Source of the DNA: an uncultured Fluviicola sp.
GTDB lineage: Bacteria > Bacteroidota > Bacteroidia > Flavobacteriales_D > Crocinitomicaceae
Reading direction: 5' to 3'
Assembly (NCBI RefSeq): GCF_902168135.1
Contig: NZ_CABHOL010000015.1
Span: 186,001-250,000, forward strand
Length of the DNA stretch: 64,000 bases
Part shown: piece by piece, positions 1 to 64,000 of the stretch
How the letters are laid out: every line of letters begins with the position of its first letter
How positions within the stretch are numbered: the first letter of the stretch is position 1
Position numbers and translations under genes: made by a program
Notes under the pieces: model-generated
Seen by the model: the letters and a program-made list of their open reading frames with translations, nothing else
What the model was told of the DNA's origin: nothing
The model's database searches: none

Positions 1-779
1 TCGAAAACCATGGTAGAGGTAATCTCTTCCCCAAAAACGTATGGATACTTCCCGTCAAGCTGATATTGAATGTATTTTTCCGGGTAGCTGATCACATCCA
101 TGTAAAGTTCCTGGTTGTTTTGAAGTGACTCATCCACAACCACTTCGTATTTTCCGCTGGTCCGAATACTGTTTCCTTTTTTGTCTTTTCGGGTGAGGTG
201 GTAATAGGTGTCGATGTCTTTCATTTTTCCGGAATCGTCAAAACCTACATACTCGACAATGGTCAAGGAATCACTTTTTTGAGTAATGCGCGTGAGGTTT
301 TTGCTGACCCTATTGTGACCAGCCCATGATTCCGTTTCCGTAATCCAAACAGTGTCTTTGTCTTTTTTGTACTGTTCGTATTTGGTGCTTGTCAATTCGG
401 TTCCAAGATTAAATACTTCTTCCTTTAATGTCGAGGAATCCGGATAGGTGTAAACATGTACACTTGTTACCACAGAAGTGTCTTTTTCATCAAAGAAGGT
501 GAACGAAGTTCTTCGTGTCAGGCTATCATAAGTTTCTTTGTGGCGGACCCAGCGGTTGCCGTCGAAGACACGGTTTTCGGTGCGCAATCCCTGGGAGTTG
601 AATGTTTGAATCTTAGTTAAAGGAGATCCTTCGTATTCACTCCAGGTTATAGTCATTTGATGCAAACCATGTTTTTGGAATGCTTTATTCACTACGGAAT
701 CCAGCACTCTTTCGGTAAATGGCTGTGCGAACAAGCTGGAGCTGATAAACAATAAAAAGAAACTGGTTAAAATATGCAT
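1..779 (-). CDS. Secreted protein of unknown function, C-terminus cut off by window edge
   Basis: An open minus-strand frame runs from an ATG at 779 to the left edge without a stop, so at least 259 residues are present and the C-terminus is missing. The first 19 residues are a clear Sec signal peptide (MHILTSFFLLFISSSLFAQ) with likely cleavage after A-Q. The mature part is hydrophilic, rich in Thr, Ser, Lys and Tyr, and contains many short strands such as VWITETESW and TIVEYVGFDDSGKM. This looks like a beta-rich periplasmic or surface protein that records a YD-like pattern, but I do not recognise the family. No lipobox is visible. It lies 25 bp downstream of the VOC gene on the same strand and could be co-transcribed with it. 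Confidence 0.75.
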   Translation of the reverse strand, partial: MHILTSFFLLFISSSLFAQPFTERVLDSVVNKAFQKHGLHQMTITWSEYEGSPLTKIQTFNSQGLRTENRVFDGNRWVRHKETYDSLTRRTSFTFFDEKDTSVVTSVHVYTYPDSSTLKEEVFNLGTELTSTKYEQYKKDKDTVWITETESWAGHNRVSKNLTRITQKSDSLTIVEYVGFDDSGKMKDIDTYYHLTRKDKKGNSIRTSGKYEVVVDESLQNNQELYMDVISYPEKYIQYQLDGKYPYVFGEEITSTMVF

Positions 780-804
780 ATCCCTTGATAATTAATTTTT
801 GAAC

Positions 805-1179
805 TTATTGGATTCTCCAGGGCGGACAAAGCCGGTTTTTTCCGGCAAAAAACAGAATCAGCTGGTTTCCATCGGGATCTTTCAGATAAGCTTCGCGCCA
901 GAGCCAGGATTTGTCATTCGGAAGTTCATCGAAGTGTACTCCTTTTTGGATGAGGTCTTCGACTTTTTTATCCAGGTCTTCGCATTCGAAGTAAACGGAA
1001 ATTCCGTGACCGGTTGGCAATTGTTCTGTCAAATGCACCGAAAAAGTAGACGTTCCGTCCGGGCATTCAAATCGTGCATAATGATCGGATTTTACGATCA
1101 GTTTCAATCCCAGCGTTTGGTAGAATGCAATTGACCTGGGAATGTCCAGAGCAGGAACTGTTATTTGGTTTAAATTCAT
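805..1179 (-). CDS. VOC-fold (glyoxalase/bleomycin-resistance-like) protein
   Basis: 124 residues, the usual size for a single VOC protein made of two beta-alpha-beta-beta-beta modules. Module one begins ITVPALDIPRSIAFYQTLGLKL and module two ends LKDPDGNQLILF, the typical VOC closing strand. Members bind a divalent metal and act as lyases, isomerases, dioxygenases or antibiotic-binding proteins. The substrate cannot be told from sequence. The first strand has no obvious metal-binding His, so it may be non-enzymatic. The ATG shares one base with the TAA stop of the upstream membrane-protein gene (TAATG), which suggests translational coupling. Confidence 0.85.
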   Translation of the reverse strand: MNLNQITVPALDIPRSIAFYQTLGLKLIVKSDHYARFECPDGTSTFSVHLTEQLPTGHGISVYFECEDLDKKVEDLIQKGVHFDELPNDKSWLWREAYLKDPDGNQLILFFAGKNRLCPPWRIQ

Positions 1180-1964
1180 TATCTGTGGTTTAAAATAACC
1201 GAATCCGGTACGTTCAGTTCTTTGAGCTTCCGAAGGAAATCTTTTTCGGATAAGCCGTTATAGACTTCTTTGTCCCCGAAATTATCGGTGCTGTCTTTTG
1301 TTGTGACCAAAATAGCATAAACCGTTTTGGTGGTATCGTTGATCACCGGGTTTATTTTTGCCAGGATAAAATCGTCGTTAAACCCGTAAGCGATAACATC
1401 CGGTCCCAGAACAATCCCATAACACGATTTGCAGCTTTTGGATTGATACCCGATTTGCAAAACTCCCTGATCGTATGTGTCATAATCCCAAACACGGTAA
1501 TAACGGCCTGTTAGCTGGTTGTCGCTGACAGAATCCGGAGCTGAGGTAGCGTAGAATGAAAAAACGGACAAGCAGATAATGACCGGTTTCAGAAATTGGA
1601 AGGTGATGGGTTTTGCTTTTTCGGAGTACCAATAGGAAAATGGTAAAACAGACAAGGCTATGAGGTCGCTGTAATCAACCACGCGGGAGAATTCCGTTTG
1701 AAGTGTCTGGTTCACGTAGAACAAAAATCCGGTCGACAAATCCGATTTCCAGAACACGAAAAACACAGCCGTAAAAACAAAATTCAGCCAAATCCGTTTG
1801 GAGTTGAATAAACTTAGAAACAAAGGAAAAATGAATAAGCCTGCAAAATCACTGAGCTTGCCCGTAACCCAGTTTCCAAACATTTCTTTGAGATAAAAAT
1901 CGTTTAGAAGCAGGAAGAAAAGACCGAGCAGGAAACCCGCAGAAGTAATTTTTGACTGTTTCAT
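1179..1964 (-). CDS. Polytopic membrane protein with C-terminal extracytoplasmic domain
   Basis: 261 residues. About five hydrophobic segments fall in residues 8-145 (for example SAGFLLGLFFLLL and FVFTAVFFVFW), followed by a soluble tail of about 115 residues. The stretch around residues 30-50 (NWVTGKLSDFAGLFIFP) is a strongly conserved-looking loop and helix that I have seen in otherwise unnamed bacterial membrane proteins. The tail carries a close cysteine pair (SKSCKSCYG) that could be a disulfide outside the membrane. Function unknown. The stop codon overlaps the start of the VOC gene, so the two are probably one transcription unit. Confidence 0.8.
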   Translation of the reverse strand: MKQSKITSAGFLLGLFFLLLNDFYLKEMFGNWVTGKLSDFAGLFIFPLFLSLFNSKRIWLNFVFTAVFFVFWKSDLSTGFLFYVNQTLQTEFSRVVDYSDLIALSVLPFSYWYSEKAKPITFQFLKPVIICLSVFSFYATSAPDSVSDNQLTGRYYRVWDYDTYDQGVLQIGYQSKSCKSCYGIVLGPDVIAYGFNDDFILAKINPVINDTTKTVYAILVTTKDSTDNFGDKEVYNGLSEKDFLRKLKELNVPDSVILNHR

Positions 1965-2013
1965 TCCGTATTTTTCAAATGAATTTAGCGATTATCTTAT
2001 GAGGAGCTTATTT

Positions 2014-2739
2014 TTATTTTCTTCCTGCATAAATACTTGCGGCCAATTCTTCTGCTTCTTTCACGGTGAAGTTTCCGCTGATCTCCGTTTCTCCTCCGGT
2101 TATGGCACCATTAACTACCGGACAGGTAAGAACATGATCGTCTATCACAATAGCAATCGCTTTTCCGACATTGTCTGTCGTCATTGTTTTCCATGCGTGG
2201 CTTCCCTGCTGGTTCATCGCAATGCGTATTACAGGCTGGCCGGTATAGGATTTTGCGGCATTGGCACTCATGATATGTCTTCCGTCGATTTTAGCTTCGT
2301 TTCCGGATGGCATTTTGATGGCGTATAGCGCATACATCTTGTGTCCGTTCTCTTCTTCTTCTACTCCGTAAGACCAACGAAACTGAAGATTAGCCGGAAA
2401 AGCCTTTTTAACTTCCGGATTCGCAAGCATTTCAGCAACCTGATGCATGTTTTCCTCATAAACGTATCCCACCATGAAGTTGCCATTCAGACGCACAAGT
2501 GCATTTAAACCTCTTGGGTTTTCGGTCAGACCCAGGTTTTGCTCAGTAGCTAAACTGTCGTGTTCATGAACCCACTTGCAGGCATTTTCCCAGGAAGGAA
2601 ATATTTCTGAAAAAGAGTAAGTTTCAAAGAATTGCAGGTTTACAGGTTTGACGTTCTTCAGGTAAGGCGGTTTTTGTGGTTCATTTCCGTTTCCACAGGA
2701 AAAAAGAGCCAATAACATCAGGATGGGGAAAATTTTCAT
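2014..2739 (-). CDS. Lipoprotein consisting of a stand-alone SecD P1-head-like domain
   Basis: 241 residues. Residues 1-14 form a lipoprotein signal and Cys15 sits in a lipobox (LFSC), so the protein should be anchored to a membrane in the envelope. The C-terminal half, roughly residues 140-239, closely follows the periplasmic P1 head of SecD/SecDF: IRIAMNQQGSHAWKTMT, NVGKAIAIVIDD, PVVNGAITGGETEISGNF and TVKEAEELAASIYAG match the order of motifs seen in SecD (VGK.LAIVLD, SAP.V...I.GG...ISG.FT.EEA..LA..L.AG). No SecD transmembrane helices are present. The N-terminal part (residues 20-135) is not recognised. In SecDF the P1 head contacts emerging preproteins; a similar role here is only an inference. 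It has its own short intergenic regions on both sides. Confidence 0.85.
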   Translation of the reverse strand: MKIFPILMLLALFSCGNGNEPQKPPYLKNVKPVNLQFFETYSFSEIFPSWENACKWVHEHDSLATEQNLGLTENPRGLNALVRLNGNFMVGYVYEENMHQVAEMLANPEVKKAFPANLQFRWSYGVEEEENGHKMYALYAIKMPSGNEAKIDGRHIMSANAAKSYTGQPVIRIAMNQQGSHAWKTMTTDNVGKAIAIVIDDHVLTCPVVNGAITGGETEISGNFTVKEAEELAASIYAGRK

Positions 2740-2851
2740 AACGGTGATTTTTTGCTAAAATACAAAGGATTTGATTTGGATTACCTTTGCTTCATCAATA
2801 CTTGACTTGAAACAGGAACATATTCGCGCATGCTTCACCGGAATGAGTTGC

Positions 2852-3208
2852 CTAAAGTGGTTCTCCAAAGGTCAGCAGGTTGTTATCCGGATCGAGAATG
2901 GAAAACTCGCGCTGTCTCCAGGGTTTGTCTTCCAAATGCCCATTTGGATGAATAGCCGTACCGCGATCCAGGAAATCCCTGTAAACCGCATCAATGTCGT
3001 TCGTACGAATGTAGACCTGGCCGTAATTCTCTTTCGGATCAAGTTCCCTGAATAGGAAAAAATGAATTTGAATGCCTTCTTTTTCAACCATCAGGTAATC
3101 CGGAAAATCTGCGCTTCCAAAAACGTGAAAGCCCAAATGATTGACGTAAAAATCTTTCGTTAGCTGTTTGTCCCGCATGGGGAGCTTGGGATGGATGGAT
3201 GTGAGCAT
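2852..3208 (-). CDS. VOC-fold protein, bleomycin-resistance-like
   Basis: 118 residues. It opens with TSIHPKLPMRDKQLTKDFYVNHLGFHVFG and closes with REFSILDPDNNLLTFGEPL, both diagnostic of the VOC fold, and it resembles the small bleomycin-binding type (about 120 residues, acidic, EKEGIQIHFFLF strand). These proteins dimerise and either sequester a ligand or act on small molecules. The substrate is unknown and a real resistance role should not be assumed. It is the second VOC protein within 2 kb, but the two differ too much to be a recent duplication. Confidence 0.85.
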   Translation of the reverse strand: MLTSIHPKLPMRDKQLTKDFYVNHLGFHVFGSADFPDYLMVEKEGIQIHFFLFRELDPKENYGQVYIRTNDIDAVYRDFLDRGTAIHPNGHLEDKPWRQREFSILDPDNNLLTFGEPL

Positions 3209-3302
3209 TTTGTTTAATTACGAATTCCTGATTACGAGTTACGAGTTGTTTTTGGAACTCGCTGGAATGATGATTAAAGCTAAGATAAGAAATTGTTGTT
3301 CA

Positions 3303-3821
3303 GTAATCCGTGCAATCTGCGATAGAAAACCTATTTAATCACTTTTTTTCTTTTTCTTTCGACTTGGCTGCCTGGTCTTTAGCTTCATCATCTCCGGAAA
3401 AATAATCAATCACGTTATTCGCTTTTTCCTTCGTGTAATCATAACCTTCAGATACTTTTTCCCTGGTGTAATTATAACCGTCAGCAACCTTCTCGGTGGT
3501 GTAATCTACTTTTTCTTTGATTACCGGCGCTGCGTTTTTGATCGATTTTATATCTTCTTTGAGTTCGTGGTAACTTGGAATACTGCTTGTTATTGCTGTT
3601 ATCTGGTAAAATGCGTACACGGAAAATCCGATCGATAAAATAAATGCTATGGTTAAGCCCCTTACGGCATTTTCCAGTCTTTTGATGCGTTTTTCTTGAT
3701 TTTCAACCATGGTTATTGTTTTTTAGTAAACCCAAAATATCGAAATTATCGACTCACAACGGTTCATTATAATTTCTTCACATTTGATGTGCAGGAATTT
3801 CTGCGTAATCCATGCAATCTG
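3303..3821. repeat. 17-bp direct repeats flanking the coiled-coil gene
   Basis: GTAATCCGTGCAATCTG at 3303-3319 recurs as GTAATCCATGCAATCTG at 3805-3821 (16 of 17 identical, same orientation). The pair brackets the gene at 3339-3710. Both copies sit in longer tracts that resemble the 'TCTGCG...AATCTG' sequence around the GxxExxY gene 2.2 kb away. Confidence 0.5.
3339..3710 (-). CDS. Small membrane-anchored protein with 11-residue amphipathic repeats
   Basis: 123 residues. A basic N-terminus (NQEKRIKRLENAVRG) precedes one transmembrane helix at about residues 17-35. A predicted helical domain follows with three clear 11-residue repeats: DYTTEKVADGY, NYTREKVSEGY, DYTKEKANNVI. The tail is very charged (KDQAAKSKEKEKK). 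Eleven-residue amphipathic repeats with Lys/Glu and Thr are typical of LEA-like and apolipoprotein-like helices that lie on membranes or protect proteins. That role is an inference from repeat pattern only. The ATG at 3710 is the only sensible start. Confidence 0.75.
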   Translation of the reverse strand: MVENQEKRIKRLENAVRGLTIAFILSIGFSVYAFYQITAITSSIPSYHELKEDIKSIKNAAPVIKEKVDYTTEKVADGYNYTREKVSEGYDYTKEKANNVIDYFSGDDEAKDQAAKSKEKEKK

Positions 3822-3848
3822 AGGGAGAAAAGAAAAATCTTTGTTTTC

Positions 3849-3878
3849 CTCCCCCTTTATCCCCCTCCAAAGGGGGAG
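3849..3878. repeat. Perfect 10-bp palindrome upstream of metG (repeat family B, copy 1)
   Basis: CTCCCCCTTT at 3849-3858 and its exact reverse complement AAAGGGGGAG at 3869-3878 are separated by a 10-base loop. A diverged copy of the same sequence lies at 23860-23888 (shared core CTCCAAAG.GGGA). It sits 28 bp before the metG start and could fold in the leader RNA. Confidence 0.6.
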
Positions 3879-3906
3879 ACGGTTATATTTTTCCTAATTT
3901 TACACC

Positions 3907-5964
3907 ATGAACAAATCGAAATTTACTGTAACAGCTGCGCTCCCATATGCGAACGGACCCCTTCATTTAGGACACGTTGCCGGTGTTTACCTGCCTGCTG
4001 ATATTTTTGTGCGTTTTCTGCGCTCCAACGGACATGATGTGGCTTTCATCTGCGGCTCGGATGAGCACGGTGCTGCCATTACTTTGCGGGCCAAAAAGGA
4101 GGGAATTACTCCCCGGGAAATCGTGGACAAGTACAATAAAATAATCGGTGATTCATTCAAACAGTTCAACATCTCTTTCGATATTTTCCACCGTACCTCC
4201 GAGCAGATCCATATCGAAACGGCTCAGGATTTCTTCAGGGTTTTGGAGAAGAACGGAAAATTCATCGAAGAAACGACCGAACAATATTACGACGAGGAAT
4301 ACCAGCAGTTTTTAGCTGACAGATACATCACGGGTGAGTGCCCGAATTGTGGGAACCCAAATGCGTACGGAGATCAGTGCGAGAAATGCGGCTCGGATCT
4401 AAGTCCGACGGATTTGAAAAACCCGATCTCTACGTTGAGTGGGAAATCACCGGTTTTACGTACTACATCACACTGGTTCCTGCCGATGGACAAGCACGAA
4501 GAATGGCTGCGTCCATGGATCAAAGAAGGAATGCTGGATGGTAAGAAACAACACGATCCGAAAACGTGGAGAAACCAGGTAATTGGTCAGTGTATGTCAT
4601 GGATCGACGGTGGTTTGCATCCGCGCGCTATGACCCGCGATTTGGATTGGGGAGTTCCCGTTCCGCTTCCTGGTGCTGATGGGAAAGTGTTGTACGTTTG
4701 GCTGGATGCACCGATCGGGTACATTTCGGCTACCAAGCAATGGGCTTTGGACAACGGAAAAGACTGGAAAGACTACTGGTGCAACGAAGACCGCAAACTG
4801 GTACATTTCATCGGGAAAGACAACATTGTATTCCACGCAATCATTTTCCCGATTTTGTTGAAGGACCACGGAGGCTTCATTTTACCGGACAACGTACCGG
4901 CTTACGAGTTCCTCAACCTGGAAGGAGATAAATTCTCCACTTCCCGCAACTGGGCGGTTTGGCTTCATGAATATTTGGAAAGATATCCGGAGAAAATCGA
5001 TGAATTGAAATACACCCTTACTTGTATCGCTCCTGAAACAAAAGATGCTGAGTTTACCTGGAAAGAATACCAGGCACGTGTCAATAACGAACTGGCGGAT
5101 ATCCTGGGGAATTTCATCAATCGTGCATTGGTGCTTACTCAAAAATATTACGAAGGAAAAGTTCCCGTTTGTGGTGAATTAACGGCTGAAGACCAACAGG
5201 TATTGGCAGAAATGAAGGCAATTCCACAGCGTATTGCAGAACTGGTTTACCAATACAAACTGCGTGATGCGCAAGCGGAAGCAATGATGCTGGCTCGTAT
5301 CGGGAATAAATACCTGGCGGATAACGAACCGTGGAAATTGGTAAAAACCGATCCGAAGCGCGTGGAAACGATTATGAATATTGCTTTGCAAATCACGGCG
5401 AACTTAGGTTTGGTGCTTGATCCGTTCTTGCCGGAGACTGCTGCCAGGATCCGTGGTTTTGTAGGTACGCAACCGCAGGTCTGGGACAAGGCAGGAAGTA
5501 TTTTGCTGAATGACGGAGATCAAACAAACCCCCCAACAATCCTGTTCCAGAAAATCGATGACGAATTTGTAGCGAAAGAGGTAGAATACCTGCATGCTTC
5601 ACAACCGGTTGCAGCAACGAATTTCCCTCCTCAAAAAGAAGAAACTTCTTTTGACGATTTCACAAAGATGGATATTCGTTTGGGAACGATCACAGAGGCG
5701 ATCCGCGTCCCGAAGGCAGATAAATTACTGCAGCTGACTGTGAATACGGGAATTGATACCCGTACGATTGTTTCCGGTATAGCAGAACATTATACACCGG
5801 AAGAGGTGGTTGGAAAAACAGTAGCTGTTTTGATGAACCTGGCTCCGAGAAAAATCCGTGGAGTAGAATCCCAGGGAATGATCCTGATGGCAGAGAACGA
5901 AGAAGGAAAACTGAGCTTCATGATCCCCGAAAAGGGATTCGATGCGGGCGGAGAAATCCGATAG
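3907..5964 (+). CDS. metG: Methionyl-tRNA synthetase with C-terminal tRNA-binding domain
   Basis: 685 residues, the size of the long bacterial form. It charges tRNA-Met (initiator and elongator) in the cytoplasm. The class I signature HLGH is at residues 20-23 and the KMSKS equivalent is KFSTS at residues 342-346. The zinc knuckle in the connective peptide shows two CxxC pairs (CPNCG and CEKCG, about residues 147-161). The anticodon-binding helical domain follows, and the last 110 residues are an EMAP/Trbp111-like OB fold (FDDFTKMDIRLGTI, MNLAPRKIRGVESQGMIL), which dimerises and holds tRNA. The gene stands alone and is followed by a hairpin terminator at 5999. Start choice is supported by the conserved TAALPYANGPLHLGH N-terminus. 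Confidence 0.98.
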   Translation: MNKSKFTVTAALPYANGPLHLGHVAGVYLPADIFVRFLRSNGHDVAFICGSDEHGAAITLRAKKEGITPREIVDKYNKIIGDSFKQFNISFDIFHRTSEQIHIETAQDFFRVLEKNGKFIEETTEQYYDEEYQQFLADRYITGECPNCGNPNAYGDQCEKCGSDLSPTDLKNPISTLSGKSPVLRTTSHWFLPMDKHEEWLRPWIKEGMLDGKKQHDPKTWRNQVIGQCMSWIDGGLHPRAMTRDLDWGVPVPLPGADGKVLYVWLDAPIGYISATKQWALDNGKDWKDYWCNEDRKLVHFIGKDNIVFHAIIFPILLKDHGGFILPDNVPAYEFLNLEGDKFSTSRNWAVWLHEYLERYPEKIDELKYTLTCIAPETKDAEFTWKEYQARVNNELADILGNFINRALVLTQKYYEGKVPVCGELTAEDQQVLAEMKAIPQRIAELVYQYKLRDAQAEAMMLARIGNKYLADNEPWKLVKTDPKRVETIMNIALQITANLGLVLDPFLPETAARIRGFVGTQPQVWDKAGSILLNDGDQTNPPTILFQKIDDEFVAKEVEYLHASQPVAATNFPPQKEETSFDDFTKMDIRLGTITEAIRVPKADKLLQLTVNTGIDTRTIVSGIAEHYTPEEVVGKTVAVLMNLAPRKIRGVESQGMILMAENEEGKLSFMIPEKGFDAGGEIR

Positions 5965-5998
5965 ATACAAATTATTTCCCGCAGAGGGACGGAGAAGA

Positions 5999-6022
5999 GC
6001 GCAGAGTATTTCTGCGCTTTTT
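5999..6022 (+). terminator. Rho-independent terminator after metG
   Basis: Stem GCGCAGA (5999-6005) and TCTGCGC (6011-6017), loop of five, followed by TTTTT. It is built from the left inverted flank of the GxxExxY element. Confidence 0.7.
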
Positions 6023-6114
6023 GTGTATGTTTATAGTATAAAATAATCATAATTATATTAATAATCAATAGGTTAACAGGTTGTGTTTTTGGAAAATTCA
6101 TTCTAGTTTCGAGT

Positions 6115-6498
6115 ATGAGTGAAAATGAAATTAGTTTTAAAATCCGCAAAGCGATTTACGAGGTTTATGAAGAATTAGGCCCGGGTTTGTTAGAGTCATC
6201 TTATGAATTTGCTTTGAAACATGAACTTGAAAGTGAAGGACTTCAAGTGAAATCACAAATTGCACTTCCTTTGAAGTACAAGGGTTTGACAATTGAAAAC
6301 GCTTACAAACTTGATCTGTTAGTTGAAGACAAGGTAATAATAGAGCTAAAATCAGTAGAGACTATTAGCAGAGTTCATCACAAACAGTTAATTACTTATC
6401 TCAAACTTTCGGACTTAAGATTGGGAATACTTGTAAATTTCAATGCTGATTACCTAAAGGATAACATCTTTCGTAAGGTGAATGGGTTACAAAGTTAA
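6115..6498 (+). CDS. GxxExxY family protein (PDDEXK-like nuclease fold)
   Basis: 127 residues, full length for this family. The naming motif is present near residues 25-31 as G-L-L-E-S-S-Y. The second half shows the PDDEXK-type core KLDLLVEDKVIIELKSVE, with an Asp followed by an E-x-K pair, then the helix HHKQLITYLKLSDLRLGILVNF. The family is widespread in Bacteroidota and other phyla, often in multiple copies. Its biological role is not established, but the fold suggests a nucleic-acid-acting enzyme. It is enclosed by inverted flank sequences at 5975-6006 and 6508-6529, which hints that gene and flanks move or spread together. Start ATG 6115 matches the usual N-terminus. Confidence 0.9.
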   Translation: MSENEISFKIRKAIYEVYEELGPGLLESSYEFALKHELESEGLQVKSQIALPLKYKGLTIENAYKLDLLVEDKVIIELKSVETISRVHHKQLITYLKLSDLRLGILVNFNADYLKDNIFRKVNGLQS

Positions 6499-6561
6499 TC
6501 TGCGAACCTCTGCGCTCCTCAGCGGGAAACTAGCTTCTGAAAATAACAAGTTTTTCACTTA

Positions 6562-6588
6562 TTGCTCGTTAGTATATCCGTATTTTTG
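6562..6588 (+). promoter_or_regulatory. Bacteroidota-type promoter before the CLC gene
   Basis: TTG at 6562-6564 and TATTTTTG at 6581-6588, an exact TAnnTTTG match, spaced 16 bases apart. The start codon follows only five bases later, which would give a leaderless or nearly leaderless mRNA, or means the real start is a downstream Met. Confidence 0.45.
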
Positions 6589-6593
6589 CGGAC

Positions 6594-7877
6594 ATGACGG
6601 GAAGGAATAAAGTAATTCTGTACAATGACCTAAAATTAATGGTTGTCTCCATGTTGACGGCTTTGATCTGCTGCGTATGTGCCTTCGCGTTGAAGTGGAT
6701 GACCGAGCATTTTCAGCATGAATTATACTCCTTTGCGGTGAAGAATAACGGGATTTGGTTGATCATTTTTCCTACATGCGGAATCACCACCATTTACTTC
6801 CTGCGCAAATACCTTTTCCGGAACCGGAAGAACAAGGGAATTACCGAAATCTATAAAACATTGGATCAGCGCAAGGACCATCTGGCTTTGTTTAAACTGC
6901 CGTCGCACTTGCTGAACGGATTTTTCACGGTTGTTTTCGGTGGTTCTACGGGGATAGAAGTATCCACGGTGGTTGCAACAGCTACTGTTGGAAATGAGGC
7001 TTATAAACGTGATTTTTCGGCGAAGATGTATAAGCGGGAATTGGTAAGCGCCGGAGTTGTAGCAGGAGTGGGGGTTTTATTTGGAAGTCCGTTGGTAGGT
7101 TTGTTTTTTGCCCTCGAAGTTATTGCGCGAAAAGTTAACAGATCACTTTTGATTGCCTGTCTTTCAGCTGGATTGGCAGCATGGATCTTTATCCTGGCAG
7201 AAGATAGTAAGCCTTTACTACCTTTTGAAGTTCAGGATTGGGCGTGGAAAGCATTGCCGTTTTTTGTGTTATTGAGTTTATTCGGTGCTTTGCTTTCTGT
7301 CTACTTCACCATTTTGGTGATTCGTATAAAGGACTTTTTTGGCCGGATTCCCAGTAATTTCCTGAGGGTGAACCTCGGTGCATTATTAGTGGGCCTCGCG
7401 ATTTTATGCCTGCCTTTTCTTTATGGCGACAGCTATCATGGGCTGATAGAATTGATCAAACAAGTCTTGTCTAAAGAACCGGTCTCTCTGTTGATAATGG
7501 CTCTATTAATCTTCATTAAACCATTGGTTGCGGCATTAACCCTGGGTGCCGGCGGGGATGGCGGAGTGTTTGCTCCGAGCATTGTTGTGGGTGCTGTACT
7601 GGGTTTGTTCTTTGCCCTGACCTGCAATCGGCTTTTCAATACAGAATTAATCCCGCTTAATTTTGCATTGGCAGGGGTCGCGGCAACATTATCATCTGCT
7701 ATTTCAGCTCCGTTTACTGCGTTGATCCTGGTTTGTAATTTGGTCCCGAACGGTTATGTGCTGTTCCTTCCTCTTTTGATAAGCAGTTTCCTGGCACAGC
7801 GCATTGCGAAATTTATCCTTCCGTATAATGTTTACACGTATGGAGGATTGGAGAATCCTTCGTCGAAAGAAATATAG
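6594..7877 (+). CDS. CLC-family chloride channel/transporter with non-canonical filter motifs
   Basis: 427 residues with about ten or more hydrophobic helices, the size of compact prokaryotic CLC proteins without CBS domains. The GGDGGVFAPSIVVGAVLG segment is the conserved helix-N region (GxFxP). The filter-forming motifs differ from E. coli ClcA. GREGP appears as GIEVS, keeping the gating glutamate as Glu122. GSGIPEI aligns with NKGITEI, so the chloride-coordinating serine is replaced. CLC proteins move chloride or other anions, either passively or in exchange for protons; which applies here is not clear. The gene is single and sits between the GxxExxY element and a broken lipoprotein gene. 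Confidence 0.88.
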   Translation: MTGRNKVILYNDLKLMVVSMLTALICCVCAFALKWMTEHFQHELYSFAVKNNGIWLIIFPTCGITTIYFLRKYLFRNRKNKGITEIYKTLDQRKDHLALFKLPSHLLNGFFTVVFGGSTGIEVSTVVATATVGNEAYKRDFSAKMYKRELVSAGVVAGVGVLFGSPLVGLFFALEVIARKVNRSLLIACLSAGLAAWIFILAEDSKPLLPFEVQDWAWKALPFFVLLSLFGALLSVYFTILVIRIKDFFGRIPSNFLRVNLGALLVGLAILCLPFLYGDSYHGLIELIKQVLSKEPVSLLIMALLIFIKPLVAALTLGAGGDGGVFAPSIVVGAVLGLFFALTCNRLFNTELIPLNFALAGVAATLSSAISAPFTALILVCNLVPNGYVLFLPLLISSFLAQRIAKFILPYNVYTYGGLENPSSKEI

Positions 7878-7917
7878 CGACTAGGAATCGTGTGGTATTT
7901 TTTCATAAATTTCCGCT

Positions 7918-8332
7918 ATGAAAAGTCAATCTGCCATCTGCCTAATCTCAGGTCTTGTGACCTTTCTGTTCTTGTCTGCCTGCGATCCGGGAGTTCATCA
8001 CAAGAAAATTATTGAGAACCATTCTGATTATGATGTGAGTGATTATTGATAAAAATTCTGTTGGCTTCGGCTATGAAACCGATTCTTTCCTGGTTGGCAG
8101 ACATTCCTATATAGATTTTTTTGAAGTCAGTCATTTGGGAGGAAATAAGAAATACTCCGATTGTTCCACATTTACCGATTCTATCCGCACACACGTTATT
8201 GGAAACGACAGCCTGCATGTGACGCTTGATCTGAATAATCGATCAAACTGGACTTTCTATTCTTTGAAGGAAGGCATTAGCGGCAATAGATGCGAATGCC
8301 GGATCCGCATCAGGAATGAGGATATTCAATAG
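7918..8332 (+). pseudogene. Lipoprotein gene interrupted by a 4-bp tandem duplication
   Basis: Frame one starts at ATG 7918 and encodes a lipoprotein signal with lipobox (FLFLSAC, Cys22) and then HHKKIIENHSDYDVSDY before a TGA at 8047-8049. A second frame opens right there and continues to 8332 with IIDKNSVGFGYETDSFLVGR..., a coherent 97-residue sequence with no start of its own other than GTG. The junction reads GATGTGAGTGATT, in which GTGA is present twice. Removing one copy joins DYDV directly to IIDKNS and yields one lipoprotein of about 136 residues. Either the gene is inactivated, is phase-variable, or the assembly has an error. Function of the intact form is unknown. Confidence 0.75.
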
Positions 8333-8341
8333 TGAGTTTTC

Positions 8342-8563
8342 CTAGTTGGCAAATACCGGACTGCAGGTGCGTTCTGTGTTAGAGAATATCTCACAGGTTT
8401 CTTCTGCTTTTGCTTTGGTGGCTTTCGGGAATGGCTGCCCGATCGGCTCTCCAAATCCGCTGCTTCCCGGAGGTTTGCAGTAGCAAGTGTAGGAACTTCT
8501 TTTGCTGCAGGCTGCAGAAATAATGAATACTAATCCTGTCAGGACGAAGAGTACTATTTTCAT
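8342..8563 (-). CDS. Small cysteine-rich lipoprotein
   Basis: 73 residues from the Met at 8563. An upstream in-frame Met at 8605 would place hydrophilic residues before the signal, so the shorter form MKIVLFVLTGLVFIISAAC is preferred. The lipobox is SAAC (Cys19). The mature part is about 55 residues and holds four further cysteines (YTCYCKPPG, EETCEIF, RTCSPVF), consistent with two disulfides in the envelope. Similar tiny 'TCxC' lipoproteins are common in Bacteroidota genomes, but I know of no defined function. It is convergent with the broken lipoprotein gene, only 9 bp apart. Confidence 0.7.
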   Translation of the reverse strand: MKIVLFVLTGLVFIISAACSKRSSYTCYCKPPGSSGFGEPIGQPFPKATKAKAEETCEIFSNTERTCSPVFAN

Positions 8564-8690
8564 GGTGTGTTTATAGAGTAAGACAAAAAAAGGAAAATTA
8601 TTCATTTAACCGGATGAGACATCAGATAATTCTGTTATTCCATATTACGATGAGGCTAATTGTAACCGTTTTAATCGTCCGGTGACCTGA

Positions 8691-9890
8691 TTACTTATCC
8701 TCAACTTTTTTCCTTCCATGACTTTCAAGGTAGGCATTGACTACTTTCGTTTGTGCTCTGCGGTTTCGTAGTATCGATCGCTGGTAACTCTTTTCGGAGC
8801 TGAAAACGAATGCCTGTCCAAGGTTCACAAAGAAGCTTTGAAAAGGAGGGAAGATACGCCAGGCCGTTTGTGGCAGCTGCATCGTTTCACAGGAACTCTT
8901 TCCCAGGAAAAACCAATTGTATCCCAAATGCGTTTTGTAAACAAGGTTCTTTTGCCAATTCTTATCCGGAAAAGGTCCGTCAAGTGGCTCGAGTGTCAAT
9001 GCTTTGGCAAGTGCTAGTGTGTCTTCGTCTGCCGGGGCCTGCGTGATTGTCCAGGCATAAATAGCACGAATGGCATCCGATTCGGTCTCCGGGAAGTAGG
9101 ATTCCGGTGTTCCGAGCAGGTACCCGACATATTTCCAAAAATGGAACAAACCCTGAATCTCGGCTTCAGTTGGTTTCATGCCTAACTTCCGGAGGCCGTC
9201 CAAAAAAATGATGGAGAATCCCAGGTTTGTTGCAAGCATGTCCCATTGGTTCAACGGTGCTCCCCAATTTTCTTCCTGCCATTTTCCCTCCTCAAGAATA
9301 CTCACTCGTGCATATGCATGCATCAGACGGATCTTCAAACATTCTTTTAAGCCAATTTGAGGCATTGTAATGGCATTTTCTCCTACGATGCGAACCCAGA
9401 ACTCGGTTGTTTCTGTTAAACGCTTAGCGGCCCCTTTTTTCAGTGCTCCGGTAAAAACGAGTGGTTTGTTGATGGCTGAGGATTCATATCCCCCCATCAG
9501 GCAATAATTGCGAAGTACCATTAGTCCCAGTGAACCGGATCTTCTGCAGAGAGAGGCGCCTTGTTCCAACAGGCTTTCGTTCAACCAATCCGGTCTATAT
9601 GTAATCTGTTCGATGATTTGCAGCAGTGAATCCGGAACATGCGCTGGTTTTTCACCATCAAGTAATTGATTAATCCACTGATCGGCTTGTTTGAATCCAT
9701 GTACCTGGTAAACTTCCCGGATAACTCGGTCTGCAAGTTTGTCGGTTTCAAAAAGCCGTGGAACCAATTGTTCGATTTCTTTTTTTTCCGGAAATGTACC
9801 GGTCATTTTTTCGGCCAGTTTTTTACCGTTTCCATTTTTCCAGTAAATAGAAAACCCGGGAGAAGGATAATAAAAGCGGGTTGGGATCAT
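8691..9890 (-). CDS. MpaB/rubber-oxygenase-like (DUF2236) protein
   Basis: 399 residues, matching the Lcp/MpaB family (DUF2236). The central helical bundle contains the expected features: FWVRIVGENAITMPQIGLKECLKIRLMHAYARVSI, where the His of LMHAYAR is the probable heme axial ligand, followed by WGAPLNQWDMLATNLGFS and FHFWKYVGYLLG. Characterised members are b-type heme dioxygenases that cleave polyisoprene (Lcp), or fungal proteins acting in mycophenolic acid synthesis (MpaB'). No signal peptide is visible, so it is probably cytoplasmic. Its substrate here is unknown. The start overlaps the stop of the DUF1003 gene by four bases (ATGA), implying a two-gene operon with DUF1003 first. Confidence 0.85.
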   Translation of the reverse strand: MIPTRFYYPSPGFSIYWKNGNGKKLAEKMTGTFPEKKEIEQLVPRLFETDKLADRVIREVYQVHGFKQADQWINQLLDGEKPAHVPDSLLQIIEQITYRPDWLNESLLEQGASLCRRSGSLGLMVLRNYCLMGGYESSAINKPLVFTGALKKGAAKRLTETTEFWVRIVGENAITMPQIGLKECLKIRLMHAYARVSILEEGKWQEENWGAPLNQWDMLATNLGFSIIFLDGLRKLGMKPTEAEIQGLFHFWKYVGYLLGTPESYFPETESDAIRAIYAWTITQAPADEDTLALAKALTLEPLDGPFPDKNWQKNLVYKTHLGYNWFFLGKSSCETMQLPQTAWRIFPPFQSFFVNLGQAFVFSSEKSYQRSILRNRRAQTKVVNAYLESHGRKKVEDK

Positions 9891-10588
9891 TGCTTTCCTT
9901 CTTTGTGCTTCAAGAGCAAGTCTTTCATGGTATCGAGCTGGATTTTCTGCATTTCGAGCAGTTCCTGCTGCTGGTGAATAATCAGGTGATCAATTTTATC
10001 GTGGAGCAGTCGAATCTCTACTTCCGATTTCAGGTTGATCATGTAATCTTTTTTAGCCCGTTCACGGTCTTTTTCTTCCTGCCTGTTCTGACTCATCATG
10101 ATAACGGGTGCCTGCATTGCTGCCAGACAAGATAGAATGAGGTTCAAAAGGATGAAAGGGTAAGGGTCAAATCCTTTATTAAGCAGAATAAAAACGTTGA
10201 GTGCAATCCAAAGCAGTAAGAAAGTCATAAAGGAAATGATGAACGTCCAGCTTCCGCCGAATGTTGCCACTTTATCTGCTACCCGCTGGCCCAAAGTATC
10301 GCGTTCCGCCTGATCTTCCAATTGATCCGAAAGCAGCTTTTTTTCGTTGAGGGAATTCAGTACGGTTTGGTCCAGGTCAGATAATTCACCCAATTGGTCC
10401 TGCATCATATCGGAAAGGTACTTTTCCCGGTAATCGTTCAGTTCACCGATGGATAAATGACAATTTTCATTGAAATCGGGGTTTTCTTTTTGAATGAATT
10501 CCAGGATCGAACCACGGATGGTTCTGGCAGAAATGCGTTCGGAAAGCGGAAACGCTGTTTTGGATAAATCGCTGCGAAAAGTGCCCAT
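9887..10588 (-). CDS. DUF1003 membrane protein
   Basis: 233 residues. The core is the DUF1003 signature: GQRVADKVATFGGSWTFI, a transmembrane pair separated by GFDPYPFILLNLILSCLAAMQAP, and VIMMSQNRQEEKDRERAKKDY. The C-terminal 60 residues are a predicted coiled coil (KIDHLIIHQQQELLEMQKIQL), as usual in the family. The N-terminal 90 residues are soluble. The cellular role of DUF1003 proteins is not established. It precedes the MpaB-like oxygenase gene and overlaps it by four bases. Whether the two proteins cooperate is unknown. Confidence 0.9.
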   Translation of the reverse strand: MGTFRSDLSKTAFPLSERISARTIRGSILEFIQKENPDFNENCHLSIGELNDYREKYLSDMMQDQLGELSDLDQTVLNSLNEKKLLSDQLEDQAERDTLGQRVADKVATFGGSWTFIISFMTFLLLWIALNVFILLNKGFDPYPFILLNLILSCLAAMQAPVIMMSQNRQEEKDRERAKKDYMINLKSEVEIRLLHDKIDHLIIHQQQELLEMQKIQLDTMKDLLLKHKEGKQ

Positions 10589-10643
10589 AATTGAATTGCA
10601 TGAAATTGTCTTGTGAATTTACGCAGAAGAAATGGTATAAACG

Positions 10644-10676
10644 AAAAATGCCCCGGCTTTTAGAACCGTGGGCATT
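10644..10676 (-). terminator. Terminator after the secreted protein gene ending at 10693
   Basis: On the minus strand AATGCCCACGG pairs with CCGGGGCATT (one bulge) around a loop of nine, followed by TTTTTCG. Confidence 0.6.
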
Positions 10677-10692
10677 GAATCGTAATATAAAA

Positions 10693-11298
10693 TTATTTCA
10701 TGTTTTTGAGCATGTGTGCCGCAAGCATTTTGGCTCCTTTTGCGTAAGATTCGGAAATACGCGTTCCGGTGTCGAAATCATACCCGCCGAATTGAGAACC
10801 GGGAACATTCGGCTGCTTTAGTTTTGCCATGACTTTTGAATCATCACCGGATTCTACGAAAATGTACTCGAAAGCAACGGCTGCATTTCTGCGTACCACA
10901 CCCACATTGAAACCAGGTTCTATAAAAGTTGTTTTAACGATCAATGTGTAGGTTGCCTTCTCATTGTTTTGAGCAGCGTGGATTTTCCCAGCCAATCCCT
11001 TGTCGAACAATTCTTCGAATTTATTTGGGAAACGCTCTTTTTTATCTCGTTCCCAGGATTTTTCCCAGGTATCTCCTCTTCCGGCTTCTTTTTCGTTGTA
11101 TTCTTTGATTTTCTTGTTTTTATAATCCTCTTCGCTTGCAAATCCTCCAACCTGGAAGTCAGAAAAATCATAGCGGATGTTTAACTCTGTTTGTCCTTTC
11201 AGGAAGGAAAGATCTCCTGATTCGGTACGGATTTTTTGCGCCATGGAAGTAAGACCTGCCCCGGCGATTAATAGCAGTGATAATGTGAGTTTTTTCAT
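10693..11298 (-). CDS. Secreted protein of unknown function
   Basis: 201 residues from the Met at 11298. A longer in-frame start at 11343 exists, but the shorter form starts exactly at a clean signal peptide, MKKLTLSLLLIAGAGLTSMAQ. The mature protein has an N-terminal strand (SFLKGQTELNIRYDFSDFQVGGF), a long charged helix (EEDYKNKKIKEYNEKEAGRGDTW...) and a C-terminal beta part (YTLIVKTTFIEPGFNVGVVRRNAAVAFEYIFVE), ending SYAKGAKMLAAHMLKNMK. This layout recurs in uncharacterised Bacteroidota exported proteins. No catalytic motif is evident. It is likely periplasmic or outer-membrane associated. Confidence 0.75.
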   Translation of the reverse strand: MKKLTLSLLLIAGAGLTSMAQKIRTESGDLSFLKGQTELNIRYDFSDFQVGGFASEEDYKNKKIKEYNEKEAGRGDTWEKSWERDKKERFPNKFEELFDKGLAGKIHAAQNNEKATYTLIVKTTFIEPGFNVGVVRRNAAVAFEYIFVESGDDSKVMAKLKQPNVPGSQFGGYDFDTGTRISESYAKGAKMLAAHMLKNMK

Positions 11299-11395
11299 TT
11301 TTTTTTGAATTTTCCTAAATATAACTATTTCATTGATATTCAATAATCAAACTTACCAATAGCCTATTCTGAGTTTCTGTTTGACAGATTCCAAA

Positions 11396-12721
11396 TTACA
11401 ATAAATCATTTGCCAGGTTTGCCAGTTCGGAACGTTCTCCTTTTTCCAAACGAACGTGGGCAAACAGGTTTTGACCCTTCAACCGGTCGATGAGGTAAGC
11501 CAATCCGTTACTGTTCTCATCCAGGTAAGGCGTATCGATCTGGTGAACATCTCCGGTAAATACAATTTTGGTCCCTTCACCGGCGCGGGTAATGATCGTT
11601 TTTACCTCGTGCGGCGTCAGGTTTTGCGCTTCGTCGACAATGAACAGGATATTGGACAAACTTCTACCGCGGATAAAAGCAAGCGGAGTGATCAGGATTC
11701 GCCCGTTTTCTTCCATTTCAACAATGTGTTTGTGGCGTTTCTCATTCTCTCCGAATTGGGATTTGATAAACTTCAGGTTATCCCAAAGTGGTTCCATGTA
11801 CGGGCCGATCTTGTCTTTGGCATCACCCGGAAGGAAACCGATCTCTTTGTTCGACAGCGGAACAAGCGGGCGGGCAAGAATAATCTGCTGGAATAATTTA
11901 TGCTGTTCCAATGCCGCGGCCAGTGCAAGCAGGGTTTTTCCTGTTCCCGCAACGCCCTGCAGGGCAACCAGCTTGATATTGTTATTCATCAAAGCATTAA
12001 TGGCGAAAGCCTGTTCTGCATTTTTGGGTTTGATCCCGGAAGTATATTCTTTCTCTACACGCTGAAGGGTATCTGTGTGCGGATCAAAGTATGCAAGTCC
12101 GGAACTTTTCCCGTTTTTCAGAATGTAGTACCCATTCGCCACTTTTTGATTTCCCAGGATACCGTCTTCATCGATTGTTCCTTTAAGAAAAAGCTGCTTG
12201 ATTGTTTCGGATTCGATGCCTTCAATGGTAGAGCTGGAAGTCTGTTCCAGTTCGTGGGAATGAACCTTTCCGGTCTCATAATCCTCTGCGAGTATTCCAA
12301 GCGCTTTTGCTTTGATGCGCAGGTTGATGTCCTTGGTAACCAGGATCACTTCCTTCTTGGGTTCCTGTTCCTTAACGGCAAGTGTTGCATTGATGATCTT
12401 GTGATCATTCTTTCCAACGCCGTAAACAGTTTCTGCGTCCACTCCTTTCGGTTGAGAATCCAGCAGCACCTTGAATGAACCCAAGTTCGGTCCCAGGTTG
12501 ATCCATTGTTGTAAACCTCCGTTTGCAGATATTTTATCTATGAAACGGATTACTTCACGGGCTGAGAAATTTTTAGTGTCATTTCCGATCTTGAATTTGT
12601 CCAATTCTTCCAAAACGGTAATTGGAATGGCGACATCATGTCTCTCAAAGTGCATGATCGCATCGTGGTCGTGTAATAGTACAGAAGTATCTAATACGAA
12701 TAGTTTATTCTTTTTAGCCAT
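11396..12721 (-). CDS. PIN-PhoH family ATPase/RNase
   Basis: 441 residues in two domains. Residues 1-150 are a PIN domain beginning LFVLDTSVLLHD (Asp11 as the first catalytic acidic residue) with EELDKFK and KDINLRIKAKALG further along. Residues 235-441 are a PhoH-type P-loop ATPase: Walker A GVAGTGKT at 256-263 and Walker B IVDEAQ with Asp363-Glu364. PIN-PhoH (PhoH2) proteins studied in other bacteria couple an RNA helicase-like ATPase to an RNase. The size and domain order fit that group rather than the short PhoH. It appears monocistronic. The stop is about 100 bp downstream of the next gene's promoter region. Confidence 0.93.
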   Translation of the reverse strand: MAKKNKLFVLDTSVLLHDHDAIMHFERHDVAIPITVLEELDKFKIGNDTKNFSAREVIRFIDKISANGGLQQWINLGPNLGSFKVLLDSQPKGVDAETVYGVGKNDHKIINATLAVKEQEPKKEVILVTKDINLRIKAKALGILAEDYETGKVHSHELEQTSSSTIEGIESETIKQLFLKGTIDEDGILGNQKVANGYYILKNGKSSGLAYFDPHTDTLQRVEKEYTSGIKPKNAEQAFAINALMNNNIKLVALQGVAGTGKTLLALAAALEQHKLFQQIILARPLVPLSNKEIGFLPGDAKDKIGPYMEPLWDNLKFIKSQFGENEKRHKHIVEMEENGRILITPLAFIRGRSLSNILFIVDEAQNLTPHEVKTIITRAGEGTKIVFTGDVHQIDTPYLDENSNGLAYLIDRLKGQNLFAHVRLEKGERSELANLANDLL

Positions 12722-12807
12722 GCTGAAGTATTTCTATTAAAGTACTTCTTTCCCAAATCTGTTACACAGTAAAAGAATCAAACTTATTGACAAAGATATG
12801 TGATTAA

Positions 12808-12832
12808 AAAAGGGAGCTTTTAACTCCCTTTT
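12808..12832 (-). terminator. Terminator after the first tandem T9SS gene
   Basis: Stem AAAAGGGAG (12808-12816) and CTCCCTTTT (12824-12832). On the minus strand the hairpin is followed by a T run. Confidence 0.75.
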
Positions 12833-12842
12833 AATCTTCTCT

Positions 12843-15800
12843 TTATCTTTCTATCACAAAGCGTTTCAGTGTTTTAGCACCCTGTGAATGTAATTCGATG
12901 TTGTAAACCCCCATTGCGAGTTTTCCACAGTCAATTTTAGTTTGCCCCGGAACAAGCACTGTTGAAGAAATCATCCTTCCGGTTTGGTCAAGAATGCGTG
13001 CTTCGATAACCTGGCTGGAACTGTTATCAATAGTGATGAAGTTATTTGCCGGATTCGGGTAGATATTCACAACCTGGTTCAATAATTCCGAGATCGAAGT
13101 TGTTTGGCCTGTTGAAAGACGATTGTCGCGGTTGGAACGTGTTGTATTGAAATCCTGAGCCATTTTGGTACTTGAACAGGTGCTTGGAGCATCAACAGTG
13201 ACTACATAGTATAAACCGTCTGTTGTTGTGGGTTGATCTGTGTAAGTAAATAAGTTATTGGGCATGGTTTGGATAGTTGTCCATCCCGCAGCATCCGTGT
13301 GTCTTTTCAGTACGAAGTTCGAATAGTTGAAACCTTCATAGCTGTCCCAGAAAAGGTTAATGTCACTTCCCAAACCGTGGCTTATTACCAAATGGATTGT
13401 TTTGTGGTTCGAACTTAATTCGGATTCGTTCCCGCAATCATCCACGGAGGAAATTTTATATCTCCATGAACGTACATTCGGTGATGCTACCAGGTCATTG
13501 TAAATGGATTCGTCCGCATAAGGAACAGAATCTACTAATTGGTATAAGCCAGCCTGTGATGTTTCACGGTAAATATTGAAATGATTAATACCTGTTGTAA
13601 TCGGTTTTTCCCAAACTACCAGGTTGGTATTTGTTGTAGAGTCAACGGTTACCAAACAGATTTCGATCGGATCAGGTAAAGTAGACTCTACAGTTCCACC
13701 CAATACCGTAACACACCCGGAAGCTCCTGTTACTGAAACGGAATAGAATCCCGGGTCAAGGTTTGTAATATTTTGCGTGATTGCACCGTTTGTCCAAAGG
13801 TAATCTGTCGGATTCCCTGCAATAACGGTCAATTGGATTTGTCCGTCACCCGAACACGAGGATGGTATAATGGTGTCAATAGCAAGCACTGGTCCGAAAT
13901 TATTGGAAACCATAGCTTCTGAACTAAATGAACAACCGTTTGCATCCGTTATCGTACAGGTATATGTTCCTGCACCTATGCCCGTAAGTGTTGCACTGTT
14001 CGTCCCGATGGTATTTCCCTGTGCATCCATCCAGGTATAGTTGAAAGGAGCTGTTCCGCCATTGAAGGATGCAACAACTTCTCCGTTTGATGAAGAACAA
14101 GCCGGTTGTGTAACCGTCATTTGGTTCAACATGATCTGCTGTGGTTCCTGTACCGTATAGGAAGCTGTGGAAATACATCCTAAAGCGTCTGTAATTGTTA
14201 ATTCGTATGGTCCTCCCACCAATCCGGTAATATCTTCGGTTGCAGCGCCGTTTGACCAGGCATAAGTCAGTGGAGCTGTACCACCAGCAACAGTTACGTT
14301 AATCCCACCGTTATTGTTGCCGAAGCACGTTGCTCCTGTTGGAACTCCTGTTTGGGAAAGTCCGTTCGATCCAACCATTGACGTAGAGGTGGAAAGACAT
14401 CCGTTTGCATCTGTTACAGAGACCAGGTATTGCCCCGGTGCCAAATCGGAAACATTGGAAACCGTGGCACCCGTACTCCAGTAAATTGAATATGGTGACA
14501 GGCCGTTTGTAATCGCTACCGAAGCCGTTCCGGTATTTTGGTTACAGTTCGATGTGGTTGTTGTAACATTCAAAGTCGGCGTTTGGTTAATAGTAAATGG
14601 CAAAGTAGCCGAGCTCGTACAACCGAATTGGTTTGTTTTGGAGTAACTCATCACAACTGATGAACCCGTAGGATAAGAAGGATAGAAAATGTTGTTTTGA
14701 ATTCCTGTTCCCGACCAGGTTCCTCCGTTCGGTGTTACCCAGTTATTCAGATTTATCGGATTTGCATTCTGGCAAACCGCATTTACCGGGTTATTGAAGC
14801 TAATTACAGGTTTTGGGTTGACCAGCATTTGCAATAATGCTGTCTCTACAATGTTACCGTTTTCAAGAAGCGTAAATTCCAAATCTACAATAGTCGGGCT
14901 TGTTACATCGTTTGTGTTTGTTACAAACACAGAGTAAGCTAATCCTGATCCCGAAACGGAAACGGCCGAATTCGGAATAATTGCCACGTTTTGCGAAGTT
15001 ACAGTCATTGAGATATTAGACTGGCTGAAGTTCGGATCCAATAAATAGATGCTGTTACTGGCACTATTGTTAAAAATTGTTCCCTCACACATTACAAAGT
15101 TATCCCAGTCTTCAATGTTGGCCGGCTGGTTGTATTCTTTTACATAACACTTTCCACTACTGATATAAGCAATTACGTGTACTCCGTATAGTGTTTCAGT
15201 GGATAAAGATGTGGCATTGCTTGGAGCCAGTGAAGTTCCGGAGGTAATGGTCGTTGGTGCGGAAGGAGACATATCCCCTGTAATTTGTTTGTAGTAACAG
15301 GTAGTTCCCTGGCGGTAAAAAACAAACGTGTTTGAATTTTGAGAAGCAAAATCAAAATCAGCAAGTGTCGTGGAGGATGCTACAGTCAATTGATTTCCGA
15401 AAGTTGCTCCATTGTATGCTTTGTAATAAAGCGTTCTTGATGAATACGAATCTGTTAAGTGCATCATCGAATAATTGGTGCTGTTTAAACCTTTCTCCAA
15501 TACGATCTTTAATGCATCTGTTCCGTAATAGTAGTTTGAATTCGAGTAGGTTGCCGCACCAACCTGGCTGAGTGTGATCCCATAATCCATGTCCATATCT
15601 TCCTCGAAGGCAGTGATAACATTGTTTCCTGAAGTTGCAACAGCTGATACGGCACTCAAAACACCTTGATTGTCATCTACATTCGATCCGCCCAGCATGG
15701 TTGAGGTGCCTAGTTTAACCGTAATTAATCCTTCCGGATAGGTTTGGTATTCTCTGTTGTAGTAGGTTACGAAAAGGTCTTGCTGCAGATTGCAGCTTAA

Positions 15801-16220
15801 AGCAAAATCTTTTGAATGGTATGTCCAAAAATAGGTTCCTACTCCAAGTGAATTCCAGACAGTTCCGTTGAATGAATAAACCTCTATGAATTCATAGGTT
15901 GTAGAGGAAATAGTTGTTAAAACCTTTGCACCTACTACCGGGTTTTCTCCTCTCATGATCAAATCCAGGTCGAAAGCGTTCTGACTGGATATTCCGGCAG
16001 TTCCTACCAGGACCCAGGCTGTACCATTCCAGGTTTTTACGGTGATTTTATTAGAATTATCCGAGTCGATATAGGCCATAAACAGGTTTCCTCCTGCAGA
16101 TATTTCGATGTCTACTTCTGTAGCGTTAGAAATTCCGGTAGAACTTCCTATGTAATTCCAACTCTGGGAGAAGGAGAAAGTTGAAGCGAAAACAACTAAT
16201 AGGGTTAGCAGTTTTTTCAT
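12843..16220 (-). CDS. Large T9SS-secreted SprB-repeat surface protein (tandem paralog 1)
   Basis: 1125 residues. A signal peptide (MKKLLTLLVVFASTFSFSQ) leads into a region of about 350 residues of repeating WNG..W..LG strands that looks like a propeller. An Ig-like section follows, then about four SprB-type repeats of some 75 residues, each with a cysteine-rich start, a central WS-G motif and a YxVxVTDxxGC end. Next come two fibronectin-like modules shared with the two neighbouring genes (LVVWEKPITTGINHFNIYRETS), a linker AQDFNTTRSNRDNR, and a C-terminal sorting domain (NIYPNPANNFITID ... KLAMGVYNIEL ... KRFVIER). It should be exported through T9SS and attached to or released from the surface. 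SprB-type repeats occur in gliding adhesins, but an adhesive role is inferred. Confidence 0.9.
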   Translation of the reverse strand: MKKLLTLLVVFASTFSFSQSWNYIGSSTGISNATEVDIEISAGGNLFMAYIDSDNSNKITVKTWNGTAWVLVGTAGISSQNAFDLDLIMRGENPVVGAKVLTTISSTTYEFIEVYSFNGTVWNSLGVGTYFWTYHSKDFALSCNLQQDLFVTYYNREYQTYPEGLITVKLGTSTMLGGSNVDDNQGVLSAVSAVATSGNNVITAFEEDMDMDYGITLSQVGAATYSNSNYYYGTDALKIVLEKGLNSTNYSMMHLTDSYSSRTLYYKAYNGATFGNQLTVASSTTLADFDFASQNSNTFVFYRQGTTCYYKQITGDMSPSAPTTITSGTSLAPSNATSLSTETLYGVHVIAYISSGKCYVKEYNQPANIEDWDNFVMCEGTIFNNSASNSIYLLDPNFSQSNISMTVTSQNVAIIPNSAVSVSGSGLAYSVFVTNTNDVTSPTIVDLEFTLLENGNIVETALLQMLVNPKPVISFNNPVNAVCQNANPINLNNWVTPNGGTWSGTGIQNNIFYPSYPTGSSVVMSYSKTNQFGCTSSATLPFTINQTPTLNVTTTTSNCNQNTGTASVAITNGLSPYSIYWSTGATVSNVSDLAPGQYLVSVTDANGCLSTSTSMVGSNGLSQTGVPTGATCFGNNNGGINVTVAGGTAPLTYAWSNGAATEDITGLVGGPYELTITDALGCISTASYTVQEPQQIMLNQMTVTQPACSSSNGEVVASFNGGTAPFNYTWMDAQGNTIGTNSATLTGIGAGTYTCTITDANGCSFSSEAMVSNNFGPVLAIDTIIPSSCSGDGQIQLTVIAGNPTDYLWTNGAITQNITNLDPGFYSVSVTGASGCVTVLGGTVESTLPDPIEICLVTVDSTTNTNLVVWEKPITTGINHFNIYRETSQAGLYQLVDSVPYADESIYNDLVASPNVRSWRYKISSVDDCGNESELSSNHKTIHLVISHGLGSDINLFWDSYEGFNYSNFVLKRHTDAAGWTTIQTMPNNLFTYTDQPTTTDGLYYVVTVDAPSTCSSTKMAQDFNTTRSNRDNRLSTGQTTSISELLNQVVNIYPNPANNFITIDNSSSQVIEARILDQTGRMISSTVLVPGQTKIDCGKLAMGVYNIELHSQGAKTLKRFVIER

Positions 16221-16251
16221 AAGTCCATTAATGTTAGCATTTCACAATTGG

Positions 16252-16259
16252 CAAAGGTA
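16252..16259 (-). promoter_or_regulatory. TAnnTTTG promoter element before tandem paralog 1
   Basis: TACCTTTG on the minus strand, 31 bases before the ATG. The surrounding TTTAGTTACCTTTG is nearly the same as the sequence before tandem paralog 3 (TTTAGTTACATTTG), suggesting inherited, shared regulation. Confidence 0.5.
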
Positions 16260-16342
16260 ACTAAATATAGCCGTAAGACTTAAAGAGACTCGTAGCTTGC
16301 AGTTCTCTTTGAGTGTTTTCGGTATTTCTGCAAATGGTTGGT

Positions 16343-16371
16343 AAAAAAAAGAGTCAGCAACAGCTGACTCT
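16343..16371 (-). terminator. Terminator after the second tandem T9SS gene
   Basis: Perfect stem GAGTCAGC (16351-16358) and GCTGACTC (16363-16370) with a four-base loop. On the minus strand it is followed by eight T. Confidence 0.85.
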
Positions 16372-16393
16372 CTGGTTTACTAAATCAATATAG

Positions 16394-19300
16394 TTACTGT
16401 TTTACCAGTCGCTTGGTTATTTTGGAACCTGAAGAACTGATCTCCACCAGGTAGATACCCGCTTGAATATCATTCAATTGGATCAAAACTTTAGCATCCG
16501 AACTGGTTTTCTTGCTTATTTCTTTTCCGGAAAGATCCGTTATACGGTAAGTAATTCTTTCATTGGAAGACTGCACAAAAGTTAGCTCTTCATGAGCAGG
16601 ATTCGGATACATGGCGATCTTATCCAGGTAGTTTTCATCGATCCCGTTGGATGATGCTCCGTCAACTCCTTCTCCGGTTGCAAACTGACCACGCTCGCGA
16701 TTGGAACGGGTTGTATTAAAATCCTGTGCTTTTTCAGCAGTACAGTCTGAATTCGTTAACATCTCAATGTAATAATCTACACCGGTTGAACCAGCCGGAG
16801 GAGTATCATTGTGAAAAGAAGTACCTAATGCAATGGTTGTACTAACCGGAATCCAGTCAACCTGGTCTGTTTTTCTCCAAACAACGTAACCGTTTACGTT
16901 CCCCGAACCTTCGTAATCGTCCCAAAGTACATCGAATGATCCGTTCCCTGTATTCAAAATGGTATTCAAATGCAGGGTTTTGTGTTCTGTGGAAATAGGG
17001 CTTTCCGCTCCGCAAGCATTCACAGCAGAAATTTTGTATCTCCATGAGCGGTTCATCGGTGACGCAACGACATCATTGAAATAAGACAAACTGGATGCTT
17101 TTACGGTATCGATTAACTGGTAATTTCCAGCCAGATCAGATTCCCTGTAAATGTTGTAATGATCAATTCCTGAAGTTTCTGTTCTTTCCCAAACAATGAG
17201 ATTGGTGGTAGTAGCCGTATCAACGGTTACCAAACAAATCGGCTGAGAAAGGGGAGCTCTTGTTCCTACAAAAACCGTTTTTTCGGAATAACAAGGTTGT
17301 GCCGTAGGACCGCTGAGTGCTGTGATGGTGTAGGAGCCTTCCCCCAGGTTGAAATTACTCTGTGTTGTTGTACCGTTTGACCAGGACCATGCATAAGGAA
17401 GACCTCCGCCATTCGGGTCAGGGGTGAAGTTTACGGTAATTCCTCCATTGTTTTGGTTACATTGCGTATTCAGTATGGTTGTATGGATATCTGCAGCAAA
17501 TTCATCATCCAGTTGATGAGTGAACTGCTTGATACATCCTGTTCCATCAGTCACTTTTAGCGTATAAAGACCATGCGCTACTCCCGTTAAGTTCAATCCT
17601 GTTTGACCGGTACCGATCCAATCGTATGTCGGAGTTCCTGTTGCATTAACAGTTGCAGTGATACTTCCGTCGGAAGCACCGCAAGTTGGTTCCGTACCAA
17701 AAAGATTTGCTGTAATCGGAGCCGGTTCGGTAATGACGTAAGAAGCTGAAATCTGGCAGCCGTCATCGTTCCAAACATGCACGGAATAGGATCCGGGAGC
17801 TAAGTTTGAAATGGTTTGAGTACCGTAACCGTTTGACCATAAGAAATGATAGGTGTTAGGATTTACGATATTGATTCCGATAGATCCGTCATTCAAACCG
17901 TTACAGCTAACATTCGTAATTGTCGGAGTAATGGAAATGCCGGATGCTTCAACGGATGTAACTCCTGTAATGTGACAATTGTAATCATCCGTAACGTTGT
18001 AATAATAGGGTCCGGGAACTAAGTTTGAAATGGTAGTAGTTGTTTCTCCTGTCGACCATTCCAGGGAATAGTTGGCAGATGAGCCGGGAGAGAATGCTAC
18101 TGTTGCCGTTCCTGTTGTGGAACCGCAGGCGCTGGGTGTGGAGGAAACAGATGCAGAAGCCAAGATTGGAAACGCCAGGGTTGCTGATGTGTTCACAAGG
18201 CAACCGTCAATCTCGTCCCGTAAAAGAATGGTTCCTCCTGTGAAGCCCTGAGATAAAACCGTTCCATCAATCACTGTTCCATCGATCACATTACCATTGA
18301 TCTCAAATGTCCCGTTATCATAGTAATTCACATAATTTGTCAGGTCAATCAGGTTCTCGTTAGAACAAAGGTTTAACGGACTTGAGGTGAAAGCCACATT
18401 TGGTGCAACAATGGATCCAACAGGCAGTGAAGGCAAGTTGACCATGTTGTTGCTAAAACCGTCGGAAAAATAAATATAGATATTTGAAGTACCTCCTCCG
18501 GCAATTTGACCATAAATTGCATACTTGGTTACGGATGGTGAAGTTGTGTTATCAAAATAAATCAACTGTGCCGACATACTTGTGATAACACCATTATTAT
18601 CAAATATATTGGTGATTTTTAATGGCCCGTCCTTGTTGTCGTCATAAAACTCGAGGGCGTGGTAAATCAAATTTTGATGATTTTCACAGGTTCCGCCGGT
18701 TGCAACAATCGAAGAAGGATTGATTTCCGGTTTGATATTGTATACTTTGTAGTAATAATATCCATCGTTCTGGTAGTTAATGGCTAAATGTTCCGCGTTC
18801 GGAGCCAATGAGAGCATAAAGAGGTTATTCAAACCGGCCGTTAAGGGAATTTGAATTCCCAAGGTATCCCAGTTACCTGTTCCCCAGTCTTTTCTGAAAA
18901 CATAGGAATCTCCCAATGAACCGTTTCCTGCAGCAGTGAAATTTGAAAGAATGAAGGAATATGCGGAGTTTTGAGTAGTTGCAGAACGAATGGTATCGAA
19001 ATTGAAAAACAGGGAAGGATCAGTTGCAGTATTCAGCTGCACATTGTTCGTGCCCGACAATGATTTTTCGTAAGTTTTCTGATCGGTGTAGTTACGCATC
19101 AGGATTTTGGGTTCGTTTTGCCCGTTTCCAACCAGGAAATAACTTCCGCTTAAAAAGTTGTTTCCTAAATCATTCTTTAAGCGGCCATCATTTGAACCCC
19201 CGGAATTGTAATAGGTCAATGAATAGGGATTACTGATAGGCGCAACGGCAAGACGGTTGTTTGAAACTCCGGAAATTCCGTAATAGATTGAACTGGAGGA

Positions 19301-19873
19301 AAAATAGATCAGGAATTTTCCGGACATGCTGAATCCCGGGTCAAGGAGAGTGTTTACTCCGAATTCGGAATTCCAGGCATTAGTAGTGGTGTTAAAGGTA
19401 CAGATATTGGTATTTGTGTTTTCGGTATACATTACTGCGATCGTTCCCGAAACAGGATCTGCTTTGAATTCCCAGTTTGATCCCGGTCCGATCGTGGCAA
19501 TCAGTGAGTTGTAGCCGATAATTGTATTCGTTGTAAAATCGAACATGTGGACATACAAACCACCAAAACCACCCGTGACGAAGTAAGCTTTGTTACCGAT
19601 CACTTCACCTTCTATCCGGGTCATAGCAGAAATGTAAGTATCCTCGGCATCCAGCCAAACCCAGGAACCGACTTCCGGGTTATACATCGTTACCCGCATA
19701 TAATTCCCTATAGAATCACTGAAGTGATACAATTTGTTCTGGTACATAAGGGATTTTACTTGTCCTCCCGACAAATAAGGATCAACCGGCAAGTCTGAAG
19801 ACCAGTCGTATGTTTGTGCCTCGGCGTTTACGGAGCTAAAGACGAGAATAACTAAGAATAGGAGCTTTTTCAT
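16394..19873 (-). CDS. Large T9SS-secreted SprB-repeat surface protein (tandem paralog 2)
   Basis: 1159 residues from the Met at 19873. The frame extends upstream to 19927, but that extension runs through the terminator hairpin of the next gene, and the Met at 19873 begins a perfect signal peptide (MKKLLFLVILVFSSVNAEAQ). The N-terminal 380 residues resemble a beta-propeller with unrelated sequence to paralog 1. A short Ig-like segment, four to five SprB-type repeats (WSTGETTTTISNLVPGPYYYNVTDDYNC and similar), the two shared fibronectin-like modules and a T9SS sorting domain (AMYPNPAHEELTFVQ ... GIYLVEI ... KRLVKQ) follow. The linker RSNRERGQFATGEGVDGASSNG is almost identical to that in paralog 3. 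Predicted to be surface exposed. Confidence 0.9.
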   Translation of the reverse strand: MKKLLFLVILVFSSVNAEAQTYDWSSDLPVDPYLSGGQVKSLMYQNKLYHFSDSIGNYMRVTMYNPEVGSWVWLDAEDTYISAMTRIEGEVIGNKAYFVTGGFGGLYVHMFDFTTNTIIGYNSLIATIGPGSNWEFKADPVSGTIAVMYTENTNTNICTFNTTTNAWNSEFGVNTLLDPGFSMSGKFLIYFSSSSIYYGISGVSNNRLAVAPISNPYSLTYYNSGGSNDGRLKNDLGNNFLSGSYFLVGNGQNEPKILMRNYTDQKTYEKSLSGTNNVQLNTATDPSLFFNFDTIRSATTQNSAYSFILSNFTAAGNGSLGDSYVFRKDWGTGNWDTLGIQIPLTAGLNNLFMLSLAPNAEHLAINYQNDGYYYYKVYNIKPEINPSSIVATGGTCENHQNLIYHALEFYDDNKDGPLKITNIFDNNGVITSMSAQLIYFDNTTSPSVTKYAIYGQIAGGGTSNIYIYFSDGFSNNMVNLPSLPVGSIVAPNVAFTSSPLNLCSNENLIDLTNYVNYYDNGTFEINGNVIDGTVIDGTVLSQGFTGGTILLRDEIDGCLVNTSATLAFPILASASVSSTPSACGSTTGTATVAFSPGSSANYSLEWSTGETTTTISNLVPGPYYYNVTDDYNCHITGVTSVEASGISITPTITNVSCNGLNDGSIGINIVNPNTYHFLWSNGYGTQTISNLAPGSYSVHVWNDDGCQISASYVITEPAPITANLFGTEPTCGASDGSITATVNATGTPTYDWIGTGQTGLNLTGVAHGLYTLKVTDGTGCIKQFTHQLDDEFAADIHTTILNTQCNQNNGGITVNFTPDPNGGGLPYAWSWSNGTTTQSNFNLGEGSYTITALSGPTAQPCYSEKTVFVGTRAPLSQPICLVTVDTATTTNLIVWERTETSGIDHYNIYRESDLAGNYQLIDTVKASSLSYFNDVVASPMNRSWRYKISAVNACGAESPISTEHKTLHLNTILNTGNGSFDVLWDDYEGSGNVNGYVVWRKTDQVDWIPVSTTIALGTSFHNDTPPAGSTGVDYYIEMLTNSDCTAEKAQDFNTTRSNRERGQFATGEGVDGASSNGIDENYLDKIAMYPNPAHEELTFVQSSNERITYRITDLSGKEISKKTSSDAKVLIQLNDIQAGIYLVEISSSGSKITKRLVKQ

Positions 19874-19900
19874 AAGCATGGAATTAAATAGTGTTGTAAA

Positions 19901-19935
19901 AAAAATCATTGTTCCATCCCGGAACAATGATTTTT
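19901..19935 (-). terminator. Terminator after the third tandem T9SS gene
   Basis: Perfect 15-bp stem, AAAAATCATTGTTCC (19901-19915) and GGAACAATGATTTTT (19921-19935), loop of five. It lies between the end of paralog 3 and the start of paralog 2. Confidence 0.88.
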
Positions 19936-19961
19936 AAGTAGTTTGTTTATTGGGTGGTTGT

Positions 19962-22346
19962 TTAAAGTTTAACTACCCGTTTGATGATTTTAATATCGTT
20001 TATTTTCAACTCAACAAGGTATACCCCTGAATTTAACTGGCTAAGGTCAAGAACCGTGTTTGACTGGCTGCTTTGACTCGTCTGTATTAATTGACCGGAT
20101 AAGGAAAGAATGCTGTAAGTCACATGTTCGTTTCCGTTTTGTACGAAAGTCAACTTATCCGAAGTCGGGTTCGGGTACATCGCGATGTTGTTCAGGTAAT
20201 TTTCTTCAACTCCGTTGGAAGAAGCTCCGTCAACACCTTCTCCGGCAGCAAACTGGCCTCTTTCGCGATTAGATCTTACGGTATTGAAGTCCTGTGCTTT
20301 TTCAGCAGAACATGGTGCAGTCAGTTCAAATTCTACCATGTAGTCCAATCCGGGGGTAGCATAATCTACTGCGTCAGTAAATGTCAAAATGTTACTTGGA
20401 ACAGTGTCTGCTGCTTCCCAGCCATTTGCCGTCGTGTGTCTCCAAACAATGTAGTCTGTGAAAGCGGTTGTTCCTTCGTACGCATTCCAGTTTACTTTTA
20501 CCGTATTGTTTCCTAAATCCAATAAGTCCAGGTGAATAGTGCGGTGAGGAATACTTAACGGACTTTCTGTTCCACACACGTTTACAGCACCGATTTTATA
20601 GCTCCATGAACGCTCGGAAGGCGATGCAATCACGTCGTTGAAAAGGGAAATGTTGTCAAATTGTACCGTATCGATCAATACGTATTCCCCCTGTGTGGAC
20701 GTTTCGCGGTAAATAGTGTAATAATCAATTCCTACTGTCTGTACTTTTTCCCAAACAAGCAGGTTGGTAGTTGTCAAACTGTCAACAGTGATAATACAAA
20801 GATCTTGTCTCAATGGTTTTACTACCGGAATATCCCACCCTTTAATCGCTCTGCAGCCTGTGTTGGCTACCGTTAACGTACATACATAATTCGAAGCGGG
20901 AACATCTATTAAGTTTGCTGTAGTTGCTCCGTTTGACCAAATAATGGCCTGCACAGGATCTCCGGAAGGAATATAAACACTCGTGAAGATTTTTCCGTCA
21001 TTTCCTCCACAAGCCGCCGGAATGACGTTTCCGGAAATGTCTGCCGAGTTGTTTTCGCTGAGGTAAACAGGTTTTACTGCCATACAGTTGTTTGCATCTT
21101 TCACGGTTGCCGAGTAAATACCCATTGCAAGATTGGAGTTAATGTCACCGATCGTACCGTTTGACCAGGTTGTTGTGTATGGAGGAATTCCTCCATTTAT
21201 ACTGTAAACTTCAATTTCTCCATCTGTACCACCACCACATGTTGGTTGAACATTGTAATCTGCGTTAAAAGTGATTTTTGTGGGTTGTGTAACGGTAATT
21301 GCTTTTGAAACCGTGCAGTTATTTGCATCTGTTGCATAAACGGTATAAGTTCCCGCCGTTAAGCCGGTAACGGCTGTTCCTGTGTGTCCGGAAGACCAGA
21401 TGTAATTGACAGGTGTTGTTAAACCTGTTTGTGAGACCGTGATTGCACCGTTGGCCTGGCTGTAGCAAACCACATTGGTAACGGTTTCATTGATAGAAAT
21501 TCCTGCCGGATCAATCGAAAATGCGGCTGTTGTTGAACAATGGTTCGTATCTACAAAGTAGTACATGTATTGACCTGCCGCCAAATTAGAAATGCTAGCA
21601 GTTCCCGTAACACCGTTCGACCAGCTTTGGCTTAGAACCGGTGCTCCACCGACAGCGGTTGCTATTGCTGTTCCTGTTGAAGCCCCGCAAGAAGTTGGCG
21701 TTGTGGCTACAGAAACAGTCGGTGACATGAAAAGATTTATCGATAAAAAATCATATGCGGTACAAACTCCGTTGGACACTGTATAATTAATTCCAATGAC
21801 GTCATTAGAAGTGTATCCCTGCTCAATCATATTGAATTCCGCATTCGGATAAACCATTCCGTCATAATCAAAAACACCGCCTGCCGGGCTTACGAACTGG
21901 TTCATGTCGACCGTTCCTTCACTGGAGCATATTTGTATATAAGGTGCAATGGTAATTGTTGGGCTTTCGGTAACCGTAACTGTCGGAAGCTGAATAAAGA
22001 CGGTTTGTGTTCCGTCACTAACTTCCAGTGTGATCGTACATGTTCCAGCGCCACTAAAACCCAGACTGGAATAAAGATAAGAGTTTAACGTTCCTGTGGC
22101 AGTTGTAGTTCCTGCATACAAGGAAGCATCCTGGATTACAGACTGGTTCGAAGAAGTTATCCCGATAATGGTAATTGGATCACCATCGGCATCCGTGATC
22201 TCGAAAGGCTGGAAAACCGGAATGTCACTATCGTCGGAAGAACAAAGGAATGGGTTGATAACTGTTTGAGATAAATTTAGTACCGGAGCGCTTCCGAATG
22301 AACTGAAACACAGCAAAATCATGGTAGTGGCAGCTAATACTCTCAT
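19962..22346 (-). CDS. T9SS-secreted SprB-repeat surface protein (tandem paralog 3)
   Basis: 794 residues. The N-terminus MRVLAATTMILLCFSSFGSAP is a signal peptide. Residues 20-200 are Ig/cadherin-like (DADGDPITIIGITSSNQSVI). Four SprB-type repeats follow (WSNGVTGTASISNLAAGQYMYYFVDTNHC, WSSGHTGTAVTGLTAGTYTVYATDANNC and others), then the two fibronectin-like modules shared with paralogs 1 and 2 (LLVWEKVQTVGIDYYTIYRETS), the linker RSNRERGQFAAGEGVDGASSNG and the T9SS sorting domain (AMYPNPTSDKLTFVQNGNEHVTY ... GVYLVELK ... KRVVKL). It is shorter because it lacks the long N-terminal propeller-like part. It is transcribed first of the three, each having its own terminator. Confidence 0.9.
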   Translation of the reverse strand: MRVLAATTMILLCFSSFGSAPVLNLSQTVINPFLCSSDDSDIPVFQPFEITDADGDPITIIGITSSNQSVIQDASLYAGTTTATGTLNSYLYSSLGFSGAGTCTITLEVSDGTQTVFIQLPTVTVTESPTITIAPYIQICSSEGTVDMNQFVSPAGGVFDYDGMVYPNAEFNMIEQGYTSNDVIGINYTVSNGVCTAYDFLSINLFMSPTVSVATTPTSCGASTGTAIATAVGGAPVLSQSWSNGVTGTASISNLAAGQYMYYFVDTNHCSTTAAFSIDPAGISINETVTNVVCYSQANGAITVSQTGLTTPVNYIWSSGHTGTAVTGLTAGTYTVYATDANNCTVSKAITVTQPTKITFNADYNVQPTCGGGTDGEIEVYSINGGIPPYTTTWSNGTIGDINSNLAMGIYSATVKDANNCMAVKPVYLSENNSADISGNVIPAACGGNDGKIFTSVYIPSGDPVQAIIWSNGATTANLIDVPASNYVCTLTVANTGCRAIKGWDIPVVKPLRQDLCIITVDSLTTTNLLVWEKVQTVGIDYYTIYRETSTQGEYVLIDTVQFDNISLFNDVIASPSERSWSYKIGAVNVCGTESPLSIPHRTIHLDLLDLGNNTVKVNWNAYEGTTAFTDYIVWRHTTANGWEAADTVPSNILTFTDAVDYATPGLDYMVEFELTAPCSAEKAQDFNTVRSNRERGQFAAGEGVDGASSNGVEENYLNNIAMYPNPTSDKLTFVQNGNEHVTYSILSLSGQLIQTSQSSQSNTVLDLSQLNSGVYLVELKINDIKIIKRVVKL

Positions 22347-22372
22347 TTATGTAGCGTTTTAATTTAGAAAGC

Positions 22373-22380
22373 CAAATGTA
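22373..22380 (-). promoter_or_regulatory. TAnnTTTG promoter element before tandem paralog 3
   Basis: TACATTTG on the minus strand, 26 bases before the ATG, within TTTAGTTACATTTG. Confidence 0.5.
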
Positions 22381-22458
22381 ACTAAACTATTACAATAGAG
22401 TTCATTGGAATAAATAATTTCCAAGATAGAGTGTGTGGCTTACAAAATGTGGTTTGTT

Positions 22459-23820
22459 TTATGCGAATAATGCTTTCAGGACTTCATCAATTCTGGAACA
22501 AGGGATCAGTTCGATCTTGAAGTTCGCCTGCTCGATCCCCTTATTGTGCTTCGATATAATGATTTTTTCAAATCCTAATTTTTCCGCTTCCCGGATGCGT
22601 TGATCGATGCGGTTGACAGGACGGATCTCGCCCGAAAGCCCAACTTCTGCAGAGCAGCAAATCGAACGGTCAATAGCAATATCGGCATTGCTGGATAGTA
22701 CTGCGGCCACAACTGCAAGATCAATTGCCGGATCGTCAACCCGGATCCCACCGGCAATATTAAGGAAAACATCTTTGGCCCCGAGTTTGAAACCGCAGCG
22801 TTTTTCCATCACTGCAAGTAACATGTTCAATCGGCGCAAATCAAAACCGGTAGAGGAACGCTGGGGTGTTCCATATGCAGCAGTGCTTACAAGCGCCTGA
22901 ACTTCTATCAGTAATGGTCTCAATCCCTCAAGTGTTGCAGCAATAGCAACACCGCTTAACTTGCTGTCTCCGGAAGAAATCAGTATTTCCGATGGGTTCT
23001 CAACAGTTCTTAAACCCGAACCGTTCATTTCATAAATCCCCAATTCATTGGTACTTCCAAAACGGTTCTTAATTCCTCGGAGTAAACGGTAAACATGATG
23101 CTGGTCACCTTCAAACTGCAATACGGCATCTACCATGTGTTCCAAAACTTTTGGACCTGCCAAAGATCCTTCCTTGGTAATGTGGCCGATTAAAAAGACA
23201 GGAACCTCTGTCATTTTTGCATAACGAAGCAGCTGAGCGGTGCATTCACGGATTTGTGAAATGCTTCCCGGGGCACTTTCGATCTGCGAACTGAAAAGCG
23301 TTTGGATGGAATCTACGATCAACAACTCCGGATTGATGTCTTCGGCTTGCTTGAAAATGTTTTGAATGTTGGTTTCCGTTAAAATGAAACAGGATTCATT
23401 CTTCTGACCGATCCGCTCAGCACGCATTTTTATCTGCTGTTCGCTTTCTTCCCCGGAAACATACAAAACCCGCAAAGAAGTTTGAACGGCCAATTGAAGT
23501 AAAAGAGTAGATTTCCCGATTCCCGGTTCTCCTCCGAAAAGGATTAACGATCCGGGTACCAATCCGTCTCCGAGTACGCGGTTGATCTCACTGTCCGGAA
23601 GAACAATCCTGCGCTGTCCGTTAGAAACGATCTCCTGCAAAACCTGTGCTTTGGCTGTTCGCCCGGATGAGGTGGAAAAGGCAATAACCTGCGGCAGTTG
23701 TTTTTCAACAAGCTCTTCAACAAAGGTGTTCCATTCCCCGCAGGAAGGGCATTTACCCAGCCATTTCGGAGTTTCGTAACCACAATTTTGACAGAAGAAA
23801 GCGGATTTTACCTTAGCCAT
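22459..23820 (-). CDS. radA: DNA repair protein RadA
   Basis: 453 residues, full length for bacterial RadA (Sms). The N-terminal zinc finger has Cys10, Cys13, Cys24 and Cys27 (CQNCGYETPKWLGKCPSCGEW). The RecA-like ATPase core carries Walker [15 protein letters not shown] (about residues 95-108), Walker B LLIVDSIQTL, and the RadA-specific KNRFG motif (IKNRFGSTNE). The C-terminal 150 residues are the Lon-like domain (GGIRVDDPAIDLAVVAAVLSS ... GEIRPVNRIDQRIREAEKLGF). RadA is a DnaB-like helicase that extends recombination intermediates at stalled forks. The gene has no co-directional close neighbour, and a palindromic repeat lies just upstream. Confidence 0.97.
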   Translation of the reverse strand: MAKVKSAFFCQNCGYETPKWLGKCPSCGEWNTFVEELVEKQLPQVIAFSTSSGRTAKAQVLQEIVSNGQRRIVLPDSEINRVLGDGLVPGSLILFGGEPGIGKSTLLLQLAVQTSLRVLYVSGEESEQQIKMRAERIGQKNESCFILTETNIQNIFKQAEDINPELLIVDSIQTLFSSQIESAPGSISQIRECTAQLLRYAKMTEVPVFLIGHITKEGSLAGPKVLEHMVDAVLQFEGDQHHVYRLLRGIKNRFGSTNELGIYEMNGSGLRTVENPSEILISSGDSKLSGVAIAATLEGLRPLLIEVQALVSTAAYGTPQRSSTGFDLRRLNMLLAVMEKRCGFKLGAKDVFLNIAGGIRVDDPAIDLAVVAAVLSSNADIAIDRSICCSAEVGLSGEIRPVNRIDQRIREAEKLGFEKIIISKHNKGIEQANFKIELIPCSRIDEVLKALFA

Positions 23821-23856
23821 GAAAAATTTTTCTTTCGAAGTTAAAGAAAAATTTCA

Positions 23857-23893
23857 TCTCTCCTTTAGTCCCGCTCCAAAGAGGGAAATTTAG
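23857..23893. repeat. Diverged copy of the palindromic repeat seen before metG (family B, copy 2)
   Basis: CCTTTAGTCCCGCTCCAAAG continuing AGGGA aligns with CCTTTATCCCCCTCCAAAG continuing GGGGA at 3853-3877. The stem is imperfect here. It lies between radA and the following terminator. Confidence 0.5.
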
Positions 23894-23901
23894 AAAATAA
23901 A

Positions 23902-23930
23902 AAAACCCCGATGATAAATGTCGGGGTTTT
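23902..23930 (-). terminator. Bidirectional hairpin terminator after the T9SS protease gene
   Basis: AAAACCCCGA (23902-23911) pairs with TCGGGGTTTT (23921-23930), loop of nine. A-rich sequence to the left gives a long T run on the minus strand. Confidence 0.88.
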
Positions 23931-23951
23931 CGGATATCTGTTTTATCGCTA

Positions 23952-26228
23952 TTACTTCACGATGAAGCTTTTTTGAGAAGTTCCCTCATTGCTTGATAAT
24001 CTGATAAAGTACATTCCTTTTGCCAAAGTGCTTGCCGGAATAGTAATCGCATCTTCATCCGATTGGATTGTTTGGATGATCTGACCTGTTGCATTCAGCA
24101 CATCAATGGTTTTCAATCCACCGGAAGTAACCTCAATGGTTAAATGCTCGCTGGTCGGATTCGGATAAAGTTTCCAGGAAGAAGTGTACTCATTCAGGCT
24201 GTTTGTTCCGTTTACACAGAAGCTCTTCGTATTTGTTGTCCCGAAGTTTGCATTTGCAGCGGTTAATTCGGCTAATACATTGTTGTTCTGATCTTCGATT
24301 GTGTAAGAACCATTCGGACATCCACTAGATGTCATTCCATCTCCGAAATCATCCATAATGGTGAATTTGTAACACGCATTATCCAGACAGAATTGTGTGG
24401 AAACGTTAGATCCGTTGGGTGGTGATGTTTGTGAATATGGACCTCCGGAATAAAGCGTTGTAACTCCGGCGTTGTCTTTTAGCACCCAAGTGATTTCATC
24501 CCCGTAACAATCCAGCGATAAGTTGAGAGTAACAATGTTACCACCGCTTATGGTTGTGAAAGAAGCAGTAATGGTATCATTTAGGGCATTTTGATCAGCA
24601 GAAGTATTCGGGTTAGAAACTACTGCTTTGAAAGAATGGTTTCCAGTGCCCAAAACAGTGCCTGGAAGGGTAACAACGCTTGATTGGTATTTGTTTAAAG
24701 AACCGGTCCAGTTATAAACAAGTGGGGTAGATCCGTCATACCCATAATTGATCGTTGCAGACGTTAATACAGAAGTTCCTAAATTTATCAGAGTTACTTT
24801 CGGAGTTATTGTTCCAGAACAAATGGTGCCAGTAACATCCTGTGGATTAGCCATCGCGGCATCCAATGTGCGAGGAGGAACCAAGGGATCATACCCGTCA
24901 ACAATAGTTGCACCGATGTTTATTGGATCTAACCATGTCATCAGATGATTCGTACTGTTGCTTCCTGCAGGATTCCAGGAATTTGCCAAACGACCGTAGT
25001 AGTCTGCGGAATTCAGGTTTGAACAAGATGCTCCACCACCCCAAAGCTGACCGATAATCCGGTGATTTTGGTCGAATAACGGGGATCCGGAAGATCCGCC
25101 TTCCGTTGTGGTATTTCTGTCCCAATGCAGGGTCCATGTAGAATTTGCTTCTGAAGAACCCATTCCCTGGGAAATTACCAATGGATCATCATCAAAAGAG
25201 ATTTTTTTGATATCTCCGTCCGGGTGATGGATACTTACTGCGGATGTTGGGATTGCTCCTGTATTGTCCCATCCGGAAAAATAAGGATTGTAGGAAGTGG
25301 GAACGGTATTGTTAACCAATCCACCTGTAATCTCAACCAAACAGAAATCAGAAGGTGTTCTTCTGGCTCTCAGGACTGCTCCGGACAGTGAAGAGAAAGT
25401 CGGAGAACTTCCCGGGTTCGAACAACCGGCAGCCTGCCAGTTGAAACGGAAAATCCAGCTTGTAGGCGTACTGTAACAGTGGTTTGCCGTTAGGACATAA
25501 GGCTTACCATCTTCCATAGTATTATTGATCAATGATCCGGAACAGAAACCGTTGCTTCCGGATACCAGCATGACTGCTCCGTTGCGCTGGTCAACCCATG
25601 GTGCACCATCCGAACAGTTCACATTCATGTTGCAATTCCCGGAAGTTCCGAATGCTTTTGCTTCAAATTCGCCTGCTGTACGGTAGCCGTGAGTAACCGT
25701 GTTTATATTCAGCGAAGCTGGTTTCCCTGCATTATTAGCGGGAATATAATATTCTAAAATAGCTGTGCTTCCCGGAACCAATTCTGTTCCCAATGTTCCT
25801 TCGTACAAATGATATGCTGTAAATTTTCCAAGAATAAATGATTTATCCGGATTGTATACATACAACTCATTTCCTTCCGGAAGTGTCACATTATCCAAAG
25901 TCAGGTTTACAGTTAATGCGTTTTGACAAGTAACTGCAAGCTGCCAGATACGGTCGCCGTTTGGAAGTGTATTCCAGCTTCCCGAATTGTTCATATTCAG
26001 GGAAGTGTAATTGTTGAATCCGAATCTCCAGGGAGCATTTCCGGCTTTGTCCGTTACTTCATCTTCTGCTTTTAATGCAGGAACATCCGGCTCGGCAAAG
26101 AATTTTTTTGGAATTTGGTTTAAGGTATGGGATACTTTTCCACTTTTTGGAAGACCGCCGTCACCTTGCTGTGCAACTAACGAAAGGGAGAGAGTTAGCA
26201 GGGCACAAGTTAGTAGTTTTTTGTTCAT
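23952..26228 (-). CDS. T9SS-secreted trypsin-like serine endopeptidase
   Basis: 758 residues. Signal peptide MNKKLLTCALLTLSLSLVAQ, then a propeptide-like region to about residue 200. The protease domain spans roughly residues 205-440, with the catalytic triad His250 (LTANHC), Asp294 (SDFCLVEI) and Ser380 (EGGSSGSPLF). Paired cysteines in the domain resemble the lysyl endopeptidase (Achromobacter protease I) type. A CARDB-like Ig domain (VTLINLGTSVLTSATINYGYDG) and a calcium-type beta-sandwich segment (FTIMDDFGDGMTSSGCPNGSY) follow, and the last 75 residues are a T9SS sorting domain (WKLYPNPTSEHLTIEV ... GMYFIRLSSNEG). It probably degrades extracellular protein. The cleavage specificity is not determined. 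Confidence 0.93.
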   Translation of the reverse strand: MNKKLLTCALLTLSLSLVAQQGDGGLPKSGKVSHTLNQIPKKFFAEPDVPALKAEDEVTDKAGNAPWRFGFNNYTSLNMNNSGSWNTLPNGDRIWQLAVTCQNALTVNLTLDNVTLPEGNELYVYNPDKSFILGKFTAYHLYEGTLGTELVPGSTAILEYYIPANNAGKPASLNINTVTHGYRTAGEFEAKAFGTSGNCNMNVNCSDGAPWVDQRNGAVMLVSGSNGFCSGSLINNTMEDGKPYVLTANHCYSTPTSWIFRFNWQAAGCSNPGSSPTFSSLSGAVLRARRTPSDFCLVEITGGLVNNTVPTSYNPYFSGWDNTGAIPTSAVSIHHPDGDIKKISFDDDPLVISQGMGSSEANSTWTLHWDRNTTTEGGSSGSPLFDQNHRIIGQLWGGGASCSNLNSADYYGRLANSWNPAGSNSTNHLMTWLDPINIGATIVDGYDPLVPPRTLDAAMANPQDVTGTICSGTITPKVTLINLGTSVLTSATINYGYDGSTPLVYNWTGSLNKYQSSVVTLPGTVLGTGNHSFKAVVSNPNTSADQNALNDTITASFTTISGGNIVTLNLSLDCYGDEITWVLKDNAGVTTLYSGGPYSQTSPPNGSNVSTQFCLDNACYKFTIMDDFGDGMTSSGCPNGSYTIEDQNNNVLAELTAANANFGTTNTKSFCVNGTNSLNEYTSSWKLYPNPTSEHLTIEVTSGGLKTIDVLNATGQIIQTIQSDEDAITIPASTLAKGMYFIRLSSNEGTSQKSFIVK

Positions 26229-26257
26229 ACTTGTTTTATTTTGGAGAGTTATAGCTT

Positions 26258-26905
26258 TTACATTTTAACACGCTTGATGCTGCAACCTCTTGGCGGAGTT
26301 GAAGTGAGTTCAACTTCTTTGCCTTTGGAAGCGGCTTCTATCGCATTTTTGAGATAATTTTCATCGGAGCTGCGTTTACCGTCAACTTTATTGTCAATTG
26401 CACCCATGTAGATCAATTCCGTTTTGTTATTCAGCAAAAAGACATGAGGCGTTGTTCTTGCACCGAACGCATCAGCCAATTGAGAATTTTTATCAATCAC
26501 GTATGGCATGCTATATTCTTTCTCACGCGCTCTTTTCTGCATAGCCTGGGGTGAATCATCGTCACCTCTTTTAGCTTCATTGGAATTCACCAGCACCATT
26601 TTGTAACCATGCTGTATGGCGAACTTATTTAAGTCATTGTATTGTTTTTCCCAGCCCTCGAAATTTTCGCTCCCAACAACAAACGGACAGGTATTGCATG
26701 AAAAAACAACCAGCAATCCCTTTTCGCCGCCAAGCGAAGCCAGGTCTGTTGATTTACCATCCGTCATTTCCAGTTTATGATCCATCATAGGAACCGGCTG
26801 ACCAATAACAAGTGTTTTCATTTCTTCGTTTTGGGCAAACGAAATAGTTGATACCAAAAGAGAAATTCCTGTTAAGGTATTTTTAATTGCACGGGAGAAT
26901 AACAT
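26258..26905 (-). CDS. Exported thioredoxin-fold (AhpC/TSA-like) protein
   Basis: 215 residues from the Met at 26905. The frame extends to 26977, but that would overlap the divergent gene's start, and MLFSRAIKNTLTGISLLVSTISFAQ is a signal peptide. The mature domain is peroxiredoxin/TlpA-like: GQPVPMMDHKLEMTDGKSTDLASL, then GLLVVFSCNTCPFVVGSENFEGWEKQY with a CxxC pair, ending with the cis-Pro loop FGARTTPHVFLL and a C-terminal Cys (PPRGCSIKRVKM). Members of this group reduce disulfides or peroxides in the periplasm. The partner is unknown. It is divergent from the operon beginning at 26958, with only 52 bp between the starts. Confidence 0.88.
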   Translation of the reverse strand: MLFSRAIKNTLTGISLLVSTISFAQNEEMKTLVIGQPVPMMDHKLEMTDGKSTDLASLGGEKGLLVVFSCNTCPFVVGSENFEGWEKQYNDLNKFAIQHGYKMVLVNSNEAKRGDDDSPQAMQKRAREKEYSMPYVIDKNSQLADAFGARTTPHVFLLNNKTELIYMGAIDNKVDGKRSSDENYLKNAIEAASKGKEVELTSTPPRGCSIKRVKM

Positions 26906-26957
26906 ATTCTGTTGAAATATTTTACATTTATCTGCCAATTTACGCTTTATTCCGAAT

Positions 26958-28172
26958 ATGAAAAAATCTTTAATCATTCTTTTTGCGCTAGTTAGTATTT
27001 CTATTCATGCTCAAAATTTCGAAATCCCACCGTTGAAACAACCTTATTATGACATCATTGAGTGGAAAGGAATTGGAGCTTTGGCATTGAGCCGCGATTT
27101 AACCTTAACTCAAAAACAGGTAGATTTGACAATGGTTTCGGGAGATGGTAAGAGCGCCTGGCAGCAGGTCTATAACCCGATGGCCAAGGAAACTTATTTT
27201 ATTTCGGAAGACGGAGGTAAATATGCCTACTTTCTTGAAACCCTGGAGCTGAAAGACAACAAGGTTTTTGTTCATCAATTGAGTGCCGCCGGGAATATCA
27301 AAGTGATGAATTTGAATTTTCAGAATCCTATAAAGCAATTGGGAGGTTTCAGTCCTTCCGATTTGTACTTAACGGATATCATCACAACTGAAAAATCACT
27401 TCTTTGGATGTTTAAACACCGCGACAAGGAGAAATTGACCACTATCGCAGTTTCCATGACCCATCACAATTTTAACTTGTATGCTTTTATCGTCAGTGAA
27501 AATGTGATCAGCTCTTCCAAAATCGAGGATCAGATTTCCTGGTATGTTGCCGGAGAGAAAGGTGAGAATATTTTATTTGCAGCCCGTTTGCATGCCGGTA
27601 AAGAGGCGGGTTGGAAAGTAAAGGAATACAGTCCCAAAGGAGTAATGATTTCTGAACAGGTTTTGGAGCAAAGAGGAACGAATTTCATTGCGCATGCACG
27701 TGTTGGTTTCGGAAGAAGAGGAAGTGCTTTGTTGAAAAGAAGTGAACCCAATGAAAAAGGAACATTGGTTTATGCAAACGGCGCCTATTATGTAGGTGGG
27801 ATTGAAATGAGCGGAACAGCAGCAAATTTGACCAGTTATAAAATGAATGGCAAAGAATGGACGAAAACATGTACATCTGTCTGTTCTTCATACAATCCGA
27901 AAAAAGACCTGGAAGTGGGCTGTTTCAGAATGGATGAGGGGATAGGCTGGTATGTTAATTCAGGTAAGTCGGAAGGACATTTTCACAACTTTAACTCAGG
28001 TACCGGAATCGTGTCCGGGACCATCGATCAGGCAACATCTAATCCAAGTCGCTTGCTTACTGAGGAATTTCCGAGTAAATTTGTAGTTGAATTGAATACA
28101 AAGTGGTTGGTTTTTGATACAAAGCAATTTCCAGCAAAAAACAGTTTAACCTTCGAATATAAGCAGAAATGA
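26958..28172 (+). CDS. Secreted protein of unknown function, first gene of the udk operon
   Basis: 404 residues with a clear signal peptide (MKKSLIILFALVSISIHAQ). The mature part is beta-rich with repeated short blades (WKGIGALALSRDLTLTQKQVDLTMV, YFISEDGGKYAYFLETLEL, YVAGEKGENILFAARLHAG) and resembles a beta-propeller, but no family signature is recognised. There is a cysteine pair (KTCTSVCSSY) near residue 310. Its stop codon overlaps the ATG of the uridine kinase gene (ATGA), so expression of the two is probably coupled. The function of a secreted protein translated with a cytoplasmic nucleoside kinase is not obvious. Confidence 0.8.
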   Translation: MKKSLIILFALVSISIHAQNFEIPPLKQPYYDIIEWKGIGALALSRDLTLTQKQVDLTMVSGDGKSAWQQVYNPMAKETYFISEDGGKYAYFLETLELKDNKVFVHQLSAAGNIKVMNLNFQNPIKQLGGFSPSDLYLTDIITTEKSLLWMFKHRDKEKLTTIAVSMTHHNFNLYAFIVSENVISSSKIEDQISWYVAGEKGENILFAARLHAGKEAGWKVKEYSPKGVMISEQVLEQRGTNFIAHARVGFGRRGSALLKRSEPNEKGTLVYANGAYYVGGIEMSGTAANLTSYKMNGKEWTKTCTSVCSSYNPKKDLEVGCFRMDEGIGWYVNSGKSEGHFHNFNSGTGIVSGTIDQATSNPSRLLTEEFPSKFVVELNTKWLVFDTKQFPAKNSLTFEYKQK

Positions 28173-28786
28173 TCATTGGAATTTGTGGCGGGAGCGGATC
28201 CGGAAAAACAACTCTTCTAAAGCGCCTGGCGGCATTTTATGGTGAACTTCACCCCACCGTTTTTTCTATGGATAATTATTATCTGCCTATTGATCAGCAG
28301 ATTTCTGATGAGAACGGACATGTGAATTTCGATTTACCTACAGCATTGGATGAAGAGCAATTGGTAGAGGACCTGAGAAATCTGAAAGAAGGAAAATCGA
28401 TTGAAGTAAAAGAGTATCACTTCAATGCTCCGCCTAATAAAAGTGTGTTGATTACCCTGGACCCTTCTCCGATTATTATTGTGGAAGGCCTTTTTCTGTT
28501 CCAGTATGCCGGTGTCCATGAATTGCTGGATTTTTCTATTTTTATGGATGTTGATCCGGAAGTGCAGCTGGACAGAAGGTTGTATCGTGACCAGGAAACG
28601 CGCGGATATTCCAGGGAAGCAATTCTATACCAGTGGAAGAATCACGTAGCACCTTGTTATGAGCAATACCTGGAACCATACATGCACTTGGCGGATTTTG
28701 TATTCGAAAATGATCAGCAGGCAGATTTGGAATTTGAAAGACTGATCCAAATGCTGACTCCCAAATTATTATGCTTAAAGGAATAA
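28169..28786 (+). CDS. udk: Uridine kinase
   Basis: 205 residues, typical of bacterial Udk. It phosphorylates uridine and cytidine to UMP and CMP in pyrimidine salvage. P-loop GICGGSGSGKTTLLKR is at residues 4-19, the substrate region is FSMDNYYLPIDQQISDENGHVNFDLPTALDEE, and the Walker B strand is PIIIVEGLFLF. The lid helix LDRRLYRDQETRGYSREAILYQW follows, then the C-terminal PYMHLADFVFEND. Start and stop are overlapped by the neighbouring genes on both sides (4 bp before, 16 bp after), so it is the middle gene of a tightly packed three-gene operon with a large sensor kinase. Confidence 0.93.
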   Translation: MIIGICGGSGSGKTTLLKRLAAFYGELHPTVFSMDNYYLPIDQQISDENGHVNFDLPTALDEEQLVEDLRNLKEGKSIEVKEYHFNAPPNKSVLITLDPSPIIIVEGLFLFQYAGVHELLDFSIFMDVDPEVQLDRRLYRDQETRGYSREAILYQWKNHVAPCYEQYLEPYMHLADFVFENDQQADLEFERLIQMLTPKLLCLKE

Positions 28787-31700
28787 TTCAATTTTTCGCA
28801 AAAAGAGGATATGCACTGATATTAAGTGCATGTTTTTTGCTTTTAATTGGATTGTTTTTCCCTTTAAAACAATCGGGTCAGGAAGACCTTAACCAGTTCC
28901 AGGAAGTTTTTTTAAGCCAGATTGAGAAGGCCGGAAATGAATTAAACCGCGTTCCGAATGACTGGAAAACTCTCAGCAGAGGTGAATTTTCTAAAAAGTA
29001 TAATTACCTGGAAAATACCCTTTTCGTCCATGTTTATCATGGAGATTCACTGGTTTTTTGGAATACGAATAAATGTCCTGTAAACCGCTTTACAGATCTG
29101 CACTTTCCGGTGAATGGCGCAGTCCAAATGCAGAATGGATGGTATTACACCCAAATGAAAAAGCAGGGATCGGATATTTTCGTCGTTACTTTCGGAATTA
29201 AACGGGTCTTTCCGATTACCAATGACCAGCTGAAAGACTACTTTTTTAAGCCTTTTCCGGCTATTCACGGAACAGTTTCATTAGTTACGGAAAAAGATCA
29301 CACTATTTTTGATCAGAACAATGACCCTGTTTTTGGAATCAATACTTTGAATCAAAACCCGGATAACGAGCATTTGCTGATTACTATTTTTGCAACCATC
29401 ATTGTTATCGTATTATTACTTTCACTGAAAATCAACAAATACCTGCGGACAACCTTAGCGCGTGTAGTTTTTATAGTAGGAATTCTTACACTGCGTTACC
29501 TGGCTTTGCGCTTTGATTGGTTCGATTGGATGGAGGACACAGTGCTGTTTGAACCCGGACTGATGGCTTTGAACAGCTGGATTCCGAATTTCGGGGAAGT
29601 ACTGGTTTGGTTTGTAGCACTGCTGATGATTGCACCTTCATTGGGAAAAATAATAACCGGGACCGCCAATAAGTTCGTAATTTATTCCGGATTGATTTTA
29701 ATACCGGTGTTGATGATGGTATATCCGCAGCTCATCAAACTGATCATCGTCAATTCTACTATTCCGATCCATTTGAGTGAATTATTGAAGCTCAATATTT
29801 TTTCCATCGTTTTTATTTTCCTTATCGGACTGGGTTCTTTGGGCCTTATTCGTTTTTGCCAGTTAATGATTGACAACTGGAGGAATCTCAAGCCGGGGAA
29901 AGCAGAGGTATGGATTGTGCTTTTTATGCTTTTTTTCCCGGTTATTATTGCAAACGAGTGGATTTTCCGCCTTCACGGTTTCTGGATTATCTGGATGTTC
30001 TCCCTTTTGATCGTAGCTCTGTTGGTAAGCTTTCGTGGCAGCTGGAATTTCACGTTTTATTTGCTTGCTGCTTTCCTGGTTTCTTTTGGTATCACCATGA
30101 ATCTTGAAATGGAAGCCAAAAAGAAGGAACGGGAAGAACGTTTGCTTTTTGCCAACCAGCTGGCCGATGACCGGGATATCAATGCTGAAGTTGATTTTAC
30201 GAACGCAAAAGAAAAACTGATTTCGGAACCTTTCCTGAAACGCTTATTCCGTCACGAGACAAAACCCAGTTTTTCCGAATTGAAGGAAGCCATGGAGTAC
30301 CAGGTTTTCAAAGGTTACTGGGATCGGTTTGATGTTGATTTTTACTACTATTTGGAAGACAGTCTTGGAATCCGTTTGAATGGAACGTACAAAAAGCAAT
30401 TGGATGAATTGATTGAGCGGCACGGTATACGTTCAGAGATAGATTCCAGTTTGTACTATGTAAAGGATTATACCAGCCAGTTTAATTATGTGTTTTACCT
30501 GCCGCTGGAACGGAATGGTGTAAAGGTCTATTTTTACGGGACCATGAAATCCAAGCGTATTCCGGAGAAAATTGGTTTCCCAAGATTGCTGATCTCCAAG
30601 CAGACTGCGGTTTTTGAATCCCTGGAACGTTATTCTATTGCCAAGTATTTTAACAATCACCTGGTGTTGAATTACGGTGCTTACAGTTATCCGACCGGTC
30701 TGATGATGTTTGGTGATTATAGTGATGAGGGACATCAGTGGTACGAAAAAGATGGGTTCGAGCATTTGATCTTTAAGAAATCAAAGACGGACGCAATTAT
30801 CTTAACCAAGATGATTCCTTCCTGGCTATCCTATCTCACGACAACATCTATTTTACTGGTTTGTTTCGGAGCAATGCTGACAATTGTTTTGTTGCTGAAG
30901 CAGCTGAACGGGGTAAAGTTCTCGAATGGAATATCGATGATCACGAAAATTCAATTGGTTTTGATCGGGTTGATTGTGATCTCGTTGGGCGGGTTCAGCA
31001 TTGCAAGTACAACCATGCTGAGTGGTCAGTACCGCAGTTATTCGACAGACCAGATTCGCGAGAAGGTGAAATCAGTGATCAATGAGATTCATTCCAGGCA
31101 GCGTTTTATGTCTGAGAAGTTCAGTGACAAGAACCAGGATGAATTGGATTACCACCTTCGCAGATGGTCGAAGGTTTTTCTTGCAGATATCAATTTATAC
31201 CAATCAGATGGGATTTTGGCCGGAACTTCCAGGACCAAGATCTACAACATGGGTTTGCTGAGCGAGCAAATGAATCCAAAAGCGCTGTATGAGCTGCAGT
31301 TTCGTATGCGTTCCGAATTTATTCATGAGGAGAATATCGGGTCTTTGGTCTATTTGTCGGGATACGTCCCCGTTTTTAATCATGAGAACGAGCTGCTGGG
31401 TTATCTGAACATTCTTCATTTTGACCAGCGAAACGTATTTGAGGAACAATTAAGGCAATTCTTTGTGGCCATCCTGAATGTTTTTATGCTCTTACTCGTA
31501 TTGTCGATTTTGGTTGCGCTGTTGGTCTCTTCCTGGTTGACGGGTCCGCTGATGCTGCTGCGAAAAAGTTTCTCACAGTTCGAATTGGGCAAGAACAGTT
31601 TGCAGATTAATTACAAAGCGCAGGATGAGATCGGATCATTGGTTGCAGAGTACAATCATAAATTGAACGAACTGGCGGAAGCCGCTGCAAAACTGGCACA

Positions 31701-32385
31701 GTCGGAGCGTGAAAGTGCGTGGAGAGAAATGGCCAAGCAGGTAGCACACGAGATTAAAAACCCACTCACTCCTATGAAGCTGAGTATTCAGCATCTGCGG
31801 CGGGTTTTTGATCCGAACGACCCGAAAGCATCCGAACGGATTGAACGCGTTACAAGTTCTTTAATAGAACAAATAGATGCGCTGACACATATTGCCAATG
31901 AATTCTCGAATTTTGCGAAACTGCCCCAGCCGGTGATTACGAAAATTGATCTTATTGCACTAATAAAGGCCGTAGTTGCATTATTTGACAGCGATTCGAA
32001 TATTCGTATTAATTTGGAATTAAACACATCAGAGGAACGAATTTTAGTGCCGGGAGATAAGGAAATGCTGCTTCGCGTGTTGAATAATGTGGTTTCAAAC
32101 GGAATTCAGGCTGTTTCACTGAACAACCCTGTTCAAATAGTTGTTGCTGTTGAAACGAATGAACAGCTGGTTTTTATCCGGATAAAGGATAATGGAACCG
32201 GCATTCCGGAAGACCAGATCCAAACAATATTCGAACCATATTTTACGACGAAATCAACCGGTACAGGTTTGGGATTGGCAATGGTCAAGCAAATTGTTGA
32301 AACTCACCGCGGCTCTATTGAAATAGAACAGACTTCAGCTGAAGGAACCACTGTTCTGATCACTCTTCCAAGATTAAAGAATTAA
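28771..32385 (+). CDS. Large multi-pass sensor histidine kinase (NtrY-like catalytic core)
   Basis: 1204 residues, much longer than most sensor kinases. One helix lies near residues 13-32 and a block of about seven helices at 195-440. Then come a soluble region of about 240 residues, two helices near 690 and 730, a second sensor-like extracytoplasmic region to about 905, and a final helix. HAMP covers about 930-980 and the dimerisation helix has His993 in VAHEIKNPLTPMKLS. The ATPase domain has its N box near NVVSNGIQAV, then DNGTGIPEDQ and TGTGLGLAMVKQI. All catalytic residues look intact. The H box fits the NtrY group. No response regulator is encoded nearby, so the partner lies elsewhere. 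It overlaps udk by 16 bp. Confidence 0.9.
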   Translation: MLKGIIQFFAKRGYALILSACFLLLIGLFFPLKQSGQEDLNQFQEVFLSQIEKAGNELNRVPNDWKTLSRGEFSKKYNYLENTLFVHVYHGDSLVFWNTNKCPVNRFTDLHFPVNGAVQMQNGWYYTQMKKQGSDIFVVTFGIKRVFPITNDQLKDYFFKPFPAIHGTVSLVTEKDHTIFDQNNDPVFGINTLNQNPDNEHLLITIFATIIVIVLLLSLKINKYLRTTLARVVFIVGILTLRYLALRFDWFDWMEDTVLFEPGLMALNSWIPNFGEVLVWFVALLMIAPSLGKIITGTANKFVIYSGLILIPVLMMVYPQLIKLIIVNSTIPIHLSELLKLNIFSIVFIFLIGLGSLGLIRFCQLMIDNWRNLKPGKAEVWIVLFMLFFPVIIANEWIFRLHGFWIIWMFSLLIVALLVSFRGSWNFTFYLLAAFLVSFGITMNLEMEAKKKEREERLLFANQLADDRDINAEVDFTNAKEKLISEPFLKRLFRHETKPSFSELKEAMEYQVFKGYWDRFDVDFYYYLEDSLGIRLNGTYKKQLDELIERHGIRSEIDSSLYYVKDYTSQFNYVFYLPLERNGVKVYFYGTMKSKRIPEKIGFPRLLISKQTAVFESLERYSIAKYFNNHLVLNYGAYSYPTGLMMFGDYSDEGHQWYEKDGFEHLIFKKSKTDAIILTKMIPSWLSYLTTTSILLVCFGAMLTIVLLLKQLNGVKFSNGISMITKIQLVLIGLIVISLGGFSIASTTMLSGQYRSYSTDQIREKVKSVINEIHSRQRFMSEKFSDKNQDELDYHLRRWSKVFLADINLYQSDGILAGTSRTKIYNMGLLSEQMNPKALYELQFRMRSEFIHEENIGSLVYLSGYVPVFNHENELLGYLNILHFDQRNVFEEQLRQFFVAILNVFMLLLVLSILVALLVSSWLTGPLMLLRKSFSQFELGKNSLQINYKAQDEIGSLVAEYNHKLNELAEAAAKLAQSERESAWREMAKQVAHEIKNPLTPMKLSIQHLRRVFDPNDPKASERIERVTSSLIEQIDALTHIANEFSNFAKLPQPVITKIDLIALIKAVVALFDSDSNIRINLELNTSEERILVPGDKEMLLRVLNNVVSNGIQAVSLNNPVQIVVAVETNEQLVFIRIKDNGTGIPEDQIQTIFEPYFTTKSTGTGLGLAMVKQIVETHRGSIEIEQTSAEGTTVLITLPRLKN

Positions 32386-32387
32386 TT

Positions 32388-32448
32388 GTTCAAAGAGTTC
32401 AAAGAGTTCAAAGAGTTCAAAGAGTTCAAAGAGTTCAAAGAGTTCAAA
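32388..32448. repeat. Minisatellite of 9-bp unit GTTCAAAGA, about 6.8 copies
   Basis: Six perfect copies run 32388-32441, with a partial seventh (GTTCAAA) to 32448. The partial copy is followed by T and TTTGAAC, forming a small palindrome GTTCAAATTTTGAAC. The array begins three bases after the histidine kinase stop codon. Confidence 0.97.
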
Positions 32449-32490
32449 TTTTGAACCCTTTAAACCCTCGAATAATTTTGAACTTCCCAA

Positions 32491-34422
32491 TTATTGAATG
32501 ACGAATCGAATCACTTTTGTCCGTGACTGAAGGTAGTAAGAACCTGTACCTAAAGTACGCACATCAATTAGTTTGCTTACTCCGGCTATAACATCTTCAC
32601 TTCTTACTACATTTCCAATAACGTCGAGGATCTTCACTTGCTGCGAAACAGAAGACTGAATGGTCAGGTTTCCTGTCGTAGGATTGGGATATACGGAAAG
32701 ATTGTCTATTTGATCAAATTCTTCCAGGCCAACAGTGCTGATTACGATGCAGGCAGATTGTTCGGAACAAGAACCGATGCTTGAAATAACAGCATAACTC
32801 CCGTTCTGAGTTGCTTCATAATACGAATCCGTTGCACCCGGAATCGGCGTATTTCCAGTTGCACAATTCACCCATTGGTATCCGTCAGCACCAAGGTCTG
32901 CAACCAGGGTTAATCCAATCTGCTGGATTTGTGAATCAATATCTTCCTGGAAAGTCAGTTCGGTTGTAATAATACTATCACAATTGGAAACTCCGCTGAG
33001 CGTATCAACATAGGTGCCGTTTAATGTGTAGGTGTGATTCCCAATCTGGTAGCTTTCCCCGAAACATTTATGAATTACTCTGGTCAAATAAGCTGGTGTG
33101 TGGAATACGATTTGAATGGAATCGTAGCTTTGACAGCCGTTGTTGTCGGTTGTTTGAACATGGTAAGTTGTAGTTGCTGTTGGAGCTACCACCAATGAAT
33201 CGGCAGTGGAATTATCATCCCAAACGGCGCTGTAGGTCGTGTCGATTGTTAATTCGGACCATTCTCCATTGCAGACAATTGTTGCCGTGGCCTGCAGGTT
33301 CGCTGCCGGAAGAGCACCCACATTGAAGGTTATGGAATCTGTTGCGCTGAAACCACATGCATCCGTAATACTTACCTGGTATTCCAGGGTGTCAGAAGGA
33401 AAGGCAATGGGTTGTGCGATGGTGTCTGCTGAGAGTTCCGTTCCCGTCCATTGAATATCAAAAGGGGATTGTCCGCCTATAATGGTTAGGGGGATGGTTG
33501 CGGAATCGGAAGAACAAATAAAATAATCATCAGTCATGTCCGTGAAGAAAGAACCTAACTGATAAGTCGGAGCCGGAATTACATTATTCTTGGAATAGTA
33601 CCAAAAATCCGGGTATCCGTAATGAATCGAATTGAGGTAATTTCCCGGAAAGGTGTTTTGATCGCATCCGTTGCAGTAACGCATGTCCAGGTAAGTAAGA
33701 TGCTGTCCGATTTGAGTACTGGACCCGAAATAGTAGCCGTCTGTACTATTTTGATGCATTTCAAGTAAGTATTGGGTTCCCTGGATCAGCCAAATCGGTG
33801 CTGCTATGTTCTGATAGGTGTATTGCGCAGCCGGCCCTGAAACTTGTTCCTGGTGAATGATGGCCTGGGTGGCATTGTCAAATAAGGTAATGTAGCGAGT
33901 TGTGCCCGTTGGTTCTCTTTTTCCGAATGCCGTTACAAGGATATCTTCATTCGGGTAAAACCGAAATCCGCGCTGGCTGTCTCCAACTCCACCGGTACCA
34001 CCATTGTCAACACTGTCTGTCGAGGAATGCGGACCGTAAAATGTACCATTGATGGCTGAAACGGAAGCTGCAGAAGCATTTCCGTAGTTTAGGTAAATGG
34101 TTTTACCTCCGTTTGCCGGAATGCTGTCGACTTTAACCCAGATTTGAGTGGTTGGGGTATTTATTCCGGACTCGATCCAATAGTTCAAAGTATCTCCGCC
34201 GTTGCAGGCTGTGGAGAAACGGATATCATCTCCGGTGATAAGCATTTGCCCGTTTGAAATAGGCGTTTGCGTATCAATGGTGAGTTTTAATTGGTAGTTG
34301 GTAACAGGATTTCCCGAGTGTTCAAGGATTGTAATCGGCTGACTATGGTTCCAACCCGGAATTTGTGACATTCCTGAAAAGGTAATGGCAAGCAGTGTGA
34401 AAAGGATTAGCGAACGTTTCAT
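32491..34422 (-). CDS. T9SS-secreted protein with DUF2341 domain
   Basis: 643 residues. Signal peptide MKRSLILFTLLAITFSGMSQ. Residues 22-140 match the DUF2341 pattern seen in large surface proteins (WNHSQPITILEHSGNPVTNYQLKLTID, DDIRFSTACNGGDTLNYWIESG, KTIYLNYGN). A beta-sandwich region follows (residues 150-290), then a SprB/Ig-like module (LTIIGGQSPFDIQWTGTELSADTIAQPIAFPSDTLEYQVSITDACGFS), further Ig-like modules with cysteines, and a C-terminal sorting domain (SVYPNPTTGNLTIQSS ... GSYYLQSRTKVIRFVIQ). It should be exported by T9SS. Carbohydrate or cell contact roles are only guesses. Confidence 0.87.
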   Translation of the reverse strand: MKRSLILFTLLAITFSGMSQIPGWNHSQPITILEHSGNPVTNYQLKLTIDTQTPISNGQMLITGDDIRFSTACNGGDTLNYWIESGINTPTTQIWVKVDSIPANGGKTIYLNYGNASAASVSAINGTFYGPHSSTDSVDNGGTGGVGDSQRGFRFYPNEDILVTAFGKREPTGTTRYITLFDNATQAIIHQEQVSGPAAQYTYQNIAAPIWLIQGTQYLLEMHQNSTDGYYFGSSTQIGQHLTYLDMRYCNGCDQNTFPGNYLNSIHYGYPDFWYYSKNNVIPAPTYQLGSFFTDMTDDYFICSSDSATIPLTIIGGQSPFDIQWTGTELSADTIAQPIAFPSDTLEYQVSITDACGFSATDSITFNVGALPAANLQATATIVCNGEWSELTIDTTYSAVWDDNSTADSLVVAPTATTTYHVQTTDNNGCQSYDSIQIVFHTPAYLTRVIHKCFGESYQIGNHTYTLNGTYVDTLSGVSNCDSIITTELTFQEDIDSQIQQIGLTLVADLGADGYQWVNCATGNTPIPGATDSYYEATQNGSYAVISSIGSCSEQSACIVISTVGLEEFDQIDNLSVYPNPTTGNLTIQSSVSQQVKILDVIGNVVRSEDVIAGVSKLIDVRTLGTGSYYLQSRTKVIRFVIQ

Positions 34423-34474
34423 AAATAATTTTTTGCGAAGATACGAATCAAATTGCTACTTGAAATTCGGGCAT

Positions 34475-34504
34475 AAAAAAACCGAGGGTTATCCCTCGGT
34501 TTTT
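34475..34504 (-). terminator. Terminator after the PA-domain T9SS gene
   Basis: Stem ACCGAGGG (34481-34488) and CCCTCGGT (34493-34500), loop of four. A run of A to the left and T to the right make it strong in both directions. Confidence 0.88.
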
Positions 34505-34521
34505 CAATCAATTTTGATTAA

Positions 34522-36225
34522 TTATTTAGATACAACCACGTTGAAGCGGCTAGTAGTACCATTTGCATAATCTAATGTGAATACATAAGTACCAGCGTTC
34601 ATTCCTGCAACAGAAGTTTGGAATTGACCATTTTCAATTTTCACTTGTTGTGTAGAAATCTCACGACCAGCCATATCTACAATTTTCAATGAAGCATCAC
34701 CTGCAGCCTGTACTTTTACAGTAATAGTTTCTTTAGCAGGAACCGGGAATGCAGAAACATTTACCAATTCATTTTCAGAAACATTCAAGCTTGTAGATGT
34801 TCTTAAAGCAATTGAAGGAACAGGAAGACCAACGAATCCAGCCGGAGTAAAGTCACCTGCATCAGATCTGTTAGGGAAACGAATCAAATCATCAGTTTCC
34901 ATTTGAAGATCGTAATGGTCTCTGTCGCTGTATGCCATGAATAACTTCGGTTGGAAGTTTTCAATACACAATAAGTATTGCTGATCGTTCACAAAACGGT
35001 AGTGAGATGCTCCCTGATCACCGCCTGTTAAAGGCATAAAGATCGTCTCTCCTGCAAGCGGATCACCGTTTGAAGGGTAAGTAAAGCTTCCGTAAGCTAC
35101 CTGGCTGATAATGTCAAACGTTCCGTTTGTAATTGTAAAGTCAGGATCATCCCAAGTATACAAAGACCAGAATGCTTCGAAATCATCCAGGTGAACTGTT
35201 GCAGTATCAGCAGCAGTAATGGTAAATCCTCCAAAGTAAATACCGTCCATTGCAACTCTTGCTGCATTTGCGTTCTTGAAAGCAATACAAGATTCGAATT
35301 GGTTAACCGGTAACTCTGCTGGACGTACGTAAGTTTGCTTGGAAACGATAGTCGTGTCAAGGCTGCATAGTGACCACAAAGAATCACTCAATGTGAAATA
35401 GTTTGTATTTGTATTATCATTCGCGTAATCATCTGCCGCACCGAAATCTACGGTATAAACGATTTCATAGTCACCAGCCTGATGTGATGCAGGTGAGTAA
35501 GTAGTAAGAGTAACGAATGCTGAATCTCCCGAAAGGATGGAAACCGGAGAAGAGTTTACATTGTGTACACTTGTTCCATTGCGTGTAATAGTACCGTTCA
35601 AAACGATGTTAGACAAATCATTTTGTCCCTGGTTAAATACCCACGCTCCAAGAGGAACGGAAAATTCAGTTCCGTTTTGAGCCAATGAAATCGGTAAAGA
35701 ACCAACGTTTGCTCTCATAGAACCGATATCATTTAACGCTAAATCGTCGTCAAAGAAACCGGATTTGTTACCGATGTAGAACATAACCGGTCCGCCTGCC
35801 ATAGTAGCACGAACGGATGCACCGTCAGCCTGGGAAATCATCGCGATTGGAACGTTTACCGGTCCTGTTGGAGTTCCCCCCATTGGAATCGGAGCCGCTG
35901 CAACGTTGTTTATGATAAGTACACCGACAGCTCCTGCTGCAACGGCGTTTTGCACTTTCACTGTAAAGTTGCAAGTCCCGCGATAGATCACAGCAATTTT
36001 TCCTGAAACAGAGGCATTGGTAATTGTTCCACAACCTGTTGTATCGGAAGCAACCGCAAGTGTGTCATGCACAAAGTTCCCGGGAATGGTCAGATCCATA
36101 CCCCAACCGCTTGCTTGTGTGAAAGAGTAAATTGTTGGATTTGGAGATGTTTGATTACAAATCACCTGACCGAATGAATAGGTGGTCGTTACAAACAATC
36201 CAAAACTAAGTAAAAGTTTTTTCAT
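34522..36225 (-). CDS. T9SS-secreted protein with protease-associated (PA) domain
   Basis: 567 residues. Signal peptide MKKLLLSFGLFVTTTYSFGQ. A PA domain covers about residues 55-150 (SGKIAVIYRGTCNFTVKVQNAVAAGAVGVLIINN, VPIAMISQADG), as found beside subtilases and aminopeptidases, but no peptidase catalytic domain is present. A CARDB-like Ig module (SDIVLNGTITRNGTSVHNVNSSP) and a unique beta-rich region follow. The C-terminus is a sorting domain with a less typical start (SAFPVPAKETITVKVQAAG ... GTYVFTLDYANGTTSRFNVVVSK). It may bind peptides or other proteins at the surface. It starts from an AT-rich region with a palindrome at 36270-36290. Confidence 0.87.
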   Translation of the reverse strand: MKKLLLSFGLFVTTTYSFGQVICNQTSPNPTIYSFTQASGWGMDLTIPGNFVHDTLAVASDTTGCGTITNASVSGKIAVIYRGTCNFTVKVQNAVAAGAVGVLIINNVAAAPIPMGGTPTGPVNVPIAMISQADGASVRATMAGGPVMFYIGNKSGFFDDDLALNDIGSMRANVGSLPISLAQNGTEFSVPLGAWVFNQGQNDLSNIVLNGTITRNGTSVHNVNSSPVSILSGDSAFVTLTTYSPASHQAGDYEIVYTVDFGAADDYANDNTNTNYFTLSDSLWSLCSLDTTIVSKQTYVRPAELPVNQFESCIAFKNANAARVAMDGIYFGGFTITAADTATVHLDDFEAFWSLYTWDDPDFTITNGTFDIISQVAYGSFTYPSNGDPLAGETIFMPLTGGDQGASHYRFVNDQQYLLCIENFQPKLFMAYSDRDHYDLQMETDDLIRFPNRSDAGDFTPAGFVGLPVPSIALRTSTSLNVSENELVNVSAFPVPAKETITVKVQAAGDASLKIVDMAGREISTQQVKIENGQFQTSVAGMNAGTYVFTLDYANGTTSRFNVVVSK

Positions 36226-36546
36226 AACATTAGTAAATTAAAGATGCATTAAATGTAAAGAAAAATTAACAAACAAAAAATTTTTGTTTGAATTATAATC
36301 TGATAATGAGCAGTTATACGGAATGGGGCATCAGTGAATACAGAAAAGACTGTCGAAAGGGAAAGCCTGTTTTCTGAAAATCAAATAATCGAAAATACTA
36401 CTTTAAGCAGGAGTGAATAAAGGCTAAGAGTAAAAAACTAAAAGAGGGTGTCTGAAAGACCAGACACCCTCTTTTTACTAATTTTAGTAAATAGCTATTT
36501 TAGCGACAAGAAAGGTGAACCGATCTTGTAATTTTCTGTTTTGTAT
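36226..36546. other. Gene-free interval between the PA-domain gene and sdhB
   Basis: This 321-bp stretch holds no credible ORF. It contains an AT-rich promoter-like region for the minus-strand PA gene: TACATTTA at 36250-36257 on the minus strand with TTG 16 bases upstream. A palindrome CAAACAAAAA...TTTTTGTTTG lies at 36270-36290. At the right end is the sdh operon terminator (36440-36475). Nothing else was seen between about 36300 and 36430. Confidence 0.6.
36440..36475 (-). terminator. Terminator of the sdhCAB operon
   Basis: Perfect 15-bp stem, AAAAGAGGGTGTCTG (36440-36454) and CAGACACCCTCTTTT (36461-36475), loop of six, flanked by T and A runs. Confidence 0.92.
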
Positions 36547-37311
36547 TTACTCCGCAGCAACCATCGCTTTCAGGTACTCGCGGTTCATGCGTGCAATATT
36601 TTCCAAAGAAATCTCTTTCGGGCACTCAACGGCACAAGCACCTGTGTTTGTGCAGTTTCCGAATCCTTCTTCGTCCATTTGTTTCACCATGTTCAGAACA
36701 CGCTGCTGAGCTTCAACCTGTCCTTGTGGCAACAATGCCAGCTGGGATACTTTTGCTGAAACGAACAACATCGCAGAAGCGTTTTTACAGCTTGCAACGC
36801 AGGCACCGCAACCGATGCATGTTGCAGCTTCAAATGCCTTATCTGCTTCTGCTTTCCCGATTGGAATGGCGTTTGCGTCCATTGTGCGTCCGGAAGTGTT
36901 TACAGAAACGAAACCTCCAGCCTGCTGGATACGGTCAAATGCCGAACGGTCTACCACCAAATCCTTGATCACCGGGAATGCTTTTGCTCTCCAAGGCTCT
37001 ACGTATATCGTTTCACCGTCCTTAAACTTACGCATGTGCAGCTGACAAGTCGTTACTGCGCGATCCGGTCCGTGAGCTTCTCCGTTGATGTACAAAGAAC
37101 ACATTCCACAGATTCCTTCGCGGCAATCGTGATCAAATGCGATAGGTTCTTTGCGTTCGTTTACTAACTGCTCGTTCAATTGGTCAAGCATTTCCAGGAA
37201 AGAACTATCTGTAGAAACGTTGTCCAATTTGTATGTTTCCATACTTCCTTTCGAATTCGCGTTCTTCTGACGCCAAATCTTCAGGTTTATATTGATTGTT
37301 TTTGATGCCAT
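36547..37311 (-). CDS. sdhB: Succinate dehydrogenase/fumarate reductase iron-sulfur subunit
   Basis: 254 residues, the normal length. It passes electrons from the flavoprotein to the cytochrome b subunit. The [2Fe-2S] cluster ligands are in [15 protein letters not shown] (about residues 63-77). The [4Fe-4S] and [3Fe-4S] ligands are in [15 protein letters not shown] and [15 protein letters not shown]. The N-terminus ([23 protein letters not shown]) is that of the B-type Bacteroidota and epsilonproteobacterial enzymes. It is the last gene of sdhCAB, separated from sdhA by 79 bp that contain a palindromic repeat, and closed by a strong terminator. Confidence 0.97.
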
Positions 37312-37346
37312 AACTCTACTGTTTATGTTCCGATGGGTGTTTGTAC

Positions 37347-37370
37347 GGACGCGATGCTTCGCGTCCCTAC
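37347..37370. repeat. Palindromic intergenic repeat, family A copy 1 (inside the sdh operon)
   Basis: GGACGCGA (37347-37354) and TCGCGTCC (37359-37366), loop TGCT, followed by CTACC. It shares GTCCCTACC with copy 3 at 54152 and lies between sdhA and sdhB. Confidence 0.6.
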
Positions 37371-37390
37371 CAAATCACCCTTCGTTCAAT

Positions 37391-39403
37391 TTATTTATAA
37401 TTTCTCGCTGCGATTTTAATGTATTCGTAGTTCAACACTTCTTTGTGCAACTCGGATTGGTTGATGTCCATTCCTTTGTACTCCCAGGCCCCAACAAAGT
37501 TGAAGTTTTCGTCGTCACGCAATGTTTCACCTTCTGCATCCTGGTATTCCTCACGGAAGTGCCCTCCACAAGACTCGTTACGCTGCAAAGCATCTCTTGC
37601 CATCAATTGGCCCAATTCCATAAAGTCCGCCACACGAAGTGCTTTTTCCAATTCCGGGTTCAATTCGTTTGCATCTCCCGGAACATAAACCTCTTTGTAG
37701 AACTCTTCACGCAAAGCAGCAATCTCGGAAATAGCTTCTGTCAATCCTTGTGCGTTACGACCCATTCCAACCTTGTTCCACATAATGTGTCCCAAACGTT
37801 TGTGGAAATGATCTACTGATTTTGAACCGTTATTATTCAAAAATTTGGAGATTAGGTCTCGTACATTGTTTTCAGCCTCTTCGAATTCAGGTGAATCGGT
37901 AGAGATCTTCCCTGTACGGATATCTCCTGCCAAATAATCGGAAACAGTGTAAGGAAGTACGAAATATCCGTCTGCCAATCCCTGCATCAAAGCGGAAGCT
38001 CCCAGGCGGTTTGCACCGTGATCGGAGAAGTTTGCCTCACCCGCCACGAAACATCCCGGAATGGTAGATTGTAAGTTGTAATCAACCCAAACACCACCCA
38101 TGGTGTAGTGAACCGCAGGATAAATTTTCATCGGTGTTTCATACGGATTCTCATCTGTAATTTTTTCATACATCTGGAACAAGTTTCCGTATTTCTCTTC
38201 TACCCACGCTTTACCAAGCGCCATGATTTTTTCCTCTGAAGGATTATGATCTCCGGCTACTAAAGCTGCTTGTTTTCCTTTTGCCCGGATCTCTGAAGAG
38301 AAATCCAGGTAAACACCTTCCATCGTGTCATTTGCTTCGATACCGAAACCTGCATCACAACGCTCTTTCGCTGCACGCGACGCTACGTCACGAGGAACCA
38401 GGTTACCGAATGCCGGGTAACGGCGCTCCAAATAATAATCTCTGTCTTCTTCCGCGATTTGTGTCGGTTTCAATTTCCCTGCACGAATTGCTTCTGCATC
38501 TTCTTTTTTCTTCGGTACCCAAATACGGCCGGAGTTACGCAATGATTCGGACATCAAAGTCAGTTTCGATTGGTTTGTTCCGTGAACCGGGATACAGGTA
38601 GGGTGGATTTGCACGTAACATGGGTTTGCGAAGTAAGCACCGCGTTTGTGTGCTTTCCATGCAGCTGTAACGTTAGATCCCATTGCGTTTGTAGAAAGGA
38701 AGTAAACGTTTCCGTATCCTCCTGTACACAAGATCACCGCGTGAGCAGAATGACGCTCAATTTCTCCGGTAATTAAGTTACGGGCAATGATTCCGCGTGC
38801 CTTTCCGTCCACTTTTACCAGGTCAAGCATTTCATGACGGTTGTACATCTGAACATTTCCCAAACCGATCTGGCGGGAAATTGCCGAATAAGCTCCCAAT
38901 AATAACTGCTGCCCTGTTTGTCCTGCTGCGTAGAATGTACGCTGTACCTGTGTACCACCGAATGAACGGTTGTCAAGCAAACCTCCGTACTCGCGTGCAA
39001 AAGGAACTCCCTGCGCAACACACTGGTCGATGATGTTTCCGGATACTTCCGCTAAACGGTGAACGTTTGCTTCACGTGCACGGTAGTCACCACCTTTAAT
39101 AGTATCGTAGAACAAACGGTAAACGGAATCACCGTCATTTTGGTAATTTTTTGCTGCGTTGATACCTCCTTGTGCTGCAATAGAGTGCGCACGACGCGGA
39201 GAGTCCTGGAAACAGAATGCTTTTACATTGTACCCCATTTCTCCGAGGGATGCTGCTGCTGAAGCTCCGGCCAATCCCGTTCCGACAACGATGATGTCAA
39301 TTTTCGGACGGTTATTGGGAGCAACTAAACGCAGGTGGTCTTTGTAGTCGGTCCATTTTTTCGAAATGTGACCTTCAGGTATTTTTGAATCTAGAATAGA
39401 CAT
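37391..39403 (-). CDS. sdhA: Succinate dehydrogenase/fumarate reductase flavoprotein subunit
   Basis: 670 residues, the long form found with the fused two-heme cytochrome. It oxidises succinate to fumarate, or the reverse, at a covalently bound FAD. The Rossmann motif is [21 protein letters not shown] near residue 37. [21 protein letters not shown] includes the His that carries FAD. The substrate and capping regions follow ([34 protein letters not shown]). The C-terminus ends [32 protein letters not shown]. It is the second gene of the sdhCAB operon, 18 bp after sdhC. Confidence 0.97.
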
Positions 39404-39421
39404 AAAGTACTTTTTAGAATG

Positions 39422-40342
39422 TTATCTATTTAAATAAATCATCACGGGAATAATCGCGAACGCCAATGGAACAACGATTGCAAAAGCCTGACCGACAAAT
39501 CGGATAAGCCCATTGTATTTGCGGTGGTTTAATCCCAAAGACTGGAATGCAGAACCGAATCCGTGCCACAAGTGGAACATCAATACAAACATGGAAACCA
39601 CATACAGGATCACTGCAATAAGTGCATATTCGTTTGCTGGCTGTCCCTGCTCAGAATGACCGAAAAAGTTCATAACAACAGTATGTAAATCACGAAGGCC
39701 TTCCGCTTTGTGCAGATTGGTATTCATATCAATCAATTCCGTGTCTTTTATTTTTACCAATTCCTGTGATTGACCTGATTCAACGTCCTTTGCAGAAACT
39801 TCCAGGTAATTACCATTGGTAGTCAATGCGGATTGAAGGGTGATTTTACGTGTAACCGGAGCACCTGTCATTGGGTCCTGCCCGATTTGCATGTCTGTTG
39901 TGTTTTCTACATAATGCAAAGGAACTGTTTCAGCTATTTTTTGCTTCCACCAGAAATTTGCCATGTGCGTAACGATGAATATCAAAATGATTGTACCCAA
40001 AATAGCCATGTAACGGGAAGCCGCACTTGAGTTTGTGCCCGGCTTATTGTAAGCATAGTTTTTCGGACGTGCCTTTTTGTTCTGCACAGCCAGGTACAAT
40101 CCGATGCAAGCGTGAGCCAGAATGGAGAAGTAAGTCAAATAAGCCAAAATCTTGATAAAGATGTTGTGGCCCATGAAGTAAGCATACTCATTGAATGCGC
40201 GCCGGCCTTCCTCTCCGGTTTTTGTAATTAGCTGCAAATTCCCCAGCAGGTGTCCGACAAGGAAAGTAATTAGAAAAAGCCCAGTGAGCGCCATCCAATA
40301 CTTCTTTGCTAATGAGGACGTAAATATTCCAGATTTACTCAT
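39422..40342 (-). CDS. sdhC: Succinate dehydrogenase cytochrome b subunit with enlarged loop
   Basis: 306 residues from the Met at 40342. The extension to 40399 is discarded because MSKSGIFTSSLAKKYWMALTG matches the family start and the promoter lies within the extension. Five transmembrane helices and heme-binding histidines are present: His31 (GHLLGN), His77 (ILAHACIGL), His126 (VTHMANFWW), and His257/His260 (MFHLWHGF). It anchors complex II and reduces menaquinone. B-type cytochromes are usually about 225-235 residues. This one has an additional hydrophilic stretch at about 135-218 between helices three and four, rich in Thr, Ser and charged residues. It is the first gene of the operon. 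Confidence 0.95.
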   Translation of the reverse strand: MSKSGIFTSSLAKKYWMALTGLFLITFLVGHLLGNLQLITKTGEEGRRAFNEYAYFMGHNIFIKILAYLTYFSILAHACIGLYLAVQNKKARPKNYAYNKPGTNSSAASRYMAILGTIILIFIVTHMANFWWKQKIAETVPLHYVENTTDMQIGQDPMTGAPVTRKITLQSALTTNGNYLEVSAKDVESGQSQELVKIKDTELIDMNTNLHKAEGLRDLHTVVMNFFGHSEQGQPANEYALIAVILYVVSMFVLMFHLWHGFGSAFQSLGLNHRKYNGLIRFVGQAFAIVVPLAFAIIPVMIYLNR

Positions 40343-40371
40343 AGTATTTTTAAAAAATGTTTCAAACGTTA

Positions 40372-40379
40372 CAAATTTA
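40372..40379 (-). promoter_or_regulatory. TAnnTTTG promoter element of sdhCAB
   Basis: TAAATTTG on the minus strand, exact match, 29 bases upstream of the chosen sdhC start. Confidence 0.55.
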
Positions 40380-40469
40380 ATAGCTAGAACGACCCGCACG
40401 AAGGTTTGCTCTTATTTAGAACCAATATAGATTATTTTAGAAAAGTGAGAATGAATAACGTTTGCAGCC

Positions 40470-40497
40470 AAAAAAAGCGGCCAATTGACCGCTTTTC
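40470..40497 (-). terminator. Terminator after the MFS transporter gene
   Basis: Stem AAAAGCGG (40473-40480) and CCGCTTTT (40489-40496), followed on the minus strand by a run of T. Confidence 0.8.
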
Positions 40498-40517
40498 AAA
40501 AAATATAAATCATCTTT

Positions 40518-42284
40518 TTAATGACTTGCAGCGTCGCTATCAAGGGAAATACCCTGCTTTTTCAACAACTTGTTTACAAAGATCGCAAAGAAAGTAATGT
40601 ACGCAAAGCAAATTGCACCCACAATAAATGAAGGTTGGATCTCAATAATGTCTGATAATTTTCCCTGGATCGGTGGGATCAATGCTCCGCCCAAAATCAT
40701 CATCACCAGGAACCCGGAACCTTGTGCCTGGTATTTTCCCAATCCTGCCAGAGAAAGTGAGAAAATGCAGGACCACATGGTAGAGCAGAAAAGTCCGGCG
40801 CTTAGGAATGCATAGATGGCAACCATTCCCGTCGTTGTTAATCCGACAACCACACAAAGTAATCCGAGTGTTCCGAAAAGTGCCAGGGAGAAAGCAGGTT
40901 TATCGTTGGTAACATAGAATGCTACGATTTGGAACAGAACACACACAATATACCAGTAGAGCATATCGATACGGTAACCTGAAAGTTTGAAAATCCCTAA
41001 AATAATTCCAAAGGCAACCAGCGGAACGATAAATCTCAGGATGATCTTTGTTTGTTTTGAAAGATTGAAAGCATTAATGGAACCGGACCAGCGTCCAATC
41101 ATCATACTTCCCCAATACATAGCAATGAACGGTGTTGTTTCGGAAGAAGAGAGTTCGCCGAAAGCAGGTTGGTTCAATAATTCGCTCAGGTTGCTGCCTA
41201 TTGCAACTTCCACACCGACATAAACAAAAATGGCGATCATTCCCAGGCTCAACTGCGGGTATTTCATAGCTCCCCAGCCGTTTTGATTCTTTTTGGCTGA
41301 ACGGTTGGCGAATAAAATTCCTCCCAAAACTACCAGGATCCCTCCGGAAAGCCAAAGCATACGTTTTTGCTCCAGCGGTGCTTGAATAGCGTGAATCTCT
41401 TTTTGGATCCGGACTTTTGTTTCTTCCTGAGCGGGTGTCAGGTTCTCAATAGGTTTGTTGTCTTCTCCGATAATCAATTGCTCCAGGTCGCCTTTTAATT
41501 CTGTTAATTGTTTGGCTTCCTCAGAGCGGTAGCTGTTAAAAACAGGAGCAAAGCAGGCAATCAATAAACCCGTTACTACTAACAGAGTAACCATGGTTTT
41601 CTTGGCTTTTTCACTTTCGGGTATTACCGAATCCATTTTGCCCGCCGGAACTCTTTTGGAAAAACCGAATAAAGCGGCTACTCCCAGGAACAGGCACCCA
41701 ACACAAGCGTAAAGTACGATCACTTTACTTAAACTCAATTGGGAGATCATCTCATCACTGACAGCTGCCGAACTTCCGAAAAGTGCCAATGAAACAACCA
41801 CCGGCCCGATTGTTGTTCCGAAACTATTGATCCCGCCTCCGAGATTGATCCGGTTACTTCCCGTTTTTTCATCTCCCAGTGAAATCATAAAAGGGTTTGC
41901 TGCGGTTTGCTGCAGGGAAAAACCCAGTGCCACAATAAATAAACCGAACAGCATGGCTGCGAAAACGTTCAGGTAAACAGAAACAATCATCATGGCTGCA
42001 CCCAAAGCAGAAAAAAGCAACCCGTTTACAATACTTTTTTTGTATCCCCAGGTTGATACCAAATCCTGTCGGGTCATTGTGCTGAAGACAAATAATCCTA
42101 ATGCTCCCAGGTAATAAGCTCCGTAAAAAGCAAAATCAATCAGCTGGCTTTGGAATTGGTCCAGGTTAAAATAATGTTTGCAAAATGGTATGAAAATACT
42201 GTTTCCTGCAGCGATAAATCCCCAGAAGAAGAAAACAGTAGTTAATGTGGAAAGTGCTCCGTAGTTTGTTTTTGTAGTTTGCAT
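40518..42284 (-). CDS. FucP-like MFS transporter with extra two-helix insertion
   Basis: 588 residues. The first half is characteristic of the FucP/GluP sugar-proton symporter group: FFFWGFIAAGNSIFIPFCKHYF, DFAFYGAYYLGALGLFVFS, GFSLQQTAANPFMISLGDEKTGSNRINLGGGINSFGTTIGP. Most members have about 410-440 residues and 12 helices. Here an extra segment at about residues 228-335 supplies two more hydrophobic helices flanking a charged helical section (EEAKQLTELKGDLEQLIIGEDNKPIENLTPAQEETKVRIQKEIHAIQ). The likely substrate is a hexose or deoxyhexose, unproven. It is monocistronic, with its own terminator, between sdhCAB and the SCO gene. Confidence 0.87.
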   Translation of the reverse strand: MQTTKTNYGALSTLTTVFFFWGFIAAGNSIFIPFCKHYFNLDQFQSQLIDFAFYGAYYLGALGLFVFSTMTRQDLVSTWGYKKSIVNGLLFSALGAAMMIVSVYLNVFAAMLFGLFIVALGFSLQQTAANPFMISLGDEKTGSNRINLGGGINSFGTTIGPVVVSLALFGSSAAVSDEMISQLSLSKVIVLYACVGCLFLGVAALFGFSKRVPAGKMDSVIPESEKAKKTMVTLLVVTGLLIACFAPVFNSYRSEEAKQLTELKGDLEQLIIGEDNKPIENLTPAQEETKVRIQKEIHAIQAPLEQKRMLWLSGGILVVLGGILFANRSAKKNQNGWGAMKYPQLSLGMIAIFVYVGVEVAIGSNLSELLNQPAFGELSSSETTPFIAMYWGSMMIGRWSGSINAFNLSKQTKIILRFIVPLVAFGIILGIFKLSGYRIDMLYWYIVCVLFQIVAFYVTNDKPAFSLALFGTLGLLCVVVGLTTTGMVAIYAFLSAGLFCSTMWSCIFSLSLAGLGKYQAQGSGFLVMMILGGALIPPIQGKLSDIIEIQPSFIVGAICFAYITFFAIFVNKLLKKQGISLDSDAASH

Positions 42285-42348
42285 GGATCGCTTTTTCGAT
42301 ATATGTGGTCGAAAATAAGCAGAATTCCTATATGATGCATAAAATTAT

Positions 42349-42382
42349 CAAGTAAGGACAAGTTGCGACTTGTCCTTACTTG
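42349..42382 (-). terminator. Perfect 15-bp hairpin overlapping the end of the SCO gene
   Basis: CAAGTAAGGACAAGT (42349-42363) and ACTTGTCCTTACTTG (42368-42382), loop of four. The right arm contains the last codons and TAA stop of the SCO gene. A moderately T-rich tract follows on the minus strand. Confidence 0.7.
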
Positions 42383-43035
42383 TCCTCCTCCAAAAGTTTT
42401 TGGATATCTTTTATCAACGTATCCACTTCTTTTGGGTTGGTTCCATCGTAATACCCGCGAATTCGTTTTTGTGTATCTACCAAAACGAAATAATTGGTAT
42501 GAATGAAATCAGAACCTACATCTCCCTGGTTTTGAGCTTCAGCAGGTTTCAGGACAAAGAAACTTCTTCTGGCAAGTTTATAAAGGTCTTTTTTATCTCC
42601 TGTCAAAAAATGCCATTGGGTTGGATCTGCTCCATGGGCGTCTGCGTAGTTCTTCATTTGTGCAACGGAATCCGTTTCGGGGTCAACCGTAAAACTCAGG
42701 ATCTTAAATTGGTTATTTCCTTTAAACGCGGCTTGTACCCGCTGCATTTCTGCATTCATTACGGGGCAGATCGTTCCACAGGTCGTAAAGAAATATTCAG
42801 CAACGTAGATCTTATCCTCCAGGTCTTTGGATCCGTATGATTTACCACTTTGATCCGTGAAAGAAAATTCCTGGATGCGGTGACCGAATCCTTTTCTGAC
42901 CAAATCTTTATCCACCATCTCCGATTCAACATCCACAGGATTGTAGATTTTCAACGGTTTCTCACCCGGTCTGGTTAAGAAATAAGCTATAATGACTCCG
43001 ACAACGAAGATAAGGGCAACAATGAGAACGCGCAT
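42376..43035 (-). CDS. SCO1/SenC family copper chaperone-like protein
   Basis: 219 residues from the Met at 43035, where MRVLIVALIFVVGVIIAYFLTR makes an N-terminal membrane anchor. The thioredoxin-fold domain has the copper-binding CxxxC (FFTTCGTICPVM) and the distal His (DFIHTNYFVLVD). The substrate-binding loop ILSFTVDPETDSVAQMKNYA is also typical. SCO proteins deliver copper to the CuA site of cytochrome c oxidase or act as thiol reductases. The domain would face the periplasm. It is 46 bp downstream of the TonB-dependent receptor gene on the same strand, so a shared role in copper uptake and delivery is possible but unproven. Confidence 0.93.
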   Translation of the reverse strand: MRVLIVALIFVVGVIIAYFLTRPGEKPLKIYNPVDVESEMVDKDLVRKGFGHRIQEFSFTDQSGKSYGSKDLEDKIYVAEYFFTTCGTICPVMNAEMQRVQAAFKGNNQFKILSFTVDPETDSVAQMKNYADAHGADPTQWHFLTGDKKDLYKLARRSFFVLKPAEAQNQGDVGSDFIHTNYFVLVDTQKRIRGYYDGTNPKEVDTLIKDIQKLLEEDK

Positions 43036-43080
43036 CTTTGTTTTTTTACAAAAATACACGCTAAATGAATTGGATGAGTA

Positions 43081-45492
43081 TTAATCTCCTCCTAATTTCA
43101 AAGTATATTGAAGCATCACTGTTCTCGGAGGTTCAATTTTCAGAGGACGCAAAGAATAGGTTTTATTCAAAATGTTGCTGCCAATAAGTGCAAATCGGTG
43201 TTTGTCTTTTAATAAGTAAGAAATGCGCGCATCGAAGATCCAGTTGCCGAAGCGGTGATCGTTGTAATAATCCATATATCGGATATTCGGGATAAGATTG
43301 ATATTATTGGTCGTTTCCTCGAAATCCTTGATAACAGCATCCATATTTATAATCTTGGAATAGTATTTTGCACTGAATCCAACTGATACTTTTTTAAGTA
43401 AAGTGTATTCCATGTCAATTTTCACATTGTGTAAAAACCGGTACTTTAAAATGCGTGAGTTGGAATCCAATGAAGTGGTATTGTAAGTGAATTTACGATT
43501 CAATGAATCAGTAGCATAAAGATAATCCGGGTTTAAGGTCTGAGGAACAATATAAGTATATCCGCAAAGGAATGTCAAATCACCTTTTTTACCGACAGCA
43601 ACACTTCCTGCCAGGGAAGCGTCTATTCCCCGGACTCTTGATTTTCCGGTATTCAGGAATTTAAATCCTGCACCTTTTGACATTTCTTCCAAAGAGGAGA
43701 AAGTATGCCATATTCCGAACATGTACTCAATTGTATTTTGATATTCCTGCCAGAATCCTGCAACATCAATAAAGCTCATTACAGGACCGATCTTGAAGCC
43801 TTGTTTAATCCCAAACTCTGCATTCCAGCTTGTTTCAGCTTTTAGCTCAGAATTAGGGAACACTCCAAAGCTTCCCACACCTGTTTGAATAAAACGTTCC
43901 GTAATGGTTGGAAAACGATACCCCTGACCATAAGATGCTCTAAGAAAGGTTGCTTTGTGGATTTTAAAATTGGAACCCGCCCGAAAAATAGGTTTCAGGG
44001 CAGTAATTGAGTCATTCAATTGAAAATATTCCAGGCGTCCCCCAACAGAAAGTGTCAGTCGTTTCCACAATTTTTTTTCTGCCTGGGCGTAGGCTGAAAG
44101 ATTCAGCATTTGATTTACCGGTGAGCCGGAACCACGGTACATATTGGAATAGGAATGCGTGTTTTGTGCTGTGATTCCCCCAACAAAATCTACAGGAATA
44201 ATCTGTTTGATAGACGTTCTGTATTGGTAATCACCGTAAAGAACGGTGGATTGATTGTCCAGATTGGCAGTCATCTCGTTAAGTGTTCTCAAAAGACGGG
44301 TACGCAAAGAATGTTTAGCTCCTGATTTGGTCGTAAAAATGATATATGGATCCACGTTGAAAATCAACTGTTTTTGTAAAAATACAGCTCCCGGGTAAGC
44401 ACGATATAATCCACTTGTATCATCCAGCCAGGCAAGTACCATATTACTTTCGGCCATCATAAAATTCCCGTTTATCCCATAAACCAATCCTTTGATGTTT
44501 TTGGCTCTTCGGGATAAATTAAAGTTTAAACGGGCACGTTTGCTGACCATTTGCTTATTGTTGAAATTGGTTAGTGTATCTTCCCAGGCAAGTGTGTCTT
44601 TATATTCCGGAGGGCCCATGTAACCATGATCGTAATTAAAGTTCCCACCAAATACTATATCCCATTGCTTGTATTTACGGGAGTGTAAAAACGTTGCTCC
44701 TGAAATCAACGGAGTGTCATCATACCATTTTGTATCTGATTGAGATGGAGTACTGTATAGACCCGAATATAAAATGACTTTGGTAAGTGGTTTTGAAGTA
44801 GGGTAGGCCGTACGGATATTGATGGATCCGGATAAAGCAGCGCTTCCGGAAAGTACGGATGCCGCTCCTTTGATTACCTCAACCTGGCTTATGTTTTCAA
44901 CAGGAATGAATCCCCACTCAGGTCTGCCGGCATCCCCGGAAAGCATCGGCATGTCATCTACCATTACCGCGACCTTGGATCCTACACCAAATGTAAACCC
45001 GCTTCCTCCGCGGATTTGAGGCTCTCCGTCCAAAATATTCAATCCGGGAGTCTGATCTAAAACGGTCTCAATGCTTCGTGTGTTTTTGCTTTCTATTAAT
45101 CGTGGTTTTAATACTTCGATGGAAACCGTCTGATCCTCCAATGGTTTATCAAATTTCCCAACCTTAACCTCTACTACATCCAATACGGTTGAAATCTCTT
45201 CCATTGGGATGTCCAGTTCAATCAGACCGTTTTCAGTCACATTGATTTGAATAGTATCCGTATTCATCCCTTCCATGCGGCAAATCAGGTTGTAAACCCC
45301 TACCGGAAGTTCCAGCACAAATTGACCGTTTTCATCCGAATTTGCGCCGTAAAGTTGATTGGCTTTTACAAATACGGTCGCACCAACAACAGCCTCACCC
45401 TGTAAATCGCGAACTTTTCCGGTTATTCTTCCTGTTTGAGCAAAAATGAAAGAGGATGTTGAAAGTAGTAAGATGGAAAGCAAGTACTTCAT
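43081..45492 (-). CDS. TonB-dependent outer-membrane receptor
   Basis: 803 residues. Signal peptide MKYLLSILLLSTSSFIFAQ. A carboxypeptidase-like beta-sandwich covers residues 20-105 (GRITGKVRDLQGEAVVGATVFVKANQLYG). The plug is at about 115-235 (ETVLDQTPGLNILDGEPQIRGGSGFTFGVGSKVAVMVDDMPML, VEVIKGAASVLSGSAALSGSINIRT). The rest is a 22-strand barrel ending SLRPLKIEPPRTVMLQYTLKLGG. It imports a ligand using TonB energy. No SusD partner follows, so it is not a classic polysaccharide locus. The SCO gene downstream raises copper as one possible ligand. The hairpin at 45515-45543 lies between this gene and the T9SS gene upstream. Confidence 0.93.
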   Translation of the reverse strand: MKYLLSILLLSTSSFIFAQTGRITGKVRDLQGEAVVGATVFVKANQLYGANSDENGQFVLELPVGVYNLICRMEGMNTDTIQINVTENGLIELDIPMEEISTVLDVVEVKVGKFDKPLEDQTVSIEVLKPRLIESKNTRSIETVLDQTPGLNILDGEPQIRGGSGFTFGVGSKVAVMVDDMPMLSGDAGRPEWGFIPVENISQVEVIKGAASVLSGSAALSGSINIRTAYPTSKPLTKVILYSGLYSTPSQSDTKWYDDTPLISGATFLHSRKYKQWDIVFGGNFNYDHGYMGPPEYKDTLAWEDTLTNFNNKQMVSKRARLNFNLSRRAKNIKGLVYGINGNFMMAESNMVLAWLDDTSGLYRAYPGAVFLQKQLIFNVDPYIIFTTKSGAKHSLRTRLLRTLNEMTANLDNQSTVLYGDYQYRTSIKQIIPVDFVGGITAQNTHSYSNMYRGSGSPVNQMLNLSAYAQAEKKLWKRLTLSVGGRLEYFQLNDSITALKPIFRAGSNFKIHKATFLRASYGQGYRFPTITERFIQTGVGSFGVFPNSELKAETSWNAEFGIKQGFKIGPVMSFIDVAGFWQEYQNTIEYMFGIWHTFSSLEEMSKGAGFKFLNTGKSRVRGIDASLAGSVAVGKKGDLTFLCGYTYIVPQTLNPDYLYATDSLNRKFTYNTTSLDSNSRILKYRFLHNVKIDMEYTLLKKVSVGFSAKYYSKIINMDAVIKDFEETTNNINLIPNIRYMDYYNDHRFGNWIFDARISYLLKDKHRFALIGSNILNKTYSLRPLKIEPPRTVMLQYTLKLGGD

Positions 45493-45508
45493 AAAATGTA
45501 GCTTATAA

Positions 45509-45543
45509 AAAATGAACCACCATCCTCAGTAAGAATGGTGGTT
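45509..45543 (-). terminator. Terminator after the PKD-type T9SS gene
   Basis: Stem AACCACCAT (45515-45523) and ATGGTGGTT (45535-45543). On the minus strand it is followed by CATTTTTT. Only 16 bases remain to the TonB receptor start. Confidence 0.85.
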
Positions 45544-45565
45544 ACACAACAAAGGTATGAAATTT

Positions 45566-47728
45566 TTATTTCTTAACGATTCGAATAGTCTGAAGTCCCT
45601 GTTCCTGAGTTAATTGAAGAACATAAATCCCGTTTTCCATAGCAGTAAGATCAATCGTATTAACCGCTTGGGAAACCTCTCCGCTCAAAACAACTTGTCC
45701 TGAGACAGAAACAATCGCGTAAACCGCATTTCCTGAAATATTTGATAAAGTTAATTTACCGGTAGTTGGATTCGGGTAAACGGAGATTACGGTCATTTCG
45801 GTTTCGTTCAAACCTAAACATTCTTCCACATTGATTGTATTTGTTGCTGTATTTGAACAACCGTTTACATCTGAGTAAGAATAGGTAATTGTTTCGATTC
45901 CCACACCTGCTGTTGAAGGGTCAAAATTTCCTCCGCTAACGCCTGTTCCGGAATAGGTTCCTCCTGCTGGTGTTCCTCCGGACAAAGCAAATGCAGGATT
46001 GTAAACACAAACATCCGTGAAGTTTGCTAAAGCAACATTTGGCAATGCATTGATGGTAATACTGAATGTTTCATCCACCATCGGACAAGATCCGGATGCT
46101 GCAATGGTATTTGTTACGGTATAAGTTCCTGCAGTACTTGTAGAAAGATCAATTTCCCCGGTGTTGGAGTTGATGGTCAAACCGGCTGTAGAAGAAAATA
46201 CACCTCCGTTTGCACCCGCACCGAATACAGGAGAAGGGTCTGTTGCATTCGTACAATATGCCGGCTGGGCATAAGTAAACGAGGCATCCGGGTTCGTTGT
46301 AATGGTAATATTCACACTGGAAGAAGATCCGGAAGTAGGACATGCTGCAGATCCTGTTGCATCATATGTAACGATATAAGTTCCAACTGAACTTCCTGAA
46401 ACATTGATCTCGCCTGTTGTAGTATTTGCAAACACCAAACCGACAGGAATCGCCGAGAATGTTCCCGGGTCAGTTACTGTTGGTGTTTCATTTGCCCCTC
46501 CGGCACAAATAGTGTTCGATGGGTATACAAATGCCGAGTTTGCCGGAGGATTAATCGTAATGGTAGTTGTTCCGGTATTTGTACAAGTTCCGGTATAGGT
46601 ATTTGTTACTGTATAAGTTCCCGGCGTACTCGCAGATACATCGATAGAACCTGTACTTGAGTTAATTATTAAACCTGAGGTTGAAGAAAATGTTCCGGCA
46701 TTTGTTGTTGTTGGAACAGGATCCGTATCAGCAGGGCAATAAGTAGCCTGGGCATAGCTTAAAGAAGCATCAGGTAACGCATTAACAGTAATTGTCACGG
46801 GAGTTGTAGTTTTTGATCCCCATTGGTTGGTCGCTGTTAAAATTGCAGTATAAGTTCCCGGAGTGTTATAAGTAACTACTGGGTCCGTAGCAGTGCTTGA
46901 AGCAGGGCTTCCTCCTGTAAATGACCAACTGTATGATGTTGGGAAATTGGTAGATGTGTTTGTAAAGGTAATTGTACTTCCAACACAAACCGTAGTTGCA
47001 GACGTTGTAAAAGAAGGTCTTGGAACATAAACTAATTCCATATCATCAATAGTCAAAGTATCACCACCGTTTCCGCCTCCCGGAGTTTGGTTTGTGGTAA
47101 ATGTGGTAATGATGTAAGCTGCATTTGATGGAGTTCCCACATAATTAAATGGAATAGATAAGCGTTGCCAGTTCCCTCCATTGTAAGAAATACTTGAAAT
47201 AGCAGTAGCAACTGTATTTGCACCGGCCACATCATTAGGGTCTTTATAACCATTCGTATTGTTATGAATGACGCAGCTTACTCTTCCAAGTTTTGATGTA
47301 GTAACAGGCTTGTGTCTTACCCAAACGACCAGGGAATCAGGAGAATCGGTCATAGGGTCTGAAAAATTGACATCAGTAGTTACTGATTTGTTATGATTCG
47401 CTGAGTTTGTAGGAGTAATGCTTCCCATATTTATTTGGCCCGTAGTAACGTTTCCGTTTGCTGCAACTCCAAAAATACTATTACACCAAATTCGAACGGA
47501 ATAGATTCCTGTTGATCCCGGTCGTACGTATGTAACCCGATCCATTTGCTGGTTGGCAGCCCCGGCTAATCCCCCACTGGCTGTCATAAAACTATTCCAG
47601 TTAATAGGTTCTTTGATCTCTGGCGATGAAGCTTCCCACGCTTCAAAATTGCTGTTCCCGATCTGGGTCTGAGCAGATGCCTGCAGGGTGAGAGTAAGTA
47701 ATGATAAACTGAGTACTATTTTTTTCAT
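45566..47728 (-). CDS. T9SS-secreted protein with PCMD-like, PKD and repeated Ig-like modules
   Basis: 720 residues. Signal peptide MKKIVLSLSLLTLTLQASAQ. Residues 20-240 resemble the putative carbohydrate-binding PCMD domain (IGNSNFEAWEASSPEIKEPINWNSF ... LTIDDMELVY). A PKD domain follows (ASTTVCVGSTITFTNTSTNFPTSYSWSF, TYNTPGTYTAILTATNQWG). Three modules of about 80 residues then repeat the plan Y..A.YC-...-G.FSST.GL.INS.TG.ID.S.S..GTYTVTNT, each with a cysteine pair. The sorting domain is VISVYPNPTTGKLTLSN ... NGIYVLQLTQEQGLQTIRIVKK. A surface or matrix protein that binds glycans is plausible. It is followed by a hairpin and then the TonB receptor gene. Confidence 0.88.
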   Translation of the reverse strand: MKKIVLSLSLLTLTLQASAQTQIGNSNFEAWEASSPEIKEPINWNSFMTASGGLAGAANQQMDRVTYVRPGSTGIYSVRIWCNSIFGVAANGNVTTGQINMGSITPTNSANHNKSVTTDVNFSDPMTDSPDSLVVWVRHKPVTTSKLGRVSCVIHNNTNGYKDPNDVAGANTVATAISSISYNGGNWQRLSIPFNYVGTPSNAAYIITTFTTNQTPGGGNGGDTLTIDDMELVYVPRPSFTTSATTVCVGSTITFTNTSTNFPTSYSWSFTGGSPASSTATDPVVTYNTPGTYTAILTATNQWGSKTTTPVTITVNALPDASLSYAQATYCPADTDPVPTTTNAGTFSSTSGLIINSSTGSIDVSASTPGTYTVTNTYTGTCTNTGTTTITINPPANSAFVYPSNTICAGGANETPTVTDPGTFSAIPVGLVFANTTTGEINVSGSSVGTYIVTYDATGSAACPTSGSSSSVNITITTNPDASFTYAQPAYCTNATDPSPVFGAGANGGVFSSTAGLTINSNTGEIDLSTSTAGTYTVTNTIAASGSCPMVDETFSITINALPNVALANFTDVCVYNPAFALSGGTPAGGTYSGTGVSGGNFDPSTAGVGIETITYSYSDVNGCSNTATNTINVEECLGLNETEMTVISVYPNPTTGKLTLSNISGNAVYAIVSVSGQVVLSGEVSQAVNTIDLTAMENGIYVLQLTQEQGLQTIRIVKK

Positions 47729-47903
47729 AGTCTGTTGATTTGAGATTCTTTGCAGAATCCGGTTAATGTATTAACAAATTTAGTGGATTTATTGAATTCC
47801 GGGTGTTTTTAACAGTTGATATTAAGCCAAATGAATGTTGCTAATCCGATCGAATTAACAGTTCTTTAAAACGATCAATGGAACGTGACAGGGGGATTTC
47901 TAT

Positions 47904-47911
47904 TACTTTTG
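47904..47911 (+). promoter_or_regulatory. TAnnTTTG promoter element before the M42 peptidase gene
   Basis: TACTTTTG, exact match to TAnnTTTG, ending 16 bases before the ATG. Confidence 0.45.
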
Positions 47912-47927
47912 ACGCAAACTCGAAGAA

Positions 47928-48971
47928 ATGAATAAAAAGCTCTTAGCCGAAATATGTAAAACACCTGGTGCTCCCGGATACGAAGACCGCGTAAGAAAAT
48001 TAGTGCTCCGCGAAATTGAATCGCTTTGTGATAAAGTGGAAGTAGACAATATGGGGAATGTTTATGGGATCCGAAAAGGCAAGTCCGAACAATCCGTAAT
48101 GATCGGAGCACATATGGACGAAATCGGGTTCATGGTTACCTATATTGATGACAAAGGATTTATCCGTTTCACCACTTTGGGAGGCTTTGATCCGAAGACA
48201 TTGACTGCTCAGCGTGTAATTATTCATGGAAAAGAGGATGTAATCGGGGTAATGGCATCGAAGCCTATTCACGTAATGACCCAGGACGAACGCAATAAAG
48301 TGGCTAAGCTTTCTGATTACTTCGTAGATACTGGTTTGCCGGCTGAAAAGGTCAAAGAATTGGTCTCTATCGGTGATGTAATTACACGTGAAAGAGAATT
48401 CATCGAAATGGGAGAATGTTTTAACAGCAAATCACTGGATAACCGCCTGGCTGTTTTTATTGCGATCGAAGTACTTAAATTGTTGAAAGGCAAAGAGCTT
48501 CCTCACGATGTTTACATGGTCTTCACCGTCCAGGAAGAAGTAGGTATTCGTGGAGCAAATGTGGCTAGTTTGAACATTAAACCAACTTTTGGTTTCGGAT
48601 TGGATACAACCATTGCTTTTGATTTGCCGGGAGCTGCGGCTCACGAACAAATCACAAAACTGGGAGAAGGAACTGCTATTAAAATTATGGATGCTTCAAC
48701 GATTTGTGATTCGAGAATGGTCCGTTACATGAAAGAAGTTGCCGATCGAAATAAAATCAAATGGCAGCCTGAAATCCTGACCGCAGGAGGAACGGATACT
48801 GCCGGAATTCAGCGCATGTCTCCCGGAGGATCTATTGCAGGCGCGGTTTCTATTCCGACAAGACATTTACACCAGGTCATTGAAATGGCTCACAAAAATG
48901 ATATTCAGGCAAGTATTGATTTACTGGCTTCATGTTTGTTAGAGCTCGACCAGTTTAGCTTAGAATATTAA
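47928..48971 (+). CDS. M42 family metallo-aminopeptidase
   Basis: 347 residues. This is the M42 (FrvX/CelM/deblocking aminopeptidase) layout. It shows GAHMDEIGFMVTYID with the metal His-x-Asp, KSLDNRLAVFIAIEVL with the bridging Asp, and FTVQEEVGIRGA with the catalytic Glu pair. LDTTIAFDLPG and the C-terminal His ligand in SIPTRHLHQVIEM follow. The enzyme binds two divalent metals and forms large tetrahedral assemblies in characterised cases. It trims short cytoplasmic peptides. No signal peptide. The EEP gene starts 17 bp after its stop, so the two may be co-transcribed. Confidence 0.94.
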   Translation: MNKKLLAEICKTPGAPGYEDRVRKLVLREIESLCDKVEVDNMGNVYGIRKGKSEQSVMIGAHMDEIGFMVTYIDDKGFIRFTTLGGFDPKTLTAQRVIIHGKEDVIGVMASKPIHVMTQDERNKVAKLSDYFVDTGLPAEKVKELVSIGDVITREREFIEMGECFNSKSLDNRLAVFIAIEVLKLLKGKELPHDVYMVFTVQEEVGIRGANVASLNIKPTFGFGLDTTIAFDLPGAAAHEQITKLGEGTAIKIMDASTICDSRMVRYMKEVADRNKIKWQPEILTAGGTDTAGIQRMSPGGSIAGAVSIPTRHLHQVIEMAHKNDIQASIDLLASCLLELDQFSLEY

Positions 48972-48988
48972 AAAATATAGCTTTCATC

Positions 48989-50020
48989 ATGAGAAAAATT
49001 GTTTTGCTTTCGATCCTCATTACTGCTTGTTCGGTAAACGGATTTTCACAAAAGGAATCGAAAAAAGGTTCGCTGCAGTCATTCCACGGTCGCGCGATTG
49101 TTTCATACAACGTGGAGAATTTGTTTGATACCATTAATGATAAAGGAGTCATTGATGAAGAATTCCTTCCGGATGGAAAATTGAAATGGAATTCGGAAAG
49201 ATATCAATTGAAACTCGACCATTTGGTGGAAGCAATTACCATGAATCTTGCGGAAAATCCCATTGTGATCGGGCTGATAGAGATCGAGAATAAAGGAGTT
49301 TTGATGGATTTGAAGCGTACAGGCCGTTTGGGGAAGACCAGCTATGAGATAGCACACAAAGATTCTCCCGATGCACGCGGAATTGACTGTGGACTGCTTT
49401 ATGATAAGAGCGCCTTTAAATTGCTCAAAATGGAAAACTTAAAAGTTTCCATTGATTCCATTCCTAATTTTAAAACGCGCGATATTTTATATGTCAAAGG
49501 CCAATTGGAAGGTGGGAAAATCATCCATTTGTTTGTGAATCACTGGCCATCACGAAGAGGTGGAGCAAGTTCTGAAATCCGAAGAATCCAGGCTGCAAAA
49601 GTTGCCCGTGCAAAAGTGGACCAAATTCTGAAAGCTGACCCGAAAGCAAACATCGTTCTGATGGGAGATTTCAACGATCACCCCGACAATGTTTCTGTAA
49701 ACGATGTCCTGAAAGCAAAAGCAGTTACAGATACAAATGCGGATTTGGTAGACTTATTTGAAGATGATCACAAAGCGGGAAAAGGAACACATAATTACAA
49801 AGGGGAGTGGGGAGTTTTGGATCATTTTATCATTTCAAAAGCACTTTATAGCGGAATGGCTGGTATTGCACTTTCTCCGAATGACGGAAAAATCGTTTAC
49901 GAGGAAAAATTACTTTTCACTCAGAAAGACGGAAGTAAAAAACCTTCAACAACTTACGGCGGACCAAATTATTACGGTGGTTACTCCGATCACTTGCCGA
50001 TTCAGCTCATTTTAAAGTAG
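48989..50020 (+). CDS. Exported endonuclease/exonuclease/phosphatase family protein
   Basis: 343 residues with signal peptide MRKIVLLSILITACSVNGFSQ. The EEP (DNase I-like) fold is evident from VSYNVENLFDTIND (metal Asn/Glu region), VIGLIEIENKGVL with the metal-binding Glu, LFVNHWPSRRGG with the catalytic His, VLMGDFNDHPDN with the Asp-x-Asn pair, and the terminal YSDHLPIQLIL with the Asp-His dyad. Bacteroidota proteins of this type are extracytoplasmic nucleases or phosphoesterases, and may scavenge phosphate or nucleotides. The precise substrate is not determined. It is adjacent to and probably co-transcribed with the M42 peptidase gene. Confidence 0.93.
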   Translation: MRKIVLLSILITACSVNGFSQKESKKGSLQSFHGRAIVSYNVENLFDTINDKGVIDEEFLPDGKLKWNSERYQLKLDHLVEAITMNLAENPIVIGLIEIENKGVLMDLKRTGRLGKTSYEIAHKDSPDARGIDCGLLYDKSAFKLLKMENLKVSIDSIPNFKTRDILYVKGQLEGGKIIHLFVNHWPSRRGGASSEIRRIQAAKVARAKVDQILKADPKANIVLMGDFNDHPDNVSVNDVLKAKAVTDTNADLVDLFEDDHKAGKGTHNYKGEWGVLDHFIISKALYSGMAGIALSPNDGKIVYEEKLLFTQKDGSKKPSTTYGGPNYYGGYSDHLPIQLILK

Positions 50021-50040
50021 AGAAAGCACCGCTTTGGATC

Positions 50041-50072
50041 GGGTAGGGCCGGAAAATTTTCCGACCCTACCC
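50041..50072. repeat. Palindromic intergenic repeat, family A copy 2
   Basis: GGGTAGGG (50041-50048) pairs with CCCTACCC (50065-50072), with an inner CGG/CCG and one mismatch, around AAAATTTT. It shares the GGTAGGG/CCCTACC ends with the copies at 37347 and 54152. It lies between the EEP and RDD genes. Confidence 0.55.
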
Positions 50073-50137
50073 TTAAAATCTAAAATGAAGCATATTTGTT
50101 CTTTAATTTGTATTTTCGGTTTTACATCTAAAATGGC

Positions 50138-50890
50138 ATGAAAACAATTTCCTTCACAACATCGCAATTTGTTACGATCGATTACGAGCTTGCGAGTCCG
50201 GTGTACCGGGCAGTTGCCGCCTTTTTGGATGTGATTTTCCTGCTTATTTACATGGCTATTGCAAGCTACTTCATTTCCATGAACCTGTTCGATGTAAATA
50301 TGAATGTGGTACAGGACCGATGGTCGCTATTAAGTATTTTTCTACTGCGACTGCCTTGGCTGTTGTATTCTCCGGTTATTGAATATCTCACAAACGGTCG
50401 GTCACTTGGAAAGCTCATTATGGGAATCCGTGTGGTGAAGAGCAACGGAGAAACTGCCGGTCTTAGAGAATACTTTACCCGCTGGATCTTCCGCATAGTA
50501 GATATTTGGGTTGGTGGTTTTGGATTCTTGGCTTTATTGGTTTCCGGAACAACAGAAAAAAGACAGCGCATAGGTGATATTATGGCCGATACCGTGGTAA
50601 TTAAGGTAAAAGACACACAGATCTACCAATTAAGAGACGTGCTTGCGATCAAAAGTTCTGATAACCATGTTCCAACCTACCCGAATGTCATTCGTTTCTC
50701 AGATGAAGATATGTTATTGATCAAGAATACCATTTTGCGTGTACAGCGTTATCCCAATCAGTCGAATAAAGATTTCGCTATTCAATTGGCCGATGAAACA
50801 GCGCGCCTGATCGGGTTGCCCGAAACACCGCAGAAAAGAATGGAATTCCTTAAAACCGTGTTACAGGATTACGTGGTACTGACACGCTAA
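50138..50890 (+). CDS. RDD family membrane protein
   Basis: 250 residues. The RDD domain spans residues 15-155 with three to four helices: YELASPVYRAVAAFLDVIFLLIYMAIASYF (an R..A..LD variant of RDD), RLPWLLYSPVIEYLTNGRSLGKLIMGIRVVKSNG, and FTRWIFRIVDIWVGGFGFLALLVSGTTEKRQRIGDIMADTVVI. The remaining 95 residues are soluble with a helical ending (FAIQLADETARLIGLPETPQKRMEFLKTVL). RDD proteins are often assigned to ion homeostasis, but the role is uncertain. It is followed by rsmI after 12 bp on the same strand. Confidence 0.9.
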   Translation: MKTISFTTSQFVTIDYELASPVYRAVAAFLDVIFLLIYMAIASYFISMNLFDVNMNVVQDRWSLLSIFLLRLPWLLYSPVIEYLTNGRSLGKLIMGIRVVKSNGETAGLREYFTRWIFRIVDIWVGGFGFLALLVSGTTEKRQRIGDIMADTVVIKVKDTQIYQLRDVLAIKSSDNHVPTYPNVIRFSDEDMLLIKNTILRVQRYPNQSNKDFAIQLADETARLIGLPETPQKRMEFLKTVLQDYVVLTR

Positions 50891-50902
50891 AACAAACTAA
50901 AA

Positions 50903-51577
50903 ATGGGTGTGTTATTTGTTGTTCCGACTCCAGTTGGAAACCTGGAAGATATTACGTTAAGAGCAATTCGTTTGCTCAAAGAAGCAGAAGTTATTTATTC
51001 GGAAGATACCCGTGTGACCAAAAAGTTATTGTCTCATCTGGAAATTACGGGTAAACAGATCATTCCTTTTCATGCGCATAATGAGCATAAACAATTGGAA
51101 CGCTCCGTTCAAACAGTTCGCGAGAACCAATGCACGGTGTTGGTTTCGGATGCCGGAACTCCTGCAATTTCAGATCCCGGATTTTTATTGGTTAGAGCTT
51201 GTGTGGAAGCCGGTTTGGAAGTGACTTGCCTGCCTGGTCCAACAGCTTTTGTACCTGCATTGGTGGCAAGCGGTTTTCCGTGTGACCGTTTTGTCTATGA
51301 AGGATTCCTTCCACACAAAAAAGGAAGACAAACCAAATGGCTTTCCTACAAAGACGAAGAGCGTACGATCGTTTTATACGAATCGCCGCACCGTATTATC
51401 AAGGCGTTGGAAGAATGTGTCAATTTCCTCGGACCGGAAAGAGAAGTTTGTGTTGCGAGGGAAATCAGTAAGTTATTCGAGCAATTTGTACGCGGAAAAG
51501 CAGCAGATGTATTGAAACATTTTCAGCAAACACCACCCAAAGGTGAAATCGTTCTGCTTATAAAAGGAAACGGGTAA
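50903..51577 (+). CDS. rsmI: 16S rRNA (cytidine(1402)-2'-O)-methyltransferase
   Basis: 224 residues, slightly short compared with E. coli RsmI (286) because the C-terminal extension is missing. This is normal in Bacteroidota. The SAM-dependent tetrapyrrole-methylase fold is shown by LFVVPTPVGNLEDITLRAIRLLKEAEVIYSEDTR, CTVLVSDAGTPAISDPGF, CLPGPTAFVPALVASGF, and ESPHRIIKALEECV. The enzyme 2'-O-methylates C1402 in the decoding centre of 16S rRNA. A hairpin overlapping its stop codon probably ends the RDD-rsmI unit. Confidence 0.95.
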   Translation: MGVLFVVPTPVGNLEDITLRAIRLLKEAEVIYSEDTRVTKKLLSHLEITGKQIIPFHAHNEHKQLERSVQTVRENQCTVLVSDAGTPAISDPGFLLVRACVEAGLEVTCLPGPTAFVPALVASGFPCDRFVYEGFLPHKKGRQTKWLSYKDEERTIVLYESPHRIIKALEECVNFLGPEREVCVAREISKLFEQFVRGKAADVLKHFQQTPPKGEIVLLIKGNG

Positions 51578-51608
51578 GCTTTCTCAAACTCACCCGTATT
51601 ATTTTTTT
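51570..51608 (+). terminator. Terminator overlapping the end of rsmI
   Basis: ACGGGT (51570-51575) and ACCCGT (51592-51597) with a loop of 16, followed by ATTATTTTTTT. Confidence 0.55.
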
Positions 51609-51648
51609 GACTAAAGCATAAGTCCTAAGGTCTTAATATCCTGCAGTC

Positions 51649-52470
51649 CTACTGAGTAATAAACCCGAATTGTGATCCGGAAGAAGTATCCTCACCGTCA
51701 AAAGTCATCACAGGGATAGCTAATTCATTTTCGGCCAGACTCTGGATTAAATTTGTTGAGAACAAAGAGAACATGTCCTGGTAATGGGTAGCGGCCAACA
51801 GATCGGCATTGACTTCACGACTATATTCGATGAGGTTTTTCTCAAAATTGGTCGAATCCAGCAAATGAATCGTTGCATCCAGGCCTTGTTCTTGTAAATA
51901 TCCGTTAGCAACACGCAAGTTCACTTCAATTTTCTGCATCAATCCTTCATCGGAATAACGCTGACCTACCAGGTAGATTTTTGAGTTGAATACCTGCGCC
52001 ACACGTGATGCATAACGCACAACCTGTACACTTTCTCTTGCCAGGTCAACCGTCATTACAATCGATTTTATCTTATGGAACGAAGTATCCTGCTGGGTCA
52101 ATATAATCGGAACATTGCTGTTGGAAATAACCGATAAAGCCGGACTTCCGAAAATCTTCTGCCAGATAGAAGTACTGTGTGTCCCCATAATAATGAGCTG
52201 AACACCGATAGAATCTGCAATAATTCCAATATCTCTTAGAACTTTCCCGATAACAACGCGCGTGGAGATTTTCACTTCCGGTGTTTGATACTTGGCTGCA
52301 AGATCATGCAGGTTCTTTTCAGCTGCAATACGCTCCTTTGTGTTCGAAATGATATGTAGTAAAACAATATCACCATTATTGTATTTGGCCGCATCCAATG
52401 CAAAGACCAATGCATTTTCGGTAACAGGAGTAAAGTCGATCGGTACCAGGTAGTGGAATGTAGTCGCCAT
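51649..52470 (-). CDS. Universal stress protein with two Usp domains
   Basis: 273 residues from the Met at 52470 (MATTFHYLVPIDFTPVTENALVFALDAA). The longer frame to 52542 overlaps the divergent promoter region and is rejected. Two UspA folds are in tandem. The first (residues 4-145) ends in a signature-like IIMGTHSTSIWQKIFGSPALSVISNSNVPIIL, close to the ATP-binding G-2x-G-9x-G-S/T pattern. The second (residues 150-273) is more degenerate and ends NELAIPVMTF. Usp proteins respond to stress and growth arrest. The target is unknown. It is divergent from the MDR gene. Confidence 0.9.
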   Translation of the reverse strand: MATTFHYLVPIDFTPVTENALVFALDAAKYNNGDIVLLHIISNTKERIAAEKNLHDLAAKYQTPEVKISTRVVIGKVLRDIGIIADSIGVQLIIMGTHSTSIWQKIFGSPALSVISNSNVPIILTQQDTSFHKIKSIVMTVDLARESVQVVRYASRVAQVFNSKIYLVGQRYSDEGLMQKIEVNLRVANGYLQEQGLDATIHLLDSTNFEKNLIEYSREVNADLLAATHYQDMFSLFSTNLIQSLAENELAIPVMTFDGEDTSSGSQFGFITQ

Positions 52471-52564
52471 TGTATCAATTTTAAGTTTGATTAAAAATAA
52501 CATTTTTTCGGCAGACAGGTTCAAAATCGGACAGAAGGACATACTTTTTAGGTTAAATTTGCGT

Positions 52565-53620
52565 ATGAAACAAACTGAAGCATTTTTCCTGATAAAAAAG
52601 GGAAGCGCAGAAAGTGCTTTCGAATTGAGAAGCCTCAGCCTGCCTGAATTAAAAAACGACCAGGTCCTGGTAGAAGTAGAAGCATTCGGATTGAATTATG
52701 CGGACGTAATGGCGCGTCTGGGGCTTTACCGGGAAGCACCGCCATTGCCTTGTGTAATTGGCTACGAAGTCGTTGGAATAATCAAGGAAGTAGGAGTAAG
52801 CGGGAACAAAGAGCTTATCGGTAAACGAGTAGTAGCATTCTGCCGGTTTGGAGGATATGCCAAACACGTTATTACAGAAAATTATGCCGTTTCGGTTATC
52901 GACAATATGGATGTGGGTGTCGCTTTATCACTGGCAACCCAGTTTGTAACAGCACATTACATGGTCAGCAGATCAGCAAATGTGCAGTCCGGAGAGCGTG
53001 TTTTAGTTCACGCAGCAGCGGGAGGTGTCGGAACAGCCTTGATCCAGCTTTGTAAATTAAAAGGGGCACACGTTATTGCGAAAGTCAGTTCCAAAGAAAA
53101 GGAAAGATTGGTTAGCGACCTGGGAGCAGATCAGGTGGTTAATTATAAAACCGGTGCTTACGAAGAACAGGTTTTAACTCATTTAGGATCAGAAAGATTG
53201 GATGTGAGTTTCAACCCGGTAGCAGGAGCAACATTTAAAAAAGACTGCGCGCTTTTGGGAACAGGCGGAAGGATGGTGTTATTTGGTGGTTCTGAATTAT
53301 CAAATGGTAAGTGGGGACTTCTTTCAACGCTTAATTTTGTTAGAAAGATGGGTTTTATTGTACCAATTGGGCTTATGATGCGTTCTAAATCCATCCTGGG
53401 AATAAACATGCTTAAAGTGGCCGACTTCAAACCGAAGGTACTTGCTCAGTGTTTAAACGAAGTGGTGCAAATGGTACAGCAGGGCCAGATTCATCCGGTT
53501 GTAGGCGGTGTTTACAAGCAGGGGGAACTGAAAGTGGCCCATCGTTTGCTGGAAGAAGGCAAAACTGTTGGAAAATTAATAATTGTGTGGGATGATGAAA
53601 CGAATGAACACTCTTTCTAA
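52565..53620 (+). CDS. MDR-family quinone-oxidoreductase-like dehydrogenase
   Basis: 351 residues from the Met at 52565 (MKQTEAFFLIKKGSAESAFELRSLSLPEL). The upstream extension to 52487 is rejected, since it would cross the promoter region. The fold is medium-chain dehydrogenase without zinc ligands: VLVEVEAFGLNYADVMARLGLY in the catalytic domain, and the nucleotide-binding VLVHAAAGGVGTALIQLCKL. This fits zinc-free QOR/VAT-1-like members that reduce quinones or enones with NADPH. The substrate is undetermined. A TAAATTTG element ends three bases before the ATG. The NlpE-like gene overlaps its 3' end. Confidence 0.88.
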   Translation: MKQTEAFFLIKKGSAESAFELRSLSLPELKNDQVLVEVEAFGLNYADVMARLGLYREAPPLPCVIGYEVVGIIKEVGVSGNKELIGKRVVAFCRFGGYAKHVITENYAVSVIDNMDVGVALSLATQFVTAHYMVSRSANVQSGERVLVHAAAGGVGTALIQLCKLKGAHVIAKVSSKEKERLVSDLGADQVVNYKTGAYEEQVLTHLGSERLDVSFNPVAGATFKKDCALLGTGGRMVLFGGSELSNGKWGLLSTLNFVRKMGFIVPIGLMMRSKSILGINMLKVADFKPKVLAQCLNEVVQMVQQGQIHPVVGGVYKQGELKVAHRLLEEGKTVGKLIIVWDDETNEHSF

Positions 53621-54131
53621 AACGGTACTAACGTTTGTTTTGTGTCATCTGCCTTGGCAGGTTCTTATCGTTGGTTCAGTTGTGATCCTGGGTGCCTGCA
53701 TTGAGCACAGAGAGAACGAAAAAAAACCTGCCGGACCGGTTACCGGGAACAAAGCGGAAGAAAAATACATCACGGATAAGGATTACAAAGTTTTTCGCAT
53801 TTACGAAGGTGAGGTTCCATGTGAAGATTGTGATGGTATTCAGCAGCGCCTGGTTATAAAAGGAGATACTGTGGGGATCTTCAGGTTGACAGAAACCTAC
53901 AAAAATGCTACGGAAGACGGCGACGCAACCCTGGTTTGCAGCGGTCAATGGAAGAAAGTCAAAGCAGATGCAAAAGAGATCCTTATTCTTTCACAAGGTG
54001 GAATCGATGATTCTGTGCGAAGAATGGAATACGAATTTCACCCGAAAGAAATCATCCAGCTTTCACTCGATAAGAACCAGTTTAAGAATACTGCAGAGTA
54101 TCATTTGAAAATGGTCCGAAAATCAAAGTGA
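53595..54131 (+). CDS. NlpE-like copper-resistance lipoprotein
   Basis: 178 residues from the ATG at 53595. An in-frame Met at 53604 is equally possible. A long signal segment ends at the lipobox ILGAC. The mature domain is the NlpE N-terminal fold: FRIYEGEVPCEDCDGIQQRLVIKGD, with the CxxC pair typical of NlpE, then LRF-like strands FRLTETYKNATEDGDATLVCSGQWK. In E. coli NlpE signals envelope and copper stress to Cpx. No Cpx homologue is visible here, so the role is inferred by domain only. It overlaps the end of the MDR gene by 26 bp, which implies co-transcription. Confidence 0.87.
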   Translation: MKRMNTLSKTVLTFVLCHLPWQVLIVGSVVILGACIEHRENEKKPAGPVTGNKAEEKYITDKDYKVFRIYEGEVPCEDCDGIQQRLVIKGDTVGIFRLTETYKNATEDGDATLVCSGQWKKVKADAKEILILSQGGIDDSVRRMEYEFHPKEIIQLSLDKNQFKNTAEYHLKMVRKSK

Positions 54132-54151
54132 AACAAATTTGATAATACTTT

Positions 54152-54184
54152 AGGGACGTCCCGTACGTACTGGACGTCCCTACC
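54152..54184. repeat. Palindromic intergenic repeat, family A copy 3
   Basis: AGGGACGTCC (54152-54161) and GGACGTCCCT (54172-54181), loop of ten, followed by ACC. It shares GTCCCTACC with copy 1. It sits between the convergent NlpE-like and aspS genes and may also act as a terminator. Confidence 0.6.
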
Positions 54185-54210
54185 AGATATAATTTTTGAA
54201 AATAGAATTA

Positions 54211-55953
54211 TTATAATTTAATCCCCAACTCCTTCAATTGTGCTTCATCGATCACGGAAGGTGCATCAATCATCACATCTCTTCCGCTGTTATTTTTAGG
54301 GAATGCAATGTAGTCACGGATAGAGTCGGAACCCCCCATTGTTGCTACCAAACGGTCCAAACCGAATGCCAAACCACCGTGTGGAGGTGCGCCGTATTCA
54401 AAAGCGTTCAATAAGAATCCGAATTGTTCCTGTGCTTGTTCCGGGGTAAATCCTAATAACTCGAACATGCGTGATTGAAGTGCTCTGTCGTGGATACGAA
54501 TCGAACCGCCACCCAGTTCAACGCCATTCATGGCTAAATCGTAAGCATTTGCCCGTACTTTCCCCGGTTCTGAATCGATCAAATTAAAATCTTCCGGTTT
54601 CGGAGAAGTGAACGGATGGTGCATTGCATGGTAGCGGCCATTTTCCTCATCCCATTCCAACAGCGGGAAATCCAACACCCATAAAGGTTTGAACTCATCC
54701 GGCTTGCGAAGTCCAAGTTCTGTACCCATGCGTAAACGCAATTCATTCATTTGCTTGCGTGTTTTATCCAAATCTCCGCTCAAAACGAAAATAAGATCAC
54801 CTGCTTTTGCTCCGGCAGCTTCTGCCCAGGATTTCAATGCAGTTTCGTCATAGAACTTGTCTACAGAGCTTTTGTACGTTCCGTCAAGGTTACATTTCAC
54901 GTAAACCAACCCAAGTGCACCGATTTGAGGGCGTTTTACCCAATCAGTGATCTCATCCAGCTGCTTGCGTGTATATTCGCTTGCTCCCGGAACAGCAATT
55001 CCGATAACAGCTTCTGCGTTGTCAAATACCTGGAAATTCTTTCCTGCTGAAAGCGCTTTCAGGTCCGTAAATTTCATATCAAAACGGATGTCCGGCTTAT
55101 CGGAACCGTAAGTAGCCATTGCTTCGGCATAACTCATTCTCGGGAAATCTCCTTCGAAAGTAATTCCACGAACTGTTTGGAATAAATGCTTGATTAATCC
55201 TTCAAACATGTTCAAAATATCTTCCTGTTCCACGAAAGCCATTTCACAGTCGATCTGTGTAAACTCCGGCTGACGGTCAGCACGTAAATCCTCATCGCGG
55301 AAACACTTCACGATCTGGTAGTATCGGTCGAAACCGGAAACCATTAATAACTGCTTAAAAGTTTGCGGAGATTGAGGCAGGGCATAGAATTCGCCCTGGT
55401 TCATTCTGCTCGGAACAACAAAATCGCGCGCACCTTCAGGAGTTGACTTGATCAAATAGGGAGTTTCTACATCCAGAAATCCTTTTGAATCCAAATATTT
55501 ACGCGTTTCCAATGCTACGTGGTTACGTAAACGCAATTTCTGCTGCACCGGGTTTCTTCTTAAGTCCAGGTACCGGTATTGTGCACGTAATTCTTCACCA
55601 CCGTCCGTTTCGTCTTCGATCGTGAAAGGAGGCGTTTTGGCAGCGTTCAATAAGTTCAGTTCCGAAACCTTAATTTCGATTTCTCCGGTTGGCAGGTTCG
55701 CGTTTTTGCTGCTTCGCTCGATAACCAGACCTTTTACCTGGATCACGAACTCACGTCCCAATTTTCTAGCCTGCAGGCACAAATCACTATTTTCTTCCAG
55801 GTTGAACGCCAATTGAGTGATTCCATAGCGGTCACGTAAATCAACAAAGGTCATTCCTCCAAGATCCCTGGATTTTTGCACCCATCCTGCCAATGTTACT
55901 TCCTGTCCGATATGTGTGGCGCGTAATTCGCCGTTTGTGTGTGATCTGTACAT
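54211..55953 (-). CDS. aspS: Aspartyl-tRNA synthetase
   Basis: 580 residues, the bacterial-type enzyme. It charges tRNA-Asp. The N-terminal OB-fold anticodon domain begins [43 protein letters not shown]. The class II core holds motif 2 ([24 protein letters not shown]), the bacterial GAD insertion (about residues 285-420), and motif 3 ([28 protein letters not shown]). The start is well supported. The leader contains a hairpin (55969-55986) and a TAATTTTG element. The gene is single. Confidence 0.97.
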
Positions 55954-55968
55954 GTACTTGAAAATTTA

Positions 55969-55995
55969 TCCCGATTGTTATCGGGAGCAAAATTA
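55969..55995 (-). promoter_or_regulatory. aspS promoter element and leader hairpin
   Basis: TAATTTTG on the minus strand at 55988-55995, an exact TAnnTTTG match. Between it and the ATG is a hairpin, TCCCGAT (55969-55975) and ATCGGGA (55980-55986), loop of four, which would sit at the 5' end of the transcript. Confidence 0.5.
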
Positions 55996-56081
55996 ACGAT
56001 TGTCAAAGAGCTTTTGACGCCGTTAGAGCGATTTTTTTAAGAAAGTGCATGCACGCAGATTAGAAACGTGTTCCGAATAAT

Positions 56082-56960
56082 TCAATCAGTTACAAATACT
56101 TTGGAGGAGATCCATTCATTTCTGGTCGTCAGGATGTGGATGATCAATACACCGCTTGCTTGTTCGGGGATGTCGAAGCGGAATCCATTTTCCTCGGAGG
56201 CAATAATCCGCTCAACCGGGAAAGTGCTTCCTGAAAGGGTTACAAAACTTGCTGTTTGGATAGCTGATGCTTCCAGACCTTCCACAACGATCTGCCGGTT
56301 TTTCATATAAACGGTTAGTTCGTTTGCCAGTATATCAGAAACACCTAAATCATTGATACAAGTTGAGAAATCGTTGTCATGATAATAGATCGTATCCAAT
56401 TCCGAGCAGATCAGCCGGGGATAATCAATATCAAAGATCACAACGCCCGACAAGCCCGGATTGATGGGCCCGAAATTACTTCCTGTTCCGAACTGCCAAC
56501 TTTCCGGGTAGCCGGAAGGCTTGTCAATACCCTCGAGTCCTATTTTTTGATATTGCTCGGAACCAATTGTAATGGTAGATAGAGAAATGACTCTCACTCT
56601 AATTGCTTCACCAAAACCTGTGAAATCATTGAAAACGGAAATAGTATCCTGCAGGTTTACATCAAAATCATACAGCAAGTATTCCATATTGTTCGGCATT
56701 CCGTTAATCATAACCGGTACAAAAAACACCTTGGAAACAGCAGCCTCATAGCGGAAAGCACCAACATATTCCTGGTCTATAAAATCAGGCTGATCGCAAC
56801 GGTGGAGTTCCCGGTAGTTGATGGAATTGATCTGGATCTCAGGACCGGTAATGTAATATCCGTTGGTGGTATACCATTTGGATCCGATCGAATCGAACAG
56901 GTTGGTTTGACCCATGGATAGGAACGGGACAAAAAACAGGAGTAGTAAAGAATAGCGCAT
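56082..56960 (-). CDS. Secreted protein with possible degenerate sorting domain
   Basis: 292 residues. Signal peptide MRYSLLLLFFVPFLSMGQ. The central part is beta-rich (LFDSIGSKWYTTNGYYITGPEIQINSINYRELHRCDQPDFID) and has four cysteines. Residues 215-292 (LTVYMKNRQIVVEGLEASAIQTASFVTLSGSTF ... GVLIIHILTTRNEWISSKVFV) resemble the beta-sandwich of T9SS sorting domains, but the YPNP motif is absent. It may be a T9SS cargo with a variant signal. The family is otherwise unrecognised. It stands alone, between aspS and a divergent barrel protein gene. Confidence 0.75.
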   Translation of the reverse strand: MRYSLLLLFFVPFLSMGQTNLFDSIGSKWYTTNGYYITGPEIQINSINYRELHRCDQPDFIDQEYVGAFRYEAAVSKVFFVPVMINGMPNNMEYLLYDFDVNLQDTISVFNDFTGFGEAIRVRVISLSTITIGSEQYQKIGLEGIDKPSGYPESWQFGTGSNFGPINPGLSGVVIFDIDYPRLICSELDTIYYHDNDFSTCINDLGVSDILANELTVYMKNRQIVVEGLEASAIQTASFVTLSGSTFPVERIIASEENGFRFDIPEQASGVLIIHILTTRNEWISSKVFVTD

Positions 56961-57219
56961 ATCGAATAGTTTATGAGTTGATTAACAAGACGAAAAAACC
57001 GGATAAAAAGTTGATTCGGGCAGGATAGAGCGGTCACTGCCCCCGGTCTTTGAAACGATTTTCCAAAAAACATGCAATAGTAACACATTGAAAAATAAGT
57101 GTTTAAAAAATAGTTTAAATTTTTTTTGCATCTGCTGTAACAAAATAAAGCCTGAGGAGGTCATATGTTCGAAAAGCCCGAAGGACTTAACGAATTAGAA
57201 AACAATAAAATTTAGAAAT

Positions 57220-58023
57220 ATGAGAACTGGTTTATTTATCACATTTATTTTCTTCTTGTTTGGTTACGCAAACGGACAGGAGGATCCGGATACAACGACA
57301 ATCCGCATGAAAGAGAAAAAAATCCTCATCATTAATAATGATGGCGGTGAAGATGGAGACAACGACACTATTGATGCAGCACCGGACCATAAAACCCTGA
57401 AACATTTTGAGGCGCATTGGGCGGGAGTTGAGTTTGGACCGACAATCTTGTTGAACAGTGCTATGAAAAGCAGCTTCCCCAATGACAAACAATGGGAAAA
57501 TGATCCGGGCAGATCATTCAGCTGGAATTTCAACTTCGCAGAATACAAGTTCAAGATTTACAAGAACTACATCGGGTTGACTACCGGTTTGGGACTTAAC
57601 TGGACACAAATAGGATTAAAGAACAACCTGTTGTTTGCGAATTCTGATTCGCTCTGGACGATTAAAGATACCGTAAACGATTACCAAAAGAACAAACTTC
57701 GTGCAGTATACTTAACGGCTCCGTTAATGCTTGAATTCTGTACAAACTCAGATTCTGACAAAGGATTTTACCTGGCGGCAGGTGTGATCGGGGGAGTTCG
57801 TATCGGATCAAGTACCAAACAAGTGATTGAAGAAGACAAGGCCAAGGTCCGCACCAAAACAAAAGGAGTTTACGGGTTGAATGCATTCCGTTTGGATGCT
57901 GCTGTAAAATTGGGATATAAAGATATCGGGGTGTTTGCAAATTATAACTTACTGCCTCTTTTCGATACCGACAAAACAGTCGGAGTTTACCCACTAACAT
58001 TTGGTTTAACAGTCAATTTTTAG
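57220..58023 (+). CDS. PorT-like outer-membrane beta-barrel protein
   Basis: 267 residues. Signal peptide MRTGLFITFIFFLFGYANGQ. An acidic linker with DDEGGEDGDNDT-like composition follows (KILIINNDGGEDGDNDTIDAAP). Then comes a series of amphipathic strands ending aromatic: HWAGVEFGPTILLNSAM, FSWNFNFAEYKFKIYKNYIGLTTGLGLNWTQIGLKN, LRAVYLTAPLMLEF, FYLAAGVIGGVRIG, FRLDAAVKLGYKDIGVFANYNLLPLF, and the terminal VGVYPLTFGLTVNF. This is the pattern of an eight- to ten-stranded barrel related to PorT/OmpA-like Bacteroidota proteins. No pore or enzyme activity can be assigned. A GC hairpin terminator follows. Confidence 0.85.
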   Translation: MRTGLFITFIFFLFGYANGQEDPDTTTIRMKEKKILIINNDGGEDGDNDTIDAAPDHKTLKHFEAHWAGVEFGPTILLNSAMKSSFPNDKQWENDPGRSFSWNFNFAEYKFKIYKNYIGLTTGLGLNWTQIGLKNNLLFANSDSLWTIKDTVNDYQKNKLRAVYLTAPLMLEFCTNSDSDKGFYLAAGVIGGVRIGSSTKQVIEEDKAKVRTKTKGVYGLNAFRLDAAVKLGYKDIGVFANYNLLPLFDTDKTVGVYPLTFGLTVNF

Positions 58024-58057
58024 TGATTTCACATCATAAGTAACAAAGCGGAGAAAG

Positions 58058-58087
58058 GGAGGTTAATTTTAACCTCCTTTTCTTTTT
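58058..58087 (+). terminator. Terminator after the beta-barrel gene
   Basis: GGAGGTT (58058-58064) and AACCTCC (58071-58077), loop of six, followed by TTTTCTTTTT. Confidence 0.8.
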
Positions 58088-58115
58088 CTATAAAATCAGT
58101 TTCAGACCTTTTTTG

Positions 58116-58123
58116 CTAACTTT
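58116..58123 (+). promoter_or_regulatory. TAnnTTTG promoter element before the TPR-kinase gene
   Basis: TAACTTTG, an exact match, ending 13 bases before the preferred ATG at 58137. An upstream TTG-start extension would begin before it. Confidence 0.4.
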
Positions 58124-58136
58124 GAGCAAGAACTCT

Positions 58137-60038
58137 ATGAAACGTTTAATATTCTGTCTGGTATTTATAGGTTTTGCCGAATCCCTTCAGGCACAATCGA
58201 ATTGCTCATGTGAATCAATGCAGGAGTTTATTGTGCAGCGCGATATGGACAGTACAGCGGTTCACAAACCATTCAGTCTTTGGAAATTTGCCAAAAAACT
58301 GGAAAAGGATAAGAATCCGAGATGTCAGGCTTTTTCATTCCAGTTGAAAGCACAGGTTCAGATCAGGAACGGACAGTTTGATGATGCCCAAAAGAGCCTC
58401 GACCGCGAAAAATTCATCCTGGACAGTATTCGCTGTAAGTCCGGTTCTTATGTAGAGCATAATCTCACACTCGGTGAACTTTTAATGCTCCAGGGTGACT
58501 ATGCCGGTTCGATAGATGCTTATTCCAAAACAATACGAATTTTGCAGAAATCCGGAAATAATACCATGCTTGCAAGGGCTTACTTAGGTCTTTCAGGTAG
58601 TTATGGAAGATCCAAAGACAAGGAAAAAGCAAAATACTACGCAAATTTGGCTTATCCGATCTTACGTGTTTTATCAGACAACGAGGCAAAAATCGATCTG
58701 CTGGCACAGTTATCTTCCAGGTATTACAAATTGTACCAGCTGGAAAAAGATAAATCCTACCTGGATTCGGCATTGAATACGGTTTCCTTTTCATACGTAC
58801 TCGCAAAGAAAATCCAGTATTCGGAAAGTTACCTGCAGATCTACAATTTGTTTGAGGATCATGCTTATTACAACCGTAATTTCCGATTGGCCCTTAAATA
58901 CCTGGATAGTGCCCTGATGCAGACCAATCCTGGATACCACTGGAAGGAACGCGGAGCAATTTATGGGGATATTTCCGATATCTACCTGGAATTGAAACGA
59001 TACGATAAAGCATATCAATTCGCTGATTCTAATCTCGTTTACGCACAAAAGATCGGTGATCCGTATGACGTTACGAACGCACTTGAATTACTTTACAACT
59101 GTGCAAAACTCAGCGGGGAATACGAACGTGCACTGGTTGTCTATGAGGATTTGTCTAAAATGAAGGACAGTGTTCTGAAGATCCAGAACGAACGTGCTTA
59201 CAGTCAGTTAGAGGAGAAATACCACCGTGTCCGTAAGGAAAAATCGGATGCTGAATATGAACAGGATAAACGGTTGTTGCAGCAACAACAGCAAATCGGG
59301 CATTTGAAATGGCGCCTGATTCTGGTCGGAAGTATCATTTTTGCATTGCTTGCAGCGTATGTGCTCATGGTTTTCAGACAAAAGTCGATCAAACAGAAGC
59401 AAAAAAGACTGGAAATCCAGCAGCGTCTCAACAGGGCAAGAATCAATCCGGATTTTATTTTTAATGCGTTGAATCAGCTGCAAAATGCAGAACTCAGCCA
59501 GGGAGCAGATTATAAAAAGAAAATCCAGTCGTTCTCAAAATTGCTGAAGCAGGTATTGGACAGTACGCATGATGATTTCATGACACTGGACCGGGAAATT
59601 GAGTTCCTGACCTTCTACCTGACTTTGCAGAGAGACCGTTCTAAGCAAGCTTTTAATTTCTCCTTCGAGGTAGATGAAAACCTGGATCCTTCCAATGTCT
59701 GTCTGCCGACCATGATCCTGCAGCCTTTTGTTGAAAGTACCGTTCTGGAAGGTTTTTCCAATCTGAACAAAGTAGGAGAATTAAAGATCCGATTCAAATT
59801 GAAAGGATTGAATGAATTGGCAATCGTAATCGAAGATAATGGAAAAGGACTCAAAGCAATCGATTCTTCCAGGGCTTCGGAAATTATTAATGATCGTTTG
59901 TACCTGTTGAATAAACTCAACAAAACGAGTTCTTCTTACCTGATCCGCGAAAGATCAAGCGGGGGTGTTTCCGTAGAGATATTTATCCCGCTTATCACCA
60001 AAGCATACGCAGAGGAACTGAAGAAGGAAGGCTTTTAA
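58137..60038 (+). CDS. TPR-containing LytS-type histidine kinase homologue, probably catalytically dead
   Basis: 633 residues from the Met at 58137, which begins signal peptide MKRLIFCLVFIGFAESLQAQ. About residues 40-360 are tetratricopeptide-like helices (GDYAGSIDAYSKTIRILQKSG, LARAYLGLSGSYGRSKDKEKAKYYANLAYP). A coiled coil (EEKYHRVRKEKSDAEYEQDKRLLQQQQQ) and one membrane helix (LILVGSIIFALLAAYVLMVF) follow, then the His_kinase core (PF06580). The phospho-acceptor motif reads NPDFIFNALN with Asp439 where NPHFLFN has His. The N box is VESTVLEGF with Ser534 in place of Asn. IEDNGKGL remains. Most relatives carry an adjacent LytTR regulator; none is here. Best reading: a degenerate sensor without kinase activity. 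Confidence 0.85.
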   Translation: MKRLIFCLVFIGFAESLQAQSNCSCESMQEFIVQRDMDSTAVHKPFSLWKFAKKLEKDKNPRCQAFSFQLKAQVQIRNGQFDDAQKSLDREKFILDSIRCKSGSYVEHNLTLGELLMLQGDYAGSIDAYSKTIRILQKSGNNTMLARAYLGLSGSYGRSKDKEKAKYYANLAYPILRVLSDNEAKIDLLAQLSSRYYKLYQLEKDKSYLDSALNTVSFSYVLAKKIQYSESYLQIYNLFEDHAYYNRNFRLALKYLDSALMQTNPGYHWKERGAIYGDISDIYLELKRYDKAYQFADSNLVYAQKIGDPYDVTNALELLYNCAKLSGEYERALVVYEDLSKMKDSVLKIQNERAYSQLEEKYHRVRKEKSDAEYEQDKRLLQQQQQIGHLKWRLILVGSIIFALLAAYVLMVFRQKSIKQKQKRLEIQQRLNRARINPDFIFNALNQLQNAELSQGADYKKKIQSFSKLLKQVLDSTHDDFMTLDREIEFLTFYLTLQRDRSKQAFNFSFEVDENLDPSNVCLPTMILQPFVESTVLEGFSNLNKVGELKIRFKLKGLNELAIVIEDNGKGLKAIDSSRASEIINDRLYLLNKLNKTSSSYLIRERSSGGVSVEIFIPLITKAYAEELKKEGF

Positions 60039-60107
60039 TTGGGGAGCCAAGAGCCAAGACTGAAAATCGCTTGGACATCCACCTAATTTGTCTTGACTCT
60101 GAAAAGT

Positions 60108-62207
60108 TTAATATCCCAGATTTTCAATTAATTGGTGGTAATAGTTCTTTAATTCTGCCTGTGAACGGATCACGGCTTCATTTCCTGTTGCTTCTTTATA
60201 AGCGTTTTTCTGGTATTTATCTATTATCCGTGCCTTTTCACGGTCTCCCCATTGAAAGGAAAAAACCAGGTCGATGAGTTTTTTGATCTCTATGTCGTAA
60301 ACAGGGGCGCCAACTTCGATACGTTTATCCAGGTTTCGTTCCATCCAGTCTGCCGAAGAGATAAAATGCAGGGGTTTGTCATTATTCCCAAACACCAGGA
60401 AACGTGTATGTTCCAAAAATCGGTCTACAATACTTAATATTTCGATGTTTTGGCTCAGGCCTTTAATTCCCGGCACCAGGCAGCAAATACCGCGTACCAT
60501 CATTTTGATCTTAACACCGTGTTGAGATGCTTCATACAATTTGTCGATCATTTGCTGGTCAACCAGGTTGTTGATCTTGATGTGAATGAATGCCGGCAGG
60601 CCTTTTTTGGCGTTTTTGGTTTCATTCTCGATCAATTGCAGGTATTTTCTTCGCGCATTGACCGGAGAAACAATCAGTGTTTTGAAATGATAATGGTGCA
60701 GTGGGTGCTCCATCATATGGAAAACTTCATGCACTTCCTCTGCAATTTTCTTATTAACGGTAATCAAGCCCATGTCGGTGTAGATCTGGGCTGTTCGTTC
60801 GTTGAAGTTCCCCGTACCGATATAGGTTATCAGCTGTTCCTTCTTGTCGGCGATCCGTTTAATTTGGATCAGTTTGGAATGGATTTTCAGGTCTTCCGGA
60901 CCATGAAGTACCTTTGCGCCTTCTTCCCGCATTTTTTCCGACCAGAACAAGTTATTCTCTTCATCAAAGCGGGCCTGCAATTCCAAAACAACAGTTACCT
61001 CTTTTCCGTTTCTCATAGCATTTACAAGAGCATTCATGACCTGCGAATTTTTGGCAACCCTGTAAATGTTGATCTTGATGGAAACAACCTTCGGATCGAT
61101 AGCTGCTTCGCGCAGTAAATCCACTACATGGTCAAAACGGTGATAAGGATAATGCAGCAGCACATCTTTTTCAAGAATGACTTTGATCAGGCTATGTTGT
61201 TTGTGAAAGCTCGGGTGATCCACAGCCTTGTAAGGAGCATATATAAATTCCTTATTCCCAAAATCGGGGAACTTCATGAAATCCTTGAAATTGTGATATT
61301 TTCCGCCTGCAATGGTGTTTATTCCCAGTGTCAGGTTCAGGCTGCGTATCAGCATCTCCAGTAAATCCTGCGGCATACGGTGATCATAAACCATACGAAC
61401 GGGTTCACCTTTTTTGCGTTGTTTGATACTCTTCTCCATTTTTTCAATGAAAGACATCGAAACATCATCGTCCAGGTTCAATTCGGCATCACGCGTAAAT
61501 TTGAATGTAAATGCTTCAATGGTGTCAAAAGAGAAGATCGGGAAGATATCCGCCAAATGGAGACGAATAATATCATCGATCAAAATCACCCCTTTTCCTT
61601 TTTCGGATTCCAGGATATAGAACCTGGAAACCAGGTTAGGGATTTCTATGAGTGCAAAACGTGCTTTTCGTTTATAATCCCATTCCATGCGCACTGCCAG
61701 GTAGATTGCTTTGTCACGCAGTCTTGGAAATGGCATTTTTTTGTCAATCAATACGGGAACAATGTCGTGGATGACTGAAGAAAAGAAATAATTTTTAAGT
61801 TCCTCTTTTTGTTTATCGTTTACGGTTATTTCATCGTAATGCCTGATCCCTTTCAGTTTTAGCTTATGTAGAATTGAGGCATAGGCGTGTTCGAATTTCC
61901 GCTGCTGTTTGATCACCACATTGCGGATTTCTTCATACAATTCCTCGGCCGTTCCTTTGTAACCTTCTACTTTTTGATCATCGAGCTGAATCATGCGTTT
62001 CACGTTCGCGACCCTAACCCGGTAGAATTCATCCAGGTTATTGGAATAGATACCCAAAAAACGCAGTCTTTCCACCAGCGGGACTTCATCGTCCAGGGCT
62101 TCCTGCAATACGCGGTCGTTAAAAGCGAGCCAGCTTAATTCTCGGTTGAAATATTTTGCATTATGCGTTTTCTGTTTTGAAGAACCGGTTTCCAGACTTT
62201 TTACCAT
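60108..62207 (-). CDS. ppk1: Polyphosphate kinase 1
   Basis: 699 residues, the normal length. It polymerises ATP gamma-phosphate into polyphosphate at the inner membrane. The N-terminal domain opens YFNRELSWLAFNDRVLQEALDDEVPLVERLRFLGIYSNNLDEFYRVRV. The phospholipase-D-like catalytic halves have the conserved His in VLHGPEDLKIHSKLIQIKR (the autophosphorylated one) and in LEHTRFLVFGN. IGTGNFNERTAQIYTDMGLIT and SSADWMERNLDKRIEVGAPV are also diagnostic. No exopolyphosphatase gene is adjacent. The start is supported by conserved SSKQKTHNAKYFNRELSWL. Confidence 0.96.
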   Translation of the reverse strand: MVKSLETGSSKQKTHNAKYFNRELSWLAFNDRVLQEALDDEVPLVERLRFLGIYSNNLDEFYRVRVANVKRMIQLDDQKVEGYKGTAEELYEEIRNVVIKQQRKFEHAYASILHKLKLKGIRHYDEITVNDKQKEELKNYFFSSVIHDIVPVLIDKKMPFPRLRDKAIYLAVRMEWDYKRKARFALIEIPNLVSRFYILESEKGKGVILIDDIIRLHLADIFPIFSFDTIEAFTFKFTRDAELNLDDDVSMSFIEKMEKSIKQRKKGEPVRMVYDHRMPQDLLEMLIRSLNLTLGINTIAGGKYHNFKDFMKFPDFGNKEFIYAPYKAVDHPSFHKQHSLIKVILEKDVLLHYPYHRFDHVVDLLREAAIDPKVVSIKINIYRVAKNSQVMNALVNAMRNGKEVTVVLELQARFDEENNLFWSEKMREEGAKVLHGPEDLKIHSKLIQIKRIADKKEQLITYIGTGNFNERTAQIYTDMGLITVNKKIAEEVHEVFHMMEHPLHHYHFKTLIVSPVNARRKYLQLIENETKNAKKGLPAFIHIKINNLVDQQMIDKLYEASQHGVKIKMMVRGICCLVPGIKGLSQNIEILSIVDRFLEHTRFLVFGNNDKPLHFISSADWMERNLDKRIEVGAPVYDIEIKKLIDLVFSFQWGDREKARIIDKYQKNAYKEATGNEAVIRSQAELKNYYHQLIENLGY

Positions 62208-62285
62208 GGATTTATTATAAAAGTGACAAACTTAACAGGTTGGATTTGATTCTAAGTTAAGAAATTTTTCAGATTTTGTTAAGGC

Positions 62286-62318
62286 AATAAAAAAGGCAAT
62301 CCGCCTTGGACTGCCTTT
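62286..62318 (-). terminator. Terminator after the ABC substrate-binding protein gene
   Basis: AAAGGCAATCC (62292-62302) and GGACTGCCTTT (62308-62318), loop of five, one G-U wobble on the minus-strand RNA, followed by TTTTTT. Confidence 0.8.
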
Positions 62319-62350
62319 AACTTTTTGCAAGCTGAGAGTTAGTTAAAAAT

Positions 62351-64000
62351 TTAATTTGAACCCTTTGGTTCTTTTATAAATATACTTGAAAAATCTAAAT
62401 TCTCCAAGGAATTTGTTTTAAAATTTCGAATGCGCGAGTTGATCATCGTGATAAAGTCATCATTTACAAGAGGAGTGACTACTGCATCATCTACAATTTG
62501 CTGATCACATTCAACCATAATATCCGTGCGTTTTTTGGAGTCAAGTTCTTTGTTGAGACGAACATACAAATCATCGAATTTGGCATTTCTGTACTTGAAC
62601 GGATTCATAAATTCGGAATTCAGGTTGGCATACTTTCCATAGAAAATGCTCAGGAAGCTCTCTCCGTCCGGGTAATCGGCAATCCAACCGGAAACCCAAA
62701 GACTGGCTTTACCGGATTTTACATATTCATTGCGCTTTTCGAAATTAACTAATTCAACGGTAGTTACAATTCCGAGATTTTCCTTCAATTGTTTCGAGAT
62801 TCCTTTTGCCAGCAAATGATTTGCGGCATCTTTATTACCGCTTACATAAATCACCAGTTGAGGGAATCCATTCCCATTGGCATAACCTGCCTTGGCAAGC
62901 AGGGCATTTGCCTTGTTTACATTAAAGTCCGGTCCTTTTACACGGCTTGCGGGGAAGAATTCGGTATTCGGGATAAATCCGTTGGAAACCGGGTAACCTT
63001 CGCCTTGCAAGGTATGGTTCACCAAACCTTCACGATCTATTGCATGGTTGATAGCTTTTCTTACGAGTACGTCCTTTAAAACGGGGTTTTGCTGAGACAT
63101 ACCCAAAAACGTTACCGAGAATGACTGTTTGGAATCTACCTTGTGCTTGACCGTTTTTCCTTCCTGGGCTTCCTGCAGGGATCCCAGGATATTGTCGACT
63201 TCTTCGGTAGGGATCTCCAATACCAGGTCAATTTTTCGTTCTCTGAATGCAATCAGCTCACTGCGTTTATTTTTGGTATAGCTCAATTCGATAGCGGCCA
63301 GGAACGGAAGTTGGTTCCCGAATTGGTCTTTTGCCCAATAATTGGGATTTCTTTTCAGCTTCAGGCCTTTATTAGAGAATTCTTCCAGCATAAAAGGTCC
63401 TGTTCCGACAGGATGGTTTTTGATATCTTCCTTGTAGAAATCATATGCTTCTTTTGGAAAAATCCCAAAACCCGAATAAGTCAATAACTTATCAAAACCG
63501 GCAAAGGCTTCTACGAGGCTAATCTGAACTTTGTAGCGGTCCAGGACTTTAATCCCGGAAACTCCACCCGCTTTAAATTGTGTTTTTGTCGCTTTGTTGA
63601 ATTCGGAAGCACCAACTACACGATCATTGAGCATGAAGCTGATCTCGTTTAATTTCAAACCGCTGCAAGACATATCCAGTGTGAACTTAACATCCTCTGC
63701 GGTAAGTTCTCTTCCCTCGCCATCCAGACATTCATCCGGGTGGAAATAGATCCCTTTTCGGATATTTAAGGTGTAAGATTTCCCGTCAGGAGAAACCGTA
63801 AAGCTTTCGGCAACCGATGGAATTACTTTTGTTCCGGATGCATCCAGGCGCAGGATCGGGTCAAAGATCTGGGATGTAATCCGCTGGATGTAAAGGGTCG
63901 TGGCTTGTAGCGGGAGAATTGTTTCGATCTTTTCGGACGACATGAACCGGAAAGTTCCTCCGTATTTTGCGCCACCTATTGCTTTTAGGTTTTCAACATT
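62351..64000 (-). CDS. Peptide-type ABC transporter substrate-binding protein, N-terminus cut off
   Basis: At least 549 residues. The frame is open to the right edge, and the Met at 63943 is internal: upstream of it is AKYGGTFRFMSSEKIETILP, the first strand of an SBP_bac_5 protein. The family binds oligopeptides, dipeptides or nickel. Diagnostic stretches are IFDPILRLDASGTKVIPSVAESFTVSPDGKSYTLNIRKGIYFHPD, DVKFTLDMSC, PVGTGPFMLEEFSNKGLKLKRNPNYWAKD, VRKAINHAIDREGLVNHTLQGEGYPVSNGFIP and SGWIADYPDGESFLSIFYG. A signal peptide or lipobox must lie outside the window. Transport genes, if linked, are also outside. Confidence 0.92.
   Translation of the reverse strand, partial: NVENLKAIGGAKYGGTFRFMSSEKIETILPLQATTLYIQRITSQIFDPILRLDASGTKVIPSVAESFTVSPDGKSYTLNIRKGIYFHPDECLDGEGRELTAEDVKFTLDMSCSGLKLNEISFMLNDRVVGASEFNKATKTQFKAGGVSGIKVLDRYKVQISLVEAFAGFDKLLTYSGFGIFPKEAYDFYKEDIKNHPVGTGPFMLEEFSNKGLKLKRNPNYWAKDQFGNQLPFLAAIELSYTKNKRSELIAFRERKIDLVLEIPTEEVDNILGSLQEAQEGKTVKHKVDSKQSFSVTFLGMSQQNPVLKDVLVRKAINHAIDREGLVNHTLQGEGYPVSNGFIPNTEFFPASRVKGPDFNVNKANALLAKAGYANGNGFPQLVIYVSGNKDAANHLLAKGISKQLKENLGIVTTVELVNFEKRNEYVKSGKASLWVSGWIADYPDGESFLSIFYGKYANLNSEFMNPFKYRNAKFDDLYVRLNKELDSKKRTDIMVECDQQIVDDAVVTPLVNDDFITMINSRIRNFKTNSLENLDFSSIFIKEPKGSN

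Follow-up and report, generated by a model that had tools for sequence, protein, structure and literature searches.

At one end of the window analysed here, a 64,000-nucleotide stretch of a Fluviicola contig, lies a stand-alone lipoprotein gene flanked by a membrane-like protein gene and a glyoxalase-type gene (Table 1). The open frame of the lipoprotein gene comprises 246 codons, compared to the 241 residues read from its ATG, which leaves scant room for an alternative start. Its downstream neighbour yielded no Pfam match, and is also found close to the lipoprotein gene in genomes G002 and G005. Two different glyoxalase/VOC-type genes (805-1179 and 2852-3208, both on the minus strand) bracket this pair, and proteins resembling one or the other were seen by eye beside the lipoprotein gene in several relatives. 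The lipoprotein gene itself sits, as read from locus L004 and the window, between two genes that we take to be xseA and metG. No Sec, chaperone or BAM genes adjoin it, as judged by eye over the opening 8 kb of the window and the 10 kb before it, with five of the proteins searched against Pfam. The initial annotation had suggested comparing neighbourhoods across Flavobacteriales, and the comparison showed VOC-type and 261-residue genes recurring in some relatives.

Table 1. Features of the lipoprotein gene and its neighbours (positions in the window).
Feature	Position	Strand	Basis or remark
Stand-alone SecDF P1-head lipoprotein gene, 241 aa	2014..2739	-	ORF with ATG start, PF22599, predicted fold, dN/dS 0.15
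Predicted lipoprotein signal peptide MKIFPILMLLALFSC, lipobox Cys15 (codon 2695-2697)	2695..2739	-	Sequence; Cys conserved in Fluviicola rows
Short linker behind the predicted lipidation-site Cys, residues 16-29	2653..2694	-	Low pLDDT for residues 1-20; no acidic run
P1-head subdomain (residues 30-241) with a stretch missing from the Thermus head	2017..2652	-	Alignment of the predicted model
Core matching Pfam PF22599, residues 148-239	2023..2298	-	Pfam; 20 of 25 SecDF-conserved columns kept over residues 91-241
Cys206	2122..2124	-	Ala in 34 of 36 SecDF rows; 10 of 11 Fluviicola rows share the Cys
Next gene downstream, 49 bp gap	1179..1964	-	261-aa membrane-like protein; neighbour, membership not claimed
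Gene upstream, glyoxalase/VOC-type, 118 aa	2852..3208	-	Pfam; neighbour, membership not claimed

Predicted anchor and domain of the window protein

The signal peptide of the window protein ends in the lipobox LFSC, and on this basis the protein is predicted to be lipidated at Cys15. A cysteine at position 15 or 17 is found in all 11 Fluviicola rows (10 by our pattern script, with the LYSC of G009 read by eye), and the script's pattern detected a lipobox in 25 of the 37 free proteins collected, those of Fluviicola included. A simple Kyte-Doolittle scan found no hydrophobic stretch of 19 residues and no hydrophobic segment after the signal. Both the lipobox at Cys15 and the lack of SecD membrane helices, as initially annotated, were confirmed. 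Residues 1-20 of the predicted model have a pLDDT below 50. Surface-exposed lipoproteins of Bacteroidota carry an acidic export signal directly behind this cysteine; no acidic run was evident by eye behind Cys15 (CGNGNEPQK), though such a signal may not hold for Fluviicola.

The Pfam model PF22599 (SecDF_P1_head) matched residues 148-239 with an E-value of 2e-24 and 86.1 bits (cut-off 27), and a sequence search of the PDB matched the P1 domain of Thermus SecDF (E = 3.8e-12). The NCBIfam SecDF model NF009585 matched residues 85-240 (E = 2.3e-42) with 145.1 bits, far under its full-length cut-off of 1037, as expected of a fragment. Residues 30 to 241 of the predicted model superposed on residues 106-250 of SecDF, giving the fold of a P1 head, and the structure comparison displayed a clear gap after the SecDF rows; together with the PF22599 E-value, this gap rules out a chance domain match. 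A significant match to the head models and a P1-head fold had both been anticipated from the sequence, and both held.

Two PF22599 matches were found in the window genome, namely the lipoprotein and a complete SecDF of 1008 aa encoded on another contig. Positions 3-212 of a Fluviicola profile (12 seed rows, the genome's own SecDF head among them) align to residues 266-507 of this SecDF (open-frame numbering), and a profile built from the lipoproteins only likewise matches SecDF heads along most of its extent, e.g., positions 22-238 in G001. Taken together with the superposition of residues 30 to 241, this alignment indicates that the whole head is matched; the initial annotation had thus named the right domain for the last 100 residues, while placing its start too late. 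The lipoprotein and its own SecDF share 69 of 211 aligned residues, the lipoprotein pairs with the head leaving no large segment of its own unaligned, and its chain ends where the P1 head ends by both the profile and the model alignment. Judged by these alignments, the protein is the head and little besides, with the C-terminal 100 residues as its most conserved half.

The head fold and conserved core are thus common to the lipoprotein and to the P1 heads of SecDF and SecD (PF22599; PDB entries 3aqo, 3aqp, 5xan and 5yhf). Unlike SecDF, the lipoprotein lacks the P1 base, the transmembrane helices and the SecF half, and therefore has no proton path; it possesses a lipoprotein signal instead, and a cysteine in place of alanine at position 206. 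By its PF22599 score and predicted fold it belongs to the PF22599 domain family, and these missing parts and the NF009585 score set it apart from the SecDF subunits. Overall, sequence, predicted fold and the alignment to the SecDF of the same genome support the view that this gene encodes a motor-less SecDF P1 head with a lipid anchor, bearing out the initial description of a membrane-anchored copy of the head.

Free P1 heads in related genomes

Among 14 Fluviicola genomes, an intact member of the same clade was found in eight, whereas the copy in G005 is split over two contigs and the sole free head of G004 is the divergent L138. No free copy was found in G003, G007, G010 and G011, where the matches to the lipoprotein profile all lie inside SecDF frames, and so the lipoprotein is dispensable. 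The gene is missing upstream of metG in all five Fluviicola genomes that lack an orthologue. A second, diverged copy adjoins the first in G002, G006 and G012.

Of 150 family genomes, 28 contained at least two PF22599 matches, and once G056 (two SecDF fragments) is removed, a free P1 or head is present in 27, a count that takes in the broken copy of G062, the partial frame of G097, the split copy of G005 and a match in G134 just below the curated cut-off. In a sample of the order, free proteins were found in 12 of 41 genomes of the same family, compared to three of 79 outside it (G379, G390 and G396, judged on open-frame length alone), with G413 set aside (SecDF split at contig ends) and a 21-bit stretch in G357 uncounted. 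Across the phylum they were found in four of 118 genomes, the window genome included. Because these samples are not disjoint and were filtered for completeness in different ways, the family's enrichment should be taken as approximate. These counts show that the lipoprotein has an accessory distribution.

A tblastn search matched 38 plasmid records, and among the 20 listed the six annotated matches are secD or secDF; four unannotated faecal phage records were also matched, at 34-36% across some 40% of the query. No free head on a plasmid or phage was seen among these matches, two plasmid records having been examined in detail. The record CP034120.1 (L058), titled Glaciecola amylolytica, carries a Fluviicola-type locus at the coordinates of G001; Glaciecola is a gammaproteobacterial genus, and the title therefore looks wrong.

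The free P1 and P1-head proteins of relatives (L070, L093-L099 and L129-L146) are stand-alone modules like that of the window, and come in several forms. L093-L095 and L137 are window-like heads of about 240-290 aa and L141-L146 are minimal heads of 146-166 aa. Others differ from the window protein in tree placement, in lying beside secDF or in covering the P1 base at 339-462 aa: L096, L097 and L098 are longer lipoproteins (339-420 aa) that also cover the base by pairwise alignment at low identity, and L099 is a 462-aa P1 flanked by a hydrophobic segment at each side. By eye, L138 (2598-3455) is a free head with short MORN-like repeats at both ends, and L139 (2308-3192) a free head with an extra C-terminal part. 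No description of free P1-head lipoproteins was found in our literature search, with most subscription journals outside its reach; in automated annotation such proteins receive the Pfam name.

To place the window protein against SecDF, as the initial annotation had advised, we used a tree of 69 rows (33 free proteins and 36 SecDF heads, leaving out the short, weak L143-L146). The 11 Fluviicola rows and G061 formed one clade (support 96/99), whereas a single origin of all free heads became doubtful: the free label needs nine changes on this tree, at least four of them across well-supported branches, and a constraint placing all free proteins in one clade was rejected (AU p 9.8e-42). Without the rows of G042, G069, G169, G062 and G097 (64 rows), the minimum falls to four changes and a single clade is no longer rejected (p 0.059). 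The rejection thus rests largely on secDF-adjacent copies with possibly converted heads, and many free rows sit on long branches. Given these trees, several origins of the free proteins are likely.

In seven genomes a free copy precedes secDF on the same strand, intact in G083, G037, G169, G042 and G069 and with damaged frames in G062 and G097; in G083, G169 and G062 one small frame lies between the two genes. In G188 the free copy and secDF are adjacent and convergent. In G042 (L129:1-4336), the free protein and the SecDF of that genome have the same head at the DNA level (100% over codons 310-429, 120 codons), while the portion ahead of it is only 49-68% identical, the pattern expected after recent gene conversion. 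In G169 (L099/L119), too, the head is more similar than the rest, at up to 90%. In G069 (L130) it is 67-78% identical and most of the rest 54-68%, yet identity peaks in the first 30 codons (81%), so that the pattern is not clean. The same block comparison revealed no closer head in G083 and G037. Conversion between a free P1 and the adjacent SecDF head is thus clearly suggested in G042, more weakly in G169 and unclear in G069. Beside secDF in G062, the free P1 is broken into two frames (L131:1706-2854), and in G097 a 144-codon frame covers part of the head only (L132:2821-3252); judging from these frames, both are probably decaying duplicates.

Constraint and possible role

Between the window gene and its G005 orthologue, the one close pair compared, dN/dS is 0.15 over 241 codons, and is higher in the first 159 codons (0.19) than in the last 90 (0.09); the gene is kept under purifying selection. 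Fifty-five further pairwise comparisons gave finite ratios of 0.12-0.36, and weigh little since dS was at least 1.27 or undefined in every pair. At the 25 columns with at least 90% conservation among the 36 SecDF rows (alignment of residues 91-241), the window protein keeps the residue at 20, and the group of six to which it belongs keeps it in five or six members at 21. Per-column variability in the Fluviicola rows follows that of SecDF (Spearman rho 0.64 over 207 columns, and 0.69 from residue 130 on). The lipoproteins also have features of their own: besides Cys206, Ile236 replaces a SecDF leucine in 10 of 11 Fluviicola rows, and residues 109 and 116 differ from SecDF, with alanine at 116 in the window protein. 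Cys54 is absent from some rows carrying Cys206, and so a conserved Cys54-Cys206 disulphide is not indicated.

Purifying selection and SecDF-like constraint speak against a dead copy. A functionless by-product of secDF duplication would fit the birth and decay seen in relatives, where the broken copy of G062 and the partial one of G097 both adjoin secDF, but we regard it as very improbable for the window gene, as the dN/dS value also disfavours degeneration, and each of the other 10 Fluviicola rows, some as distant as 34% identity to the window protein, has an open frame with the cysteine at 15 or 17.

According to published work, the P1 head of SecDF is a substrate-binding site, which binds the chain leaving the translocon and moves with proton flow, and that of SecD is close to PpiD (PMC7793623; PMC11470409). 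Likewise, an AlphaFold prediction places SurA on the P1 head (PMC9987972), and SecD P1 is needed for a shift of Sec proteins into outer-membrane fractions, which the authors read as a contact between Sec and BAM (PMC7695460). The proteins in these studies came from E. coli and Vibrio and the structures from Thermus, none of them Bacteroidota.

We tentatively put forward, as the best of the explanations considered, that the freed, lipid-anchored head has kept this binding surface and passively handles exported chains. The lipoprotein would face the periplasm and, by analogy with SecDF, might keep a chain from sliding back or aggregating, or hand it on; alternatively, it might dock the chaperones that receive exported chains. 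With no membrane helices the head cannot pull, and its action would be uncoupled from the proton motive force. PpiD/YfgM and SurA, compared here by their role in the papers and not by sequence, would act at the same step. Selection and SecDF-like constraint are compatible with a retained binding role, and the conserved columns may reflect the fold alone. The absence of Sec, chaperone and BAM genes nearby and of a free copy from four of the 14 Fluviicola genomes counts against a role in export.

The genes that do lie nearby do not look like export genes, which would suit a head recruited outside export, in which the fold on its lipid anchor binds another envelope ligand or partner. Free heads of many sizes and contexts, also away from secDF, agree with such recruitment (the extra parts of L138 and L139; the 146-166 aa of L141-L146), as does the paralogue group G002b, G006b and G012b, all three of which have lost SecDF-conserved residues (e.g., 153, 183, 186, 222 and 232), indicating that the fold can persist for something else. 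The window protein, however, keeps 20 of the 25 SecDF-conserved residues and the variability of the Fluviicola rows tracks that of SecDF, and we consider recruitment somewhat unlikely.

Being the same module as the SecDF head, the lipoprotein might instead act as a decoy or regulator, two of the roles (with chaperone) proposed in the initial annotation, competing with that head for a substrate, chaperone or BAM contact and so tuning export. The five intact copies upstream of secDF on the same strand would suit joint expression, but the window gene and secDF lie on different contigs, and such competition seems to us improbable here. A broader proposition, which we deem unlikely, is that this Flavobacteriales family repeatedly copies out the SecDF head as a free, usually lipid-anchored module working with SecDF, and that conversion can keep the heads of secDF-adjacent copies matched; if true, SecDF would be a motor supplemented by a pool of detached heads.

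The way in which the SecDF head passes exported chains on to the periplasm is not yet settled. A natural motor-less head, under selection in a cell with an entire SecDF, isolates binding from pulling, and could serve as a ready-made reagent for tests of the head alone. The series from secDF-adjacent duplicates to small lipoproteins further suggests how a part of a machine can be freed.

A small frame preceding secDF

Ten of 240 family genomes, all belonging to a single genus, contain a frame of 162-196 aa (L149-L158; e.g., L150:1501-1989 on the plus strand and L149:1498-1995 on the minus strand), with an N-terminal signal-like segment, a variable middle and a conserved end, I-A-[FY]-I-[LQ]-N-C-G-T-Y-P. 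In all 10, secDF is the next frame on the same strand, after a gap of 165-219 bp. This gap contains a conserved stretch, TTGA...TATATTTGC, which we take to be promoter-like and which weakens the case for cis regulation of secDF by the small frame. In shape and position the frame recalls VemP-like secretion monitors; the Bacteroidota class uDF_NAP-stop is named for a different ending (PMC10987492).
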